This document shows positions 1 through 64,000 of a stretch of DNA of 64,000 bases, piece after piece. The stretch's first letter is position 1. The number at the start of each line of letters is the position of its first letter. The DNA is from Immundisolibacterales bacterium (GTDB taxonomy: Bacteria > Pseudomonadota > Gammaproteobacteria > HK1): the NCBI GenBank assembly GCA_026712715.1, contig JAPOPW010000030.1, forward strand, positions 124,001-188,000. Reading direction: 5' to 3'. Position numbers and translations under genes: made by a program. Below the pieces are notes generated by a model. That model saw nothing but the letters and a program-made list of their open reading frames with translations. It made no database searches and was not told the origin of the DNA.

Positions 1-127
1 GAGCAACCTTCCGGCGAACGCCCGCGCCTACATCGACCGCCTCGAATCGATTCTCGACACGCCGATCGATCTCATCTCCACCGGTCCCGACCGGGAGGAA
101 ACGATCGTTCGCCGCCTGCCCTTCTAA
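1..127 (+). CDS. purA: adenylosuccinate synthetase, C-terminal fragment
   Basis: Only the last 41 codons are in the window, read in frame from base 2 to a TAA at 125-127. PurA joins IMP and aspartate with GTP to form adenylosuccinate in cytosolic AMP synthesis. The visible tail has the family's usual ending: an Ala-Arg-Ala-Tyr helix, a Val/Thr-Pro-Ile-Asp segment, then the Ile-Ser-Thr-Gly-Pro-Asp-Arg motif and a terminal Leu-Pro-Phe. The gene converges on argF. In many gammaproteobacteria purA lies just upstream of rnr-rlmB, which is found here about 5.5 kb further on. Confidence 0.9.
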
Positions 128-155
128 CCCGCTCCGGCGCCACCGCAGTGCGGTA

Positions 156-1160
156 CTACTCGCCCGTCAGAGTCGCGATCATCAGCGCCTTGATGGTGTG
201 CATCCGGTTCTCGGCCTGATCGAAGACGATGGAAGCGTCGGAATCGAACACTTCGTCGGTGACCTCCATCGCGTCGAGGCCGAAGCGTTCATGAATGTCG
301 CGCCCGACGGCAGTCTCGAGGTCGTGAAATGCCGGAAGGCAGTGCAGGAAGCGGGTTCGTGGGTTCCCCGTCGCGGCCATCACGGATCGGTTCACCTGGT
401 AGGGCCGCAGCTGTTCGATGCGCTCCGCCCAGATCTTCTCCGGCTCGCCGAGGGACACCCACACGTCGGTATAGACGAAGTCACAGCCCGCGACCGCATC
501 CGCGATCCCCTCGTCCACCGACACCCGCCCGCCCGCGGCCGCGGCGGCCGCTTCGGCCTCCGCCCGGTTGGACGGCCCGGGCCAGCACGCGCGCGGGGCC
601 GCGACCCTGACGTCCATGCCCATCGTGGCCGCGGCCATCACCAGGGAGGCGGCGGTGTTGTTCGATGCGTCACCAAGGAATGCGAGGCGAACGCCCGCGA
701 GGTCCCCGGAGCCGTGCTCGCGCATCGTCATGAGATCGGCGAGCGCCTGCGTCGGGTGGTGCTCGTCGGTGAGGCCGTTCCACACCGGAACCCCCGAGTG
801 AAGGGCAAGCTCCTGCACGGATCGGTGGGCGTGACCCCGGTACTCGATGCCGTCATAGAGCCGGCCGAGCACCCGGGCCGTGTCGCGCATCGATTCCTTC
901 GCGCCGAGATGGGTGCCGGAGCTGTCGATATTGGTCGTGTGCGCCCCCTGATCCGCGGCCGCGACCTCGAATGCGCAGCGCGTGCGGGTGGAGCTCTTCT
1001 CGAAGATGAGCGCGATGTTGCGCCCCTCGAGACGCCGGTCTTCTGCTCCCGCGCGCTTCTCGCGCTTGAGCCGTTCGGAAAGATCGAGGACGTGCAGGAT
1101 CTCCGCCGGCGCGAAGTCGCCGATACGAAGGAGGCTGCGCCCCTGAAGGTTGACCCGCAT
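156..1160 (-). CDS. argF: ornithine carbamoyltransferase
   Basis: This 334-residue enzyme transfers the carbamoyl group of carbamoyl phosphate to ornithine, giving citrulline in arginine synthesis in the cytosol. The carbamoyl-phosphate loop STRTR is at about residues 57-61 and the HPTQ motif at about 135-138. The HCLP motif with the catalytic Cys lies near residue 270 and is followed by AFHD, as in the 334-residue E. coli ArgI/ArgF type. The ATG at 1158-1160 fits the usual start of the family (Arg-Val-Asn-Leu-x-Gly-Arg-Ser-Leu-Leu). No other arg gene is adjacent, so it appears to be transcribed alone. The 273 bases upstream hold no convincing gene. Confidence 0.96.
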   Translation of the reverse strand: MRVNLQGRSLLRIGDFAPAEILHVLDLSERLKREKRAGAEDRRLEGRNIALIFEKSSTRTRCAFEVAAADQGAHTTNIDSSGTHLGAKESMRDTARVLGRLYDGIEYRGHAHRSVQELALHSGVPVWNGLTDEHHPTQALADLMTMREHGSGDLAGVRLAFLGDASNNTAASLVMAAATMGMDVRVAAPRACWPGPSNRAEAEAAAAAAGGRVSVDEGIADAVAGCDFVYTDVWVSLGEPEKIWAERIEQLRPYQVNRSVMAATGNPRTRFLHCLPAFHDLETAVGRDIHERFGLDAMEVTDEVFDSDASIVFDQAENRMHTIKALMIATLTGE

Positions 1161-1433
1161 GTTTCACCATTCTCCCTTTGCGGCCGCCGATTCACGCTCG
1201 GTGGCGGTCCGTGCTCCCTCGAGCCGCCGCGACGGCGCAGCACGAAGCCGGGTGCCGAGGGCCGCTTGACGCGTGCCCGGCGAAGGTCCCGCTCCGCCGC
1301 TTCGGCGTATCGTCCCTCGCGGCGAAGTCCGGCGCGAAGGGCGCGTCGATGGACAAGGCGCTTTTGCGCGATGGCCGGGGCGCGCGATGTTTAGCACAGT
1401 TGCCGGGCGGCACCAAGGCCGGGCGGGTTATCG

Positions 1434-1877
1434 ATGATCGAGATTCTCGGCGCCGCCTGGTCGTGGAGCGAGGCCCACCAGTGGGTGGTCTGGGCGGTCG
1501 CGGCCGGCTCGCTCGGGAGTCTCGTGCTGTCCGTCGTGCTCGTGAGCATGGTCCTCATCCACCTACCCGCGGACCACTACTCGAAGCCGCGGGCCGCCCT
1601 CTTTGCACCGTCGAACGGCGGCGGACTGGTCTCGCTCCTTGCCGGCGGTGCGATGCTCGTCGTCCGCAACGTGCTCGGATGGATGTTCGTGCTGGCCGGC
1701 TTCGCGATGCTCGTGCTGCCGGGCCAGGGCCTTCTCTCGATACTCGCCGGGCTCGTCCTCATCGATTTTCCCGGCAAGCGGCGGTTCGAGCTCCGGCTGC
1801 TCGCGAGCCCGGTCGTGCGCGACGCGATGAACTGGCTGCGGCGCCGGGCCGGACGGCCGCCCTTCGACTTCACCTGA
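1434..1877 (+). CDS. small membrane protein, PGPGW-like
   Basis: This 147-residue protein has a hydrophobic segment at about residues 16-43 and two more between about 62 and 110. The last pair flank an LPGQG turn followed by a Leu-rich stretch and a basic Phe-Pro-Gly-Lys-Arg-Arg end. That arrangement resembles the putative transmembrane family named for its PGPGW motif, whose function is unknown. The ATG at 1434 has no strong ribosome binding site. It precedes the Spy-like gene by 92 bases on the same strand, so shared transcription is possible but not shown. The membrane location is clear; the family assignment is tentative. Confidence 0.65.
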   Translation: MIEILGAAWSWSEAHQWVVWAVAAGSLGSLVLSVVLVSMVLIHLPADHYSKPRAALFAPSNGGGLVSLLAGGAMLVVRNVLGWMFVLAGFAMLVLPGQGLLSILAGLVLIDFPGKRRFELRLLASPVVRDAMNWLRRRAGRPPFDFT

Positions 1878-1969
1878 TCGGCTTTACGAGACTTTACGTT
1901 GGCGCAGCATTCGAGCAAGCCGGGCGTCCCAAACTGGCCGCGCTTGGCAAACCTTGAGGAGATGGCTCG

Positions 1970-2590
1970 ATGAGCACGCAGAAGGACGATACGCAGATGA
2001 ACGATCCCCGGACGCCGCGACGCCGGGTGAAGTTGGCGGCGGCCCTCGTCGCGGTGTTCGCGGTGGGGGCGATCGGCGGTGGGACCCTGGTCATGGCGAC
2101 CGACGCCTGGAGCCATGGCGGGCGCTGGATGGGCTCGATGGGGCACCATGGATGGGGCCACGGCGGGCGCGCCGGCGAATCGAAGGGGCGCCACGGAGAT
2201 CCCGACCGGTGGAAGGAGCACATGCAGGACCACGCCCTGTTCTGGCTGGATCGGATGGTCGACGTCACCGACGAGCAGGGCGAGGCGATCCGGGAGATCG
2301 TGGGCCAGGCGGCCGGTGAGCTGGCGGGCGCGATGGGCGAGCATCGCGAGCTGCGCCACGCGTGGATCACCGAGCTCGAACGGGCCGATCTCGACCCCGA
2401 GGGCCTCGAGGCGCTTCGGGCCAGGCACGTCGCCCTCGCGGACCGCAAGAGCCGCAAGGCCCTGGAGGCCGTCCTCCAGGTGGGCGCGGTGCTCACTGCG
2501 GAGCAGCGAAGCGAGATCGTTTCGCGGCTCAAGCGGCATCGGGGCCGGCACGGGCACCGGGGCCGGCACGACGATTCGGGCAAGGGCTGA
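1970..2590 (+). CDS. His/Met-rich Spy/CpxP-like envelope protein
   Basis: This 206-residue protein starts at an ATG behind a GAGGAGA ribosome binding site. A hydrophobic segment at about residues 20-43 serves as a membrane anchor or signal. It is followed by a His-, Gly- and Met-rich stretch (about 49-75), then a charged helical domain of the kind seen in Spy/CpxP periplasmic proteins, and a basic His/Arg/Gly-rich tail. Members of this family bind envelope-stress ligands or metals and are often encoded beside the two-component system that controls them. Here the regulator and kinase follow directly on the same strand. I infer a periplasmic sensory or metal-binding accessory role; primary sequence does not identify the metal. 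Confidence 0.65.
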   Translation: MSTQKDDTQMNDPRTPRRRVKLAAALVAVFAVGAIGGGTLVMATDAWSHGGRWMGSMGHHGWGHGGRAGESKGRHGDPDRWKEHMQDHALFWLDRMVDVTDEQGEAIREIVGQAAGELAGAMGEHRELRHAWITELERADLDPEGLEALRARHVALADRKSRKALEAVLQVGAVLTAEQRSEIVSRLKRHRGRHGHRGRHDDSGKG

Positions 2591-2735
2591 TGCGGGCGGG
2601 CCCCGGCGCCCCGTCCGGGGCGCCGGACGGGCCGGTTCGCGGCGCCGGGAGTCGCGCCGCGCCGGGCCGGCCGGCGAAGACCGCGACATCGCCCCGGCGC
2701 CCCCGGCGCGACCGGCGCGCCAGGTGACGAAGGCG

Positions 2736-3497
2736 ATGACCGCGGCATGCCCGGCGGAGCGAAGGCGGATCCTCGTCGTCGACGACGACCGCTCGCTGGC
2801 CGAGATGCTCGGCGAGTACCTCGAGCGGGCCGGATACGTGGTGTCGTCGCGGGAGACGGTGGCCGAAGGGTTCGCCGCCGCCCGGCGCGAAGCCTTCGAT
2901 GCGGTCATCCTGGACATCATGCTGCCGGACGGGGACGGCCTCGATCTGTGCCGGCGCCTGCGCGCCGAGTCCGACGTGCCCATCCTGATGCTCACCGCGC
3001 GCGGGGACCCGCCGGATCGGATCGTCGGTCTCGAGATCGGGGCCGACGACTATCTGCCCAAGCCATTCGATCCGCGCGAGCTGCTCGCCCGGCTTCGCGC
3101 CATCCTGCGCCGGCGGGAGTCTTCGGAATCCCGGCCGGAGGCTCTTCGATTCGGCGCCCTCGAGATCGACCGCACCGCGCGGGTGGTCCGGCTCGAGGGC
3201 GAGGAGCGGCCAATCACGAGCCACCAGTTCGAGCTCCTCTGGGCGCTCGCGACCCGGGCGGGCAAGGTGCTGAGCCGTGATGCCCTGATGCAGCTCGTGC
3301 GCGGCGAAGACCTCGAAGCTTTCGACCGCAGCATCGACGTGCACGTGTCGCGGATCCGGCAGGCCATCGAGGCCGATCCCCGCCACCCGCGCCGCATCCT
3401 CACCGTGCGCGGGGTCGGCTACGTGTTCTCCCGCTCCGCGGTCGATCCCACCCCGATTCGGACTCCCGGCGGCGTCGTTTCGGGGAGCGGGTCGTGA
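2736..3497 (+). CDS. OmpR-family response regulator
   Basis: A receiver domain covers about residues 10-125. It has an Asp triplet at 16-18, the phosphoacceptor Asp60 in the run V-I-L-D-I-M-L-P, and a Lys-Pro-Phe near residue 110. An OmpR-type winged-helix DNA-binding domain follows, ending in the typical R-G-V-G-Y-V-F. The ATG at 2736 starts 253 residues; an in-frame GTG at 2724 would add four. The frame is open far upstream into the Spy-like gene, but that part overlaps another gene and is not homologous to the family. The TGA overlaps the GTG of the kinase gene (GTGA), showing translational coupling. It resembles CpxR/RstA-type regulators. Confidence 0.9.
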   Translation: MTAACPAERRRILVVDDDRSLAEMLGEYLERAGYVVSSRETVAEGFAAARREAFDAVILDIMLPDGDGLDLCRRLRAESDVPILMLTARGDPPDRIVGLEIGADDYLPKPFDPRELLARLRAILRRRESSESRPEALRFGALEIDRTARVVRLEGEERPITSHQFELLWALATRAGKVLSRDALMQLVRGEDLEAFDRSIDVHVSRIRQAIEADPRHPRRILTVRGVGYVFSRSAVDPTPIRTPGGVVSGSGS

Positions 3498-4819
3498 GAC
3501 GGCTCTACCTGCGGATCTACCTCGGCTTCCTCGTCATCCTCGTCACGTTCGCGGTGCTCGCGGGAGCGGCCGCCTGGGTCGGGCGGGTGGTGTCCGACGA
3601 TGACTTCGCCGAGCAGTCCACGCTTCGTTCCGCGATGGGCTATCTCCTCACCCGGGTCGTGCCGGCGGACGAGGCGGAGCCCGCCGTCGTGCGGCGCACC
3701 CTCGAGACCTTCGCGCAACGCTTCCAGGTCGACGTCTCGCTTTACGACTCGAGGCTTCGCCTCGTGGCGGCGGCCGGCCGGCCGGTCCCGCTCCCGCGCC
3801 GGTGGCGGCGCGAAGGCGCACCGTCCCACCATCATCCGCACGGAGGGTACTCGCGCCGGTTCTTCTTCCGTCTCGACGACGGACGCTGGCTCGCCGCACG
3901 GCGAAAGGCCATCCCGGCGTGGAGCCACTGGCTTCCCTACTGGGTTCCGCTCTGGCTGGGACCGCTCGTTCTCCTCGCCGCCGCCATCGCCATCGGAGCG
4001 TGGCCGCTCGCGCGCGGTCTCTCCCGCCGGATCGAGCGGCTGCAGGCTCGGGTGGACGAGCTCGGGGCGGGGTCGCTGTCCACGCGGGTCGAGGTGGAAG
4101 GCCGGGACGAGGTCGCCCGTCTCGCGGCCAGCTTCAACCGGGCCGCGGAACGGATCGAGCGTCTCGTCGACGCGCAGCGCCACATCCTCGCCGGGGCGTC
4201 GCACGAGCTCCGCACCCCCCTCACCCGCATCCGGCTGGCGATCGAGCTTCTGGACGGCGATTCCGAGCGGCGGGCCGGCATCGAGCGCGACATCGCGGAG
4301 CTCGACGAGCTGATCGAGGAGTTGCTGACCGCGGCTCGCCTCGATGCGCCGGACGCGGCCGGGGATGCCGAGCCCGTGGACCTCCTTGCCATCCTTGCCG
4401 AGGAGGGCGCACGCGTCGGTATCGAGGTCCGCGGCGAGCCGGTCACCTTGACGGCCGTTGAACGGCTGCTCCGGCGGCTCGCCCGCAACCTGCTCGAGAA
4501 CGCGGTCCGGCATGGCGCCGGAACCGCCATTTCCGCGGAGCTGGCGCGCCGGGGGGGGCCACCGTCGCAGGCCGTGCTCCGGGTGACGAACGGCGGGCGG
4601 CCGATCCCCGACCACCTCCGGGAACGGATCTTCGAGCCCTTCTTCCGCATCGAGACTGCGGCGGAGGGCCCGCATCCGTCCGGAACAACGGCGGAGCGGG
4701 GCGTCGGGCTCGGTCTCGTGCTCGTCCGGCGCATCGCCGAGCACCACGGCGGGCGTGCGCGCCTGGCCGAGAGCGGCCCCGGCGGCACCACCTTCGAGGT
4801 CGTCCTCCCGCTCACCTGA
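3494..4819 (+). CDS. sensor histidine kinase with His-rich periplasmic loop
   Basis: This 441-residue membrane kinase pairs with the preceding regulator. The first transmembrane helix is at about 9-29, a periplasmic loop at 30-148, and the second helix at about 150-170. A HAMP linker follows, then a HisKA domain with His237 in ASHELRTPLTRI. The ATPase domain shows the N box (LLENAVRHG) and a Gly box (GVGLGLVLVRRIAEHHGG). The periplasmic loop has a Ser-His-His-His-Pro-His cluster at 111-116, which suggests a metal ligand and matches the His-rich protein upstream. It starts at a GTG overlapping the regulator's stop. The stimulus is not known. Confidence 0.92.
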   Translation: MRRLYLRIYLGFLVILVTFAVLAGAAAWVGRVVSDDDFAEQSTLRSAMGYLLTRVVPADEAEPAVVRRTLETFAQRFQVDVSLYDSRLRLVAAAGRPVPLPRRWRREGAPSHHHPHGGYSRRFFFRLDDGRWLAARRKAIPAWSHWLPYWVPLWLGPLVLLAAAIAIGAWPLARGLSRRIERLQARVDELGAGSLSTRVEVEGRDEVARLAASFNRAAERIERLVDAQRHILAGASHELRTPLTRIRLAIELLDGDSERRAGIERDIAELDELIEELLTAARLDAPDAAGDAEPVDLLAILAEEGARVGIEVRGEPVTLTAVERLLRRLARNLLENAVRHGAGTAISAELARRGGPPSQAVLRVTNGGRPIPDHLRERIFEPFFRIETAAEGPHPSGTTAERGVGLGLVLVRRIAEHHGGRARLAESGPGGTTFEVVLPLT

Positions 4820-4882
4820 CGGCGGCGCCAAGCTGGCGGGGGCCGGGGTCCTGGGTTAGAGTTCCGCGCTTGCCCAGCCCGG

Positions 4883-5506
4883 ATGAACCACGTGATCGAT
4901 TGCTATACCTGGAAGACCTCGAACGGCCGCAAGGCGACCGTCATGCTCGAGGAATGCGGCCTCGACTACGAGCTGCATCCGATCGACATCTCGAAGGACG
5001 ATCAGTTCACCCCGGAATTCGTCGGGATCAACCCGAACAGCAAGATTCCGGCGATCGTCGATCGCGACGGTCCGAACGGCGTGCCCTACACCGTCATCGA
5101 GTCGGGCGCCATCCTGATGTACCTCGCGGAGAAGACCGGTCGCTTCATGCCGAGCGAGACCGCGGCCCGGTACGAGGTGGTCCAGTGGCTCATGTTCCAG
5201 ATGGGCGGAGTCGGGCCGATGTTCGGCCAGGTACACCACTTCAAGCGCGCCGCGAAAGAGCAGGTGCCCTACGCCATCGACCGCTATTACCGGGAGTGCC
5301 GGCGCCTGTACGGGGTGCTCGACGCGCGCCTCGAGGGCCGAGACCATCTCGCCGGGGAGCTCTCGATCGCGGACTTCGCGACCCTTCCCTGGGTGTTCCG
5401 CCATGACTGGCAGGAGGTCGATCTCGCGGACTTTCCGAACGTGAAGCGCTGGTACGAGAGCCTGATGGCCCGTCCCGCCGTTCAGCGCGGCATGGACCTG
5501 CCCTGA
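4883..5506 (+). CDS. glutathione S-transferase, YfcG/YghU-like
   Basis: This 207-residue protein has a thioredoxin-like N-terminal half and a helical C-terminal half. The start region (Tyr-Thr-Trp-Lys-Thr-Ser-Asn-Gly-Arg-Lys) matches the YfcG group, in which Thr and Asn replace the Tyr or Ser of classical transferases. The cis-Pro motif N-P-N-S-K-I-P-A-I-V is at about residues 51-60, and an E-S-G-A-I glutathione-binding turn follows near 75. YfcG-type enzymes act as glutathione-dependent disulfide reductases, so redox repair in the cytosol is the likely role. The ATG lies 64 bases after the kinase gene on the same strand. Confidence 0.88.
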   Translation: MNHVIDCYTWKTSNGRKATVMLEECGLDYELHPIDISKDDQFTPEFVGINPNSKIPAIVDRDGPNGVPYTVIESGAILMYLAEKTGRFMPSETAARYEVVQWLMFQMGGVGPMFGQVHHFKRAAKEQVPYAIDRYYRECRRLYGVLDARLEGRDHLAGELSIADFATLPWVFRHDWQEVDLADFPNVKRWYESLMARPAVQRGMDLP

Positions 5507-5535
5507 GCCGCCGCCGGCCCGTCGCGACGCGACTT

Positions 5536-5622
5536 TGGTGCCGAGGAGAGGATTTGAACCTCCACGGGGTTGCCCCCACTAGCACCTGAAGCTAGCGCGT
5601 CTACCAGTTCCGCCACCTCGGC
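5536..5622 (-). tRNA. tRNA-Leu(CAG)
   Basis: Read on the minus strand, the 87-base sequence begins GCCGAGG and ends with the pairing CCTCGGC, discriminator A and an encoded CCA. The anticodon stem CTAGC/GCTAG encloses loop TTCAGGT, giving anticodon CAG. A long variable arm (GTGGGGGCAACCCCGT) marks a class II leucine tRNA. The T arm carries GTTCAAATC. It lies divergent to rnr, which starts 54 bases away. Confidence 0.97.
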
Positions 5623-5676
5623 CGGTGGAAGGCCGGGAAATGTACGGCAGCGCCCCCCGGATGACAAGAAGCAAGG

Positions 5677-7665
5677 GTGTTCGTGTACCCGCCTGAGGTG
5701 GTGCGCGGGCGCGTGATCGCCCATCGCGACGGGTACGGCTTCCTCGCCCGCGACGACGGAGGCGAGGATGTCTTCCTTTCGGCCCGGGAGATGCGCGGGC
5801 TCATGCACGGAGACCGGATCGCCTGCGAGCTGCGTCTCTCCCGGCGGGGCGGGCGTTTCGAGGCCCGGCGTTCCGGTACCGTGGTCGAGGTGCTCGAGCG
5901 CAACCTGCGAATCGTCGTCGGGCGCTTCTTCCGTTCCGACGGAATGGCCTTCGTATCCCCCGAGCACCGCAACCTTCCCCATGACGTGGTGATTCCGGAC
6001 GGGCAGGGGGTAGAGGGAGAGATCGTGGTGGCCGAGATCGTCGAGCCGCCGCCCCGGGATCGGCGCGGCGCCGGTCCGCTCGGGCGCATCGTCGAACGCC
6101 TGGGGGATCCGGAACGGCCGGGGATGGCGGCGGAGATCGCGCTTCGGGCGCACGGGATACCCCACGCCTGGCCGGATGACGTGCTGGCCGAGTCGGCCGG
6201 ACTCCCCTTCGATGTTCCGGACGTGCCCGGCGACCGGGTGGATCTCCGCGACCTCCCCCTGGTGACGATCGACGGGCCGGATGCGAAGGACTTCGACGAC
6301 GCCGTGCACTGTGCGCCGCGCACGGGCGGATGGAAGCTCACGGTGGCCATCGCCGACGTCTCGCACTACGTGCCGCCCGGCTCCGCCCTCGATCGGGAAG
6401 CTGCCGTGCGCGGCACTTCCGTCTATTTTCCCGGGCGGGTCGTGCCCATGCTGCCGGAGCGGCTCTCGAACGGAATCTGCTCGCTCAGGCCCGAGGTCGA
6501 GCGGCTCTGCCTCGCCTGCGAGCTCCATGTCGATCGGAGGGGCAGGGTCACACGGGCGTACTTTCGCGATGCGGTCATGCGTTCGCGGGCCCGTCTCACC
6601 TACGAGGAGGTGGAGGGGGCGGTGTTCAACGGCGATGCGCCCGCGCGCCGGCGCCTCGGTCCGCTCGTGCCTCATCTGGAAGCGCTCCGCGACGTCTACG
6701 GCGCGCTGCGCCGGGCGCGGCGGCGGCGCGGCGCGGTCGACCTCGAGCTCGGCGAGCCACGCGTCTTCCTCTCCCCGGGCGGAGGCGTCGCGCACGTCGA
6801 GACGGCGGATCGTCTCGTCTCGCACCAACTCATCGAGGAGTGCATGGTCGCGGCCAACGTCGCCGCCGCCCGCCGCCTCGCGCGGAGCCGGACTCCGTTC
6901 CTGTACCGCGTGCATCCGCCGCCCGACGCGGACGGGCTGCGTGAGCTCGGCACGTTCCTCGGCCGGGCCGGAATCGACTTCGACCCGGGCGAAGAGCCGC
7001 GGCCGGACACGTTCGCGCAGGCGGCGGAGCGTGCCGCCGGCCGGCCGGACGCGGAGATCGTCCACCTGATGCTCCTTCGGGCAATGGCGAAGGCGGTCTA
7101 CCAGCCGGGCAACGTCGGCCACTTCGGGCTTGCTCTCGAGCGCTACACGCACTTCACCTCGCCGATCCGGAGGTATCCCGACCTTCTCGTGCACCGGGCG
7201 CTGCGGGGGAGCGATGTCCCGACCCGCGAGGAGGTCGAGGTCCTCGGGCGGAGCGCCTCGGCGGCGGAACGGCGGGCCGAGGACGCATCCCGCGACGCCG
7301 TGTCGAGGCTCGTCTGCCAGCATCTGCGCACCCGGACCGGGGAGACGTTCAAGGGCCGGATCACCGGGGTCGTGTCGTTCGGAGCGTTCGTCCGCCTCGA
7401 GGGTCTCGACGTGGACGGCCTGGTCCACGTCCGGGCGCTCGGCGGCGACTGGTACCGTTTCGACCGGGCGGGGCGATTCCTCGAGGGAGAATCCACCGGG
7501 CGGCGTTACGCGATGGGAGACGCGATGGAGGTGCGCGTCACCGGCGCCGATCCCGGCGAGCGGCGCGTGCACCTCGAGCCCGTGGAACCGGGCCGGGTGG
7601 CGCGGTCCGGACGCGCGGCGCGTCGCGACTCTTCGGGCGGCCGCCGCCGCGGGCGCAGGCGATGA
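5677..7665 (+). CDS. rnr: ribonuclease R (short form)
   Basis: This 662-residue 3'-5' exoribonuclease degrades structured RNA in the cytosol. It opens directly with a cold-shock domain (about residues 6-70) and a second OB fold. The RNB catalytic domain shows the metal-binding run D-G-P-D-A-K-D-F-D-D-A-V near residue 203 and FTSPIRRYPDLLVHRAL near 490. It ends with an S1 domain and an Arg-rich tail. The N-terminal winged-helix domain found in RNase R of E. coli is missing, because only 54 bases separate the GTG start from the divergent tRNA. Start and ribosome binding site (AAGG immediately before GTG) are weak. It forms the usual pair with rlmB. Confidence 0.93.
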   Translation: MFVYPPEVVRGRVIAHRDGYGFLARDDGGEDVFLSAREMRGLMHGDRIACELRLSRRGGRFEARRSGTVVEVLERNLRIVVGRFFRSDGMAFVSPEHRNLPHDVVIPDGQGVEGEIVVAEIVEPPPRDRRGAGPLGRIVERLGDPERPGMAAEIALRAHGIPHAWPDDVLAESAGLPFDVPDVPGDRVDLRDLPLVTIDGPDAKDFDDAVHCAPRTGGWKLTVAIADVSHYVPPGSALDREAAVRGTSVYFPGRVVPMLPERLSNGICSLRPEVERLCLACELHVDRRGRVTRAYFRDAVMRSRARLTYEEVEGAVFNGDAPARRRLGPLVPHLEALRDVYGALRRARRRRGAVDLELGEPRVFLSPGGGVAHVETADRLVSHQLIEECMVAANVAAARRLARSRTPFLYRVHPPPDADGLRELGTFLGRAGIDFDPGEEPRPDTFAQAAERAAGRPDAEIVHLMLLRAMAKAVYQPGNVGHFGLALERYTHFTSPIRRYPDLLVHRALRGSDVPTREEVEVLGRSASAAERRAEDASRDAVSRLVCQHLRTRTGETFKGRITGVVSFGAFVRLEGLDVDGLVHVRALGGDWYRFDRAGRFLEGESTGRRYAMGDAMEVRVTGADPGERRVHLEPVEPGRVARSGRAARRDSSGGRRRGRRR

Positions 7666-7872
7666 ACGTCCAGCTTCGCTCCGGCGGCCGGGTCCGCGTT
7701 CGGGCCGCGCCGTCGCTGCGAACCCGGCGAACCCGGCGGGTCGGGCTGCGAAGCTCGCGCCCGGAGGCCGGATGCCGGTCGCCGGCGGAACCCTCGTTCC
7801 CGCGAGCGGCGGCGATCGTCCGGTCCTTCTCCCGGGTGTGCGCCCCGGACCGCGCCGGGAGCCGCTGATTCG

Positions 7873-8676
7873 ATGCCGGTCCCTGCATCGGAGCTCGTCT
7901 ATGGGCTGCATGCGCTCGGTGCGCTGCTGGACGAGGACCCCTCCGTCATCCTCGAGGTGTGGGTCGGGGCAACCGGACCGCGCGCCGTCCGGCTCGCGGA
8001 ACGGATCGCGGCGATGGGAATCTCGGTGCGTCGCTGCGATCGGGGGACCCTCGACCGTCTCGCTCCGGGTGCGAGGCACCAGGGGGTGGTGGCGCGGGTG
8101 CGCAGCCGGCCGGCGCCGAGCTGGCGCTCCGTCCTCGACCAGGTGGCGGCGGCCCCGCTCCGGCGCGGCCGCGACGAGCCGCCACCCCTGCTGCTCGTGC
8201 TGGATCAGGTGCAGGACCCGCGCAACCTCGGCGCCTGCGTGCGAAGCGCGGCGGCGGCCGGGGCCACCGCGGTGGTGGTGCCGCGCCGGCGGGCGGCCGG
8301 GGTCACCGCCGCCGTGCGCCGGACCGCGGCGGGAGGGACCGAGCGAGTCCCGGTGGTCGAGGTCCCGAACCTCGCGCGTGCCCTTCGCGACCTCTCCGCG
8401 GGCGGGTTGACGATCGCGGGAGCGGACGCGGGCGCATCGACACCAGCGTGGAGCACGGACCTCACCGGTCCGCTCGCGCTCGTCCTCGGAGCCGAGGAAG
8501 GGGGGCTCCGGCGGCTCACCCGCGAGCACTGCGACCACCTCGCCGCAATCCCCATGACGGCGGGCGGGGCGAGCCTCAACGTCTCCGTGGCGACGGGAAT
8601 CCTCCTCTACGAAGTCCTCCGCCAACGCCATGCCGCCGCTTCCGGTCGAAGCGGAGCCGGCGCGAGAAACGGGTAA
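7873..8676 (+). CDS. rlmB: 23S rRNA (guanosine-2'-O-)-methyltransferase RlmB
   Basis: This 267-residue SpoU/TrmH-type enzyme methylates the ribose of G2251 in 23S rRNA. The N-terminal substrate-binding domain (about 8-75) begins with the usual L-V-Y-G-L-H-A-L. The knotted SPOUT catalytic domain contains D-Q-V-Q-D-P-R-N-L-G-A (about 117-127), L-V-L-G-A-E-E-G-G-L near 205 and the final S-L-N-V-S-V-A-T-G. It lies 207 bases after rnr on the same strand, the conserved gammaproteobacterial order. The gap has an open frame of 68 codons, Arg/Pro/Ser-rich and without any family resemblance, which I do not call a gene. Confidence 0.94.
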   Translation: MPVPASELVYGLHALGALLDEDPSVILEVWVGATGPRAVRLAERIAAMGISVRRCDRGTLDRLAPGARHQGVVARVRSRPAPSWRSVLDQVAAAPLRRGRDEPPPLLLVLDQVQDPRNLGACVRSAAAAGATAVVVPRRRAAGVTAAVRRTAAGGTERVPVVEVPNLARALRDLSAGGLTIAGADAGASTPAWSTDLTGPLALVLGAEEGGLRRLTREHCDHLAAIPMTAGGASLNVSVATGILLYEVLRQRHAAASGRSGAGARNG

Positions 8677-8844
8677 CCACGAGGTATTCCCCATGGGGCG
8701 AGCCGCTTCGAACAGGTCCCGCGACTCCGGCCCGCGACCGTCGTTCCGGGTCGCGCGGCCACCGGCCGATCAGTCGGAATCGCGCCGCGGCGCGGCCACC
8801 CGGCGCCGAAGTCCCGGGGCCGGTGCGGAACCCGGGCCAGCGAA

Positions 8845-9753
8845 GTGACGCGCCGTCGTTCCCGCGAAAGGGTTGAACTGCGTGCCGGTCTGACCGACGA
8901 TGCGGGCATCGTGGACCGCCGCACGGCAGAGCCGGCTTCCGTCCCCGGCGAGAGCACCTGGTCGTCTCCGGACGGCGGGGCCACCTTGCACCTCGGCGAC
9001 GCGCTGGAGGTCCTGTCGCGCCTTCCCGCCGAGAGCGTGGACTGCGTCTGGACAGACCCTCCCTACCTGCTTTCCAACGGCGGGGTCACCTGCGTCGCCG
9101 GTCGCATGGTCAGCGTCGACAAGGGAGACTGGGACCGGAGCCGGGGCATCGATGCGGACCACGCGTTCAACCTCGCGTGGACGGCGGCCTGCCGCCGGGT
9201 GTTGAAGCCGGCCGGCACGATCTGGGTGACCGGCACCCTGCACGTCTATCCGAGCGTCGGCATGGCGCTCGTGCGGAACGGGTTCCGCCTGCTGAACGAC
9301 ATCGTCTGGGAGAAGCCCAACCCCCCTCCGAACCTCGGCCGCCGGACCTTTACGCACTCGACGGAAATCGTGCTCTGGGCGGCGAAATCGGGCCGGGACA
9401 GCCGGCACCGGTACACGTTCAACTACGATGACATGCGCCGCGAGAACGGTGGCAAGCAGATGAAGACGGTCTGGCGCATGAAGGCGCCGAGCGCTCCGGA
9501 GAAGCGGTTCGGAAAGCACCCCACCCAGAAGCCGCTCGCCCTCATCGATCGCTGCCTTCGCGCGAGCACGAAAGACGGCGGGGTCGTTCTCGATCCATTC
9601 GCGGGTTCGGGGAGCACGGGGGTTGCCGCCCTTGCGCTCGGCCGGCGCTTCGTCGGCATCGAGATCGACCCCGAGTTCGCCGACCTCTGCGTCAGACGCC
9701 TTTCCGGGAAACCCTCCCCGAGCTCGACCGATCGCGCTACGGATGACCGCTGA
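8845..9753 (+). CDS. DNA adenine methyltransferase, DpnA-like (orphan)
   Basis: This 302-residue methyltransferase has the catalytic motif T-D-P-P-Y at about 70-74 before the S-adenosylmethionine motif D-P-F-A-G-S-G at 250-256, the beta-class order. Between them, L-L-S-N-G-G, K-G-D-W-D, W-E-K-P-N-P-P-P-N-L-G and H-S-T-E resemble the second methyltransferase of the DpnII system (DpnA), which methylates adenine in GATC. K-H-P-T-Q-K-P, conserved in the family, is near 224-230. No endonuclease gene is adjacent, so it is an orphan regulatory or protective enzyme. The start is uncertain: GTG 8845 is the first in frame, and about 30 N-terminal residues have no visible homology. GATC specificity is inference. 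Confidence 0.88.
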   Translation: MTRRRSRERVELRAGLTDDAGIVDRRTAEPASVPGESTWSSPDGGATLHLGDALEVLSRLPAESVDCVWTDPPYLLSNGGVTCVAGRMVSVDKGDWDRSRGIDADHAFNLAWTAACRRVLKPAGTIWVTGTLHVYPSVGMALVRNGFRLLNDIVWEKPNPPPNLGRRTFTHSTEIVLWAAKSGRDSRHRYTFNYDDMRRENGGKQMKTVWRMKAPSAPEKRFGKHPTQKPLALIDRCLRASTKDGGVVLDPFAGSGSTGVAALALGRRFVGIEIDPEFADLCVRRLSGKPSPSSTDRATDDR

Positions 9754-9771
9754 GCGAGAGCCGGGCCATCC

Positions 9772-11091
9772 CTAAGCCTGACGGGACCGGTGGTCTTGCA
9801 GTACGGTCAGGAACGCTCGGCTCAGCCCCTGGACCGCGTCGTTCAGGCGGACGACCTCCAGTGGTCGCGAGATCTCCGGAACGTTCGCGGGCTCGCCTCG
9901 CGAGGTGTGCTCGGCCATTTCGCGGATCGCCGCCAGCGAAGCGGCGAGCCGTCCCGCGTTCGCGGCGGCGAGGCCGACGGCCAGGACCACGCTGAGGAGC
10001 GCCGCGACACCGAGGCTGATGCCGAGCAGCAGGGGCCAGTCGCTCAGGGCGTCCCGGATCTCCCGAAGTGCGCTCAACCGGTCGTGGATGCCGGCTACCG
10101 GCCTTCGCAGGATGACGATCCAGTCGAATCCGCCGAAACGCTGGGTGGCTGCAGTGTAGGCGTCGCGCCCACCCGTGCGGGAGTACCCGGTGAGCCATTG
10201 CGCATCGCTCGCGAACCCGCTGCGCTCGGCGCCGAATACTTCACGCAAGGTCGCATCGTCCTGCCTGGCGATGTTGACGTTCTCGTTCATGATGCGATCG
10301 AGGGCGTGGCCGGAGCTCGTCTCGGCAATCAGGCGACCGTCTCCGGTCGCGATCTGCACTCTTGCGCTCGGGATGGACTCCGCGGTCCGATCCGCGATTC
10401 GCTGCACGGATTCGATGGAGAGCACGGTCTTCATGACCCCGAGCGGCTGTACGGACGCGGGGTCGTCGATTCGGATTGAGATGTCGACGGACCAGACCCC
10501 GGCCGAATCGTCGTACTGGACTTCGTCGACGGACAGGGTGTGTCCCCAGGCGCTCTGCCACCAGTCTTCGTCGGACTGAACGAAATCGCTGGTCGGATTG
10601 GTCAACGCGACGTTGAATCCGTTGCCATCGGTGAAGAAGACCTCGGCGAAGTACGGTGACGATGCAATCTGCTGGCGCAGGTACCGGGTCGCTTCAGGGA
10701 ATGATCCCAAGGACTTGCGAATGCGGAAGCGGTCTTCGATCTGCGCGATGGGCGTGCCCGTGAGGCCCTGGGCGGCATGGAACTCGGCAGCTTTGCGCGC
10801 CGCATCGATCACGACATCCGCCCCCGCCCACGCCTTGGCCTCGATGATGCGCTCGACGAGGAACTCGTCGAGCTGCCGGGCGGCGTTTCGCGCCTGTCCC
10901 CGCAGGTCCGCCCCCGCGATCTCGTCCGTGACCGTGTTTCGGCTCCGATCGAAGCTCGTCGCGATGAGGTCGAGCTGGTAGGAGAGAAAGAAAAAGGCGA
11001 TCCCTCCCGAGACCACCAAGGGGAGAACGACGCTCGTGACCGCGGACACGACGAGCTGGCCGCGAAGGCCCCCGGTTCTCTTCATGTTCAT
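9772..11091 (-). CDS. Cache-HAMP membrane receptor lacking an output domain
   Basis: This 439-residue protein starts at ATG 11089-11091 behind an AGGA site. An N-terminal transmembrane helix (about 11-33) is followed by a periplasmic region of about 290 residues. That region has features of a double Cache sensor (E-V-F-F-T-D-G-N-G; W-S-V-D-I-S-I-R-I-D-D; V-L-S-I-E-S-V), and a second helix lies at about 350-375. A HAMP-like segment closes the protein at 439 without a methyl-accepting, kinase or cyclase domain. The frame stays open upstream through a broken oxidoreductase and an antisense tRNA, but that extension is not part of this gene. It converges on the methyltransferase gene. It may be a truncated chemoreceptor or a stand-alone sensor. 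Confidence 0.75.
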   Translation of the reverse strand: MNMKRTGGLRGQLVVSAVTSVVLPLVVSGGIAFFFLSYQLDLIATSFDRSRNTVTDEIAGADLRGQARNAARQLDEFLVERIIEAKAWAGADVVIDAARKAAEFHAAQGLTGTPIAQIEDRFRIRKSLGSFPEATRYLRQQIASSPYFAEVFFTDGNGFNVALTNPTSDFVQSDEDWWQSAWGHTLSVDEVQYDDSAGVWSVDISIRIDDPASVQPLGVMKTVLSIESVQRIADRTAESIPSARVQIATGDGRLIAETSSGHALDRIMNENVNIARQDDATLREVFGAERSGFASDAQWLTGYSRTGGRDAYTAATQRFGGFDWIVILRRPVAGIHDRLSALREIRDALSDWPLLLGISLGVAALLSVVLAVGLAAANAGRLAASLAAIREMAEHTSRGEPANVPEISRPLEVVRLNDAVQGLSRAFLTVLQDHRSRQA

Positions 11092-11143
11092 TGCGAGTGT
11101 CCTGTGTATGCCAGCGGCATGTCCGCACGGGGAATCTCGTCCG

Positions 11144-12099
11144 TCATTCCTGACGGTAGTCCTGCCAGACGATCCGGCCCGGATCCGGATCCAGGAAGAG
11201 GTCCTCCCGCCGCGAGCCGGCTGCCGAACGCCTTGACGACCGGCGCAAGACCCGCGCCGGATCCGACGATGTGGTGCGCGCGGGCGGCGCGCCACCAGGT
11301 CGTGTCGTTCTTGCGCAGCCTTGCGCCTCCGGGAGGTCCGATGCGATCCGCGGCTTGCGCCCGCGGGCACTTGCGTGGTTCCGTTTCGGAAGCCCCATCG
11401 GACCTCGTGCCTCCGCAATCGCGAGATCGACGCAAAACCCATCGAAGGCGTCGTCGATAGCCTCCGCCGGGTCCGCGAACCGGAGCCGGCCACCGTGCCC
11501 GTTCCATCGAAGACCCGCGTCGCGAGCCTGCGTATCGCCATGATACTTGGTCTGCCGTTCACGGGGAACGGCTCGCACCCCGCGTCCCCGGTCCGTGGCC
11601 GGCCCGACGGTTCGCGCCGCGCGGGCGCAGCGGCGGCGGCGTGCACGAGCACGACTTCGCCCGGCGCGACCCGGTAGGTCCGCCGCACGAGAAGCTGCAC
11701 GGTCAGGCCCTTCAGCATCGAGGCGGCGAAGACCCGATCGTCCAGGTCGTCGAGCGCGTCCGGGACCTTGAGGAGCTTCTCGGCCGGATGGACCCTCGTC
11801 TGGCTGCAGGCGCCGTGCGGCGGCAGGGCATGGGCCACCCGGTCGCCCGCCGCGAACCCGGTGACCCCGGGTCCGATTTCCTCCACCCGACCGGTGCCCT
11901 CGATGCCGAGCACGACCGGAAGCGGAGGCACCGGCCAGGGATGCGGGATGCCTCGCCGATGATAGGTGTCGACGAAGTTGAGCCCGACCGCTTCGTTGCG
12001 CAGGCGAACCTCGCCCGGACCGGGCGCGGGCACGTCGACCCTCTCCCGGCGAAGCACGTCGGGGGAGCTCTTCTCGTGGATGACCGCTGCCATCGACAT
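11144..12099 (-). pseudogene. broken NADPH:quinone oxidoreductase
   Basis: From ATG 12097-12099 the frame gives about 157 residues of a zinc-independent quinone oxidoreductase. Visible are an N-terminal GroES-like fold with V-G-L-N-F-V-D-T-Y-H-R-R-G, G-I-E-G-T-G-R-V, A-A-G-D-R-V-A and the start of the Rossmann domain (G-E-V-V-L-V-H-A-A-A-A). At about 11629 homology stops exactly where the Gly-Gly-Val-Gly nucleotide loop should begin. The remaining 480 bases hold no recognised part of the enzyme. Coding-like stretches there switch between frames (for example a run containing D-P-A-E-A-I-D-D-A-F-D-G-F at about 11400-11470, ending at a stop at 11144). The gene is therefore truncated or rearranged and cannot bind NADPH. 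Confidence 0.7.
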
Positions 12100-12249
12100 C
12101 GCGTCCAGATCCTTCCGGCGTTTCGTTGCCGACAAGAGTCCGGCCGCGAATCGCGACCGCCGGGACGACGGCCGAAAGACGCCGCCCGGCGGCCGCGCAC
12201 CGGTTGACAGCCGCGCCGCCCGCGCCGGATACTTCGCCCCCCTTGCCGT

Positions 12250-12326
12250 GCGCCCGTAGCTCAGCTGGATAGAGTACCTGGCTACGAACCAGGCGGTCGG
12301 GAGTTCGAATCTCTCCGGGCGCGCCA
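12250..12326 (+). tRNA. tRNA-Arg(ACG)
   Basis: The 77-base sequence starts GCGCCCG and ends CGGGCGC, discriminator G, CCA. The anticodon stem CCTGG/CCAGG encloses loop CTACGAA with anticodon ACG, read as ICG after editing. The D arm AGCTCAGCTGGATAGAGT and T arm GAGTTCGAATCTC are canonical. Its 3' end is followed at once by an unusually AT-rich stretch. Confidence 0.97.
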
Positions 12327-12866
12327 ATATATTCCTGTATATGCTTGAAGTTCAAAGAATTTCTGCATTGGGAATGAAACAGATCCCCTATTTCATCCCA
12401 CATTGCGGACGAGTATCACTGACGCCTAGTACGCCCTCCTGTGACCCATCCGGAGCACTGCTTGACACGGGTCCGGTCGAGAGAAGCGGCGCGCACCGAT
12501 GGAATCCTCATCGGAGTACCTGGCCGCCGGATGGCGCGGCCCTCGGTCGGTCCGGGTTCCCCACACGGTGGCTGTAGCGGTGCGGTGTTCCATGCCCGGC
12601 AGGCCTTTCGTGGAGCATACTTGGCGCAAGATGCTGAGTAGCCGGAATCGAGCCGCCTGCATCACGTGGGAGGCATTCGAGCGAATCAAGCAACGGAACC
12701 CGTTGCCGCGCCCGAAGCTGAGGCTTTCCTATTCGGACCTTCAACGATGCACGGTTCTGTGAATCAACCTCTGAAGAGCGCCGTGCGTGAAATCCGCGAA
12801 GTATCCGGGCAGGAGCGGTCGAGACGATGCGGCTTCGCAGGAATGGAGCGACCCGCAAGACGAAGA
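12327..12866 (+). other. gene-free stretch after tRNA-Arg
   Basis: No open frame in these 540 bases looks like a real gene. The first 100 bases are AT-rich compared with the surroundings (ATATATTCCTGTATAT and similar runs directly after the tRNA CCA), then base composition returns to the local high GC. No integrase gene or second copy of the tRNA end was seen. The stretch may be the scar of an element that used the tRNA as attachment site. Confidence 0.4.
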
Positions 12867-14102
12867 TCACCAGCATCCGCCGTCAGGGGTGAGAGAAGTG
12901 CGCTCGTAACCGCGCCGGCCTTCCCGGAGCCGGATGTCGCAGAGAATGACCGTGCCATCGGAGAAGCCCATCAGAGCGCCCCGATCGTCGGGGGAGAACG
13001 CGACGGCAGTGGGAGGGGCGCGGTACCGCCATTTGCGCAGCGTCCGTCCGGTCCGGGCGTCATGCAGCTCGACTTCGTAGTCGTCGTCTCCGGTCAAGAC
13101 CCATCTGCCGGAATAGGCGACGGCCTTCACCCGGGCACCGGTCTTCCATTCGTGCACCATCCTGCCGGTTGCGATGTCATGCAACACCGCCCTGCGATTC
13201 GCTGCCCCGGTAAGCAACCTTGCGCCGTCCGGGGAGAAAGATGCCGAGGTGACGCCTCCGCCCCCCGACCCGGGATGCTTCCACTGGTGGATGGTCCTTC
13301 CGGTCCTGGCGTTGCCCAGCAATGCCGTGCCGTCAGCGAATCCCGCCAGGATCCACCGTCCGTCCGGGGAGTACGCGACGGACGTCACCGGGGACCCGTG
13401 TCGCCAGTCGTGCCGGATCTGAACCGTCCGGGTATCCACCAACAAGGCGGCGCGCCCGCTCCCCACCAGCGCGAGTCCCGTGTCCCTCGCAAGCGCGACC
13501 GCACCCACCGCGCGCCGATGGCGCCATTCCACCTGCAACCGTCCGGTTGGCGCGTCGCGCAATGCAACCACGCCGTCCCGGCTCGCCGTCAGCACGTGAC
13601 GCCCGTCCGGAGACAGGGCGGCGCTCATCTGCGACCCGTGTTGCCAGGTACCCAGAAGCTCCCCGGTGCGCGCATCGTGAACCGCCACCACGCCACCCCG
13701 GCTCGCGATCAGCACCCATCCGTCGCCGGTCGAAGAGAACGCCACCTCGACCACCGCCGACCCGTTCCGCCAAACGTGAATGGGTGCACCCGGCTTCGCG
13801 GGCTCGGCAATCCGCGCCCGCTCCATGGCCTCGCGAACCCCCGACAGCGAGACACTTCCGACGGCCTGACCGGTGGCCAGCCTGACCGCCAGGTCGCTCG
13901 ATGGGTGCTGATCGACGATCTCGACGAGATTGTCGTGCGCCTCCTTCAGGAACCTGAACTTGCCGGCCGCCGACGGTTCGCGTTCGGACGCCTGAATGAG
14001 GCTCACGGCCTCGACCATGAGCCGATTGGCCCGGGCGGCGTCGTCCGCGAGGACCGGCCAGGCCAACGCGCACAACACCCACGCAAACAGAATGCGATTC
14101 AT
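12867..14102 (-). CDS. secreted WD40-repeat protein
   Basis: This 411-residue protein begins at an ATG behind AGGAG and has a signal peptide (about residues 1-19, cleaved after A-W-P-V-L-A). A helical segment of about 80 residues follows. The rest is a series of WD40-like blades, each with a pattern such as S-P-D-G-R, then L/V-L-T/A-G/A, and H-D-A-R-T-G ending in W-x-H or W-K. I count seven to eight blades between about 105 and 395, enough for one closed propeller. Such propellers are protein-interaction platforms; no enzyme motif is present. The gene is transcribed alone, and repeat copy A starts 14 bases upstream of its ATG. The function is unknown. Confidence 0.8.
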   Translation of the reverse strand: MNRILFAWVLCALAWPVLADDAARANRLMVEAVSLIQASEREPSAAGKFRFLKEAHDNLVEIVDQHPSSDLAVRLATGQAVGSVSLSGVREAMERARIAEPAKPGAPIHVWRNGSAVVEVAFSSTGDGWVLIASRGGVVAVHDARTGELLGTWQHGSQMSAALSPDGRHVLTASRDGVVALRDAPTGRLQVEWRHRRAVGAVALARDTGLALVGSGRAALLVDTRTVQIRHDWRHGSPVTSVAYSPDGRWILAGFADGTALLGNARTGRTIHQWKHPGSGGGGVTSASFSPDGARLLTGAANRRAVLHDIATGRMVHEWKTGARVKAVAYSGRWVLTGDDDYEVELHDARTGRTLRKWRYRAPPTAVAFSPDDRGALMGFSDGTVILCDIRLREGRRGYERTSLTPDGGCW

Positions 14103-14749
14103 CTGGACTCCTGGTTGGGCCCCGATCTCTAACAGACGATTCAGGTTTGCAAAGCGGTTTCAGGAACGAAACGCACGAGGCTGCTGCCAAGAGAAATGCC
14201 TGCATTTCTCCTTGTACGGAGCGGCCGGGTCTCGAACAAGGTTGGGGGGGTCGGACATGTCTCGTCGGTCCGAGGCGCAGCCTCGCCAGGATTCACCCGG
14301 AGCGCCGTGTCTCGGACATCGATCCGGCCCATGATCCGCAGACCATCCAATCCTCCTCGCCTCGACCCGCACCGGCGACCCCGCAGCCGTCACCGAAGGA
14401 GGGGTCGCGACATCCCCCAGCATACTTTGTCCACAACGCAGGTGCGACGGATCGCGCCGGCTCCGGGCGGTGACGGAGATCGACACCGATTCGTCGAGGG
14501 TGAAGCGCGCGCCGCCGTCGAGGGCCAGGTACGGGAGCGCCGCCAATTGAATCGAGCATGTCGACTCGAATTCGCGATCGCTTTGCACAACTTTACTCTG
14601 GCGCACATCTTCCGCAACGCGCGTCGAGGACAGTACGCGTACCGACCGGCACGCTGCACGCGGGGACGTCAGTCGAGGGTTCGGCAAGCCGGTTGGATCG
14701 GATCCGCCAAGGTCCGAAGCAGCCAATCCTGGCGAGGAGCAAGGTCCAA
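14103..14749 (+). other. intergenic region with repeat copy A, no gene
   Basis: These 647 bases separate the WD40 gene from the divergent cytochrome gene. They hold the 173-base repeat at 14117-14289 and otherwise nothing I can assign. Overlapping open frames on both strands are Arg/Pro/Ser-rich and lack family features. Confidence 0.5.
14117..14289 (+). repeat. dispersed intergenic repeat, copy A
   Basis: This stretch matches 28869-29042 along its full length with only scattered differences and few indels, both copies on the plus strand. It starts at GGGCCCCGATCT and ends at GCCTCGCCAG. Two inverted repeats are visible: GAGAAATGC-CT-GCATTTCTC at about 14190-14209 and CGAGGC-GCA-GCCTCG at about 14271-14285. 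Copy A lies just upstream of the WD40 gene start. Structure with two stems suggests a REP/MITE-like element or an RNA-level signal. Confidence 0.8.
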
Positions 14750-15271
14750 ATGACTCGCGCCGACGGGTATTCCGTCCTTTCCATCGTGGTTCACTGGATT
14801 GCCGCGATCCTGGTCGTTGCACTGTTCTTCACTCATGAGGGCGAACGCGGGAGCACTGCCAACCTCGTTCACGTGAGCGGCGGGGCGATCGTGGGGCTGT
14901 TCCTGCTCTGGCGCGTGTGGCACCGGATGCGCAACGGCAGCCCGCAACCCCCGGACCAGGCCGCCGTCTTCAATCTTGCGGCGCGGCTCGTGCACTGGGG
15001 GTTGCTGGTCGCGATCGTCGTGGTGGTGGTCTCCGGTTACCTCCTGCCATGGTCGCTCGGGCGAGAGCTGGACGTGTTCGGTTTCGGCATTCCGTCCCCG
15101 ATGGGAGCGAACCGGGGCGTGCACGAGTTCGTCGAGCGGGTGCACGACGTCTCCGGCCATCTCTTCATTCCGCTCCTCGTCCTGCACGTGCTGGGGGCCG
15201 TCAAGCACGCCCTGTTCGACAGGCGCCGCGCGGGGATTCGCATGTTCAAGCCCGTCGATGGAGGTCGATGA
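14750..15271 (+). CDS. cytochrome b561-family protein
   Basis: This 173-residue integral membrane protein has four hydrophobic helices (about 8-27, 38-55, 75-97 and 130-150). His residues are placed for two b-type hemes: H15 in V-V-H-W-I-A, H39 in L-V-H-V-S-G-G, H77 in L-V-H-W-G-L-L, and H132, H138, H146 near the C-terminus. Proteins of this type pass electrons from quinol to a periplasmic partner or superoxide. The ATG at 14750 follows GGAGC/AAGG and fits the family start; the open frame extends 64 codons upstream without homology. It converges on the iron transporter genes. The partner is unknown; the Tat-exported protein at 19.9 kb is not adjacent. Confidence 0.88.
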   Translation: MTRADGYSVLSIVVHWIAAILVVALFFTHEGERGSTANLVHVSGGAIVGLFLLWRVWHRMRNGSPQPPDQAAVFNLAARLVHWGLLVAIVVVVVSGYLLPWSLGRELDVFGFGIPSPMGANRGVHEFVERVHDVSGHLFIPLLVLHVLGAVKHALFDRRRAGIRMFKPVDGGR

Positions 15272-15509
15272 TCACGGCGACGCCAACCAGAACCTCCAGG
15301 TATCGGAGCCGGGCACGGACTCGATCGTCCACGCACGCATCGCGAGGGAACGCCGCGCCCGTACGGGTGTGTCGTCGGACGCAGGGAGACGGCGAAGCAG
15401 TGGGACGATCGGCCGCGCGCGGAGGGTCGGCCCGCGACCCGTGACTTCATGCCGGAACGGTCGGTGGGGACAGAGTCCCGCGTCCCCGGCCGGTTCGGCT
15501 GCGCCGGCT

Positions 15510-16616
15510 TCAAATGAACGGATTGACCAGGAGCGTCTTCAGGAACGTGTCGAGCGTCGAGTCGAAAACGACGCTCGACTCGTCCCGGTCGAAGACCACG
15601 AGGCTTTCCACCTTTGGCACCATCCCTATCCAATCGCCGATTTCGCGGCTGTGGTGGGAGGCCGCCAGGCAGTACACGTGCTGTCCTCCCTCGAGTCGCA
15701 CCAGGTACTGGTAGTGCGACCCTCGAAACGAGATATCGACGATTTCGCCCGTGAACTCGCTTGCGTGATCGTGGTAGATGTCATCGGGTCGAATCAGGAT
15801 CTCCACGCTCCGACCCACCTCGATTCCGTGTTCGCCGTGCACGTCATGGGTGCCGAGCGCGGACCGAAGCCTCGTCCCGTCGATTGCGGTTGCCGGAATC
15901 AGCTCACCTTCGCCCACGAACTGGGCCACGAACCTCGTGGCGGGCCGGTGGTAGAGGGCGTGGGGGCCGTCCCATTGATGAATGCGCCCCTCACGCATCA
16001 CCCCGACCCGGTCCGCAAGGCCGAAGGCTTCGGCCTGGTCGTGGGTCACGAGTATCGCGCGCATGTTCTCGTGCTTCAGGATCCTCCTCACCTCCGGCAC
16101 GATGGAAAGTCGAAGCTCGACGTCGAGGTTGGAGAACGCCTCGTCCATGAGCAGCAGCGTCGGCTTGGGCGCCATCGCCCGGGCGAGGGCCACCCGTTGC
16201 TGCTCTCCGCCCGACAGGGAGTGCGGCATGCGCTTCTCGTAGCCGGGCAATCCGAAAAGCTCGAGCAGCTCCTCGACGCGCCGATTCTGCTCCTTTCGAT
16301 TCAGCTCCCTGAGCCCGAACGCGATGTTGCCGGCGACGTCGAGATGCGGGAACAGCGCGAAGTCCTGAAACACCATGCCGATATGGCGGCGTTCGGGATC
16401 GACGACGGAGGCGGGAGTCGAGAGGACCCGGCCATCCATCGAGATGACGCCGCCCACCGGGCGTTCGAACCCGGCGACCCCGCGAAGCAGGGTGGACTTT
16501 CCGCAGCCGCTCGGACCGAGCAGGCAGCCGATCTCGCCGAGCTCGAGCGAGAACGTCGCTTCCGTCACCACGGTCTTGTCGCCGTACGCAAGGGAAAGGT
16601 TCTCGAGACTCAGCAT
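15510..16616 (-). CDS. fbpC: iron(III) ABC transporter ATP-binding protein
   Basis: This 368-residue ATPase energises the permease encoded upstream. The Walker A motif GPSGCGKST is at about 34-42, the Q loop in V-F-Q-D-F-A-L-F-P-H, the signature LSGGEQQR near 135, Walker B L-L-L-M-D-E-A near 158 and the switch His in V-T-H-D-Q-A. A C-terminal regulatory domain of about 130 residues with TOBE-like strands follows, as in FbpC/PotA types. The ATG at 16614-16616 is the family start; the frame upstream overlaps the permease gene. It is the third gene of an A-B-C operon, 32 bases after the permease. Confidence 0.9.
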   Translation of the reverse strand: MLSLENLSLAYGDKTVVTEATFSLELGEIGCLLGPSGCGKSTLLRGVAGFERPVGGVISMDGRVLSTPASVVDPERRHIGMVFQDFALFPHLDVAGNIAFGLRELNRKEQNRRVEELLELFGLPGYEKRMPHSLSGGEQQRVALARAMAPKPTLLLMDEAFSNLDVELRLSIVPEVRRILKHENMRAILVTHDQAEAFGLADRVGVMREGRIHQWDGPHALYHRPATRFVAQFVGEGELIPATAIDGTRLRSALGTHDVHGEHGIEVGRSVEILIRPDDIYHDHASEFTGEIVDISFRGSHYQYLVRLEGGQHVYCLAASHHSREIGDWIGMVPKVESLVVFDRDESSVVFDSTLDTFLKTLLVNPFI

Positions 16617-16648
16617 GTCGCGGTTCGACCTCCCACGAGCGCCAATTG

Positions 16649-18298
16649 CTACTCGGAGCGCGATCGGTCGCGCGAGATGGTCCGGCTCAGCAGAATCACC
16701 GGGCCGATGCCGACGAGAACGATCAACAGGGAGGGGACCGACGCGTCGGCCAGCCGCTCGTCGGAAGCAAGCTCGTAGGCCCGCACCGCAAGGGTGTTGA
16801 AATTGAAGGGCCGCAGGATCAGGGTGGCCGGGAGCTCCTTCAGGACGTCGACGAACACGATGAGGAGGGCGGTAAACACGGTACCCCTCAGCAGCGGCAC
16901 GTGGATCTGCCGCAGGACCTCGGTGGGTCGACGCCCGAGCGAACGCGCGGCGTAGTCGAGGCTCGGCTTGATCTTCTCCAGACCGGCCTGCACCGCGCCG
17001 AGCGAGACGGCGAGAAACCGTACGGTGTAGGCGAAGAGGAGCGCGACGATCGTGCCCGAGAGCAGGAGCCCCATCTCCTCCCCGGAGAGGAACCGGACAA
17101 CGCCGATCAGTCGGTGATCGAGCCACGCGAGCGGCACGATCACGCCCACCGCGATGATGGCGCCCGGGATCGCGTAGCCGAGGCCCGAGACGTCCACCGA
17201 AAGGCGCACCGGTCGCGTGCGCGCGTTGCGTTTCGCGTAACCGAGAACCAGGGCCATCGCCACCGCAATCAGGGCGGCGAGGAACGCGAGGTAGAACGAG
17301 TTCCACATGAGGCTCAGGAACGATGCGCCCTCCCATCGGGCATCGCGGAGCGCCCACTTGAGGAGGACCGCCGCCGGCACGATGAACCCCAGCAGCACCG
17401 GCGCGAGGCAACCGACCCAGGCCCACGCCGCCTGCCACCCGGTGAGGCGGATCCGGTGCTCGTGCATCGACCTCCCGCCGGCGTCGTAGCGGGCCTTGCG
17501 GCGGGAGTAGCGCTCCAGATAGATGAGAAGGGCGACGAATGCGAGCAATGTCGCGGAGAGCTGCGATGCGGCGGTCAGGTCGTCGAACCCGTAGAACGCG
17601 CGAAAGATCCCGGTAGTGAACGTGCTGAGGCCGAAGTACTGGACCGTCCCGTAGTCGGCCAGCGTCTCCATCAGCGCGAGAGACACTCCGGCGACGATCG
17701 CGGGGCGGGCGAGTGGAATCGCGAGCTGGAAGAAGCTTCGCGGGACGCTGTAGCCGAGCGTCCGGCTGACTTCGATCGCTCTCGTCGAGCGTTCCAGAAA
17801 CGCCGTTCGGGTGAGCAGGTAGACGTAGGGATACAGGACCAGGCCCAGCATCGCGATGGCGCCGCCTAGCGAGCGAATGGGGAAGAACCAGTAGTCTCCG
17901 TACTTCCACCCCGTGAGGTCACGAAGCAGGGTCTGCGCGGGCCCTGCGAATTCGAGGAGCCCGGTATAGGTGTAGGCGATGATGTAGGCCGGAAAGGCAA
18001 GGGGCAGCAGCAGCGCCCAGACGAACACGCTTCGGCCCGGAAACTCGCAGACCGCGGTGTACCAGGCCGCCGGTACCCCCAGCACCAGGGTCAGGACGCC
18101 GACCCCGAGCATGAGGAGGACGGAATTCGTGACATAGTCGGCGAGAACGGTGTCCCGGAGGTGGCTCCAGATCGCTGCGCTCTCGATGGAGAAGACCGAG
18201 GCCGCGATAACGAGGATGGGCGACGCGACGACGAGTGCGACGAGCGGTGCGGATACCCCCAGACACTTCGAGGCAGAAAACCATCCCGGTGCGTTCAT
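16649..18298 (-). CDS. fbpB: iron(III) ABC transporter permease
   Basis: This 549-residue permease is a duplicated type with about 12 transmembrane helices. Each half has a binding-protein-dependent transport signature loop (about residues 160-210, R-T-L-G-Y-S-V-P-R-S-F-F; and about 455-480, A-A-R-S-L-G-R-R-P-T-E-V-L). This is the size and architecture of FbpB/SfuB, which moves ferric iron from the periplasm to the cytosol. The gene lies 75 bases after the binding-protein gene and 32 before the ATPase gene. Confidence 0.9.
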   Translation of the reverse strand: MNAPGWFSASKCLGVSAPLVALVVASPILVIAASVFSIESAAIWSHLRDTVLADYVTNSVLLMLGVGVLTLVLGVPAAWYTAVCEFPGRSVFVWALLLPLAFPAYIIAYTYTGLLEFAGPAQTLLRDLTGWKYGDYWFFPIRSLGGAIAMLGLVLYPYVYLLTRTAFLERSTRAIEVSRTLGYSVPRSFFQLAIPLARPAIVAGVSLALMETLADYGTVQYFGLSTFTTGIFRAFYGFDDLTAASQLSATLLAFVALLIYLERYSRRKARYDAGGRSMHEHRIRLTGWQAAWAWVGCLAPVLLGFIVPAAVLLKWALRDARWEGASFLSLMWNSFYLAFLAALIAVAMALVLGYAKRNARTRPVRLSVDVSGLGYAIPGAIIAVGVIVPLAWLDHRLIGVVRFLSGEEMGLLLSGTIVALLFAYTVRFLAVSLGAVQAGLEKIKPSLDYAARSLGRRPTEVLRQIHVPLLRGTVFTALLIVFVDVLKELPATLILRPFNFNTLAVRAYELASDERLADASVPSLLIVLVGIGPVILLSRTISRDRSRSE

Positions 18299-18373
18299 CG
18301 CGTGTCAGGCAACCGGGGATCAATCAGGCATGCAGCGCCGGTCCGGATTCGAGCTCGATTCGGATGCGGCGGG

Positions 18374-19429
18374 TCAGCGCCATCGCGCCCGGTCCATCAG
18401 CTCCACCGCCTTGCGGTTGTTGGCGCCGAGCCGGGTGAGGTTCAACGTGTCCGCCTTGAAGTCGCCGAATGACCGCAACGTCTCGGACACGGGCACGTCC
18501 CCGACGACCGGGTATTCGTGATTCACCTCGGCGTACCACGCCTGCGATTCGGGCGCGAGGAGAAACTCGAGTAGCCGGACCGCGTTGTCGCGGTGCCTTG
18601 CATGCGCGGTGATTCCGGCTCCGCTCACGTTCACGTGCACGCCGCGATCATCGGGTCCCTGGTTTGGCCAGAACAGCTCGAGCTCGGCCACGACGTCCCG
18701 GTCTTCCTCCTTGCCGCTCGCGACGAGGCGCCCGAAGTAGTAGGTATTGGCGATCGCCACGTCGCACTGCCCCGCGGCCACCGCCCTGAGCTGATCGGTA
18801 TCGCCCCCGGCCGGCGGCCGGGCGAAATTCTCCACCAAACCCCCGGCCCAGGCCTCGGTTCGCTCGGCACCGACCGCTTCGATCATGGATGCGACGAGCG
18901 ACTGGTTGTAGATGTTGCTCGAGGAGCGAACGCAGACTCGTCCCTTCCACCTCGGATCGGCCAGATCCTCGTAGGTGGACAGCTCCGCCGCGTCCACCCT
19001 GTGGCGGGCGTGGATGATGGTCCGAGCGCGCTGCGACAGGCCGATCCAGAAACCGTCCGCGTCGCGAAGCTGGTCCGGGACGGAACGAAGGATCGGATCG
19101 CTCTCGATCGCTTGCAGGACACCGGCTTCCCTTGCCCGGTGCAGCCGTCCCGCATCCGTCGTGATGAGCACATCGGCCGGTGTGGCGGAGCCTTCGAGCT
19201 GAAGCCGTTTGAGGAGCTCATCGGCCTTTCCGGTCACGAGATTGAACTCGATCCCCGTTTCATCGCGAAAGCGTTCGAGCAGGGGCAGGATCAGCGCTTC
19301 CTTGCGCGCCGAATAGATGTTGACCGCCTCGTCGTCGCTCGCCATGAGCGTACCCGACGGCAAGCAGACGCCGGTCGAGAGCAGGAATGCCGCGGCGAGT
19401 CCGCGAACCACCCGAGCGCGCGCGAACAT
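18374..19429 (-). CDS. fbpA: iron(III) ABC transporter substrate-binding protein
   Basis: This 351-residue periplasmic protein starts at an ATG at 19427-19429 that gives a signal peptide (M-F-A-R-A-R-V-V-R-G then a hydrophobic core, to about residue 30). An ATG further upstream would place 35 non-homologous residues before the signal, so I reject it. The mature part opens with V-N-I-Y-S-A-R-K-E, as in FbpA, and carries the adjacent tyrosines of the iron site in N-T-Y-Y-F-G-R near residue 225. It is the first gene of the operon. No Fur box was obvious upstream. Confidence 0.9.
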   Translation of the reverse strand: MFARARVVRGLAAAFLLSTGVCLPSGTLMASDDEAVNIYSARKEALILPLLERFRDETGIEFNLVTGKADELLKRLQLEGSATPADVLITTDAGRLHRAREAGVLQAIESDPILRSVPDQLRDADGFWIGLSQRARTIIHARHRVDAAELSTYEDLADPRWKGRVCVRSSSNIYNQSLVASMIEAVGAERTEAWAGGLVENFARPPAGGDTDQLRAVAAGQCDVAIANTYYFGRLVASGKEEDRDVVAELELFWPNQGPDDRGVHVNVSGAGITAHARHRDNAVRLLEFLLAPESQAWYAEVNHEYPVVGDVPVSETLRSFGDFKADTLNLTRLGANNRKAVELMDRARWR

Positions 19430-19908
19430 CCTTGAAGTCTGGAACCTGTTCGTTTGCGCGACCACGGCGCGACCCTCAGGAAGCTCTTGTTGCTTGCCAG
19501 TAGTCTGCGGCAGGCCGACGAGTCGGTCGAGCATATCACGGTGGGCCGTGTGGACATTGTCTGCAGACCTTCGAGAAGCGGCGGATTGAGCGGTACGACG
19601 GACCCGATCAGGAGGGGGATTGCGAAGACGTGCTCGGCGTTGACAGCGGCATGGAGCCAGCGCGAACCCGGCAGGGCCCGCGCCAGGGCGGTCCCCTCGA
19701 GCGCCGCGAGCAGGGCCTCCAGGGTCTCAGGCTCGCCCGGCGCCTGCCCGCCGGGAACGTCGAATCGCTTCTCGGCCGCTCCACCCGCGATCCGGAGATC
19801 GGCCGCGGCGCGCTCCTGCCGGACGCTCGGCGCCCACCGAACGGATTAGAATCGGTGACAACTTCCGGGTGGGCAGCCGGCACGATTTTCGGCCATGCAT
19901 TGAACACC
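19430..19908 (-). other. divergent intergenic region with a gene remnant
   Basis: These 479 bases separate fbpA from the divergent Tat-exported protein. Besides the promoters that must lie here, the only recognisable content is the DUF6644-like remnant at 19561-19737. I did not find a clear Fur or other operator. Confidence 0.4.
19561..19737 (-). pseudogene. remnant of a DUF6644-like membrane protein
   Basis: The minus strand encodes 59 residues without a start codon: L-E-A-L-L-A-A-L-E-G-T-A-L-A-R-A-L, then S-R-W-L-H-A-A-V-N-A-E-H-V-F-A-I, L-L-I-G-S-V-V-P-L-N-P-P-L-L. This pattern is the N-terminal part of small integral membrane proteins I know as DUF6644, with an x-W-L-Y-A-A-V-N-x-x-H motif. 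The rest of the protein is absent; sequence after 19561 is unrelated. The assignment is from memory of the family pattern. Confidence 0.5.
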
Positions 19909-21369
19909 ATGGATCGTCGAACGTTTCTCCGCGCGACCGGTAGCGCAGCCGCGCTGGGCTTGAGTGGCAGGCTGGGCATGGCAGGGGCGCTTCCCGAGGT
20001 CGGCGCCGTGCATCGCCTCCTGGAAGAAACACCCCGTGAACGTGTCGCCGCCGAGCTTGCCGCCCTGATCAGGGACGGACTCGATCACCGCCGGACCCTG
20101 ACCGCCCTGGCCGTCGCGACTTCACGCAGTGTCCGACCCTTCCCCCATGTCGGCTTCAAGTACCACACCGTGCTTGCGCTGCAGTCTGTCCATTTGACTG
20201 CGCTCAACCTGCCCGACGAAGAGCGTTGGCTGCCGGTGTTCTGGGCGCTCGACTATTTCAAGCGCGCTCAGGATCAGGAGCGCCGCCAAAGCGGCTGGAC
20301 GATGGGGCCGCGGCCACCACCGGTGGCCAGGACGGTGGAGAAGGCGGGAAAACGCCTGATTGACGCATTGGAACGCTGGGATCTCGAAGCTGTCGATCCC
20401 GCCATTCTCGATTTCGCCCGACTCGCGACACGGGAGCAGGTCTGCGAGCTCCTCTTCAGATACAGCACCCGGGACCTGCGTGAAATCGGTCACAAGGCCA
20501 TCGCGGTGCAGAATGTTCACCGCCTCCTGCCGATCGTCGGACCCGAGTACGCCCCTCCCGTGCTTCGCTCCCTCGCCGCCGCGCTCCAGAATCATGGCAA
20601 CGACCCGAATCCCGCCACTCGCGACCTGCCTTCCGATCGAACCTGGCGGGCGTTCCGGGGGATGCTTGGCGAGATCCCCAAGACCTGGAAACACGGCCGT
20701 CGGGACGACGCCGCACGCATTGAGCTCCTCCGCACGCTTCGCGAAGTCTCGGAGCTCGATGCGGGCCAGGCGGTCATCGACCTCCTGAAACACGGCGTTT
20801 CCACCGATTCGATATGGGAGGCTATCTTCGCCGCCGCCGCGGAGCTGGTGTTGAGACGACCGACGGTGGTCCCGGTGCACGCCCAGACGTCCGCCAACGC
20901 GTTTCACCATGTGTTCCGCCACGCGCGCGCCGAATCGACGCAGATTCTGGCGCTTCTTCAGTCGGCGGCTTTCATGCCGGCGTTCCGGCGTCGCGTTCGC
21001 AACGCGCAACCCGATCTGCGCATCGACGAGCTGGAACCTCTCGTGGTCTCCGGCGACGGCGCGGAAGCGTTGCGCGACGCATTCTCCGAGCTGCCGCACG
21101 ATCGCACCGCTGGCGCTCGCAAGGCGTTGCACTACCTGCAACGCGGAGGTTCCGCGGACACGTTCGTCGCCAGCGCGCGCCGCCACCTGGCTCGCAACGG
21201 CCGGCGGTCCCACGACTACAAGTTCACCGAGGCCGCCCTGGAGAACCATGGGGGAATGGCCCCCACCGCGTGGCGGGACCGGATTCTGTCCGCCTCGATG
21301 GCATACTTCATCGGGTCCGAAACGGCGCCGAGCCCGGTTGCTCGGAAGGCGCTGCAACTGCTTGGATAG
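19909..21369 (+). CDS. Tat-exported protein of unknown function
   Basis: The ATG at 19909 starts a 486-residue protein with a twin-arginine signal (M-D-R-R-T-F-L-R-A, then an Ala/Gly/Leu core to about residue 26), so it is exported folded, often a sign of a bound cofactor. The frame is open for 93 codons upstream but without homology. The mature protein is mostly helical. Recurrent His-containing motifs include F-K-Y-H-T-V-L-A-L-Q-S-V-H, H-K-A-I-A-V-Q-N-V-H, A-L-Q-N-H-G, V-H-A-Q-T-S-A-N-A-F-H-H and A-L-E-N-H-G-G. This resembles questin-oxidase-like or heme/metal-binding helical proteins, but I cannot assign a family. It is divergent from fbpABC. Confidence 0.75.
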   Translation: MDRRTFLRATGSAAALGLSGRLGMAGALPEVGAVHRLLEETPRERVAAELAALIRDGLDHRRTLTALAVATSRSVRPFPHVGFKYHTVLALQSVHLTALNLPDEERWLPVFWALDYFKRAQDQERRQSGWTMGPRPPPVARTVEKAGKRLIDALERWDLEAVDPAILDFARLATREQVCELLFRYSTRDLREIGHKAIAVQNVHRLLPIVGPEYAPPVLRSLAAALQNHGNDPNPATRDLPSDRTWRAFRGMLGEIPKTWKHGRRDDAARIELLRTLREVSELDAGQAVIDLLKHGVSTDSIWEAIFAAAAELVLRRPTVVPVHAQTSANAFHHVFRHARAESTQILALLQSAAFMPAFRRRVRNAQPDLRIDELEPLVVSGDGAEALRDAFSELPHDRTAGARKALHYLQRGGSADTFVASARRHLARNGRRSHDYKFTEAALENHGGMAPTAWRDRILSASMAYFIGSETAPSPVARKALQLLG

Positions 21370-21538
21370 AAGTTGCCGCGATTCTCGGAGCATTGCCGGA
21401 AACGACCGGCACCTGCATGCACCGCAGCCCGGCGCGCCGGGCGTCCCCGCGTCCGTCCGAGGTATTGTCCGACCTGCCGGGTGCGGGGTCTGACCGTGCC
21501 CGCTCTCGAGACCGTGCTTGAATCGATCGGGATTGGCC

Positions 21539-21946
21539 ATGACGGGAATCGATGACGCCCAGAGGTCCATTGGAGCGGTTGCGGTTCTGGTCCCGGACTA
21601 TCAGGAGGCGATCGACTATTTCGTGGGTACGCTCGGCTTCATGCTCATCGAGGACACGAGGATTTCGGAGGAGAAGCGATGGGTCCTGGTTTCGCCGGGG
21701 GCCGGCACCTGTCTGCTTCTGGCCAGAGCGAGAGGCGAACGCCAGGGAGCTGCGATCGGAAACCAGTCGGGTGGACGGGTATTCCTGATTCTGACAACGG
21801 ATGACTTCTGGCGCGACTATTGGACGTACGTGAGCCGCGGCGTCGTATTCCAGGAGGAACCCAGGCGCGAGGAGTACGGCATGGTGGCCGTATTCACGGA
21901 CAGGTTCGGCAACCGGTGGGACCTCATCGAACGGAGCTCTCCCTGA
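21539..21946 (+). CDS. VOC (glyoxalase-fold) protein
   Basis: This 135-residue protein is a single vicinal-oxygen-chelate domain: a first beta-alpha-beta unit (V-L-V-P-D-Y-Q-E-A-I-D-Y-F-V-G-T-L-G-F) and a second ending in F-T-D-R-F-G-N-R-W-D-L-I. The second-half signature D-x-x-G-N-x-W is typical of metal-dependent dioxygenases, isomerases and antibiotic-resistance proteins in this fold. Substrate cannot be read from sequence. ATG 21539 was chosen over a TTG seven codons upstream. It follows the Tat-exported protein by 169 bases. Confidence 0.82.
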   Translation: MTGIDDAQRSIGAVAVLVPDYQEAIDYFVGTLGFMLIEDTRISEEKRWVLVSPGAGTCLLLARARGERQGAAIGNQSGGRVFLILTTDDFWRDYWTYVSRGVVFQEEPRREEYGMVAVFTDRFGNRWDLIERSSP

Positions 21947-22328
21947 GCCGCCCCCCCGAGAAGCGATCCGCTTCGAAGTCGTGGACAGCCGATCGGGAGG
22001 CCCCTCACGGCGACGAAGCGATGCCACCCTGAAGAGTCGAGTCGACCCACCCCGCCGAGTGGTCGATGCGCAATGCCCGTTCACCCTCGACGGTGGCTCG
22101 ATGGTCGGGACGGAGCCTGCGGCCGGCACGATCGCAGGCGTCGCGGAGCCCGTCGCCGTAGAGATGCGCCGCAACCGGACGCGAGCCTTGCGGTTCCATT
22201 CCGGACGAATCGTGCCGGCACCCTGAGCCCGCCCGGCTCGGGACGTGGTTCCCGTATGATCCTCTGCCGGCGCGTGCGCGGTCGCTCGTCCGAGGGCCAC
22301 GGCGCGCGACTGCGCCCGGAGGAAAGCA
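21947..22328 (+). other. intergenic, nothing identified
   Basis: No gene, repeat or clear signal is visible in these 382 bases apart from the GGAGGAAAGC ribosome binding site of the following channel gene at its right end. Confidence 0.4.
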
Positions 22329-24653
22329 ATGACGAATCGGTTGCCGTCGCGGCTCCCTTGGGCGGCGGTTCTGATCTGCGCGGCGTTGCTCGGTTCGCAA
22401 TCCGCCTCCGCACAGATGACCAAAGTGCTGGGAGAGGTGGCAAGGGCGCAGGAGCAACCCCCCGGCGCCCCGGCGCCGGGGTTGCCCGAACCGCTCACCC
22501 GCCAGGCGATTCGGGATGTGCTGTCGGGCTTGAGCGACGGACAGGCGCGCGAGCTCCTGCTCCGGGAACTCGATGAGCAGGTGGCCGCGCGCGAGGCGGA
22601 GATCGCCGCAGCCGAAGAGCGCGCGGTCGGCGTGTTGCTCGGCGCATGGGCCCTCGCGCTCGGCCGGGGGTGGGCGGCGGCTCTTCGGGACACTTCGACG
22701 ATCCCGGCCGCGGCGGCCGCGACGCTCGACGGGTTCGCGTCCCGGCGCGGCGGTGCGAGTCTCTGGCGGCTTGGCGGCACCCTCGTTCTCTCGCTCCTCG
22801 CAGGCGTCGCGGCGGCGTTCGCATCTCGCAGGCTCACGATGCGGGCCGAAGCGCGCCTCGACACCCTGCCGGCCTCGAGCCTGTGGTCGCAGATCGGGAT
22901 CATCACGGGGCGCTTTGTCATCCAGGGCGTTCGCCTCCTTGCCTTCGTGGTCGTCGCCTTCGTCGTCGATGCCGTGGTCAATCGCACGATTCCGGCAGAC
23001 AGCACGGTGGTGCGGTACCTCGTCGGGTCGGTCGGCTGGACCTGGTTCGCAATCATGGCCGCACGCTTCGTTCTCTCGCCCACGCGCCCGCACCTGCGCC
23101 TTTGCACCGTCGACGGCCCGACCGCGTGGTTCCTCACCCGTCGGATCGGCCTCATCTTCGGATGGTCGGCCTTCGCGGCGGGACTGTTTCAGTTGGCCTG
23201 GAAATTCGAGTGGCCCTACGGCCTCGGAAGCCTGGGTTTCTGGATCTCGGTCGTCTTCCACGGCCTCATGGCGCTCACGATCTGGCAGGCCCGCGCCGGA
23301 ATCACCCGGATGGTGCGCGGACACGGCGACGGCGGGGCGGGCTGGGACCGCTTTGCGTCGCTGTGGCCGATGATCGCGATCGGGCTCGTCGGGCTCCAGT
23401 GGCTCGTCGTCGAGCTCTTCGCCGCGACCGGGAATCTCGAGAGCCTTTCGGTCGCGGCACTCAACCTTTCGCTCGCGGTGCTGCTCGCCCTGCCCCTTTT
23501 CGAGCTCACGATCCGCGGTCTCGTCGAGGCAATCTGGCCCGACGATCCGGACGAGGTGCCGACCCTTCGCGCCGCGCATGCGCAGACTCAGCACGGGCTC
23601 ATGCGTTGCGGGCGGACCGTTACCGGCGTGCTGCTGGTCCTCGTCCTCGCGCGAGTCTGGGGCCTCGACCTGCGCGATCTGGCCTCGCAGGGGGTCGGGG
23701 CGCAGCTCGCAGGCGCCCTTCTCGAGATCTTCCTCATCGGCATCGTCGCGTACGGCTGCTGGGAGCTGCTCCGGATCATGTCCGACCGGCAAATCGCCAT
23801 CGAGCGGGCGGCCCTGGGCCTCGACGGCGATGGCGAGGAGCAGGCCGACGGGGAAGGCGGGCAGGGCGGCACCCGGCTCGGCACGATCATGCCGCTCGTT
23901 CGCGGCACGGGTCAGGTGATCATCGTGGTCCTCGCCGTGCTCGCGGTGCTCGGACAGATCGGGGTGAACGTGACCCCGCTCCTCGCGGGCGCCGGGATCG
24001 TCGGCGTGGCCGTCGGATTCGGCGCCCAGACCCTCGTCCGGGACATCATCTCGGGCGTGTTCTTCCTCATCGACGACGCCTTCCGCAAGGGCGAGTACAT
24101 CGACATCGGCACCGTGACCGGCACGGTGGAGGCGATCTCGATCCGCTCCATGCAGCTCCGTCACCACAACGGTCCGCTGCACACCATTCCCTTCGGCGAA
24201 ATCGGGCATCTCACCAACTTCTCGCGCGACTGGGTGATGATGAAGCTGCCGCTGCGGGTGACCTACGATACGGACGTTGAACGGCTGCGCAAGCTCATCA
24301 AGAAGCTCGGTCAGGACTTGCTGCAGGACCCCGAGCTCGGGCCGAAGTTCCTGCAGCCCCTGAAGTCCCAGGGGGTCGTCCAGATGGAGGACTCGGCGAT
24401 GATCGTCCGGGTCAAGTTCATGACCCGGCCAGGTGATCAGTGGGGCCTTCGCACCAAGGTGTTCGCACGGATCCGCGAGTTGTTCGAGCGCGAAGACATC
24501 AAGTTCGCCCACCGTGAGGTCACGGTGCGCATTGCCGACCAGGAGGCCGGCAGCCCGCTCGGCGAAGCGCAAAAGCAGGCGGTCGCCGCCGCCGCACGCT
24601 CGGCGGTCGAGCAGCCTGCACTCGAGGCGGCCGCACCCCGGGACGATCGCTGA
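22329..24653 (+). CDS. large MscS-family mechanosensitive channel
   Basis: This 774-residue protein starts behind GGAGGAAAGC. It has a signal peptide (about 1-28), a short periplasmic helical region, and about ten transmembrane segments between residues 150 and 580. The MscS core follows: A-G-A-G-I-V-G-V-A-V-G-F-G-A-Q (pore helix, about 555-570), then the beta domain with D-D-A-F-R-K-G-E-Y-I-D-I and G-T-V-E-A-I-S-I-R, and a C-terminal alpha-beta domain. It opens under membrane tension to release solutes in hypoosmotic shock. Length and extra helices place it with the multi-helix relatives (YbdG/MscM type) rather than the 286-residue MscS. No neighbour appears functionally linked. Confidence 0.9.
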   Translation: MTNRLPSRLPWAAVLICAALLGSQSASAQMTKVLGEVARAQEQPPGAPAPGLPEPLTRQAIRDVLSGLSDGQARELLLRELDEQVAAREAEIAAAEERAVGVLLGAWALALGRGWAAALRDTSTIPAAAAATLDGFASRRGGASLWRLGGTLVLSLLAGVAAAFASRRLTMRAEARLDTLPASSLWSQIGIITGRFVIQGVRLLAFVVVAFVVDAVVNRTIPADSTVVRYLVGSVGWTWFAIMAARFVLSPTRPHLRLCTVDGPTAWFLTRRIGLIFGWSAFAAGLFQLAWKFEWPYGLGSLGFWISVVFHGLMALTIWQARAGITRMVRGHGDGGAGWDRFASLWPMIAIGLVGLQWLVVELFAATGNLESLSVAALNLSLAVLLALPLFELTIRGLVEAIWPDDPDEVPTLRAAHAQTQHGLMRCGRTVTGVLLVLVLARVWGLDLRDLASQGVGAQLAGALLEIFLIGIVAYGCWELLRIMSDRQIAIERAALGLDGDGEEQADGEGGQGGTRLGTIMPLVRGTGQVIIVVLAVLAVLGQIGVNVTPLLAGAGIVGVAVGFGAQTLVRDIISGVFFLIDDAFRKGEYIDIGTVTGTVEAISIRSMQLRHHNGPLHTIPFGEIGHLTNFSRDWVMMKLPLRVTYDTDVERLRKLIKKLGQDLLQDPELGPKFLQPLKSQGVVQMEDSAMIVRVKFMTRPGDQWGLRTKVFARIRELFEREDIKFAHREVTVRIADQEAGSPLGEAQKQAVAAAARSAVEQPALEAAAPRDDR

Positions 24654-24867
24654 GCCCGCGTTCACGCCGGTGCCTTCCCTGCTTCTCGCGCCGGGCTCCT
24701 GCCCCGGTCCCTCCTCCCCGCCGAGCCGGGCGCTCGGATCGCCCTCGGGCGTGACGATCGACCGAGGGTCGTCCTGCTCGATCCATGGTCGAGACTCGCG
24801 TTCGGGTTGAGTTGCCGGGCAATGGTGCTAGGCTGCGATCCGAATCGGAGCGAGACGGGAGATCCCC

Positions 24868-25746
24868 ATGTGCGACGAGAGTACGCTGCGTGACGAGGAG
24901 AGCTACCTGGGCCGTACGGGAAACCTGACCCGGCGCGAGTTCGGGGCGCTCTCGGCCGCGACGGGCCTTGCCATGCTCGTTCCGCGGGCCGCGGCGGCGC
25001 TGGAGGTGACCGCATCGGACGTCGAGGTGTCGACACCCGACGGCACGGCTGACTGTCACTTCGTGCATCCCGCGAGCGGCACCCATCCCGGGGTGCTGGT
25101 CTGGCCTGACGCGCTCGGTCTTCGGCCCGCCTTCGAGCAGATGGGGCGGCGGCTTGCCGAGTCGGGGTACGCGGTGCTGGTCGTCAATCCCTACTACCGG
25201 ACCGCGAGAGCGCCTGTCCTGCCCGAGGGTGCCTCGTTTCGAGACGAAGCGACGCGCAAGAAGGTTTTCCCCCTGATGCGCTCGCTGAACGCGGAGACCA
25301 ATGTGACGGACGCGAAGGCATTCGTCGGTTTCCTCGATGGCCAGGATGCCGTGGCCGGCGACCGCAAGATGGGAACGACGGGGTACTGCATGGGCGGTTC
25401 CATCACCATGCGCACCGCGGCGGCGCTCCCCGACCGGATTGGGGCCGGCGCATCGTTCCACGGCGGCAGGCTCGTGACCGACGCGCCCGACAGTCCCCAT
25501 CGGCTCGTTGGAGAGATGCGGGCGCACTATCTGTTCGCCATCGCCGAGAACGACGACAAGAAGGACCCGAACGCGAAGACCGTGCTGCGCGACGCCTTTG
25601 CCGCCGCCGGTCTGCCTGCGGAAATCGAGGTGTATGCGGGCACCCTGCACGGCTGGTGCCCCCCCGATTCCGCGGTCTATCACGAAGCGCAGGCGGAGCG
25701 GGCATGGGGCCGGTTGCTGGCCCTGTTCGAGACCGCCCTGGCCTGA
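24868..25746 (+). CDS. dienelactone hydrolase family, Tat-exported
   Basis: This 292-residue alpha/beta-hydrolase begins at ATG 24868 behind GGGAGA. The N-terminus has a Tat-type signal (N-L-T-R-R-E-F-G-A-L-S-A-A, about 19-45), so the enzyme is likely periplasmic. The nucleophile is Cys in G-Y-C-M-G-G near residue 173; the Asp is in I-A-E-N-D-D-K-K-D and the His in T-L-H-G-W-C. Cys in place of Ser is typical of dienelactone hydrolases, which open lactones in chloroaromatic degradation, though many family members have other substrates. The neighbours give no pathway context. Confidence 0.87.
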   Translation: MCDESTLRDEESYLGRTGNLTRREFGALSAATGLAMLVPRAAAALEVTASDVEVSTPDGTADCHFVHPASGTHPGVLVWPDALGLRPAFEQMGRRLAESGYAVLVVNPYYRTARAPVLPEGASFRDEATRKKVFPLMRSLNAETNVTDAKAFVGFLDGQDAVAGDRKMGTTGYCMGGSITMRTAAALPDRIGAGASFHGGRLVTDAPDSPHRLVGEMRAHYLFAIAENDDKKDPNAKTVLRDAFAAAGLPAEIEVYAGTLHGWCPPDSAVYHEAQAERAWGRLLALFETALA

Positions 25747-25867
25747 GGAGAGAGGGCGGGGCGGTCCTGACGGGCCGCGCCGCCAGGGTTCGGCTACATC
25801 CGGACGGGGGTGAACCACCCGACCGTGCGGCCGCCTCGGACCGAATGGCGAGCCGGCACGCGGGCGC

Positions 25868-26239
25868 TTACGATAGATCGACGGCGAAGCGCTTGAGATC
25901 CCCGAATTCGACAATTTCGAGCGTCGCCGCATGCGTCGCTCGCAAGACCACGTGTGGCGCCGCCCCGGCTTCCAGCGCCTCCTGCCAGCGCGCCGCGCAC
26001 AGACACCACTGATCGCCCGGAAGGAGTCCCGGAAAGCCGAACCCTTCGCGCGGCGTCGAGAGATCATTTCCGCGCGAACGCGAGAATTCGAGGAACTCGC
26101 GCGTCACGCGCGTGCACACGGTGTGGCGGCCGACGTCCTCATCCGAAGTGTTGCAGCATCCGTCACGGAAGAAACCGGTCATCGGATTCTCCGAGCACGA
26201 CTCGAGCGGTTCTCCAAACACGTTCCTCGCCGCGACCAC
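25868..26239 (-). CDS. DUF2237 protein
   Basis: The start is taken as GTG 26237-26239 behind GGGAGG, giving 123 residues; the open frame further upstream overlaps the RpiR gene. The protein shows the family run N-V-F-G-E-P-L-E-S-C, M-T-G-F-x-R-D-G-C-C-N-T, E-D-V-G-x-H-T-V-C, N-D-L-S-T-P, F-G-F-P-G-L-x-P-G-D-x-W-C-L-C-A-A-R-W. Several conserved Cys and His could form a metal site, but the family has no established function. It lies 79 bases after rpiR on the same strand, so co-transcription is likely. Confidence 0.88.
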   Translation of the reverse strand: MVAARNVFGEPLESCSENPMTGFFRDGCCNTSDEDVGRHTVCTRVTREFLEFSRSRGNDLSTPREGFGFPGLLPGDQWCLCAARWQEALEAGAAPHVVLRATHAATLEIVEFGDLKRFAVDLS

Positions 26240-26318
26240 CTTGCCCTCCCGTCTCCCTCGATTGCCGATGGCGACCAGGGTATCAGGTTGTCGTTCGATT
26301 GCGTTGCCGATCGCCGCC

Positions 26319-27194
26319 TCACTCCCGCCAGTAGACTCCGCTCTTGTTGCGTATGCTCTCCTGGTGCCCGATGCTCTCGGCGGCCGCGCGTCCGCCGTGC
26401 GCCACCACCAGGCCGGCCAGGACCTCGACCAGGGCGGTTGCCGCCACGTAGGACTGGAACAGGCTCGGGCTCCGATTCGGCACGAGCAGAATGTCGTCGG
26501 AAGCGGCGGCAAGAGGGGAGGTCCGCAGATCGGTAATGCCGATCACACGACTGCCGCAACTTTGCGCATGGCGAACCACCTGGATTGTGTCATTCGCCCA
26601 GGGCCTGAATGCGATAGCGACGATCACGTCGGTCTCGGTCAGGGGCTCAATCAGACAGGCGAGCTCACCGTTGTGGCGGGCGGCGAGCTGCCAGTTTCGG
26701 AATCCAAGGGACGCGACGCCCTGGAAGTAGTTTGCGATCGAGTAGGACTCGAGGCTGCCCGCGACGAGAATCTGTCGGGCGTTTGCGAGTGCCCGTACCG
26801 CTCGTTCGAGCGCTTCCCGGTCGAGCTCGTCGAAGAGGGTGTTGACATTGTGGAGCGCCGACTGCTGGAAGGCGTCGAGGGTCCGGTCGAGATCGGTCTC
26901 GCCCACGGCATGCCGAGGCGCCCCGGCCTTTCGGTACCGGTCTGCGCACTGGCGGTTGATGCTCGCGCGATAGACGTCGCGAAACGAGGCATACCCGCTG
27001 AATCCGACGGCCCGGGCGAGCCGGGTCATCGTGCTTGGCGGGACTCCGGCGCGGGAAGCGACCTGACGCATGGTGAGGGTGGCCACCTCGATCGGGTGTT
27101 CCAGAAGATAGGTGGCGCATTTCTTGAGGCTTGGGCTGAGCGTCGGGTAGGCCCGCGTCAAGCGATCCGCGCCGGCGCCGAAATTTATCCGCAT
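26319..27194 (-). CDS. RpiR-family transcriptional regulator
   Basis: This 291-residue regulator has an N-terminal HTH_6 domain (about 12-90, with L-T-M-R-Q-V-A-S-R-A-G-V-P-P-S-T-M-T-R-L-A) and a SIS domain (about 135-265), which usually binds a phosphosugar or related effector. ATG 27192-27194 lies five bases from GGAGG; an ATG 12 codons further upstream is possible but lacks such a site. A 14-base palindrome at 27276-27289 in the AT-rich upstream region is a candidate autoregulatory operator. The effector is unknown; no sugar gene is nearby. Confidence 0.9.
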   Translation of the reverse strand: MRINFGAGADRLTRAYPTLSPSLKKCATYLLEHPIEVATLTMRQVASRAGVPPSTMTRLARAVGFSGYASFRDVYRASINRQCADRYRKAGAPRHAVGETDLDRTLDAFQQSALHNVNTLFDELDREALERAVRALANARQILVAGSLESYSIANYFQGVASLGFRNWQLAARHNGELACLIEPLTETDVIVAIAFRPWANDTIQVVRHAQSCGSRVIGITDLRTSPLAAASDDILLVPNRSPSLFQSYVAATALVEVLAGLVVAHGGRAAAESIGHQESIRNKSGVYWRE

Positions 27195-27561
27195 CGTGGC
27201 CTCCGTAGGGTATTCCCGAGCGAGCGTCACCGGGCTGCCGGGTTCCTTGTCTCAATACGAGAATTTACATCAGTTTTCATGTACATGAACCTATTGGCGA
27301 GCGAAACGAAGACTTGTTTCCGGAATTTCAAAGCGGGAGTGATTCGGGAATCATCGTCGGAGGGTAGATTGATTTCAATCAAGAGAGAACAATTTAATTC
27401 ATTGTGCATGTTGACAAAACAAATATTTCGAATGATGATTAGAAATCTTCTATCTGATTCGTCAGCGTGCGGCTCTCGGCACGGTGCATTCCGATGTGAG
27501 GGGCGCCCAATGGGGTCTTCATCGGTCCCGAGTCGGGGACAGGCAATTGTCAGAGACAGCA
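27195..27561 (+). other. AT-rich divergent intergenic island
   Basis: These 367 bases lie between rpiR and the divergent gene at 27562. The stretch 27240-27460 is strikingly AT-rich for this window, with no coding frame of any quality. It contains the palindrome at 27276-27289. High AT content may reflect promoters under strong control or a xenogeneic-silenced or imported segment. Confidence 0.6.
27276..27289. promoter_or_regulatory. palindrome TTCATGTACATGAA, candidate RpiR operator
   Basis: A perfect 14-base inverted repeat lies 82 bases upstream of the rpiR start in the AT-rich island and about 270 bases upstream of the divergent gene. Position and symmetry fit a dimeric HTH regulator; the link to RpiR is inference. 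Confidence 0.45.
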
Positions 27562-28251
27562 ATGGAACTCGTTCGCGTCATCGCCGCGATCCATCGGCTC
27601 ATTTCCCTGAAGGAAATAAGGCTTCCGGACGAGTACTTCCCCGCCCATCTTTCGGTTGCGCTCATTGATGCGGTGTTCCCTTCCGGGGATGCGCCGGGAG
27701 CTCCGGTACCGTCCTGTGCCGAGCGTTACTGCCGGCACTTCGGATTCGAATCGACGCGGCATGACCCATGGGAGCCGCCCCCGGTCGAAGAGCAGGAAAC
27801 GCTGGGGGATCTGGTCGGCCGCTACGAGGAGCTTGGCCCGGAACGCATGAGGGACGAGGTGTTTCAGGTGCGCGAGGTCGTGCCCGGAACGAACGTCGAT
27901 CGAGCGGAATGCGTCCTCGCCGCCGCGAGACAGCTCCAGGCCAACGGAATCGACGTCCTCCAGGACCTGTCGGCTCGCTCGCGCCCGGAGGTGGAGGGCA
28001 TCTTGAAGCGGTCTCCGGGATGCGACGAGTCCATGCTCCGGAGACTGCTGACGTACACCGGGGAAGACGATTTCGTATGGGGTGGCGAGCCGGTCCGCAC
28101 TTTCGTGGCGGACGCGGTGGGACGCGCGTCGATTACCGCGGAAGAAGTCGAGGAGCTCGTCCGGAGCGCCGCGCACGAGCTGATCCTTTCCCCCCGGTTC
28201 CTCGACCGCGAAATCTGGCGGTTCGGTGCTTCGCCCGGGGGAAAGGCGTAA
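27562..28251 (+). CDS. conserved protein, possibly HhH-GPD-like
   Basis: ATG 27562 starts 229 residues; the frame is open 26 codons further upstream but into AT-rich non-homologous sequence. The protein has D-E-Y-F-P-A-H-L-S-V-A-L-I-D-A-V-F, A-E-R-Y-C-R-H-F-G-F, a central helical region, and F-V-A-D-A-V-G-R ... A-x-E-L-I-L-S-P-R-F-L-D-R-E-I-W-R-F-G. The spacing recalls helix-hairpin-helix proteins related to DNA glycosylases, but the canonical catalytic Lys/Asp hairpin is not evident (P-G-C-D-E-S replaces G-V-G-x-x-T) and there is no iron-sulfur Cys cluster. It is divergent from rpiR. The function is not assigned. Confidence 0.6.
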   Translation: MELVRVIAAIHRLISLKEIRLPDEYFPAHLSVALIDAVFPSGDAPGAPVPSCAERYCRHFGFESTRHDPWEPPPVEEQETLGDLVGRYEELGPERMRDEVFQVREVVPGTNVDRAECVLAAARQLQANGIDVLQDLSARSRPEVEGILKRSPGCDESMLRRLLTYTGEDDFVWGGEPVRTFVADAVGRASITAEEVEELVRSAAHELILSPRFLDREIWRFGASPGGKA

Positions 28252-28375
28252 GCGCGCGCAGCGCGTGCAGCCCGGCGTCGGGCCGGAATCGCTCGGCGCG
28301 GAAACAGGGGACCGCGCGATTCAGCCGGATTGACCGGTCCGCGCACGGCGCATCTCGCGTCTCGGGGCTCGCCCG

Positions 28376-28780
28376 TTACGGAATGACCGCCGTGGCCTCG
28401 ATCTCCACCTTGGCCCGATCCTCGACGAGCGCCGTCACCTGGACCAGGCTCATGGCCGGAAAGTGCCGGCCGATGACTTCGAGATAGGCCGATCCCACCC
28501 TGGTGAGATTCTCGAGGTACTCGCGCTTGTCGGTGACGAACCACGTCAGGCGAACCAGATGCCGGGGTGTAGCCCCGGCTTCGGCGAGGACGGTGGCGAT
28601 GTTGCGCAGGGATTGCTCCACCTGGGCTGCGAAATCGTCTGATTCGATTCGGAGCTCGGCATTCCATCCCACCTGGCCGGCGAGAAAGAGCATCCGGCCC
28701 GGCGCCGCGGCCATCCCGTTGGCGTAGCCCTTCGGCCGGCGCCAGTGCGCGGGGTGAAGCTGCTCGTGAATTTCGGTCAT
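28376..28780 (-). CDS. RidA family enamine/imine deaminase
   Basis: This 134-residue protein starts at an ATG behind AAGGA. RidA trimers hydrolyse reactive enamine and imine intermediates to ketones and ammonia in the cytosol. Seen here are the N-terminal strand region with a Gly-Tyr-Ala-Asn-Gly, L-F-L-A-G-Q-V-G-W-N, Q-V-E-Q-S-L-R-N-I-A-T-V-L-A-E-A-G, and near the end L-V-E-D-R-A-K-V-E-I-E-A-T-A-V. The catalytic-site Arg expected near residue 105 of canonical RidA is replaced in this subgroup pattern, so substrate may differ. It is the last gene after the 2-aminobenzoyl-CoA set, where enamine intermediates arise. Confidence 0.87.
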   Translation of the reverse strand: MTEIHEQLHPAHWRRPKGYANGMAAAPGRMLFLAGQVGWNAELRIESDDFAAQVEQSLRNIATVLAEAGATPRHLVRLTWFVTDKREYLENLTRVGSAYLEVIGRHFPAMSLVQVTALVEDRAKVEIEATAVIP

Positions 28781-28868
28781 GCGAATGTCCTTCTTTCAAG
28801 GGGCGGGACGGCGATCGCCCGAACGACCGGGCAGTGAAGAGCGCGGCGGTCCGCTCCGGACTTCTCGA

Positions 28869-29042
28869 GGGCCCCCGATCTGTACGGATGAGTCAAGTCG
28901 GCAAATCGGTTTCGGGAACGAAACGTCCGAGGCGGCTACCAAGAGAAATGCTTGCCTTTCTCCCGGTACGCAGCGGCCGGGTCTCGAACACCGATGGGTG
29001 GCTTCGAACATGTCTCGTCGGTCCGAGGCGCAGCCTCGCCAG
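28869..29042 (+). repeat. dispersed intergenic repeat, copy B
   Basis: This is the second full copy of the element described at 14117-14289, in the same orientation. It keeps GGTTTC-GGAACGAAACG, the first stem (GAGAAATGC-TT-GCCTTTCTC, one mismatch) and the second stem CGAGGC-GCA-GCCTCG exactly. It fills the gap between ridA and the CoA ligase gene and stops one base before the ligase stop codon. Confidence 0.8.
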
Positions 29043-30668
29043 CTATTCGCCCTTCAGGCGGAAGCGCTGGATCTTGCCGGTCGGGGTCTTGGGCAGGGTG
29101 TCCGTGAAGCGTACCGCACGCGGGTACTTGTAGGGTGCGATGGTCGCCTTGACGTGCGCCTGCAGCCGCTCGGCCAGGGCATCGCCGGCTGCGACTCCGT
29201 CGCGCGGCACCACGTGGGCTACCACGATCCGGCCCCGCTTCTCGTCCGGCGCGCCGACGACCGCGCATTCGGCGACGTCCGGGTGCGCGAGCAGCGCCGA
29301 CTCCACTTCGGGCCCTGCGATGTTGTAGCCGGACGAAACGATCATGTCGTCGACGCGCGCCGCAAAGTGGAACCTTCCCCGCTCGTCGCGACGGAAGGCG
29401 TCCCCGGTGAGGTTCCAGCCCGCGCGAACATAGTCGTCCTGTTGCTCGCCACCGAGATAACGGCAGCCCGTGGGTCCGCGGATCGCAAGTCGCCCGATCT
29501 CGCCATCCGCCAGCTCTTCCCCATCCTCTCCGAGAATTCGCGCCTCGTAGCCCGTCACCGGGGTACCGGTGGAGCCGGCCTCCGCGTCACCGGGGCGGTT
29601 GGAGATGAAGATGTGAAGGAGCTCGGTGGTGCCGATACCGTCCAGGATCGGCTTGCCGGTCCGGGAGGTCCATTCGTCGAACACGGGCGCGGGCAAGGTC
29701 TCCCCCGCGGACACCGCGAGGCGCAGCGACGCGAGATCCGCCCCCCCGTCCAGCGCCTCCAGCATCGCGCGGTACGCCGTGGGCGCGGTGAACACGATGC
29801 TCGCCCGGTGCCGCTCGATGAGCTCGATCATGTTGCCCGGGGTAGCCTCCTCGAGCAGGGCGGCGGTCGCCCCGAATCGCAGCGGAAAGATCGCGAGACC
29901 GCCCAGTCCGAACGTGAACGCGAGGGGTGGCGAACCCACGAAGATGTCGTCCGGTCCGACCCGGAGCACCTCCTTCGCATAGCCGTCGGCAATCGTGAGA
30001 AGATCGCGGTGGAAGTGCATCGTCGCCTTCGGCTCGCCGGTGGTGCCGGAAGTGAACGCGAGGAGGGCGACGTCGTCGCGCCCGGTCGGCACGGAGTCGA
30101 ACCGGACCGGCTTGGTGAGGGCGATCCGGTCGAGCTCCGCGTCGTGGTTCGCGGTGCCGTCGAAGCCGACGACCTGCTCCAGGAATCGGCTTGCCTTGGA
30201 GCAGGCGACGAGCTCGTCCATCATTCGCGTGTCGCAGAGCGCGAGCCGGACCCGCGCCGTCTCGACGATCCTCGCGAGCTCCCCGGCGCGCAGCATCGGC
30301 ATCGTGTTCACGACCACCGCGCCCGCCTTGGTGGCCGCGAGCCAGCAGCCGACCATGGCCGGGTTGTTGGCCGAACGGATCAGCACCCGGTTTCCGGGCT
30401 TCACGCCGAAATCGTCGCGCAGGGCCCGGGCGAGGCGGTTGGTCCAGTCCGTGAGCTCCTTGTAGGTCCGCCGGCGCCCGTGCCCGATGAGGGCAACGTG
30501 GTCGCCGAACCCCTCGTGGACCATCCGGTCCGAGAGCTCGCGCCCGACGTTCAGCCGAGCCGGGTACTCGACAGGAGCGGGTAGAAACGTCGGCCAATTC
30601 GCGGGAGGCGGAAGGTTGTCGCGCGCGAAGGTGTCCATGTGCGCCGACGGTCCGAGCACGTTCGTCAT
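29043..30668 (-). CDS. 2-aminobenzoate-CoA ligase (predicted)
   Basis: This 541-residue acyl-adenylating enzyme makes a CoA thioester from an aromatic acid and ATP. The P loop is F-T-S-G-T-T-G-E-P-K near 210-220, the adenine motif G-I-G-T-T-E-L near 345, the hinge V-S-S-G-Y-N-I-A-G-P-E-V and the final catalytic Lys in L-P-K-T-P-T-G-K-I. The closest resemblance I see is to the benzoate/2-aminobenzoate-CoA ligases, with N-terminal D-N-L-P-P. Its neighbours (2-aminobenzoyl-CoA monooxygenase, SDR, MarR) support 2-aminobenzoate as substrate. It lies 97 bases downstream of the MarR gene on the same strand. Confidence 0.85.
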   Translation of the reverse strand: MTNVLGPSAHMDTFARDNLPPPANWPTFLPAPVEYPARLNVGRELSDRMVHEGFGDHVALIGHGRRRTYKELTDWTNRLARALRDDFGVKPGNRVLIRSANNPAMVGCWLAATKAGAVVVNTMPMLRAGELARIVETARVRLALCDTRMMDELVACSKASRFLEQVVGFDGTANHDAELDRIALTKPVRFDSVPTGRDDVALLAFTSGTTGEPKATMHFHRDLLTIADGYAKEVLRVGPDDIFVGSPPLAFTFGLGGLAIFPLRFGATAALLEEATPGNMIELIERHRASIVFTAPTAYRAMLEALDGGADLASLRLAVSAGETLPAPVFDEWTSRTGKPILDGIGTTELLHIFISNRPGDAEAGSTGTPVTGYEARILGEDGEELADGEIGRLAIRGPTGCRYLGGEQQDDYVRAGWNLTGDAFRRDERGRFHFAARVDDMIVSSGYNIAGPEVESALLAHPDVAECAVVGAPDEKRGRIVVAHVVPRDGVAAGDALAERLQAHVKATIAPYKYPRAVRFTDTLPKTPTGKIQRFRLKGE

Positions 30669-30765
30669 CGGGCCTTCCCTCCGCTTTCCTCGATGGTGGG
30701 GCCGGCAACGCCGGCGGCGGGGGGGCGCTCCCCGCGCCCCGGTTGCGGTGCCCGGGTCCGCTCGT

Positions 30766-31233
30766 TCACGGAGCGACCCTCGGATAGAGGCTGGTCTGCC
30801 TGAGCCGCGCCGCCAGCGTTTCCGCTTCCCCGGGGGTCAGATTCGCGAAGATGCCGTTCACCCAGGACTCGTGCGCGCGCGCCATCGACTCGAAGCTCGC
30901 CGTGCCGTGCTCCGAGAGGCGCACGACGGTGGTGCGGCGGTCGCCGCCGCGGCGTGTGCGCTCGACCAGGCCGTCGCTCACCAGGCGGTTGACTATGCCG
31001 GTCACGTTGCCGTTGGACACCATGAGATAGCGCGAGAGCTCGGAGAGGATCATGCCCCGAGGGAAACGGTACAGCGCGGCCATCACGTCGAAGCGGGGCA
31101 AGGTCGCGGAGAATTCGGTTCGCAGGTTCTCGCGCAGCTCCGACTCGATGGCCCGGGTCAGTCGCAGCATCCGGATCCACAGGCGAAGCCGTGCCCTGGC
31201 GGCGTCGGCGGACGCGGTGGCGCAGGCGCTCAT
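30766..31233 (-). CDS. MarR-family transcriptional regulator
   Basis: This 155-residue regulator has the winged-helix core of MarR: R-F-D-V-M-A-A-L-Y-R, L-S-E-L-S-R-Y-L-M-V-S-N-G-N-V-T-G-I-V-N-R-L (recognition helix), V-E-R and the wing with D-R-R-T-T-V-V-R-L-S. Members in aromatic-acid clusters repress the operon and release DNA on binding the acyl-CoA. Its ATG overlaps the TGA of the SDR gene (ATGA), so it is translated with the catabolic operon. The longer open frame upstream overlaps the SDR and monooxygenase genes and is not used. The palindrome at 34361-34396 is the likely target. Confidence 0.9.
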   Translation of the reverse strand: MSACATASADAARARLRLWIRMLRLTRAIESELRENLRTEFSATLPRFDVMAALYRFPRGMILSELSRYLMVSNGNVTGIVNRLVSDGLVERTRRGGDRRTTVVRLSEHGTASFESMARAHESWVNGIFANLTPGEAETLAARLRQTSLYPRVAP

Positions 31234-32000
31234 CAGGTCGCTCCGCCGGACACGGACACGCTCTGCCCGGTGATGGCGTCGGAGCCCGGGCCGCAGAGCC
31301 AGAGCACCGCCCGGGCCACCTCGTCGGGCTGGATGAACCGACCCATGGGGTTGTCGGCGGCGAGGGACCTTCGGGCGTCCTCGGCGCTCATCTCGCTCTG
31401 CCGGACGATGTTGCGCACGCTCCGTTCGAGGAGCGGCGTTTCGGTGAACCCGGGGCAGACCGTGTTTACCGTAACCGCGGACCTCGCAAGCTCGACGGCG
31501 AGCGCACGGGCAAGGCCGACGACGCCGTGCTTCGCCGCGCAGTACGCCGCCACGTAGGGGTAGCCCTTGAGCCCGGCGGTCGACGAGATGGCGATGAGCC
31601 GGCCCCACCGCGCGCCCCCGCCCACGGCGGCCAACCCGTGGCGAAAGGTGTGGTAGCAGCCGGTCAGGTTGACGCCGAGCATCTCGGCCCACATGGCCGT
31701 GTCGAGGCGCCGGAACGGTGCGCTCGTCGCCGCGCCGGCGTTGGCGACGACGATGTCCACCTGGCCGCGCTCGCGTCCCGCCCGCTCGAACGCGGCGCGG
31801 AGCGAATCCTCGTCGGTCACGTCGGCGGGCACCGGAAACAGCCGGTCCGCCGATCCGGCGGCGAGACGCTCCAGCGCCTCGAGTCGGCGACCGAGGATGG
31901 TGACCCGCGCCCCTTCCGCCGCGAACGCCTCCGCGATGGCGGCTCCGATCCCCGAGCCCGCGCCCGTGACCACCGCATGCCGGCCTTCGACGAGTGCCAT
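31233..32000 (-). CDS. short-chain dehydrogenase/reductase
   Basis: This 255-residue classical SDR has the nucleotide loop T-G-A-G-S-G-I-G (about 12-19), the N-A-G-A motif near 90 and the catalytic Ser-Tyr-Lys (S at about 146, Y-C-A-A-K near 159-163). It ends in the G-Q-S-V-S-V-S-G-G typical of 3-oxoacyl or 3-hydroxyacyl-CoA enzymes. Located three bases after the monooxygenase gene and overlapping marR, it probably oxidises or reduces a CoA-bound hydroxy or oxo intermediate of 2-aminobenzoate breakdown. The exact substrate is inference. Confidence 0.9.
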   Translation of the reverse strand: MALVEGRHAVVTGAGSGIGAAIAEAFAAEGARVTILGRRLEALERLAAGSADRLFPVPADVTDEDSLRAAFERAGRERGQVDIVVANAGAATSAPFRRLDTAMWAEMLGVNLTGCYHTFRHGLAAVGGGARWGRLIAISSTAGLKGYPYVAAYCAAKHGVVGLARALAVELARSAVTVNTVCPGFTETPLLERSVRNIVRQSEMSAEDARRSLAADNPMGRFIQPDEVARAVLWLCGPGSDAITGQSVSVSGGAT

Positions 32001-32003
32001 GAC

Positions 32004-34307
32004 TCAGGCCCGGGCCGCGGCGGCGATCCCCGCCGCCTCGCCCCGCCCGGCCAGACGCACGAGCTGGTCGCGGCCGGCGAGATAGGGCAGGGGCCACTCG
32101 ACCGCGTGGTCGCCGAGGGCCGCCGCCGCGTGAAACGTCCAGTAGGGGTTTGCGAGGTGCGGGCGGGCGAGGCACACGAGGTCCGCGCGCCCCGCGAGCA
32201 GGATCGAGTTGACGTGGTCCGCGTCGTAGATGTTCCCCACCGCCATCGTCGCCATGTCTCCCTCGTTGCGGATCCGGTCCGCGAAAGGCGTCTGGAACAT
32301 CCGTCCGTACACCGGGCGGGCACGGGTCGAGGTCTGTCCCGCGGACACGTCGCAGATGTCGGCCCCCGCGTGCTTGAACGCGAGGGCCACTTCCACCGAT
32401 TCTCTTGGGGTGACGCCCTCGTCGCCGACCCAGTCGTTGGCGGAGATGCGGACCGACATCGGCTTGTGCGCCGGCCACACCGCCCGAATGGCGCGAAAGA
32501 CGCGAAGCGGAAATCGCATCCGGTTCTCGAGGCTGCCGCCGTGGCGGTCCTTGCGCCGGTTCGTGAGCGGGGTGATGAACGAGGAGAGCAGGTAGCCGTG
32601 GGCGCAGTGCAGCTCCAGCATGTCGAAGCCCGCCACCTCGGCCCGTTGCGCCGCCGTGACGAACTCGTCCGTCACCCTCTCCATGTCCTTCTCGTTCATC
32701 TCCCGCGGGGTCTGGTTTCGGGGCGACCAGGCGACGGGGGAAGCGGCCATCACGGGCCAGTTGCCCTTTGCGAGCGGCGCGTCCATGTCGTCCCAGCCGA
32801 GCTGGGTCGACCCCTTCGGGCCGGAGTGGCCGAGCTGGCAGCAGATCCGGGCGCCGGTCTCGCGGTGTACGAAGTCGGTGATTCGCCTCCACCCCTCGGT
32901 CTGCTCGTCCGTGTAGAGCCCCGTGCAGCCCGGAGTGATCCGGGCCTCGGGGCTGACGCAGGTCATCTCGGTCGTCACGAGACCCGCCCCTCCCTTCGCC
33001 CGCTCGGCATAGTGGACGAGGTGCCAGTCTCCGGGCATGCCGCCGACCGCCTTGTACTGGGCCATGGGCGAGACGACGACCCGGTTCTCGAGGCGGAGGT
33101 CGCGCAGGGCGAAGGGCGCGAACATCGGCGGTCGGACCGGGGCGTGCGGGGCGCCGGCCCGCTCCTGGAACCACCGCTCGGCGTCTCGCAGCCACTCGGG
33201 GTCGCGCAGCCGCAGGTTCTCGTGGCTGATCCGCTGCGAACGCGTCAGCAGCGAGTAGTTGAACTGCACGGGGTCGAGATGGAGGTACCGCTCGACGTCC
33301 TCGAACCACGCGAGGGAGTTCCTGGCCGCGGACTGGAGGCGGAGCGCCTCGATGCGTCGAGTCGCCTCGTAGCTTGTGAATGCCTCCTCCATGGTCGGCT
33401 GCTCGACCAGGGCGGCGGCCAGGGCCACGGCTCCCTCCATCGCGAGCTTGGTGCCGGAGCCGATCGAGAAGTGGGCGGTTGCGGCGGCGTCCCCGAGCAA
33501 TACCACGTTCTCGTGCCACCAGTTTTCGCAGAGCACGCGGGGAAAGTTGAGCCATGCCGAGCCCCGGAGGTGGGTCGCGTTGCTCATGAGCGGGTGCCCG
33601 CCGAGGTGGTCGGCGAAGATGCGTCGGCAAGCCTCCGCCGAGTCCGCCTGGCTCATCGACTCGAAGCCGAATGCCTCCCAGGTGGCCTGCGAGCATTCAA
33701 CGATGAAGGTGGCGGTGCCCGGGTCGAACTGGTAGGCGTGCGCCCATACCCACCCGTGCTCGGTCTCCTCGAAGATGAAGGTGAACGCGTCGTCGAACTT
33801 CTGGCGGGTGCCGAGCCAGACGAACCTGCAGCGGCGAACGTCGATGTGCGGGCGCAAGTGCTCGCGGAGCGCCTCGCGGGTGCGCGAATGGAGCCCGTCG
33901 GCGGCAACCACCAGATCGAAGTCGTCTGCGAACGGGGCTGGATCGTCGGCTCGCGTCTCGAACCGGATATCGACCCCGAGGTGGACGGCCCGCTCCTGGA
34001 GGAGCTCGAGCAGGCGGCGGCGGCCGATGCCGCAGAACCCATGGCCGGTGGAGACGATGCGCTCGCCCCGTATGCACACCGCGATGTCGTCCCAGTAGGC
34101 GAAGTGGCCGTGGATCGCGGCCGCGCTCACCGGGTCGTTGGCGGCGAGATTCTTCAGGGTCTCGTCGGAGAGGACCACCCCCCAGCCGAAGGTGTCGGCG
34201 GGGGCGTTGCGCTCGAACACGGTGATCTCGTGGGCGGGGTTGCGGAGCTTCAGGCTGATCGCGAAATAGAGTCCCGCGGGTCCCCCGCCGAGACAGGCGA
34301 TGTTCAT
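32004..34307 (-). CDS. 2-aminobenzoyl-CoA monooxygenase/reductase
   Basis: This 767-residue protein is a fusion. The N-terminal part (to about 385) is a flavin monooxygenase of the salicylate hydroxylase type, with G-G-G-P-A-G-L-Y at 7-14 and [14 protein letters not shown] near 270-285. The C-terminal part (about 400-767) is an old-yellow-enzyme-type flavin reductase, with [11 protein letters not shown], the H-x-x-H-Y-A and G-H-S-G motifs. This architecture and length match the 2-aminobenzoyl-CoA monooxygenase/reductase known from Azoarcus evansii, which hydroxylates and reduces the ring. It is the first gene of the operon, about 54 bases from the 36-bp palindrome. Confidence 0.9.
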
Positions 34308-34360
34308 GGGCGCCCCCTCCGGGTGCCGAGGCGTCGGGACGAGTCTGCGCTGACCGGGAA

Positions 34361-34396
34361 GTTATTTCAAGCATGAAATTTCATGCTTGAAATAAC
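34361..34396. promoter_or_regulatory. 36-bp perfect palindrome, candidate MarR operator
   Basis: The half-site GTTATTTCAAGCATGAAA is followed directly by its exact reverse complement, giving a 36-base perfect palindrome with no spacer. It lies 53 bases upstream of the monooxygenase start and also supplies the stop codon of the ORF at 34362-34652. It contains the inner TTTCAAGCATGAAA-type repeats expected of MarR dimers. Binding by the MarR protein of this cluster is inference. Confidence 0.75.
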
Positions 34397-34652
34397 TCGC
34401 GCGGGGCGCTTCGTCCGCAAGTCGCTGGAGGACGGAGAGGTTTGCGACCCTCTCCGTCACCGATCTTCCGAGGTTCTGGCGAAGCAGGGTCCGGTCGATG
34501 TCGCGCTTGTAAGCATCTACTACCGGATCGCTTGGAAACGTACCTCCCGTCGCCCGCGGGCAAGCTCGAGACGGCACGGACGGCGTGGTGCCACCGCTCC
34601 CGACATCGTGGTCAGGGTCGAAGCGCTTTCCTGATTGTCTGACGTCGGACAT
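34362..34652 (-). CDS. small conserved protein, nucleotidyltransferase-partner type, possibly decayed
   Basis: The 96-residue frame contains D-A-Y-K-R-D-I-D-R-T-L-L-R-Q-N-L-G-R-S-V and S-V-L-Q-R-L-A-D-E. This resembles short proteins that precede nucleotidyltransferase-type toxins or antitoxins in many genomes. The N-terminal 35 residues look unrelated. The C-terminus and stop lie inside the operator palindrome, so the natural end is missing and no nucleotidyltransferase gene follows. It is either a remnant or a chance survival; which start would be used is unclear. Confidence 0.4.
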   Translation of the reverse strand: MSDVRQSGKRFDPDHDVGSGGTTPSVPSRACPRATGGTFPSDPVVDAYKRDIDRTLLRQNLGRSVTERVANLSVLQRLADEAPRASYFKHEISCLK

Positions 34653-34859
34653 TGTTTCCGTCGCGCTCCGGCAAGGTAACTTCGACCAATGATTCTCCCT
34701 GGAGAATCCAGGATGATCGTAGGGTCTCCACGGACTCGATTTCGACGGTAGGGGGGTTCTCCAGCGGGCATGTCCAAGCCCACGAGCCGTGGGTTTGCGC
34801 GCCTGCCGGCTCGGACGGAGCGCGACCGGGTGGGGTGCACGGCTCCTCCGGGAGCCGGA

Positions 34860-35687
34860 TCAGCGGCGGGGGCGATCGCCGGCGATGGTGACCCGGGTGC
34901 CGGTGCGGGTCTTCGGAAAATAGTCCCACATCGCGTGGTGCTGCACGCAGCGGTTGTCCCAGAACGCGATCGAGTTCTCGCGCCAGCGGAAGCGGCACTG
35001 GAAGTGGGGGTTCGCGACGTGCACGAACAGGAAGTCGAGGAGGGCGCGGCTCTCGCGTTCGGTAACGCCGAGGATCCGGCGGGTGAAGACCGAGTTGACG
35101 TAGAGGGCGGGCCGCCCCGACACGGGGTGAGTCCGGACGACCGGATGCACGGCGCTCGGCCATTCGTTGCGGCGACGCACCGTCGCATCCCCGTACAGCC
35201 CCTCGTAGAGGTGCGCCGACTCGTGTCGGGCATCGAGGGGCGCGAGCAGCCCCTTCATCGGCTCCGACAGCGCGTCCCACGCCGCGTACATGTTCGAGAA
35301 GAGGGTGTCGCCGCCCGATTCCGGCACCGTGTGAAGGTGCAGCACCGAACCCATCGGCGGCTCCTCGTCGCACGACACGTCGCTGTGCCACTTGTCCCCG
35401 TTCTGCCGGGTCGAGTCCGCATCGGTGTGGATCAGCATGAGCTCCGGATTGCCCGCGACGCACGGTGCCGCCGGGTGGACGTGCAGCGCTCCGAATCGCC
35501 GCCCGAAGGAGAGGTGCTGCTCGTGATCGATCGCCTGGTCGCGGAAGAAGATGACGCCATGCTCCACGAGGGCGCCGTGGACTTCGTCGTACGTCCTGTC
35601 GTCGAGCGGGTCGCGAAGGTCGACCCCGGAGACCTCGGCTCCGATTGTCGGGGTGAGCGGATCGATCGCGATGCGCCGGTATCCCAT
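34860..35687 (-). CDS. TauD/TfdA family dioxygenase
   Basis: This 275-residue Fe(II)/2-oxoglutarate oxygenase starts at ATG 35685-35687, seven bases after AGGAGGT. The iron ligands are H and D in K-W-H-S-D-V-S-C and a distal His in C-V-Q-H-H-A-M-W-D; the Arg that binds 2-oxoglutarate follows near R-T-G-T-R-V. TauD-type enzymes release sulfite from taurine, but the family also cleaves ethers, phosphonates and carnitine precursors. There is no taurine transporter nearby, so the substrate is open. The longer upstream frame lacks homology and was rejected. Confidence 0.9.
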   Translation of the reverse strand: MGYRRIAIDPLTPTIGAEVSGVDLRDPLDDRTYDEVHGALVEHGVIFFRDQAIDHEQHLSFGRRFGALHVHPAAPCVAGNPELMLIHTDADSTRQNGDKWHSDVSCDEEPPMGSVLHLHTVPESGGDTLFSNMYAAWDALSEPMKGLLAPLDARHESAHLYEGLYGDATVRRRNEWPSAVHPVVRTHPVSGRPALYVNSVFTRRILGVTERESRALLDFLFVHVANPHFQCRFRWRENSIAFWDNRCVQHHAMWDYFPKTRTGTRVTIAGDRPRR

Positions 35688-35898
35688 CCACGTACCTCCT
35701 GCGTGCGGTGCACCCTTGCGGCGCGTGCGGTCCTGCTGCCGGTCCCGTGCCGCCTTGCGCGCTCGCAACCGCCCGCCCCTGCGCTCCCTGGCGAGGTTTC
35801 CCAAGCCGCCGGCGCGCCTTCGCCGTCTCGTTCTGCCGTCTGCCCCGCGGGCGTGCCCTATTGCACCACGGGCGCCGGAAGGGAGGCAACGACCTCGG

Positions 35899-36549
35899 TC
35901 ACGCGAGGATGCGGCGAAACGTGAAGTTGATCCGCGGTCCGACCGGGCGTCTGGTCGGGGGAAGGGAATGCAACCAGTGCCGCTGGGTGGGCCCGCGCAT
36001 GACGAGAAGCGAGCCGGGCTCGAGCACGTTGGGTACCGACCGCGCCCGGCCGCGCTTCGGGCGGAGGAGGAACCGCCGCGCCGCGCCGAAGCTTGCCGAC
36101 GCGATGACGGGAGCCGGTCCGAGCTCCGGCTCGTCGTCCGCGTGCCAGCCCATGCGGTCGTTTCCGTCCCGATAGAGGTTCGCGAGCACGCTGTTGAACG
36201 CTTCCCCGGTTGCGGCTTCGATCCGCCGGCGTACCGCCGTCACCCCGGGCGTCCACGGCGCGGGTCGCAGGGTGAGCCCCGAGTACGAATAGGTCGCGTC
36301 GCCCTGCCAGCCGGACAGTCGCGGACAATCCACCTCCCGCCCCCGAATCCGGACCCGGTGCCGCTCCCACCAAAACTCCGCGCGCAGCGCGTCGAACAGG
36401 GTGCGCCCCTCGTCCGGCGCAAAGAAGCCGGCCCAATAGTGGACCTCCGCGTTCGGGAGCTCGATCCGAGCGAATCCGACGTGCTCCGTCGGCGCTTCCC
36501 GGAAATGCGTCCCGGATGCGGGCCCGGCCGGTTGCGAAGGCTCGTCCAT
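35899..36549 (-). CDS. AlkB-family DNA/RNA dealkylase
   Basis: This 216-residue protein repairs N-alkylated bases with Fe(II) and 2-oxoglutarate. It has N-L-Y-R-D-G-N-D-R-M-G-W-H-A-D-D-E with the H-x-D ligands, P-V-I-A-S-A-S-F-G-A-A-R-R-F-L-L-R, the distal His in W-L-H-S-L and the R-I-N-F-T-F-R motif for 2-oxoglutarate. It belongs to the ALKBH2/3-like bacterial group. ATG 36549 is the first with homologous sequence after it; another 32 codons of open frame lie upstream without clear homology. It is transcribed on the minus strand towards the TauD gene, 211 bases apart. Confidence 0.9.
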   Translation of the reverse strand: MDEPSQPAGPASGTHFREAPTEHVGFARIELPNAEVHYWAGFFAPDEGRTLFDALRAEFWWERHRVRIRGREVDCPRLSGWQGDATYSYSGLTLRPAPWTPGVTAVRRRIEAATGEAFNSVLANLYRDGNDRMGWHADDEPELGPAPVIASASFGAARRFLLRPKRGRARSVPNVLEPGSLLVMRGPTQRHWLHSLPPTRRPVGPRINFTFRRILA

Positions 36550-36646
36550 CCGGGTGGTCAACGCGGTACCTCGCGAGTCAGGTTCGTGCTCCCCTCGGCT
36601 CCGTGCAACGAGATCACGTTGCGCAATCGCGGTCCAGACTGTCACT

Positions 36647-36850
36647 TCAAGGTTCTTGCAGGCCGATCTGCCAGTGCGCCACGTGAGTCGCGAACGCCTC
36701 GAAGTCGGAAAGGCGGTCCGAGAGCATCCGCACGATCAGGTCGAGATCGACGTCGAGGTAGCCGTGCACGAGCACGCTCCGGAACCCGGCGATGCCTCTG
36801 AAGCGCGCGCCGAAGCTGCGTGGCAGCACTTTCGCCTCGACGAGAAAATC
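36647..36850 (-). pseudogene. HepT-like (DUF86) RNase toxin remnant
   Basis: Codons covering 36850-36647 give 67 residues: V-L-P-R, G-F-R-S-V-L-V-H-G-Y-L-D-V-D-L, then R-L-S-D-F-E-A-F-A-T-H-V. This is the C-terminal half of DUF86/HepT proteins and contains the R-x4-H-x-Y signature of the RNase site. The N-terminal half (about 60 residues) is absent, and the adjoining sequence is unrelated. No MntA nucleotidyltransferase partner is next to it. It therefore appears to be a nonfunctional remnant. Confidence 0.7.
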
Positions 36851-36979
36851 GGTGGAGCAGGGCCGTCGCCGGCAGGCGGACGGGCGAGACCCTGCACGGG
36901 TGCGCACGCTGGCCGCGCGGGGAGCTGCGCCTGGCGGGCCCGTCGGCTGAACGAGGGGATCAACCCGTCCCGGGACGAG

Positions 36980-37336
36980 TCACCAGATGCACCGGTACGT
37001 CACGGCCACGGTCAAGGTCGAGCAGTCGCATCGAAACTCGCTGCCTCTCCAACCGCAGGTGCTGCCCGGGTTGTCGGCGCAACGCACCTCGCCCTCCGAA
37101 ATCGGCTGCGCCCTCCCGTATCCCCAGGACTGGCACCGTTCCGCCGCCAGGGGTGCCGCCCGCTTCCAGTCGACGCGTTCGTTCCTGCCGATCGTTGCGG
37201 CCAATGTCACGGCCGCGTCTTCCGCGCTGCCCCCGATCTCCGAAGGGGCGACCTTGTCCAGGTGACAGCCCGCGACCATGGCCGCCCCGAGGATGGCAGC
37301 CGTCGCAACGACCTGTCTGCGGATCGGCTTCAGCAC
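36980..37336 (-). CDS. YecR-like lipoprotein
   Basis: This 118-residue protein starts at a GTG behind GGGAGAGA and has a lipoprotein signal ending A-M-V-A-G-C (Cys about 24), so it is probably lipid-anchored at the outer membrane. The mature part has V-D-W-K-R-A-A-P-L-A-A-E-R-C-Q-S-W-G-Y-G-R-A and a row of Cys at the end (C-A-D, C-G-W, C-D-C, Y-R-C), matching the YecR-like family. In E. coli yecR is linked to flagellar regulation, but its function is unclear. No flagellar gene is in the window. Confidence 0.75.
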   Translation of the reverse strand: MLKPIRRQVVATAAILGAAMVAGCHLDKVAPSEIGGSAEDAAVTLAATIGRNERVDWKRAAPLAAERCQSWGYGRAQPISEGEVRCADNPGSTCGWRGSEFRCDCSTLTVAVTYRCIW

Positions 37337-37632
37337 TCATCTCTCCCGATCGACCGGGGAAGGCGTCCGCGCTGCTCTCGACGCCACCCCGATCGCTCAC
37401 GAGAGCATGATGCACCAACTCGCCCTCTCGTGCATTCCGTACGCGACAGCGCGGCGGCCGACCGGGTGATTGGAGGCCGGCGGCGGCGATCGCGGTGCGC
37501 CCGATCCCGTCCGCGGTCGCGCGACGCTCTCTCTCGGTCCGTGCTCCCTGTCACCGCGGTATCTCCGCGCCCAAACCCGAAAAGTGTGCGGAAGTTTCCG
37601 GGTAATCGACGATCGTTGTCGAGATTTCCGGT

Positions 37633-39264
37633 CTACGCGAATTTCGGCGCGCCAGCGCGGAGTCGCTCGTGCGCCATGCGGCGAAGCTCGGCGCGCCGGA
37701 TCTTGGTGCCGTTCGCGCTCCTCGTGGTCGGGAATTCGTCCACCGCGAAGATGCGGGCGGGGACCTTGAACCGCGCGAGGGAACGTCCGCAATGGTCGCG
37801 CAGCGTCGCTTCGTCGAACCCGCCCAGCGCCGTGATCGTCACGAAGGCGACGGGCCGGGGGCCACGCTCGGTGTCCACTCCCACCACCTGCGCGCCGCGG
37901 ACCGCGGGATGCTCGTTGAGGTGGCCTTCGATCTCCGCCGGGCTCACCAGGAACCCGCCAAGACGCATGGCGTCGCCCATCCGCGCGAGATACACGAAGC
38001 CGCCGTCGCCGGTGAGGTGCCCGAGGTCCCCCGAACGGACGAATCGGTCGGAGGTCGTCGTCTCCTCGGTGGCGGTCGGGTTCCCGAAGTACTCGCGCAT
38101 GAGGCTCGGGCCGGCGAGCTCGATCTCCCCCGATTCCCCGGCCGGGAGGAGGCGCCCCGATTCGGGGTTGCGTACGCGGACCCGCGCGGCCGGATCGAGC
38201 GGGACGCCGCCTCCGAGGAGGCGCCGCTCGGGCGCGGCGTCGAGCGGCTGCCGGGAGAAGAATGCCTGCACCTCGCTCATGCCGTAGAGGCCGACGAGGG
38301 GGAGCCCCCGCGCCTGCGCACTCGCGAGCAGCTCGTCGGGCTTCGCCGCGAAGGCCGCGAACCCGCACGCCGCAACGGTCGGAAGCGCGATCTCGCGCCG
38401 GGTCGTGTCGAACATCGCCATCACCATGTCGTCGGTCACGTTGAGGTACCGCACCCGGTGCTCGTCGACGAGCCGGACCGCTTCGGCCGCGTCGAACGCG
38501 CTCGTGAGCGCGAGCGTGCAGCCCGCCGCGAGGGCGGCGGTCATCTGGCAGAAGCCGAAGACGCCGCAAAGGGGGAGCGCGCCGAGGGCGCCGCCTTCCG
38601 GGTGCGCCGCATAGCCGAGCTCGCGCGCCATGGTGAGGGCGTGGGCCGTCACGCTCGCGTGGCTGTGGAGCACGAACTTGGGGGCGCGCGTCGTCCCCGA
38701 CGTGGTGAACATGTTGGACCCGTCCCCGGACATGGCCCAATCCTCGTCGAGGGTCGGACGTTCGAGAAGGTCGGGAAACGCGGCCCGCCGGCAATGGGCG
38801 AGCGAGGCGGGAAGCGCGGCCGGCGCCGAGCTCGAGCCACGGCCGGCGTCCGCCTCTTCGTAAAGCAGCAGCGTCTCGATCCGCTCGAGGGCGCTCCGAT
38901 CGATCTCGCCGAGGATGTCGAGAAAGGGGATGCCTCGGAAGCCCGGCCAGAGCGCGAGCGCCTTCGCCCCGGCGCGGCGCACGATGTCCGCGACCTCGAC
39001 GGCGCGGAAGCGGGTGTTGACCGCCACGGTGATGGCCCCGAGCCGCGCGGCGCCGAGCCACAGCACGAGCCAGGCCGGGCTGTTGGGAAGCCACAGGGCC
39101 ACCCGGTCTCCGGGCCCGACCCCGAGTTCCGAGAGCCCGCGCGCCGCCCGGCGCGCGGCGTCGTCGAGCTCCGTGAACGTCAGTCGCCGGCCCCGATACG
39201 CCACCGCCGTCGCGTCCGGCGTTCGCCGCCGAACCGCACCGAGCATCTGGGTGATGGTCTGCAT
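37633..39264 (-). CDS. AMP-dependent acyl-CoA ligase
   Basis: The ATG at 39262-39264 starts 543 residues; one 12 codons upstream is possible. Motifs: M-F-T-T-S-G-T-T-R-A-P-K (P loop near 185), V-G-L-Y-G-M-S-E-V (adenine motif), G-D-L-G-H (hinge region) and a C-terminal Lys in T-R-S-A-N-G-T-K-I. The P loop has Arg where Gly is common (T-T-R-A-P-K). It activates a carboxylic acid, likely short or aromatic. It lies 118 bases after the enolase-superfamily gene on the same strand. The acid is not identifiable from sequence. Confidence 0.87.
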   Translation of the reverse strand: MQTITQMLGAVRRRTPDATAVAYRGRRLTFTELDDAARRAARGLSELGVGPGDRVALWLPNSPAWLVLWLGAARLGAITVAVNTRFRAVEVADIVRRAGAKALALWPGFRGIPFLDILGEIDRSALERIETLLLYEEADAGRGSSSAPAALPASLAHCRRAAFPDLLERPTLDEDWAMSGDGSNMFTTSGTTRAPKFVLHSHASVTAHALTMARELGYAAHPEGGALGALPLCGVFGFCQMTAALAAGCTLALTSAFDAAEAVRLVDEHRVRYLNVTDDMVMAMFDTTRREIALPTVAACGFAAFAAKPDELLASAQARGLPLVGLYGMSEVQAFFSRQPLDAAPERRLLGGGVPLDPAARVRVRNPESGRLLPAGESGEIELAGPSLMREYFGNPTATEETTTSDRFVRSGDLGHLTGDGGFVYLARMGDAMRLGGFLVSPAEIEGHLNEHPAVRGAQVVGVDTERGPRPVAFVTITALGGFDEATLRDHCGRSLARFKVPARIFAVDEFPTTRSANGTKIRRAELRRMAHERLRAGAPKFA

Positions 39265-39382
39265 GGGCGGAACCGGCGCTCGGCGCTGGGCGCGCGTCAA
39301 TCGGCCGCTGCGGTCCGGAGATCGCGGTCGCGCCCGACCCCGTCCGGGCTCTCGGGAGTCGACATTGCTCTCCGGCTCCGCG

Positions 39383-40549
39383 CTATGTCACCCGGTACCG
39401 GGCGACGAAGTCCTCGTCGATGGTGAGTCCGAGGCCGGGGCGATCCGGAATCTCGAGGTGTCCGTCCACGATCGTGAAGTCCTCGTGGGCGAGCTCGTGG
39501 AGCATGGGGTTGGCCCCGAGCGAGTATTCGATGATGAACCCCGTCGAGGCGACTGCCGCGACCTGAACGCCGGCCGCGAACGTGCACGCCCCGCCCCAGA
39601 GGTGAGGCGCGAAACGGATCTGGTACGCAGAGGCGAGCGCCTCGATCCGCATCGCCTCGGTGATGCCGCCCGCGATCGAGAGATCCGGCTGGAACACGTC
39701 GGCCGCCCGCAGCTCCGCGAGGTCCCGGAAGTCGAAGCGGTTGAACTCGCTCTCCCCGGTCGCGATCGGGATGTCGGTGCTCGCCCGGACCTCGGCGAGT
39801 CCGCGCTTGTCGTCGGCGGTGACCGGCTCCTCGAACCAGCCGATGTTGCATTCCGCGACCTCGCGGCAGAACCGCTTGGCCTCGGCCACGTTCCAGGTGC
39901 CGTGCGCGTCGCACATGATGGTGATGTCGGGGTCGAGCCCGGCCCGCGCCGCCCGCACCCGGCGGACCGAGTCCGCGACCTCGCCATCCCCGGTTCCGAC
40001 CCGCATCTTGACCGCCTTGAAGCTGCCCCGGTCGACGAAGCTCTGGAGCTCGTCGGCGATCCGATCGGCGGGCGCCCAGCCGCCCGAAGCGTAGGCCGGC
40101 ATCCTTGTCTGGCGCCGGCCGCCCAGCAGGCGCCACACCGGCACCGCGAGCGACTTGCCGAGAATGTCCCACAGGGCCATGTCGATGCCGCCGATCCCCG
40201 ACATCGTGATGCCGCGGCGCCCGAGGGCCGGGAACACGTGGCCACGGCCGATCGCGTAGTGCGCCCGGCTGCCGTTGTACATGAGGTCCCAGAGCCGGGA
40301 GATGTCCCGTGCGTCCTCGCCGACGATGAGCGGCCCGAGCTCGTGCTCGACAAGGGTCGCGAGAGCACGCTGGTTGCCGGCGCTCCCGACCGCGGCCTTC
40401 GCTTCGCCGTGGCCGACGAGACCGCCCTCCGTCTCGATCCGCACGAGCGTGCTGTCGAAGGCGTCGATCCGTCCGAAATCGGTGCGGTGCTGGCGCTCTT
40501 CGGGGATGGGGACGTGGAGCCACGTCGCCGTAACCGACTTGATCTTCAT
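39383..40549 (-). CDS. mandelate racemase/muconate lactonizing family enzyme
   Basis: The ATG at 40547-40549 starts a 388-residue enolase-superfamily protein with a capping N-terminal domain and a beta barrel. The base residue region is F-K-A-V-K-M-R-V-G; metal ligands are in C-D-A-H-G-T-W, W-F-E-E-P-V and T-G-E-S-E-F; the His-Asp catalytic pair fits F-A-P-H-L-W and F-Q-P-D-L-S. The His near the end places it in the mandelate racemase subgroup, which racemises or dehydrates 2-hydroxy acids, including acid sugars. It stands before the acyl-CoA ligase and is divergent from the luciferase-like pair. Confidence 0.9.
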   Translation of the reverse strand: MKIKSVTATWLHVPIPEERQHRTDFGRIDAFDSTLVRIETEGGLVGHGEAKAAVGSAGNQRALATLVEHELGPLIVGEDARDISRLWDLMYNGSRAHYAIGRGHVFPALGRRGITMSGIGGIDMALWDILGKSLAVPVWRLLGGRRQTRMPAYASGGWAPADRIADELQSFVDRGSFKAVKMRVGTGDGEVADSVRRVRAARAGLDPDITIMCDAHGTWNVAEAKRFCREVAECNIGWFEEPVTADDKRGLAEVRASTDIPIATGESEFNRFDFRDLAELRAADVFQPDLSIAGGITEAMRIEALASAYQIRFAPHLWGGACTFAAGVQVAAVASTGFIIEYSLGANPMLHELAHEDFTIVDGHLEIPDRPGLGLTIDEDFVARYRVT

Positions 40550-40771
40550 GTTCCTCTTGCCCCTTCCGGGCGAGATTCGCTGGTGGCCTTCATTGTGCAC
40601 CAGCCTTTCTCTTCGTGGCAGGCCGCCGGGGGCGCGGCGTGCATGCGGTACGCTTGCGCCCTCGACGGCGTGCCACGTCCCGGCGGCGCTCCCGCGGGCC
40701 GGGCGCGCATGTGCGACGGGGGCGGAACGCGCCGGACACGGACCGGCCGAAGGGAAACGGGAGGGAGCGAC

Positions 40772-41620
40772 GTGCAGGTGGGTATCTTCTACATGCCGAC
40801 CGCGTACACGGCGGACGTGGTGACCCTAGCGCGGCGGGTCGAGGACCTCGGCTTCGAATCGCTCTGGGTGCCCGACCACCCCGTCATGCCGGTGGAGCGC
40901 ACGTCGCCGTTCCCGGGAGGCGGCGAGATGCCGGACAGCTACGCGCATCTCATGGACCCGCTGGTGGCCCTCGCGGCCGCCGCCGGGGCGACCGAACGCA
41001 TCCGCCTCGGCACCGGCATCGTGCTCGCCGCGGAGCGCGAGCCGCTGGTGCTCGCAAAGGAGGTCGCGACCCTCGACCTCGTCTCGAACGGACGCTTCGA
41101 GCTCGGCATCGGCGCGGGATGGCAGCGCGAGGAGGCGGAGATCCTCGGGGTGCACTGGAGGCGCCGCTGGGCGCATGTGCGCGAGCACGTCCTCGCGATG
41201 AAGGCCTGCTGGCGCGGCGGGCTCGCCGAGTTCCACGGCGAGTACGTGGACTTCCCGCCGCTGTGGAGCGATCCCGGGCCGGTGCAGCGCCCGCATCCGC
41301 CGATCCTGATCGCGGGCGAGCTCGCGCGGGCGCCCGAACGCATCGTCGAGTACGGCGATGGCTGGATCCCGCGCTACGTGCGGGTCACCCCGGACGAGGT
41401 GGCGGCGACCCGGCGGCGCATCGAGGAGATGTACCGGGAGGCCGGGCGGGACTTCTCGCGGTTCCGGATCACGATGTTCGGCGCGCATCCCGACCGCGAC
41501 ACCCACCGGCGCCTCGAGGACGCGGGCGTGGACCGGGTCCTCCAGGTGCTGCGGGTGAGTCCCGAGGAGGATGCGCTCGCCCGGGTCGGGCTCTGGGCCG
41601 AGCACCTGCTCGCGGCCTGA
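40772..41620 (+). CDS. LLM-class flavin-dependent oxidoreductase 1
   Basis: This 282-residue protein is a luciferase-like barrel. The GTG start at 40772 follows GGAGGGAGC. The N-terminal strand V-G-I-F-Y-M-P is followed by A-R-R-V-E-D-L-G-F-E-S-L-W-V-P-D-H, then I-R-L-G-T-G-I, L-D-L-V-S-N-G-R-F-E-L-G-I-G-A-G-W and R-P-H-P-P-I-L-I-A-G. Related enzymes use FMN or coenzyme F420. Proteobacteria mostly use FMNH2, so F420 dependence is not assumed. The adjacent gene is a clear paralogue. Confidence 0.88.
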   Translation: MQVGIFYMPTAYTADVVTLARRVEDLGFESLWVPDHPVMPVERTSPFPGGGEMPDSYAHLMDPLVALAAAAGATERIRLGTGIVLAAEREPLVLAKEVATLDLVSNGRFELGIGAGWQREEAEILGVHWRRRWAHVREHVLAMKACWRGGLAEFHGEYVDFPPLWSDPGPVQRPHPPILIAGELARAPERIVEYGDGWIPRYVRVTPDEVAATRRRIEEMYREAGRDFSRFRITMFGAHPDRDTHRRLEDAGVDRVLQVLRVSPEEDALARVGLWAEHLLAA

Positions 41621-41663
41621 CGATTCGATTCGCCGCCACCGGGCCGACTCCGGAGTAACCGAG

Positions 41664-42518
41664 ATGAACCATCGACCCAAGCTCGGCGTCATGATGTTCG
41701 CGACCGGGACCACGATGCCCCTTCCGCGCCTCGCGGCGCGGGTGGAGGCGCTCGGCTTCGAATCGTTGTTCCTCCCCGAGCATCCGGTGATTCCGGAGCG
41801 CTTCGATTCCCCGTATCCCGGTGGTGGTCCGCTTCCGGACGAGTACCGGATGATGGTGGACCCGTACGTCGGCCTCGCCGCGGCGGCGGGGGCCACGCGC
41901 CGCATCCGGCTCGGGACCTCGATCAGCCTGATTCTGGAGCGCCGGCCGCTCCTCGCCGCCAAGGCGATCGCGACCCTCGACCGGGTCTCGCATGGACGGG
42001 TGGTGCTCGGCATCGGCTCGGGGTGGCTGCGCGAGGAGGGCGACGTCTTCAACGTGGACTGGGAGCGGCGCGGGGCCCAGATGCGCGAGTTCGTGGCGGC
42101 GATGAAGACCTGCTGGACGGACGAGGTCTCGTCGTTCGACGGCCGCTACGTCCGCTTCCCGGAGGTCATCGTCGAGCCGAAGCCCGTGCAGCGTCCCCAT
42201 CCGCCCATCCTGATCGCCGGCGAGCTCGGCCTCGCCGCGAAGCGCGCCGCGGCGTGGGGGAACGGCTGGATGCCCCGCTACCTCTGGTCGACTCCGGAGA
42301 TGGTCGAGGACGGGCGCCGGCGGATGGAAGCGGGGTGGCGCGAACGTGGCCGCGACCCGGCGACCATCGACATCACCCTGTTCGGATGCCGCCGCGACCG
42401 GGACGAGATCGCGCGCTGGGCGGACGCCGGGGTCACCCGCATTCTGTTCGTGCTGCCGATGGAGGACGAAGCGAGCACCGCCTCCCGCCTCGACAGGATC
42501 GCCGAGCGGGTGATGTAG
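41664..42518 (+). CDS. LLM-class flavin-dependent oxidoreductase 2
   Basis: This 284-residue paralogue of the preceding gene starts 43 bases after it. It shares A-A-R-V-E-A-L-G-F-E-S-L-F-L-P-E-H, I-R-L-G-T-S-I, L-D-R-V-S-H-G-R-V-V-L-G-I-G-S-G-W and K-P-V-Q-R-P-H-P-P-I-L-I-A-G-E. It also shares with gene 1 the insertion with P-Y-P-G-G-G. The two are likely co-transcribed and may form a heteromeric enzyme, as in bacterial luciferase, or act on related substrates. Confidence 0.88.
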   Translation: MNHRPKLGVMMFATGTTMPLPRLAARVEALGFESLFLPEHPVIPERFDSPYPGGGPLPDEYRMMVDPYVGLAAAAGATRRIRLGTSISLILERRPLLAAKAIATLDRVSHGRVVLGIGSGWLREEGDVFNVDWERRGAQMREFVAAMKTCWTDEVSSFDGRYVRFPEVIVEPKPVQRPHPPILIAGELGLAAKRAAAWGNGWMPRYLWSTPEMVEDGRRRMEAGWRERGRDPATIDITLFGCRRDRDEIARWADAGVTRILFVLPMEDEASTASRLDRIAERVM

Positions 42519-42748
42519 GAAGTCGCGGCTCCCGGGCCGGGGCCGCGTGCGGAGGACGACGACGAACGGCTCCGGGGGCATGCGCCGGGACCGACGGCAC
42601 AGGCCCTGCCACCGCGCGAGCGATTCCCGGGCGGATCGAACGCGGTGGCGCGCCGCCGGGAGGCGCGCGAGCTTGCGGGCGCAATGGCGTCCGCCCGCCG
42701 ACGTATGCTCAGGCCCACACGGGGCCGAGGTCCGCCGCCTGCGCTCGC

Positions 42749-44092
42749 CTAACCCAGCACGGAACGCGTCGCCTCGGCGAGGATGTCCACCATCCGATCG
42801 AGCTGGGCCTCGGAGGTGGTGATGGGCGGCGCCAGGCAGTAGAGATCGCCTCGCGCGCGAGAGAACATCCCGCGATCAATCGTCGCCGAGTTGATGCGTC
42901 CCCCGACGTTCTCCGACGCGTCGAATTCCGCCTTGGTGGCCCGGTCTCGGACGTACTCGACCGCGCACATGAGGCCGAGGCCCCGGATGTCCCCGACGTG
43001 CGGGTGGTCGCCGAGCGCGTCCTTGAGATGAACCAGCAGCCGCTTGCCCTTGCGCTCCGCCATTTCCGGGTAGCCGTCCCGCTCGACGATTCCGAGCATG
43101 GCCACCCCGATCGCGCACCCGACCGGGTGGGCGCTGTAGGTGTAGGCATGCATCCAGGGGGTGTTCGCCGCGTCCATGACTTCCGCGATCTCGCCGCTGA
43201 TGCCGATGCCGCCGAGCGGGAAGTAGCCCGACGTGATCGCCTTGGCGAACTGGATCATGTCCGGTTTCACTCCCCAGTGCTCCAGGCCGAACATGCGGCC
43301 GGTGCGGCCGAATCCCGTGATCACCTCGTCGGAGACCAGGAGGACGTCGTACTGGTCGCAGATCTCGCGGATGCGCGGGAAGTAGTCGTCCTGCGGGATG
43401 ATCACCCCCCCGGCCCCCTGCACCGGCTCGGCGATGAACATGGCGACCGTGTCCGGGCCTTCCCGGAGGATCGCCTGCTCGAGCTCGTTCGCGGCCGCGA
43501 TGCCCTGGCTCACCCCCTCCGGCGCCTCGTAGCGGTAGGGGTAGGGTGACGGGATGTGCACGAAGCCCGGCACGCGGGGCTCGAACATCGGCCAGTACGC
43601 GGTGATCCCGGTCGCGGACATCGCCGCGAGGGTCACTCCGTGGTAACCCCACTGGCGGGAGATGACCTTGGTCTTGTCCGGCTTGCCGCGGAGCTTCCAG
43701 TAGTAGCGGGCCATCTTGAAGTTGCTGTCGCTCGACTCCCCGCCGCCCGACGTGAAGTAGAAGCGGTTGATGTTCGGATAGGTGATCGCGGCGAGGCGCT
43801 CGGCAAGCTCGATGGCACGCGGGTTGGTGCTGCCCGAGTAGCCGGACGCGTAAGGGAGCTCCGCCATCTGAGCGGCTGCGGCGTCCACCAGCTCCCGGCA
43901 TCCATGGCCGGCAGTGTTGTTCCACAGCCCCGAGAGTCCGTCGATGAAGCGCTCGCCGTTGGCGTCGATGAGCTCCGCTCCCTCGCCGCGGACCCAGACC
44001 TTGCCGCCGGTATGGGCGGCCGGGCTGTGCAGGGGATGGATGAGGTGTTCCTGGTCGCGGAGAATGAACGCAGCGTTTGCGTCGTTGGCCAT
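42749..44092 (-). CDS. class III omega-aminotransferase
   Basis: The ATG at 44090-44092 follows GGGAGGA and gives 447 residues. It is a PLP aminotransferase: I-D-G-L-S-G-L-W-N-N near the start, Y-F-T-S-G-G-G-E-S-S-D, F-I-A-E-P-V-Q-G-A-G-G-V-I, S-D-E-V-I-T-G-F-G-R-T-G and the PLP Lys in F-A-K-A-I-T-S-G-Y-F-P-L-G. This is the pattern of beta-alanine-, taurine- or putrescine-pyruvate transaminases. An omega-amino substrate is likely but not determined. It is divergent from the gene at 44332, with about 240 bases between. Confidence 0.9.
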   Translation of the reverse strand: MANDANAAFILRDQEHLIHPLHSPAAHTGGKVWVRGEGAELIDANGERFIDGLSGLWNNTAGHGCRELVDAAAAQMAELPYASGYSGSTNPRAIELAERLAAITYPNINRFYFTSGGGESSDSNFKMARYYWKLRGKPDKTKVISRQWGYHGVTLAAMSATGITAYWPMFEPRVPGFVHIPSPYPYRYEAPEGVSQGIAAANELEQAILREGPDTVAMFIAEPVQGAGGVIIPQDDYFPRIREICDQYDVLLVSDEVITGFGRTGRMFGLEHWGVKPDMIQFAKAITSGYFPLGGIGISGEIAEVMDAANTPWMHAYTYSAHPVGCAIGVAMLGIVERDGYPEMAERKGKRLLVHLKDALGDHPHVGDIRGLGLMCAVEYVRDRATKAEFDASENVGGRINSATIDRGMFSRARGDLYCLAPPITTSEAQLDRMVDILAEATRSVLG

Positions 44093-44331
44093 GTCGGATC
44101 CTCCCAAGGGATCGGCGCGCCTGGAAAGGGCGCGAAGCGGGCCGGGCGCCGAACCCGGCGCGGGGCGTCGAGGCGGAGCCGGGAGCGCATTATGACCCAT
44201 CGTGGCCGGGCCGTGGGCGAGGTTCCGTCCGGTTGTCCGATCGCGTTGGGGCGGCGGGTGGGTGAGGTCGCCGGGACCCGTGGATTTGCCATCGGACGAG
44301 CGAATCAATAGCCTTCGCTCCCTGTCCGACC

Positions 44332-44781
44332 ATGGCAGCCGAGGAACCCACATTGGCGAACGAACAGCAGGGGGCGGCGCGCGATCTCAAGAACCTGAAG
44401 ATGGAGCGCGATCGCCTGTATCTCGAGGAGGTCATTACCGACCTCGCGTCCGGCACCATACGGCGAATGACGCCGATTCGGGCCGACGGAGCTCCGGACG
44501 AGTCCCGGGCGACGCTCTACATGGGCCAGGCGCAGGTCCTGTCCGCGATGGGGCCGCTCCCGATCCAGTTCGAGCTCGAAGCGGACAATCTCGAGGAAGC
44601 GATCGAGATGTTCGGCCCCGAGGCGGAGAAGGCGGTGCACCGCATGCTCGACGAGCTGCGCGAGCTACAGCGCGAGCAGGCGTCGCAGATTGTGGTCCCC
44701 GCGGCCGGAGGGATGCCGGGCGGCGGCGGTCCGATGCCGGGCGGCGGACCAGTCCGGGGCGGTCGCATCCAGCTTACCTAG
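44332..44781 (+). CDS. hypothetical cytoplasmic protein with Gly-rich tail
   Basis: This 149-residue protein has a charged helical N-terminal region (D-L-K-N-L-K-M-E-R-D-R-L-Y-L-E-E), a central part with S-A-M-G-P-L-P-I-Q-F-E-L-E-A-D and an acidic helix A-I-E-M-F-G-P-E-A-E-K-A. The tail is rich in Gly, Pro and Met. There is no signal peptide or membrane segment. I do not recognise the family. The gene is divergent from the aminotransferase and converges on a VOC gene. Confidence 0.7.
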   Translation: MAAEEPTLANEQQGAARDLKNLKMERDRLYLEEVITDLASGTIRRMTPIRADGAPDESRATLYMGQAQVLSAMGPLPIQFELEADNLEEAIEMFGPEAEKAVHRMLDELRELQREQASQIVVPAAGGMPGGGGPMPGGGPVRGGRIQLT

Positions 44782-44949
44782 GTCCGTCGGGGTCGTGCTG
44801 CGGACCGAATCTTCCGCTCCCGAGCTGAAGATCGTTCGAGGGCGTCGCCGGCGCGCCGCGAATCGGGGCGATTCGGGCGGAATGCGGTCCCGGGTACGTG
44901 GCCGTTCCCGGCATCCTCCGTCCGTGCTCCCCCCGGGTCGGACCCGGGT

Positions 44950-45888
44950 TCAGCGCGTGGGGTAGAGGTAGCCCGACCGGGAGAAGAGCAGGGTCCCGCC
45001 TGCGCTCGCCGGCAGGTGGATCGCGAAGCGGTCGGGGTCGGTGCCGTTCGAACCCCGTTCGAGCACCTGGACTTCCATCCCTGAAGCGCTCTCGGCGAGC
45101 TCGCGCGCCCGCCCGGGATCGCTTGCCGCGAGACCATATCCGGCGATGTACGGGAGGGTCGGCACCTCCGCGCCCGGCAACCTCTTCCGGAATGTCTCGG
45201 CCGTGAAGAGCGACACCCGGCCGCGCGACAGCGAGATGGTCGCCGCCCCCGTTTCGATCGGCTGGGCGGGCAGGTCGAGGTAGGCGGCGTAGCGCTCCGC
45301 CGCCTCGTCCAGGTCCGCCACCACGATCCAGACCTCGGCCAGCTCTTCCGCCGTGTTGGGATGCCCGAGCCAACGCGTCTGCCACAGGTGTTCGGGAGTG
45401 TGGTGAGTCAGGAACTGGACTCGACCCTCGGCCATCGAACCGAGCTCGGCCCGGCCGACCGTGAAGCGAAGCGTGGCGGTCGCTCCCTTCTCGGTCTCCA
45501 CCTCGCGTCGCAGCGCCACCACCGGCCGCTGCGGAAATCCGCGGGCTTCGAGGCGGGCCTGCTCCGCCTTCGTATCGGATGATCCGAAGGCGAGGAGGTG
45601 CACGCCGACGTATCGTTCGATTCCGGCCTGCAGCTCGCGTCCGATTGGAGTGAGCGAAAGCGGAGCGAGGATCTCGAGATAGCCCGACCGCAGCATGATG
45701 CAACGGTTCGCGGATCCGACGGGGGCGATCGGCGCGCCTGGGCGCGACGAGGCGTGCTGTTCGCTCCAGGGGGTGAGGATGAAGCCCAGAGACTCCAGCG
45801 TGCCGCTCGCCGCCCCGAGGTCCGGGACCCAATGAGCGATGTGGTCGAGGAGCTTCTCGCCGGCAGACGGAACTTGACTCGGGATCAT
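44950..45888 (-). CDS. two-domain VOC (glyoxalase-like) protein
   Basis: This 312-residue protein begins L-D-H-I-A-H-W-V-P-D-L, a first VOC module with the leading His, and continues to a second module starting near 170 (A-E-V-W-I-V-V-A-D-L-D-E-A-A-E-R-Y). Two glyoxalase-type modules in this order resemble the glyoxalase_3-like group and some extradiol dioxygenases. The substrate is unknown. ATG 45886-45888 was chosen; the open frame runs on 61 codons upstream without homology. The 487 bases between this gene and hyuB are divergent promoter sequence. Confidence 0.78.
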   Translation of the reverse strand: MIPSQVPSAGEKLLDHIAHWVPDLGAASGTLESLGFILTPWSEQHASSRPGAPIAPVGSANRCIMLRSGYLEILAPLSLTPIGRELQAGIERYVGVHLLAFGSSDTKAEQARLEARGFPQRPVVALRREVETEKGATATLRFTVGRAELGSMAEGRVQFLTHHTPEHLWQTRWLGHPNTAEELAEVWIVVADLDEAAERYAAYLDLPAQPIETGAATISLSRGRVSLFTAETFRKRLPGAEVPTLPYIAGYGLAASDPGRARELAESASGMEVQVLERGSNGTDPDRFAIHLPASAGGTLLFSRSGYLYPTR

Positions 45889-46375
45889 GTGTGGCCGGAC
45901 CGGGTCGGGGGTTCGCGAGCTTGACGCAGGCGAAGCGAAAAGTCGAACCGGGAGGGCGGCGGCGTCGCATTCACGATAGTTTTCCTCGCGTATATCCTTC
46001 GGCACGTCCGGCCCGGTACCGCCGCAGGGGTCCTCCGCACTCGCTTTCGGTGCTCCGGTCGCGACATTCATCCGGATTCGAACGGATGGGCACCCGGTGC
46101 GCAGCGTGCCGACCCATGCGTGCGATTTCAGGCATGGCGGGTGACAAGCCGCCTGTCCGAGGGACTCCGGGGGCCGGACGGGTCGAACCTGTGCCGGGCC
46201 GGCCGAAACGAGGGCCCGGCGCAGCGTCCTTTCGGCCGGGGATTTCGCTCATTTTCCGTCGCTTCTTGTTATGCTCCGGTGCGAGCGCCCATAAAGTGGC
46301 CCGGTGAGTCATCCCGGCGCACTTGCGCGCCGTGATCGGCAACCTGAGGCGCAACGCATCCAGACGGAGCAGCAC
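45889..46375 (+). other. divergent intergenic region
   Basis: No gene or clear repeat is visible in these 487 bases between the VOC gene and hyuB. It must hold promoters for both genes. A GACGGAGC site precedes the hyuB ATG at the right edge. Confidence 0.4.
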
Positions 46376-48166
46376 ATGGCCGAGATCCAGGACCCCATCG
46401 GGTTCGAGCTCTTCAAGAATTCGCTCTTTTCCATCGCGGACGAGATGGCCCTCACCATCTGCCGCACGACCTATTCCGGCGTGCTTCGCGACAACATGGA
46501 TTTCTCGACCGCGTTCGCGGATGCGGACGGCAAGCTGGTGGCGCAGGGCCTGACCCTGCCGGGTCATCTCGGCTCCATCCCGACCGCTCTCGACGTGGTG
46601 GTCGAGCGGTTCGGGGACGATACCCATCCGGGCGACGTGTTCATCCTGAACGACCCCTTCGACGGGGGGATGCACTTGCCCGACATCTTCATCTTTCAAC
46701 CGATATTCGCCGGTGGCGAACGGATTGCCTATGCCGCGACCATCTGCCACCACGCCGACGTGGGCGGCCGGGTCCCGGGATCGAACGCCTCCGACTCCAC
46801 CGAGATTTACCAGGAAGGGCTGCGCATCCCGCCGCTGAAGTTCTTCGACCGGGGCCGGGCGAACGATGCGATCTGGGCCTTCGTCGAGCGCAACGTGCGG
46901 ATCCCGATCCAGGTCTTCGGCGACCTCCGGGCCCAGCTCGCGGCCTGCAAGATCGCCGAGCGCCAGTTCCTCGAGCTGGTCGACGCCTACGGGATCGAGA
47001 CTACCCGGACGTACATGCAGGAGGTCATCAACTACGCGGAGCGGCTGACGCGCGCAGCGGTGGCCGAGCTGCCGGACGGCGAGTTCACCTTCGAAGACTG
47101 GATCGACGACGACGGCATCGAGCTCGACAAGCCGATCCGTCTCGCCTGCCGCGTCGAGAAGACCGGCGACCGGATGCTGGTGGACTGGACCGGCACCTCG
47201 GACCAGGTACGGGGCGCGATCAACAACACGCTCTCCTTCACCAAGGCGGCGAGCTACACCGCCATTCGTTCCGTGCTCCCGCAGGGGATTCCGAACAACG
47301 AGGGCGTCTTCCGGGTCATCGATGTCACCGCGCCCGCCGGGACGATCGCGAACGGGGTGCTGCCGGCGGCCTGTGCGGCGCGCGGGCTAACCGGCTTCCG
47401 CATGGTCGACTGCGCATTCGGGGCGCTCGCGATGATGCTGCCGGACCGGGTGTGTGCCGCCTCCGACGGAGGCAACACCTGCATCACCATCGGCGGCTAC
47501 GACGCCGAGCGCCAGCCCTTCATCTGCGTCGACTTCACCGCCGGCACCTGGGGTGGACGGCCCTGGGCGGACGGGCTCCAGGGCAACTCCAACATGTTCG
47601 CCAACATGGCGTCGCAGTCGGCGGAGGTGATGGAGGCGGAGCAGCCGGTGCAGATCCTCGCCTACGAGCTCATGCAGGACCGGGCGGGTCCCGGCAAGTT
47701 CCGGGGCGGTGCGCCCTACCGGCGCGACATCCAGCTCGAAGAGGCGGAGGCGGTGCTGCAGATCCGCTCGGACCGAAGGAAGATCCGCCCCTACGGGCTG
47801 TACGGCGGGCGGCCGGGCCGACCGTCCGCGAACGTGCTCAACCCGCTTCGCAACGCGCAGGCGCTCGAGTCCAAGGTCACCACCACGATGTTCCGCGGGG
47901 ACGTGATTCGACACGAATGGGCCGGCGGAGGCGGATGGGGCGATCCGCTGGAGCGAGACCCGGCGCGCGTGCTCCGCGACGTGCGCAACGAGTACGTGTC
48001 CGCGAAGTCGGCCCGCGACGACTACGGGGTGGTCATCGACACCGCGAGGTGGACGGTCGACGAGGCCGCCACCGAAGCGCTTCGCTCGAGCCTTCGCTCG
48101 GGTCGGGCGGCCCCGCCCCCGCCGGTCGCGTGGACCGACGAAGCACCGGCCGAGGCGGCCGACTAG
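46376..48166 (+). CDS. hydantoinase B / N-methylhydantoinase subunit
   Basis: The ATG at 46376 gives 596 residues of the HyuB family. Typical runs are F-x-x-A-D-E-M, C-R-T-T-Y-S-G-V-L-R-D-N-M-D-F-S-T-A, D-V-F-I-L-N-D-P-F-D-G-G-M-H-L-P-D, C-H-H-A-D-V-G-G-R-V-P-G and G-G-G-G-W-G-D-P near the end. HyuB pairs with HyuA to open hydantoin, oxoproline or related cyclic amides, usually with ATP, or to carboxylate acetone-like compounds. The partner gene follows after 260 bases. Which ring is attacked is not decided by sequence. Confidence 0.92.
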   Translation: MAEIQDPIGFELFKNSLFSIADEMALTICRTTYSGVLRDNMDFSTAFADADGKLVAQGLTLPGHLGSIPTALDVVVERFGDDTHPGDVFILNDPFDGGMHLPDIFIFQPIFAGGERIAYAATICHHADVGGRVPGSNASDSTEIYQEGLRIPPLKFFDRGRANDAIWAFVERNVRIPIQVFGDLRAQLAACKIAERQFLELVDAYGIETTRTYMQEVINYAERLTRAAVAELPDGEFTFEDWIDDDGIELDKPIRLACRVEKTGDRMLVDWTGTSDQVRGAINNTLSFTKAASYTAIRSVLPQGIPNNEGVFRVIDVTAPAGTIANGVLPAACAARGLTGFRMVDCAFGALAMMLPDRVCAASDGGNTCITIGGYDAERQPFICVDFTAGTWGGRPWADGLQGNSNMFANMASQSAEVMEAEQPVQILAYELMQDRAGPGKFRGGAPYRRDIQLEEAEAVLQIRSDRRKIRPYGLYGGRPGRPSANVLNPLRNAQALESKVTTTMFRGDVIRHEWAGGGGWGDPLERDPARVLRDVRNEYVSAKSARDDYGVVIDTARWTVDEAATEALRSSLRSGRAAPPPPVAWTDEAPAEAAD

Positions 48167-48426
48167 AATCCTTCGGGCGCAGCCTTCCTTTCCGTTGAGC
48201 CCGGGTTTGCGCGAGACGCCCCGGGAGCGCGGGCGTTCAGCTCGCGCCGGGCCGCGGACCAGCGGTGGTCCACGCGGGCTGGAAGCCCCCGCACCCGGGA
48301 AACCGCCGGGGTGCCCGCATGCCCGGCGGAAGGTCACGCGCCTCGTCGGTTCCGGTACCTGGGCGCCGCGCGGCTTGATGCCCGCGAGCTCGAATCGCCA
48401 ATAACGAACCAGGGAGAAGCCCGACC

Positions 48427-50526
48427 ATGGACCGCTATCGCGTCGGTGTCGACATCGGCGGAACGTTTACCGACATCGTGTTCCTCGATTCCGGGGGCCG
48501 CGTCCTCACCCGCAAGGTGTCCTCGAGCGTCGAGGACTACGCGCAGGCGATCGCGAGCGGTCTCGCGCAGGTGTTCGACGAGACCTCCCTCGCCGGCCCG
48601 GACGTGGCCGAGGTCCGGCACGGCACGACGGTAGCGTCCAACGCGATCCTCGAGAACAAGGGGGCGCTCACCGGTCTCATCACGACGCGCGGCTTCCGGG
48701 ACGTGCTCGAGCTCCGGAACCTTCGCATGCCCCGCCTCTACGACCTGGGATGGGAGAAGCCCCCGGAGCTCGTCGAGCGCTATCTCCGGGTCGAGGTGGA
48801 GGAGCGGATCAACGCGCGGGGCGAGATCGTCGTCCCGCTCGCCCGCGAAGCGGCCGTGGCGGCGGTGGACCGCCTCGTCGCTCAGGGGGTCGAGGCGATC
48901 GCGGTCTGCCTCCTCAACACCTTCGAGAATCCCGCCCACGAGCTGCTGCTGAAGGAGGTGCTGGAGGAGCGCGCGTCCCACCTAGTTCACTGCATCAGCT
49001 ACGAGGTGCTGCCCGAGGTGAAGGAGTACGAACGGACCTCGACCACGGTGGTCAACGCGTACGTCATGCCGACGGTGGCCCGTTATCTCGAGTCGCTTCG
49101 CCGGGAGCTCGCCGCCGCATCGGTCGACGCTCCGTTGATGCTGATGCAGTCGAACGGCGGTCTCACGACCGTCGATGACGCCATCCGGCTACCCTGCAAC
49201 ATCATCGAATCGGGCCCCGCCGGCGGCGTGGTCGGTGCCCAGGCGCTCGCGCGCAAGGTGGGGATGCCGGACGTCATCACCCTCGACATGGGCGGCACCA
49301 CCGCCAAGGCGTCGCTCGTCGAGGGCGGGGAGTTCACCCGGTCGCTCGAGTACAGCGTCGGCGGCGGGATCATGCAGGGCTCGCGCCTCCTCACCGGGTC
49401 CGGTTACCTCATCAAGGTGCCGGCCATCGACCTCGCCGAGGTCGGGGCGGGCGGCGGGTCCATCGTCCGGATCGACGCGGGCGGCTCCCTGCAGTGCGGG
49501 CCGGAGAGCGCGGGGGCGGTCCCGGGGCCGGTCTGCTACGACCAGGGCGGCGAGGACCCGACAATCACCGACGCGAACGTGATCCTCGGCTACATCAACC
49601 CGAACCACCTGGTGGGAGGCGAGCTCACCCTGAACGCCGCCCGCGGCCGCGAGGTCTTCGAAGCGCGGGTGGCGCGCCCGCTCGATCTCGAGCTCGCGCA
49701 CGCGGCCTACGGCGCCCACCAGATTGCGGCCTCGAACATGATCCGGGCCATCCGCTCGGTCTCGAGCGAGCGCGGGCGCGACCCGCGGCGCTACACGATG
49801 TTCGCCTTCGGCGGCAACGGGCCGCTCTTCGCGGCGACGATGGCGGCGGCCCTGCACATGAAGCGCATTCTCGTGCCGCCCGCGCCGGGGCTCTTCTCCG
49901 CCTTCGGACTGCTCTACGCCGACGTCGAGCATCACTACTCGCGGACGTTCCGGCGGGTGCTGGTGGAATCGGACCCGGCGGAGATCGACCGCGCGTGGCG
50001 GGCGCTCGAGGACGAGGGCCGGGCCCAGCTCGTGCACGAGGGATTTCCGGCGGAGCGGATGCGGTTCCGGCGCACCGCGAACCTGCACTACAAGGGGCAG
50101 CTCTACGAGCTCGGCGTGGCGGCTCCGCCCGTGCCGTCGAGCGGAGCGCTCGACCGCGCATGGCTCGATCAGCTCGCCGAGGCGTTCGGCGAGGAGCACG
50201 AGCGCACCTACGGCCACCGGGCGGGGCCGGAGGAGCCGGTCGAGCTCGTCAACATGGTGCTGGTGGCGGAAGGTCTCCCGGACGCCCCGGTGGTGCCCGA
50301 CACGCTTTACCTCGACCGCTCCGAGGACGGGGCTGGCGGCGGCTCGCGCAACGCCTACTTCGGCCCCGAAGCGGGCTGGCTCGAGACCCCCGTCGTGCGG
50401 CGCTCCGACCTCGCGGGGGGTGCGTCCGGTCCGCTCATCGTCGAGGAGTACGATGCCACCTGCCTCGTGCCGCCCGGTGCGCGTGCCACCCTCGACGACT
50501 ACGGCAGCATCGTCATCGACCTTTGA
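48427..50526 (+). CDS. hydantoinase A / N-methylhydantoinase subunit
   Basis: This 699-residue protein has an actin-like ATPase N-terminus with G-V-D-I-G-G-T-F-T-D-I-V, H-G-T-T-V-A-S-N-A-I-L-E, then L-D-M-G-G-T-T-A-K and a C-terminal region with F-A-F-G-G-N-G-P-L-F-A. The ATG follows AGGGAGAAGC. It forms the ATP-dependent partner of the HyuB subunit. The order is B then A, with a gap of 260 bases that has no gene but GC-rich inverted repeats, so the two may still be one operon. Confidence 0.93.
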   Translation: MDRYRVGVDIGGTFTDIVFLDSGGRVLTRKVSSSVEDYAQAIASGLAQVFDETSLAGPDVAEVRHGTTVASNAILENKGALTGLITTRGFRDVLELRNLRMPRLYDLGWEKPPELVERYLRVEVEERINARGEIVVPLAREAAVAAVDRLVAQGVEAIAVCLLNTFENPAHELLLKEVLEERASHLVHCISYEVLPEVKEYERTSTTVVNAYVMPTVARYLESLRRELAAASVDAPLMLMQSNGGLTTVDDAIRLPCNIIESGPAGGVVGAQALARKVGMPDVITLDMGGTTAKASLVEGGEFTRSLEYSVGGGIMQGSRLLTGSGYLIKVPAIDLAEVGAGGGSIVRIDAGGSLQCGPESAGAVPGPVCYDQGGEDPTITDANVILGYINPNHLVGGELTLNAARGREVFEARVARPLDLELAHAAYGAHQIAASNMIRAIRSVSSERGRDPRRYTMFAFGGNGPLFAATMAAALHMKRILVPPAPGLFSAFGLLYADVEHHYSRTFRRVLVESDPAEIDRAWRALEDEGRAQLVHEGFPAERMRFRRTANLHYKGQLYELGVAAPPVPSSGALDRAWLDQLAEAFGEEHERTYGHRAGPEEPVELVNMVLVAEGLPDAPVVPDTLYLDRSEDGAGGGSRNAYFGPEAGWLETPVVRRSDLAGGASGPLIVEEYDATCLVPPGARATLDDYGSIVIDL

Positions 50527-50549
50527 CCCCGCTCGGCCACCCGTTCGCG

Positions 50550-50864
50550 TCAGACGGTCGCCGTGAAGGGGAGCGCTGCCGTCTCGAATTCCGGACGGTC
50601 GGCGGCCTCGCGGATGGACGCGAGCCCGGCCGAGACCGCGAGATGGAGAATCTCACCCGCTTGGGTGAGTCCGACACCGTCGCAATCGCGCGTGAAGACG
50701 CGGGTCGCCATCTTCGCTTCGAGCTGGCGCAGCGACCGGCTGATCTCCCGTGGGGTGAGGTCGAGCTCCGCAGCCGCGGCGCTCACGCCTCGATGCCGAG
50801 CCACGCTCTCCAACATCAGCAGTCGTTGCGCCATGCAGCGGGTCAGCCTACCGTTCGCTCTCAT
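50550..50864 (-). CDS. LysR-type HTH protein without effector domain
   Basis: This 104-residue protein consists of a LysR-type winged HTH (L-M-L-E-S-V-A-R-H-R-G-V-S-A-A-A-A-E-L-D-L, R-E-I-S-R-S-L-R-Q-L-E-A) and part of the linker helix. It stops at 50550, where a full LysR would have another 200 residues. ATG 50862-50864 has AGAGGG eight bases upstream. It converges on hyuA. It is either a truncated gene or a minimal HTH regulator; HTH-only LysR relatives can compete for operator DNA. Confidence 0.65.
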   Translation of the reverse strand: MRANGRLTRCMAQRLLMLESVARHRGVSAAAAELDLTPREISRSLRQLEAKMATRVFTRDCDGVGLTQAGEILHLAVSAGLASIREAADRPEFETAALPFTATV

Positions 50865-51607
50865 CGTCATCACCCTCTTGTCCGTGCGGATCGAGCTCGT
50901 TCGGATGGAATTCTCCAAGCGCCGCCCGGGCGCACCGAAGCGATCGGGGTCGGCGCCGGGGAGTGAACCGCGACCTCGCTTCGTGGTGCGGCCCGCGCGT
51001 TGGGCGAATCCGGTTCCGCTGCATCGACCTCACCGTGCGACTCGCGAAGCAGCCCGGCAAGCTCGAGACCCTCGCCTTCGCCGGAGCGCTTCCCGCAACG
51101 GCTTTCCGCCCATCCGGTCCGGACGGGTCCTCAGCTACGCACGAGACGCATGCGGCGAGACCATCGAGTTCGACCCTCGAGCTCCTGAAATCGCGTCCCG
51201 GACCCGGCGACGTTCTTGCGCACGACCCGCCTTCGCCCCTTTGCCCGAAAGGCATTTGTTCACCCCGAGAGTGAACGAAACGCGTGGCGGGGATCTCAAG
51301 GAACGAACATATCGCACTGTTCGAATGCCAATCACCCGACCCAGGATAATTCGGGTCAACCAGGCGAATGATGCGCTCCAACTTCATTCACCGATACCGG
51401 TCCGTGATCGTGCCGACCAGTTCATCCATGATGCATTGCCTTGATACATGCTCCCATGGCCGATGTATCGCAGAAAAACTACACTACCCTCCCCCTTTCT
51501 TCATTCCAATCCCATTTCCTGTATATCATGTATAGTTATTCCGATCGGAACGGATAGGAGTCGTTCCTTCTTCATGACAATTCGACCCTCACATCGGGAG
51601 GTGGCGG
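50865..51607 (+). other. intergenic region before the LysR pair
   Basis: In these 743 bases no gene is supported. Open frames are Arg/Ser-rich and overlap on both strands. The right end, 51450-51560, is AT-rich and holds the palindrome at 51539-51550 and a GGGAGGTGG ribosome binding site before the LysR start. Confidence 0.45.
51539..51550. promoter_or_regulatory. palindrome TTCCGATCGGAA upstream of LysR pair
   Basis: This perfect 12-base inverted repeat lies 57 bases upstream of the first LysR start, within an AT-rich patch. It could be an autoregulatory site. It is also a GATC-containing sequence, so the DpnA-like methyltransferase could methylate it if GATC is its target. Both ideas are inference. 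Confidence 0.35.
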
Positions 51608-52627
51608 ATGGTACGAACTCGACCGTCTCATGCACCGGAGTACCGGTGTCGGAGTACCGAGCCGCCTGCGCGTTCGGGGCGACGTGACCCTCTTTCGAAC
51701 CACGATGAATCGTCCGGACCGGGACAGGCCGAAACCAGAAGGCACCTGCTCCGGCAGCTTCGGGCGTTCTGTCACGTGGCCCGGACGGGGAGCATCTCCC
51801 GCGCGGCGGAGCGAATCTACTCCAGCCAGCCCGCGGTGTCGGTGCAGATTCGCGCCCTGGAAGACAAGGTAGAGATCCCGCTCGTCGAGCGGAACGGTCC
51901 GAACATCTCGTTGACCCCGGCGGGCCGGGAGTTCCACCGGCTTGCCATGCCCCTGGTGGCCGAGCTGGACCGTCTTCCCGACACCTTCTCCGAGCAGTTC
52001 CGCCAGGTTGCCGGCGACGTGCACATCGCAGCCGGAGATACGTCCGCTGCGGTGCTGCTTCCCGAATACCTGAAGGAGTTCGCGCTGCGCCATCCCGATT
52101 CGCGCGTCAACGTGCGAACCGGGACCGGCCGCGAATGCCTGCAATGGCTTCGTGCGTACGAAGTCGATCTCGTCGTCGCCGCGATGGATGTGGAGCGCTC
52201 CGATCTCAACTACTTTCCCGTCGTCTCGTCCCGTTTCGTGCTCATCACTCCCGTGGATCATCCGCTTGCCGGGCGGGAATCCGCCACGCTCGAGGACCTG
52301 GGCGAGTTCCGCCTGATCACGCATACGGCAGGGACGCATGCAAGGCAGTTCGGCGAGATGCTGATCCGCCAGCACGGAATCCCTCACCGAGTCGACGTGG
52401 AAGTCGACGGCTGGGACGCCGTAAAGACTTATGTCGAGGCCGGTCTCGGGATATCCGTCGTCCCGGAACTCTGCCTGAACGACCGGGATCGGCTGTGGCG
52501 AATTCCCTTCGGAGAGCACATCCCCCCGCGCACGTACGGTGCGGTCACGCGCCGCGACCGGACCCCGCCCCTCGCCGTGCGCGAGCTCATCCGGATCATG
52601 GATCCCGCCGCTCCGATCGAGCCCTGA
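51608..52627 (+). CDS. LysR-family transcriptional regulator 1
   Basis: The ATG at 51608 lies behind GGGAGGTGG, and no other in-frame ATG, GTG or TTG is found before the HTH, so a 45-residue N-terminal extension is accepted (339 residues in all). The HTH is at about 48-105 (L-R-Q-L-R-A-F-C-H-V-A-R-T-G-S-I-S-R-A-A-E-R-I-Y-S-S-Q-P-A-V). A periplasmic-binding-protein-like effector domain follows. It is the first gene of a pair of related regulators. The N-terminal extension is unusual for LysR proteins. Confidence 0.85.
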   Translation: MVRTRPSHAPEYRCRSTEPPARSGRRDPLSNHDESSGPGQAETRRHLLRQLRAFCHVARTGSISRAAERIYSSQPAVSVQIRALEDKVEIPLVERNGPNISLTPAGREFHRLAMPLVAELDRLPDTFSEQFRQVAGDVHIAAGDTSAAVLLPEYLKEFALRHPDSRVNVRTGTGRECLQWLRAYEVDLVVAAMDVERSDLNYFPVVSSRFVLITPVDHPLAGRESATLEDLGEFRLITHTAGTHARQFGEMLIRQHGIPHRVDVEVDGWDAVKTYVEAGLGISVVPELCLNDRDRLWRIPFGEHIPPRTYGAVTRRDRTPPLAVRELIRIMDPAAPIEP

Positions 52628-52629
52628 CC

Positions 52630-53592
52630 ATGCTCGCACCCAGAGAGCGTCTGTCGGACAAGCGGGATCGTCTGAAACAGCTTCGGGCATTCTGTTACGC
52701 GGCTCGGCTGGAGAGCATCTCGCGCGCGGCGGAACGTCTCGACGTCACCCAGACCGCCGTGTCGACGCGGGTTCGAGACCTCGAGCACGAGCTCGAGGCG
52801 GAGCTGTTCGATCGGAGCGGTCAGCGAATCTCCCGGAATTCCGCCGGCGAAATCTTCTATCGCCTCGTGGCGCCGCTGCTGGACGAGGTCGACGAGCTGC
52901 TCCACAAGTTCTCGCAACGACTGGAGATGCCCATCTCGGGCGAGCTCCGCATCGGTGCAAGCCAATGCACCGCTACCAGCATGCTGCCCGCGCATCTCAA
53001 GCACTATCACGATCTTTTTCCTGAAATCCGATTGCAGGTTCGGCGTTGTGCCACCGAGGAGGGTGCCGATCTCCTTCTCGCCGACGAGGTGGATGTCCTG
53101 TTCGGCCCGCAATCCCTCGCCCGCTCGGACGAGACGCGCGACAAGCTCGTATTCCACCCGCTCTATTTCTATGATTACGTTCTCGTTACCCCCCTCGACC
53201 ATCCCCTTGCCGGGCGCGACCTGGTGACGGAGGAAGACGTCGCGGCCTATCCGATGATAAGGCGCAGTGCCGGCACGCACGGCTCCCGTCCAGCCGCGCC
53301 GGCGGTTCAGGCGCCCGGGTCCGAGCCCAACGTCGCGCTTTACATCGAGTCCTGGAACACGACCAAGCGCCATGTTGAAGCGGGACTCGGGATTGCGGTC
53401 GTTCCGAGCGCCTGCATCAACGACGGGGACCGTCTGGAGATCATCCCCCTCACCCAGCACTTCAAGAGGCAGACCGGCGGGATATTTGCGCGCCGGGGGC
53501 GACCCCTTTCAGGGGCTGCGGAGCAGCTCCTCGCGCTGTTGGAAGAACGGGTTGCGGACGGGACTTCGCCGCAGGAACGATTGGCACCGTAG
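52630..53592 (+). CDS. LysR-family transcriptional regulator 2
   Basis: This 320-residue regulator starts at ATG 52630, two bases after the stop of the previous gene, so the two are co-translated. The HTH has L-R-A-F-C-Y-A-A-R-L-E-S-I-S-R-A-A-E-R-L-D-V-T-Q-T-A-V-S. The effector domain resembles the first protein, with A-G-T-H and E-A-G-L-G-I-x-V-V-P. The longer open frame upstream overlaps gene 1 in another frame and is rejected. It converges on the EamA transporter gene. Ligands are unknown. Confidence 0.9.
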   Translation: MLAPRERLSDKRDRLKQLRAFCYAARLESISRAAERLDVTQTAVSTRVRDLEHELEAELFDRSGQRISRNSAGEIFYRLVAPLLDEVDELLHKFSQRLEMPISGELRIGASQCTATSMLPAHLKHYHDLFPEIRLQVRRCATEEGADLLLADEVDVLFGPQSLARSDETRDKLVFHPLYFYDYVLVTPLDHPLAGRDLVTEEDVAAYPMIRRSAGTHGSRPAAPAVQAPGSEPNVALYIESWNTTKRHVEAGLGIAVVPSACINDGDRLEIIPLTQHFKRQTGGIFARRGRPLSGAAEQLLALLEERVADGTSPQERLAP

Positions 53593-53671
53593 AAGCGCCT
53601 CGACGCGCAACCATTCTGCGGAGGGTACGTTGAACCACCTCCATTCGCACGCACGCCCTGGCATGTCCGCT

Positions 53672-54550
53672 TCAGGGTGAGGTCCGGCCGCGCCGCGCTT
53701 CGTGGTGCACCATCCAGCTCGTGGCGGCGACGATGATCGCTCCGCCGAGCAGCACGTGGTTGCCGGGAATCTCGGCGAAAAATGCGAACCCGAGCAGCGC
53801 CGCCCATCCGAGCTGCACGAACTCGAACGGTTGGAGGGCGGTGAAGTCGGCGTGCTCGATGGCCCGGGTGAGCGCGTAGTGCGCGACCGCACCGACCGCC
53901 GCCATCACCACGAACCAGCCGAGATGCGCGAGGGTGGGCGTGCGCCAGAAGATGATCGTCGGCACGAGGCCGAAGAGCGCCATCAGCACGTTGAGGTGAA
54001 AGACGGCGGAAAGTGTCGAGTCGGTGCGCACGATCACCTTGACCATCATCTTCGCGGCGCCCTGAAGAGCGGAGGCACCGAGAACCACGAGGGCGCCTAG
54101 CGAAACGGCTTCGACGCCGGGCCGCATGATGACGAGCACGCCCACGAGGCCGAGCCCGATTGCGATCCATCGTCGCGGTCCGGGGCGTTCGCCGAAGAAG
54201 AGCACCGCGCCGATCGCGACGAAGACCGGTGTCGAGAACACGAGGGCGGCCGCCGTCGCGAGGGGGATCAGGGTGAGCGCATACACCCACGCGACCATCC
54301 CTCCGAGATGGATCGCTCCCCGAAGGACGTTCATGCCGAGCTGTCGGGTGCGAAGCGCTTCGGGTCTCCGGACGAAAAGGGGCAGCAGGATGATGAACCC
54401 GAAGAGATTCCGGAAGAACATCGCCTCGACGGGCGGCAGGTCCATCGCCACGTGGCGCAGCATCACGTTCATCGACTGGAAGCATGGCAGCGAGAGCATC
54501 AGCCACGCGATGCCGCGCAGGTTCCGGTGGCGTGCGGTGAACGCGTGCAT
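53672..54550 (-). CDS. EamA/DMT-family transporter
   Basis: This 292-residue membrane protein has about ten hydrophobic helices and the duplicated EamA arrangement. The first half ends with V-F-V-A-I-G-A-V-L-F-F-G-E-R-P-G-P-R-R-W; the second half repeats the E-x-P near G-F-A-F-F-A-E-I-P-G. Such transporters export or import small metabolites, amino acids or their derivatives. It is the last gene of the minus-strand set that begins with dctP. Confidence 0.88.
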   Translation of the reverse strand: MHAFTARHRNLRGIAWLMLSLPCFQSMNVMLRHVAMDLPPVEAMFFRNLFGFIILLPLFVRRPEALRTRQLGMNVLRGAIHLGGMVAWVYALTLIPLATAAALVFSTPVFVAIGAVLFFGERPGPRRWIAIGLGLVGVLVIMRPGVEAVSLGALVVLGASALQGAAKMMVKVIVRTDSTLSAVFHLNVLMALFGLVPTIIFWRTPTLAHLGWFVVMAAVGAVAHYALTRAIEHADFTALQPFEFVQLGWAALLGFAFFAEIPGNHVLLGGAIIVAATSWMVHHEARRGRTSP

Positions 54551-54781
54551 GGAAAGGAGCGATCGCTCGCTTCGTGCGACTCCAGGTGGCCGGGTATCTG
54601 TCAGCCCGGCCTTGCGTCCCGCAATCGAACGGTGCCCGCGGCCGGGAAAGCTGCCTCCAGCCGGCGCCCGCCGGCGGACCGGGCGGTTGCGGCACCGGGG
54701 CCGAATCGGCGGGCGAGGGCGCAGCGCGCCCGCCTCTCCATCCGGCCGGCGCCCGGCCCGAAGATGCCGGAACGCCCGGAG

Positions 54782-56152
54782 CTAGATCGCGTCCTCCGCC
54801 TTCAGCATTCGAAGCGACTCGCGAAACGCTTCCACCGTCGCGGTGAGCTCCGCGTCGCCGTGGGCGGCGGAAATGGTCCCGCCCGGCCACCCCGTGACGT
54901 CCACACCGTTCGAGAGCATCGCGAGACGCAGCCGATCGGCAAGCCCGGGCGGGTTCGCCTTGAGCTCCCGGTAGTCGATCGAAAAGGGATCGAAGCGGTC
55001 CGGGCGGATTGACCGCCCCTCGGGGTTCAGGAACACGTGGAAGCCGGAAAATGTGCCGTAGGCGGCCCACGGCACGCCTTCGTCGATCAGGACGTCGTTC
55101 AGTCCGGCGCGAAGCCGCTCGCCGAAGTCGTTGGCGCGCGCGCAGGCGTCGCTCGACCCGACGATGCGCAGCATTTCGGTCCCGGCTGCCGCCGACACCG
55201 GATTCGCGTTGTACGTCCCCTGGTGGTTGATCTTCTCGCGGCCGTCGGCGGCCGTCGCCTCGAAGTCCAGGAAGTCGAGCAGGTCCTTCCGCCCCACGAG
55301 AGCCCCGCCCGGCAAGCCGCCGGCCAGGATCTTGGCGAGGGTGGTGAGGTCGGGGCGGATGCCGAACTCTCCTTGCGCGCCGCCCGGCGATACCCGAAAT
55401 CCCGTTACCACCTCGTCGAAGATGAGGATGGCGCCGCTCTCGCGCGTCGCCTCGCGGAGCGCCTCGAGGAACGACGGACGAAGCGGAATGAGGCCGAACG
55501 ACGATCCGGTCGGCTCGAGGATTGCCGCCGCGATGTCCGCATCGCTCGCGAACGCCTCGCGCATCGCCGCCTCGTCGCCGGGGTTCAGAAGGACCACGCT
55601 GTCCGCGACCTCCTCCAGCACGCCAGGCGTCGCGCTCCCGTCGAAGTGGGAGACGTACCCTTGCGTCATGTGGTCGTGCCAGCCGTGGAAGTGGGTCCGA
55701 AACCGCACGAGCTTGCGCCGACCGGTCGCGGCGCGTGCGACCCGGAGGGCGAGATGGGTCGCTTCGGTTCCCGACGAGGTGAAGCGGACCCGCTCCGCGG
55801 AGGGCACCAGCGCCTTGACCTCCTGCGCCCAGCGCACCTCGCCTTCGTGGCTCGACCCGAAGTGGGTGCCGCGGGCGAGAGCGTCGGCGACCGCCCGGTC
55901 GATTTCGGGGTGATGATGGCCGAGCATCAGCGCGCCGTGTCCGCCGAAGTAGTCGATGTACTCGTTGCCGTCGACGTCCCACTTGCGTGGCCCCTCGGCG
56001 TGGTCGACGTAGATCGTGTACGGGTCGATCTTGCGGCTGTCGTGGGTGATCCCGCTCGGAAAGAGCTCCCGGGCCTCCTTCGCCAGCTCTGCGGAGCGGC
56101 GGGTGCGTTCGCGGTAGCTGGCCTCGATGCGTGAGTTGCTGAGAACTTCCAT
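54782..56152 (-). CDS. GSA-aminomutase-like class III aminotransferase
   Basis: This 456-residue PLP protein resembles glutamate-1-semialdehyde 2,1-aminomutase: L-F-P-S-G-I-T-H-D-S-R, D-G-N-E-Y-I-D-Y-F-G-G-H-G-A-L, T-S-S-G-T-E-A-T-H-L-A-L-R-V-A-R, I-F-D-E-V-V-T-G-F-R and the PLP Lys in T-T-L-A-K-I-L-A-G-G-L-P-G-G. True HemL has a V-M-P-G-G-V-N-S start and different N-terminal residues, and it is not grouped with a transporter. A catabolic aminotransferase or amino-mutase on an imported substrate is likelier than tetrapyrrole synthesis. Confidence 0.85.
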   Translation of the reverse strand: MEVLSNSRIEASYRERTRRSAELAKEARELFPSGITHDSRKIDPYTIYVDHAEGPRKWDVDGNEYIDYFGGHGALMLGHHHPEIDRAVADALARGTHFGSSHEGEVRWAQEVKALVPSAERVRFTSSGTEATHLALRVARAATGRRKLVRFRTHFHGWHDHMTQGYVSHFDGSATPGVLEEVADSVVLLNPGDEAAMREAFASDADIAAAILEPTGSSFGLIPLRPSFLEALREATRESGAILIFDEVVTGFRVSPGGAQGEFGIRPDLTTLAKILAGGLPGGALVGRKDLLDFLDFEATAADGREKINHQGTYNANPVSAAAGTEMLRIVGSSDACARANDFGERLRAGLNDVLIDEGVPWAAYGTFSGFHVFLNPEGRSIRPDRFDPFSIDYRELKANPPGLADRLRLAMLSNGVDVTGWPGGTISAAHGDAELTATVEAFRESLRMLKAEDAI

Positions 56153-56354
56153 GAGGGATCTCCTTTGTGGGTCCGGCTCGATGGTCTCCGGACGGTGTCG
56201 GGGTCGGCTGGCCCGAGCCTGCCTGCCGTCGTCTCCGGCCGGTGCGTCAGATTGCGGCGGGAGGGGGCTCCTGCCCGCGGCCGGTCTTCCGCGTCGGCCG
56301 GTTACGGCGCATGGATCCCGGTGTCCGCGGAGAACGGTCGGCGAGAGCTTCGGG

Positions 56355-57143
56355 CTAGTGCCGGTACTCGGGCTCCTCGCGGTCCAGGATGCGGCGAAGC
56401 GCCTTGAAGTGCCGCTCGGCGAGCGGCGGGCGGTCCACTGCGAACTGCTCGCGGGCCTTTTCGCGCACGGAATCGGAAATGGTGCGGAGCCTGCCCCCCG
56501 TCGAGCGCGCGAGAACCTGGAACGTCGCGGCCCGCTCCAGGTAGTAGAGATCGGTGAACGCGGAGGCCACGTCCGGTCCGGTCACCAGGACTCCGTGGCT
56601 CGCCATCATCAGCACGCTGCGGTTGCCGATCTTCCGCGAGAGTCGGTCTCCCTCCTCGGTCGCCTGCGCGAGCCCGTCGTACTCGTCGTCGTAGGCCAGC
56701 CGTCCGTCGAACATGAGCGCGTTCTGCTCGCACATCCTGACCTCCGGGTCCTCGAGCAGGGTGAGCGACGTCGTGTAGGGCATGTGGGTGTGGAGCACCA
56801 CCACCGCGCTCGGCACGTTGACGTGGACCCGGCTGTGGATGCAGAACGCGGAAGTCTCCACCGCGTTGTCGCCCTCGAGGACGTTGCCGTCCTCGTCGCA
56901 GAGAACCAGCGAGGAGGCGGTGACCTCCGACCAGTGCCAGCCGTAGGGGTTGATGAGGAAACGCTTGCCCCGAATCACCCCGTCCTCGTCCGCGACCGCA
57001 GCCGAGAAATGGTTGTCCACTCCCTCGCTGAGCCCGAGGCGGTGCGCCCACCGGAGCGCGGCCGCGAGGTCGATTCGGACCTGTTCGAGGTCGGATGCCG
57101 CGGCCGGGGCCGCAGGATGAAGGTCGGTGACGGCGGCGCTCAT
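56355..57143 (-). CDS. class II aldolase/adducin family protein
   Basis: ATG 57141-57143 starts 262 residues; the open frame 20 codons upstream has no homology. The family zinc site is H-T-H in V-V-L-H-T-H-M-P-Y with a third His in M-M-A-S-H-G-V-L. N-H-F-S and G-L-S-E-G-V-D-N are the usual early motifs. Proteins of this type cleave sugar phosphates such as fuculose phosphate or decarboxylate sugar acids. Its place among TRAP genes and an aminotransferase suggests use of an imported hydroxy- or keto-acid, but no substrate can be named. Confidence 0.88.
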   Translation of the reverse strand: MSAAVTDLHPAAPAAASDLEQVRIDLAAALRWAHRLGLSEGVDNHFSAAVADEDGVIRGKRFLINPYGWHWSEVTASSLVLCDEDGNVLEGDNAVETSAFCIHSRVHVNVPSAVVVLHTHMPYTTSLTLLEDPEVRMCEQNALMFDGRLAYDDEYDGLAQATEEGDRLSRKIGNRSVLMMASHGVLVTGPDVASAFTDLYYLERAATFQVLARSTGGRLRTISDSVREKAREQFAVDRPPLAERHFKALRRILDREEPEYRH

Positions 57144-57300
57144 TCGGGTCCACCCTGTCGATGGCGAAGACCGGCAAGGATAGCACCGTGGCAAGGTCGG
57201 CAAGCCCCTTCGATCGGGTCTTCGTGGGCGTACCGGCGGATATGCGACGCCCGGGCGCCGCCGGGAGCCGGCGGATGCGTGCTCGCCACGGTTCGATCGG

Positions 57301-58590
57301 CTAGCTGAACAACAGGTCGGGCAGCCACAGGGCGACGGAGGGGACGAACGTCGTGATCATCAGGGTCGGCAGCCAGGCGAAGAAGATCATGATGAGCACC
57401 GGCTTCATCATCCGGTTCACCGGAGCGCCGGTCACCCGTGAGCCGAGATAGAGGAGGGGAGCGGTCGGCGGGGTGATGTTGGCCATTCCGAGGTTGACTC
57501 CCAGCACGGCCGCGAAATGAATCGGCTCCATGCCGACACTGGTCACGATGGGGAGGAGGAGGGGTGCGGACAGGAGCAGCCCGCTGATGTCGTCCATCAC
57601 CATTCCGATGAGGATCATGACGACGTTCACCATCAGCAGGATGATGATGGGGTTCTCGGAAATCGAGAAGACGAGGGCCTTCGCGAGTCCCGGGATGTCC
57701 TCGAAGATGAGGAAGCGGCTCACGATGAGGACCATGAAGACCATGACCATCACCACCCCGATGGTGACCGACGACTCGCGGATGCTCTCCCAGAAGTTGT
57801 CCCGATTCAGTCCCTTGTAGATGAAGAAGCCGACCGGAATCGCGTAGACGACGGCGACGCCGGCCGCCTCCGTCGGGGTCATGACTCCCCCGTAGATCCC
57901 GCCGAGGATGAAGGCGGGCATGAGAAGGGCGGGAAACGCCCGCCAGGAGCGCACGCCAAACTCCCGCGCGAACCGCGTCGGCCTCTCGGCGAGCCTGAGA
58001 TTGCCGACGTTGCGCAGCAGCACGAAGTTCACCGCGCAAAGAAGCGTGACGAGGATGAGGCCCGGAATCACGGTCGACAGGAAGCACTTGAGCACCGACT
58101 GCTGGGTGACCCAGGCGTAGAGGATCTGCGAGGCGCTCGGCGGGATGAGGAGCCCGAGCGGGCAGGCGCTCACGATGAGGGCGGCCACCGTGCCTTCCGG
58201 ATAGTTGGCCCTTCGCAGGTGCGGCATCATGATCGAGCCGATGCACGTGAGGGTGGCCGCCGCGCTTCCGGAGATCGACCCGAAGACCGCGCATGCGAGG
58301 ACCGCCGCCGCGCTCAATCCCCCGCGGACCCGGCCGACCACGAGCTCGATCAGGCCGACGAGAGGCGCCGCGATCTTCCCCCGCTCCATGATTCCGCCCG
58401 CGAGGATGAAGAGCGGAATGGCGAGCAGGATCACGGTGTTCATCTTCCAGTGCCCGGCGGGCAGGAATCCCGAGACCTCGTGCCCGCCGAACGCTGCGAT
58501 GAGCAGGAGCACGGCGCCGAAGGCCATCGGTACGGAGACGCCGATGACGAGCAGCGCGCACAGGAGGATCAGGCAGGCGAGGATCAGCAT
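57301..58590 (-). CDS. dctM: TRAP transporter large permease DctM
   Basis: This 429-residue membrane protein has about twelve helices and the DctM family motifs: I-P-L-F-I-L-A-G-G-I-M-E-R-G, F-G-S-I-S-G-S-A-A-A-T, P-L-G-L-L-I-P-P-S, and A-N-I-T-P-P-T-A-P. ATG 58588-58590 starts one base after the DctQ stop, so translation is likely coupled. TRAP permeases use the sodium gradient to import organic acids, amino acids and ectoine-like solutes. Confidence 0.93.
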   Translation of the reverse strand: MLILACLILLCALLVIGVSVPMAFGAVLLLIAAFGGHEVSGFLPAGHWKMNTVILLAIPLFILAGGIMERGKIAAPLVGLIELVVGRVRGGLSAAAVLACAVFGSISGSAAATLTCIGSIMMPHLRRANYPEGTVAALIVSACPLGLLIPPSASQILYAWVTQQSVLKCFLSTVIPGLILVTLLCAVNFVLLRNVGNLRLAERPTRFAREFGVRSWRAFPALLMPAFILGGIYGGVMTPTEAAGVAVVYAIPVGFFIYKGLNRDNFWESIRESSVTIGVVMVMVFMVLIVSRFLIFEDIPGLAKALVFSISENPIIILLMVNVVMILIGMVMDDISGLLLSAPLLLPIVTSVGMEPIHFAAVLGVNLGMANITPPTAPLLYLGSRVTGAPVNRMMKPVLIMIFFAWLPTLMITTFVPSVALWLPDLLFS

Positions 58591-58591
58591 C

Positions 58592-59182
58592 TCAGCCCTC
58601 GCTGCCGCTTGCGGCAAGGGGTTCCTCTTCGGGACTGCGTTCCACGCCCGGTGCGAGGTCCGAAGCGCGCCCGAGCCGCAACAGGACGTAGAGCCGGAGC
58701 GCGCTGTAGAAGGCCATCAGCCCGAAACCGACGAGGAGCGCGAACCGAGGGACGATGAACGGAATCTTGAGGGCGATCGTGGCCTGCCAGTACGGATGCG
58801 AGGCGATCTCGTCGCGTAGCACCAGCACCGCCCAGTAGACCGCGAAGAGCGTCACCACCAGCTCGACCGAAGTGACCAGCACGGAACGCAGCCACTTCAG
58901 CCGTTCATTGTCCGTGAGGTAGTTCAGGAGGTCGGCGTTGACGTGGCTGTTCTCGTAGGTTCCGAGGGCGCTCGCCATAAAATAGAGCCAAAAGCAGATG
59001 ATGAGCAGCCATTCCTCGTAGGCGAAGAGATCGGCTTCGAAGCCGTAGCGGAGGATGACCACGCAGAAGAAGGTGAACGCCATGATGAGGCTGGCCACGG
59101 ACACGAAGGCGCCCTTGACGGCCAGCAGCACGCGGACGGGTCCGCGCAGTGCGGTCGGAACATGTTCGATGAGCTGGCTCAC
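58592..59182 (-). CDS. dctQ: TRAP transporter small permease DctQ
   Basis: This 196-residue protein has four transmembrane helices (about 20-40, 55-72, 98-118, 140-165), the size and arrangement of DctQ. Sequence between helices 1 and 2 (E-W-L-L-I-I-C-F-W-L) is typical. It lies 177 bases downstream of dctP and immediately before dctM. Confidence 0.85.
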   Translation of the reverse strand: MSQLIEHVPTALRGPVRVLLAVKGAFVSVASLIMAFTFFCVVILRYGFEADLFAYEEWLLIICFWLYFMASALGTYENSHVNADLLNYLTDNERLKWLRSVLVTSVELVVTLFAVYWAVLVLRDEIASHPYWQATIALKIPFIVPRFALLVGFGLMAFYSALRLYVLLRLGRASDLAPGVERSPEEEPLAASGSEG

Positions 59183-59359
59183 CGGGTCACCGGAGATGCG
59201 GTTTCCCCCGGGCCCGGGGCAGCCCGGTCGAGGCGGCGACTCGCGACGGGCATGCGAGGACGGCCTCCGTGTGCCGGGCGGCCGCGGGGAGCTGATTGGC
59301 CGGCCGGAGGGCGGCGGGCGCGCCCGGATCGACCGGTGCGCCCGCCGACGGCCCGGATG

Positions 59360-60364
59360 CTACTTGTCGTTGCGAAGGCGATCCACGACCTCCGTGCCGA
59401 CAATTTCCTCGACCGCGGGCCACACGTTCTCCTTGATGTGGTCGGCGAGAGCCGCCCGCTCCGCGTCGGTCAGGTCGAGCACCTCCCAGCCGGCCGCCTT
59501 GATCTTGGCGACGTACCCTTCGTCGTTTGCCCGCGCCCAGTCGGTGAACGACGCGGCGGCCCGGTCCACTGCCGCCTGCACCGCCTCGCGCTGGGCGTCA
59601 TCGAGCATTTCCCACGTCTTCTTGCTCGCGTAGTAGGTCGATGCCTCCACGAAGGCGTTGTAGGGCACGAAGTACTTGCCGACGTCGCTCTGGGTGAAGA
59701 ACGTGTAGGTCGCCTGCGGGGTGCAGCAGATCGCACCGTCCACCGCGCCGGACTGGATGGCGGCGAACACTTCCGCCCAGTTCATCGTCGTCGTCTTGAA
59801 ACCGATCGACTCGGTGGTGTCCTTGGCGACCTGCGAGCTCCACACCCGGATGTGGATTCCCTTCGGTCCGACCGTCGCGTAGTTCTCGGGCTTCTTGGTG
59901 GAGACGACCCCGATGAAGCCCTCGGCCACGTTGCCGAGAAACTTGAGTCCGAGCCGGTCCAGGGTCTCGGCCATGATCTGCGAGTACGCCGAGTCCTTGG
60001 TGCCGTAGACGCGGGCGAGCTCGTCCCACGACCCGACGAGGAACGGAAGCGAGTTCACTTCCAGGACCGGGTCCTTGTGGGCGTAGACGAACGCATGGAC
60101 GAGATCGATGTTTCCGCGGATGGTGTCCTCGAGCAGCTCCTCACCGGAGCCGAGCTGACCGGCTGGAAAGTACTTGACGGTGAGTCCGACTCCCGCGCCC
60201 TCGATGTCGGCCTTGATCTGCTCGAGCATCTTGTGGCCGTAGTGCTCGACCGGGAGGACCCCGGCGAGCTTGAGGGTCATGTCGGCCGCGAACGCGCCGG
60301 TCGTGGAGCCGAGCGCGAACAGGGCGCCCGCCACCGCGCCGGCGAGAATCCGGATTCTGGGCAT
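59360..60364 (-). CDS. dctP: TRAP transporter solute-binding protein DctP
   Basis: The ATG at 60362-60364 behind AGGAGA gives a 334-residue protein with signal peptide (about residues 1-26, ending G-A-F-A-A). Family features are A-G-V-L-P-V-E-H-Y-G, Y-F-P-A-G-Q-L-G-S-G-E-E-L, R-V-W-S-S, W-A-E-V-F-A-A-I-Q-S-G-A-V-D-G-A. The usual conserved Arg that binds a carboxylate is in I-H-I-R-V-W. A carboxylated solute is therefore expected. It is the first gene of the set leading to eamA. Confidence 0.92.
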   Translation of the reverse strand: MPRIRILAGAVAGALFALGSTTGAFAADMTLKLAGVLPVEHYGHKMLEQIKADIEGAGVGLTVKYFPAGQLGSGEELLEDTIRGNIDLVHAFVYAHKDPVLEVNSLPFLVGSWDELARVYGTKDSAYSQIMAETLDRLGLKFLGNVAEGFIGVVSTKKPENYATVGPKGIHIRVWSSQVAKDTTESIGFKTTTMNWAEVFAAIQSGAVDGAICCTPQATYTFFTQSDVGKYFVPYNAFVEASTYYASKKTWEMLDDAQREAVQAAVDRAAASFTDWARANDEGYVAKIKAAGWEVLDLTDAERAALADHIKENVWPAVEEIVGTEVVDRLRNDK

Positions 60365-60601
60365 TGTCTTCTCCTGAGTTGTCCTGCCGCCGGAAAGGGC
60401 AGCGTGTGCCCGCACGGTAGCGCAACCCCGTCGGCGCAATCAAATCGTTCGCCCACATGGGCGGAATGCGCCCGGGGTGCGTTCGCCCTCGCGACGATCC
60501 CGTGCGCTTCCGGGGCGTTCGCCGTGGTCGGGCCGGAAACGTGCCCCGATTTCCCTCCCGTCCCCCTCGATTGAATCGTGCCCGGGAACGCGGCCCCCCG
60601 G

Positions 60602-61864
60602 TCAGCGGCCCTGGAGCGTCATGCCGTCGAGATCGATCCCCGCATCCCGACCGCAGATGAGGTTCGCCACGATGCTTGCCGAGCCGCAGGCCATGGTCCA
60701 CCCCAGGTGGCCGTGGCCGGTGTTGAGGTACAGGCCCCCGATGGGGGTGGGCCCGAGGTACGGAATGCCGTCCGGGGTCATCGGCCGGAGTCCGGTCCAC
60801 GCCTCGCCGTCCGACCGGTCCGGATAGTGGGGAAACAGGCCGCGGAAGTAGTTTCGGAGATTGGCGATGCGCTTCGGGTTGAGGGTTCGGTCCCGGCCCG
60901 CGAACTCCGCCGTCCCGGCGACCCGAATCCGGTCCCCGATCCGGACGATGCCCGCCTTGAATCCGTCGTCCGCGAAGGGCACCACCGGCGCGTCGTTCCA
61001 TCCGCCGACCGGAAACGTGACGGAGTAGCCCTTGACCGGGTAGATCGGAAGCCGCATGCCGAGTGGCCGGAGGCGCGCCGCGCTCCCGTTGCCGAGCGCG
61101 ACCAGGCAGGCGTCGGCCGCCACGTGTCCCGTTCCGGTCCGGACGGCGGAGAACCGGCCCCCTTCCGTCTCGATGTCCTCGACCGTCTCGCCGTACCGGA
61201 GCTCGACCCCCTCCGAAGCGCAGACCGCGGCCAGCCGACGGGTGAAGAGATGGGCGTCCCCGGCCTCGTCGTCCGGGTAGTGGATGCCCCCCGCAATCCG
61301 GTCGACCTGATGCCGGAGCGCCGACTCGAGGGCGGCGCACCCGGCGGGGTCCAGGGTCTGCGAACGCACGCCGAGCTCCGCGAGCATCTCGGCCGTCCGG
61401 CTCGTCTTCTCCATCGAGAGCGAATCGCGAAAGAGGTGCAGGGTGCCTAGCGGATTGGATTCGTAGTCGACTCCCGTCTCGCGGACGAGCTCGCGAAGGC
61501 GCTCGTGGCTGTAGGTGGACAGGCGAAGGATGTTCCGGGTGTTGCGGCGCCAGCGCTCCTGGTTGCACTGCCGAAGGAACTTGAGGCCCCAGAAGGAGAG
61601 ACCGGGCAGGGCGCCGATCCGCAACAGGAACGGTGAGTCCTCCCGGCCGATCCACTTGAGGATCATCCCCGGAATCTCCGGGGATGCCCACGGGTCGGAC
61701 ATGCTGGGGGTGACGAGCCCGCCGTTCGCGAACGAGGTTTCGAGGCCGGCTCCCTCGCGGCGCTCGATGAGGGTCACCCGGCACCCGCTTCGGGCGAGGA
61801 ACCAGGCCGAGGCGACCCCGACGACCCCGCCCCCGAGGACCACTACGCGCCGAGCACCCGCCAC
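60602..61864 (-). CDS. dadA: D-amino acid dehydrogenase small subunit-like
   Basis: GTG 61862-61864 behind GGGAGC starts 420 residues; it leads straight into the FAD loop V-V-V-L-G-G-G-V-V-G-V-A-S-A-W-F-L-A. Family motifs are N-G-G-L-V-T-P-S, W-T-G-L-R-P-M-T-P-D-G-I-P-Y-L-G-P and G-H-G-H-L-G-W-T-M-A-C-G-S. DadA oxidises D-amino acids to 2-oxo acids and ammonia and passes electrons to the respiratory chain. It follows the Sir2 gene by 86 bases and precedes dctP by 237. The imported TRAP substrate could be an amino compound used here. Confidence 0.9.
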   Translation of the reverse strand: MAGARRVVVLGGGVVGVASAWFLARSGCRVTLIERREGAGLETSFANGGLVTPSMSDPWASPEIPGMILKWIGREDSPFLLRIGALPGLSFWGLKFLRQCNQERWRRNTRNILRLSTYSHERLRELVRETGVDYESNPLGTLHLFRDSLSMEKTSRTAEMLAELGVRSQTLDPAGCAALESALRHQVDRIAGGIHYPDDEAGDAHLFTRRLAAVCASEGVELRYGETVEDIETEGGRFSAVRTGTGHVAADACLVALGNGSAARLRPLGMRLPIYPVKGYSVTFPVGGWNDAPVVPFADDGFKAGIVRIGDRIRVAGTAEFAGRDRTLNPKRIANLRNYFRGLFPHYPDRSDGEAWTGLRPMTPDGIPYLGPTPIGGLYLNTGHGHLGWTMACGSASIVANLICGRDAGIDLDGMTLQGR

Positions 61865-61950
61865 TCGAGCTCCCTGATGTCCGTGCCCTGATTGGCGGGC
61901 GCGCCGGTGAGACGGAGGTCGGGAGCGAAAGGCAGCTCGGAATCTGGCCT

Positions 61951-62781
61951 TCATTGGGATCCCTCTGTAACGATTCCCATCCGTGCGCAGGCTGCGGGCA
62001 GCAGCTCTTCCGACGGCGCCCGGAGCATCGTGATGCGCGGATGCGGCGGGCGCGCCGCCCCGGGATCGATCGCGAGGACCGGTCGGTCCAGCTCGACAGC
62101 GGCCTGCAAGAAGAGCTCCGTGACGCCGACCGAGAGCGACGTACCGACGAAGAGGAGACAGTCGAGGGTCTGGGCGGCGAGCAGGACCCGGCCCCACTGG
62201 TAGTCCTCGTGCTCGTCGTAGAACTCGTCGAACCAGAGCACGTGCTGGCGCAGCAGGCTCGCGCATGCGGGGCAGCGGGGCAGGTTCTCGGCCACCGGAT
62301 CGGTGAAGAACGCGCTCATGTCGACCTCCGACCGGGCAAGCGACCCGCGGGGGGCGGCGTACTCGCAGCCGTGGCGGGTGCAGCGCGCCCGGTCGGCGCT
62401 TCCGTGCACCTTGACGAGGCGCTCGCTGCCGGCCCGCTCGTGCAGCGGATCGACGTTCTGGGTGACGAGCAGGAAGTGTCCGGATCGGCCGGCGTGCCAG
62501 CGCTCGAGGGCCGCAAGCGCGTGGTGGGCCGGGTTGGGCCGCTTGTCGAGCACCATGTCGAAGCGGCTCGTGTACCAGGACCAGCTTCCCGCCGGATCCG
62601 ACTCGAAGAAGCGGCGCGTCCCGAGCTCGGTCACGTCGTTGTTCCAGATCGCGCCGGGGTCGGTGCCGCGAAAGGTCGGGATCCCGCTCGCGTGGCTCAC
62701 CCCCGCGCCGGTCACTACCACCAACCGGCCATCGCCAATCGACGCGAGTTGCCGCGCGAGCGTGTCCGCAGCGTCATTCAC
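61951..62781 (-). CDS. Sir2-family NAD-dependent protein deacylase
   Basis: GTG 62779-62781 gives 276 residues; no better start was found and the ribosome binding site is weak. The family NAD motif G-A-G-V-S-H-A-S-G-I-P-T-F-R-G is near 25-39, T-Q-N-V-D-P-L-H-E-R-A-G near 105 and the catalytic His in V-K-V-H-G-S. Four Cys (R-C-T-R-H-G-C and C-P-A-C) form the zinc site. Sirtuins remove acetyl or longer acyl groups from lysines with NAD. It is co-directional with dadA. Confidence 0.9.
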   Translation of the reverse strand: MNDAADTLARQLASIGDGRLVVVTGAGVSHASGIPTFRGTDPGAIWNNDVTELGTRRFFESDPAGSWSWYTSRFDMVLDKRPNPAHHALAALERWHAGRSGHFLLVTQNVDPLHERAGSERLVKVHGSADRARCTRHGCEYAAPRGSLARSEVDMSAFFTDPVAENLPRCPACASLLRQHVLWFDEFYDEHEDYQWGRVLLAAQTLDCLLFVGTSLSVGVTELFLQAAVELDRPVLAIDPGAARPPHPRITMLRAPSEELLPAACARMGIVTEGSQ

Positions 62782-62819
62782 GCCAGGTTCCGTGCATCGT
62801 CCGTCCGCGCGGCCGGCAA

Positions 62820-62927
62820 CTACTGCACAGGGGGGCACCAGCGGGGGATTTCGCAGCACTGCGCGGCGCGCTTTGGGGCCGGGCGCACCGGTTCGCTGGT
62901 CTTCGGTCGAAAGGCGAGCGCGGTCAT
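62820..62927 (-). CDS. 35-residue Cys-containing peptide
   Basis: This short frame starts at ATG 62925-62927, four to five bases from AAGGAG, a strong ribosome binding site. The peptide begins M-T-A-L-A-F-R-P and ends A-A-Q-C-C-E-I-P-R-W-C-P-P-V-Q, with all three Cys in the last 11 residues. It lies 38 bases before the Sir2 start. Upstream is a hairpin resembling the end of the dispersed repeat. I do not recognise a family; a metal-binding, redox or peptide-modification precursor role cannot be distinguished. Confidence 0.5.
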   Translation of the reverse strand: MTALAFRPKTSEPVRPAPKRAAQCCEIPRWCPPVQ

Positions 62928-63175
62928 CTCGTTCTCCTTCGGGAAGGGCGGCGCGGCCGCCGCGAGCGGCATGCCGGCTCCGGACCCGATTCTAACGAGG
63001 CTTCGCCTCGGAACGACGAGGCATGTCGAGAGCGCGTGCATGAACGCGCACTCGCGGCACACCGGCGGACAACGCGGGTCCTGCACGAGGGGGGACGAGC
63101 GTCGGTGTAGACTGCGGGCGCGCGGTCGGTTGCGCGGCGGCCCGCCCGCGGGCTTCACACCGGAGGTGTCCCCCC
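62928..63175 (-). other. intergenic region with a repeat-like hairpin
   Basis: The minus strand here has GACATGCCTCGTCGTTCC followed by CGAGGC-GAA-GCCTCG (62996-63010 on the plus strand). The last 35 bases of repeat copies A and B have the same order with few differences. The rest of the repeat is not found here. No gene is seen. Confidence 0.6.
62996..63029 (-). repeat. hairpin-only copy C of the dispersed repeat
   Basis: On the minus strand this is the terminal CATG-CCTCGTCG-stem segment of copies A and B. The stem CGAGGC/GCCTCG is intact with loop GAA instead of GCA. The match stops to the left of GACATG, so only the 3' end of the element is present. Confidence 0.6.
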
Positions 63176-63538
63176 ATGAACGACTCCGCCACCATGCACG
63201 TCGGGCCGCTCGGCTCGACGGTCCACGTCCTTCACGCCGACCCCGGCACCATCGCCGGGCTCGCCGCCGTCGACTGGAACCGGCACTTTCGCCGGGTCTG
63301 CCTCGACCCGGTGCGCGGCCTCATCGTCTTGATGACGCCGTCCGGCCTGCACGAGAACCTGACCGACATCTTCGACCACATCGTGGACATCGCGGGGAGC
63401 ACCCTCACCGGCGCGTCGAAGGCACTCCGCCACACCCGCCTTCGCCGCCCCGGCGATCCGCCCGGCACGGGCCTGGAGCCCGACGCGGCGTTCTACGTCG
63501 GCGAGAAAGCGGCACACTCCACTAAGGTGCTGATTTAA
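63176..63538 (+). CDS. Uma2-family protein, truncated
   Basis: This 120-residue frame begins at ATG 63176 behind GGAGGT. The core R-G-L-I-V-L-M-T-P-S-G-L-H-E, a helix region and L-E-P-D-A-A-F-Y-V-G-E-K-A match the N-terminal half of Uma2 proteins (DUF820), a restriction-endonuclease-like fold of about 190 residues. After K-A the frame ends with eight unrelated residues and a TAA, and the second half of the domain is not in the window. It is probably broken by a rearrangement near 63510. Confidence 0.7.
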   Translation: MNDSATMHVGPLGSTVHVLHADPGTIAGLAAVDWNRHFRRVCLDPVRGLIVLMTPSGLHENLTDIFDHIVDIAGSTLTGASKALRHTRLRRPGDPPGTGLEPDAAFYVGEKAAHSTKVLI

Positions 63539-64000
63539 TCCACTATTCTTGCTGGTGTCAAGGGCCGCGACTGCTTCTGATACTTGATCGACAGCAAGAC
63601 CTTGAGCGCCTTCGGGACGCGCGTTGGTAGTAACGTTTGCTCGTCCCGTGATGATGCGGCCGGGTGGCCGCGGGGGACGGGCGTGGCGGCTGGAAACTGG
63701 TCGGCTTCCGACCGTCGAGGGCCGGGTGCCCCGGATTGCCAACCAGGAATGACCGCCGATTGGAGGGTGGAGAACTCCCCTCGGCGGTGGCGCTGAAGCT
63801 CCTGTGCGGGCGGTGCACTCGAACACGCGCAGGAGCCGCGGCAGCGGTGCCGGCCCGTTCGGAGCGATGCGGCGTCGCGGCGCGGACGGGCGGAGTCTGG
63901 GGCAGCGGGTATCCCCGGAACCCACACGATATTCTCGATGTTGCACATACCATTCTCACAATCACTTTGCTAAGCTCGAGTGTGGATATTTCCGTCCGAC
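63539..64000 (+). other. terminal stretch, no gene identified
   Basis: These 462 bases after the broken Uma2 gene hold no coding frame I can assign on either strand. The left end differs in composition from the Uma2 gene and begins where its homology stops. The minus-strand frame ending at a stop at 63535 is a possible fragment of a foreign or mobile gene but matches nothing I know. Confidence 0.4.

Follow-up and report, generated by a model that had tools for sequence, protein, structure and literature searches.

Intergenic repeats in a gammaproteobacterial genome are probably MITE-like derivatives of an apparently undescribed insertion sequence family

The window, by which we mean the whole stretch of 64,000 nucleotides that was analysed, is part of a gammaproteobacterial MAG (G000; 5.05 Mb in 82 contigs, estimated to be 97.9 % complete) and carries two complete copies of an intergenic repeat, designated A and B, together with a lone right end. 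Each complete copy has a conserved left end (LE) and right end (RE), and these are placed among the neighbouring genes as follows.

12867..14102 (-): WD40-repeat protein gene, its start codon adjoining copy A (Pfam)
14103..14106 (+): CTGG, the left flank of copy A and its putative target, consensus CYRG (from the sequence)
14107..14289 (+): copy A, a complete non-autonomous element of 183 bp that ends in its own CCAG (BLAST; LE/RE extraction)
14107..14154 (+): LE of copy A, conserved in the genome's own copies, in other phyla and at the autonomous gene's 3′ end
14189..14214 (+): optional central palindrome of copy A, AAGAGAAATGC..GCATTTCTCCTTG, found in about 20 of 53 copies
14255..14289 (+): RE of copy A, with the hairpin CGAGGC-GCA-GCCTCG and terminal CCAG (RE pattern; paired changes)
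14558..15271 (+): cytochrome b561-like gene on the other side of copy A (Pfam PF01292)
28376..28780 (-): L-PSP/RidA family gene flanking copy B (Pfam PF01042)
28856..28859 (+): CCGG, the left flank tetranucleotide of copy B (flank statistics)
28860..29042 (+): copy B, a complete element missing at the orthologous spacers of the congeners G001 and G002 (LE/RE extraction; locus comparison)
29008..29042 (+): RE of copy B, hairpin and terminal CCAG (RE pattern)
29043..30668 (-): AMP-binding enzyme gene, its stop codon adjoining copy B (Pfam PF00501)
61951..62859 (-): Sir2 family gene, with the lone RE upstream of it (Pfam PF02146)
62993..63027 (-): lone RE, reading CTAACGAGGCTTCGCCTCGGAACGACGAGGCATG on the + strand, the same form as the gene-upstream end of the autonomous element (RE pattern)

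Two tRNA genes are also present in the window, at 5539-5622 (-) and 12250-12323 (+), with about 1.8 kb between the second of them and copy A. A search of the window for a transposase remnant found none.

A sequence-only reading of the window had described a two-hairpin repeat of 173 bp, two copies of which match over their whole length, and had placed all copies between genes. End-to-end pairwise alignment of A and B and the window gene annotation confirm both of the latter points, and the repeat itself is real, but its left boundaries had been drawn 10 bp too far in; A corresponds to 14107-14289 and B to 28860-29042, and the unit is 183 bp long, or about 160 bp where the central palindrome is missing. 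The perfect stem GAGAAATGC/GCATTTCTC noted earlier is indeed present in copy A, although it belongs to this optional module, which is cleanly missing from all but about 20 of the 53 copies, and only the terminal RE hairpin is a constant part of the unit. What had been taken for a third, partial copy on the opposite strand is the RE alone, on the minus strand, with coordinates now set at 62993-63027.

The order of parts in each copy is a CYRG left flank, the LE (consensus ACTCCTTGAGGGGCCCCGATCTTTACAGATGAGTCAAGTTTGCAAA), a variable middle and the RE, which reads CATGTCTCGTCGGTCCGAGGCG(C)AGCCTCG and then CTAG or CCAG; both ends are conserved. The two ends have a subterminal inverted motif, GAYGAGNCAWG, in common and are weakly inverted repeats. 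In the genome's own copies the LE forms no hairpin as clear as that of the RE. In nine family sequences the RE hairpin is 100 % paired, with both-side changes at two pairs, and its covariation score was reached by 2 of 500 shuffles; these paired changes support the view that the folded hairpin is what the family conserves. Covariation is about zero across the G000 copies. The middles differ considerably. Copy L013 (G000:C65:7289-7470) has part of the optional 28-bp central palindrome in duplicate, suggesting that the palindrome acts as an independent module, and the G002 copies (L149-L152) carry a palindrome GGGAGCGCGGGC..GCCCGCGCTCCC in place of the window genome's spacer. The copy at G000:C5:12816-13051 (L103 5816-6051) is enlarged by an additional hairpin of about 95 bp inserted internally; 4.2 kb from it, with an FG-GAP/ASPIC-UnbV gene between the two, is another complete copy in inverted orientation. 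A composite transposon between two inverted copies on contig C5 was considered and rejected, only ordinary genes lying in between.

The repeat is abundant in the genome as a whole. The RE core CTCGTCGGTCCGAGGCGCAGCCTCG has three sites in the window at up to three mismatches and none in dinucleotide shuffles, BLAST of the whole genome with the two length types of the repeat gives 47 and 44 matches, and the RE pattern finds 63 sites, compared to three for a reversed control pattern. Scripted extraction of LE..RE pairs returned 54 rows, one of them double-counted, leaving 53 complete copies, in addition to lone LEs and lone REs; the flank statistics below use the 54 rows. The median identity of the copies to their own consensus is 86 %. 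Copy B is missing from the orthologous spacers of the congeners G001 and G002, in which the flanking genes are conserved, and the spacer measures 269 bp in the window genome and about 110 bp in the other two; our preferred interpretation of this difference is that the window lineage gained the copy. Tandem copies with one CTAG in common also occur (locus L117). The earlier suggestion that the copies may move as elements is strongly supported by the 53 dispersed copies, the empty copy B sites, the occurrence of tandem and nested arrangements, and the finding of an autonomous parent whose ends match. No copies of the repeat were found in the viral and phage collections searched.

Of the 54 rows, 49 have CYRG as their left flank, and this consensus is the putative target. 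A check for target-site duplications, proposed with the original description, reveals none: the tetranucleotides on the two sides coincide in 13 of 54 rows where 11.7 are expected (p=0.37), and since this is no more than chance we conclude that the target is not duplicated.

A candidate autonomous element was found outside the window genus. A scan of 84,980 species genomes with the exact RE pattern yielded 35 stretches, in Chromatiaceae (Thiosymbion, Thiocystis, Thiorhodococcus and Thiohalocapsa), other Gammaproteobacteria, Alphaproteobacteria, Acidobacteriota and a Variovorax plasmid, with an LE usually 50-400 bp from the RE and an unrelated middle. When plasmids were searched with the Thiosymbion tandem repeat, RE matches were obtained in Paraburkholderia and Caballeronia, and here the LE and RE bracket about 1.8 kb containing one ORF of about 500 codons, the stop codon of which touches the LE; the two proteins are 88 % identical. 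Read in the orientation of the repeat, the order is a target CTAG and then the element itself, with the LE, a gene of about 500-550 codons on the opposite strand, the RE hairpin and YTAG. Candidatus Thiosymbion has five essentially identical autonomous copies with a gene of 553 codons, and their comparison gives an exact extent, CTAACGAGGC ... GGAATC, then CTAG; the ends of four are identical and the fifth has one substitution in the common 3′ end. All five have CTAA at one end with no CTAG outside it, and CTAG at the other end only. Three of the five are situated at the CTAG tip of a pre-existing small repeat, one of them (L192) between two tandem repeats, and nine of nine Thiosymbion tandem junctions have one YTAG in common. 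Insertion 3′ of a fixed tetranucleotide with no target duplication is seen in the five Thiosymbion elements, in the 54 rows of the window genome and at the tandem junctions.

Relics of the gene with a cognate end extend the association to other lineages. One of these, in G016, belongs to the window genome's own family; another, in Vicinamibacterales (Acidobacteriota), has an LE, AACTTGACTTAACTGTAAAGATCACGCCCGTTCAAGGACTCTAG, that matches that lineage's own repeats; and further examples are found on Variovorax and Bradyrhizobium plasmids. Homologues in Rhodococcus, Mycobacterium and elsewhere are arranged in the same way, with diverged ends. The data show that the small copies and the putative autonomous element have both ends in common, that the elements insert beside a single CTAG (CYRG in the GC-rich G000) with no duplication, and that tandem and nested copies form readily at a neighbour's terminal CTAG.

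The encoded protein, about 500-550 residues long, is a putative transposase. It has no match in Pfam or NCBIfam other than a C-terminal winged-helix/ArsR-type domain in some members, no match to the Pfam Y1 (PF01797), Y2_Tnp or DDE families, and no meaningful match in PHROG or the PDB. Residues F149, D153, N176-G177, Q252, E254, K326, Y328, K330, R336 and E338 (alignment numbering) are invariant, and the protein includes a K-Y-x-K/R-x-E stretch suggestive of Rep_trans initiators; a relationship to these was not supported when the protein was compared with one Rep_trans protein by hhalign. Structure prediction for a single viral-contig fragment gave a mean pLDDT of 30.5, too poor for use.

The transposase was not found in G000, G001 or G002 (a single contig) by single-sequence or profile searches, and the window copies are therefore probably orphans; most likely the 53 copies date from an earlier burst and no longer move, or owe their movement to an enzyme that has since disappeared. 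Homologues occur in three of seven repeat-bearing relatives and two of 48 others (p=0.012), although those of G013 and G015 have a different end hairpin and are not clearly the cognate enzyme. Overall, 7 of 22 repeat-bearing genomes have the transposase, whereas among 398 genomes sampled across the phylum 8 have it (p about 2e-6), the latter figure being somewhat underestimated as the phylum scan scored three candidates per genome. The whole genus (G000, G001 and G002) also lacks Y1/IS200-type transposases.

Several other explanations were considered. The earlier reading had offered RNA signals as an alternative to mobile elements, and a structured or cis-regulatory RNA (a terminator, attenuator or sRNA) spread by duplication would fit the intergenic positions beside gene ends and starts, the hairpin at the RE, and the long hairpin middles of the Chromatiaceae. 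The Candidatus Thiosymbion copies (L068-L100), for instance, have very stable internal hairpins with a mean z of about -6.8. The G000 copies are unlike these, with middles that are not unusually stable and fold no better than shuffles (mean z -0.8), and the notion of a hairpin in every middle was dropped, such hairpins being strong in Chromatiaceae and absent in G000, Vicinamibacteria and Alphaproteobacteria. There is no Rfam match, the covariation term is near zero in the genome's own copies, the ends are accounted for by the autonomous element, and copy B is absent from congeners at intact loci; we regard an RNA origin as very unlikely. A conventional DDE-type MITE, with imperfect terminal inverted repeats of about 40 bp and a 4-bp CTAG target duplication, is suggested by the inverted motif common to the LE and RE and by tips that are often both CTAG. 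The five Thiosymbion elements with CTAG at one end only do not conform to this, the left and right tetranucleotides do not covary, the tips are dissimilar with one being a hairpin, and no DDE Pfam family matches the protein, so that this explanation too appears improbable, if somewhat less so. The copies nevertheless resemble bacterial MITEs in being short and gene-less with the ends of an autonomous IS, while differing from them in the weakness of the inverted repeats and in having no target duplication, either in the G000 flanks or in the Thiosymbion copies.

Repeats of the REP type were compared as well. REPs and REPINs with GTAG tetranucleotides, mobilized by RAYTs (Y1 HUH enzymes of the IS200/IS605 superfamily), are likewise short, dispersed and intergenic, with a hairpin beside a conserved tetranucleotide, ends that face each other as an inverted motif pair, and no target duplication. 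However, the tetranucleotide here is CTAG or CYRG, the gene between the matching ends is an unrelated one, and Y1_Tnp (PF01797) is absent from G000, G001, single-contig G002 and G016, although 35 of 55 relatives have one; the negative searches in the window genus largely refute a RAYT or IS200 origin, which we consider the least probable of these explanations. The repeats might alternatively form a novel group of CGTC-tagged REPs as defined by Di Nocera et al. (2013), unrelated to any transposase. CGTC REPs, which include Neisseria dRS3, have an 8-9 bp stem beginning with AT, a 4-5 nt loop, an adjacent CGTC and a CCA tail, and they are reported to be without a known dedicated transposase (PMC3733652). 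The RE does have CGTC upstream of its hairpin and a CCAG or CTAG tail, in part agreement with the CCA tail. Its GC stem has 5-6 bp and no initial AT, the loop comprises 3 nt, CGTC lies inside the dimer and is separated from the stem by 4 nt, the dimer orientation differs, and a transposase-like gene is found between the ends, all of which make membership of this group about as remote as an RNA origin. The earlier statement that no known REP or MITE family could be recognized is consistent with these comparisons.

The closest parallels in insertion pattern are to be found in the IS200/IS605 elements and their PATE-type non-autonomous copies, which also insert adjacent to a tetranucleotide without target duplication, have a hairpin near the end, include the terminal tetranucleotide in the element, and form tandem copies at it. 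They are unlike the present family in that the LE and RE here are not two copies of one hairpin, and the protein has a C-terminal winged helix and no match to Y1_Tnp or any other catalytic Pfam family. One end of IS91/ISCR elements and Helitrons is a hairpin followed by CTRR-like bases; their ends are dissimilar and they make no target duplication. All of this is true here as well, although the element's protein has no Y2_Tnp match.

Taken together, the repeats are very probably MITE-like non-autonomous derivatives of an apparently undescribed IS family, probably orphaned in this genome; the small copies contain no coding gene and have the ends of the autonomous element. By undescribed we mean that the family is not recognized by Pfam, NCBIfam, PHROG or the PDB and that no description was found in the open-access papers searched. 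In the mechanism we envisage, the encoded transposase would recognize the LE and the RE hairpin, probably in single-stranded form as suggested by the IS200/IS605-like insertion pattern, and would join the element next to the tetranucleotide in the IS200/IS605 manner. The enzyme class is inferred, and with it the single-strand mechanism. A broader and rather doubtful speculation is that the gene defines a novel class of transposase that acts on single strands, has no relation to the Y1/Y2 HUH enzymes and makes REP-like repeats in several phyla, with sister subfamilies providing the missing enzyme of the CGTC REPs.

If the preferred interpretation is right, a REP-like family found across Pseudomonadota and Acidobacteriota would be explained by an autonomous element, the gene of which carries the annotation 'hypothetical protein', and an apparently unrecognized IS family with an unusual insertion chemistry would have been identified. 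The origin of REP-like repeats that have no RAYT is a question left open in PMC3733652, for which a concrete enzyme and its DNA substrates could now be offered, and genome annotators could label such repeats and their parent genes correctly.
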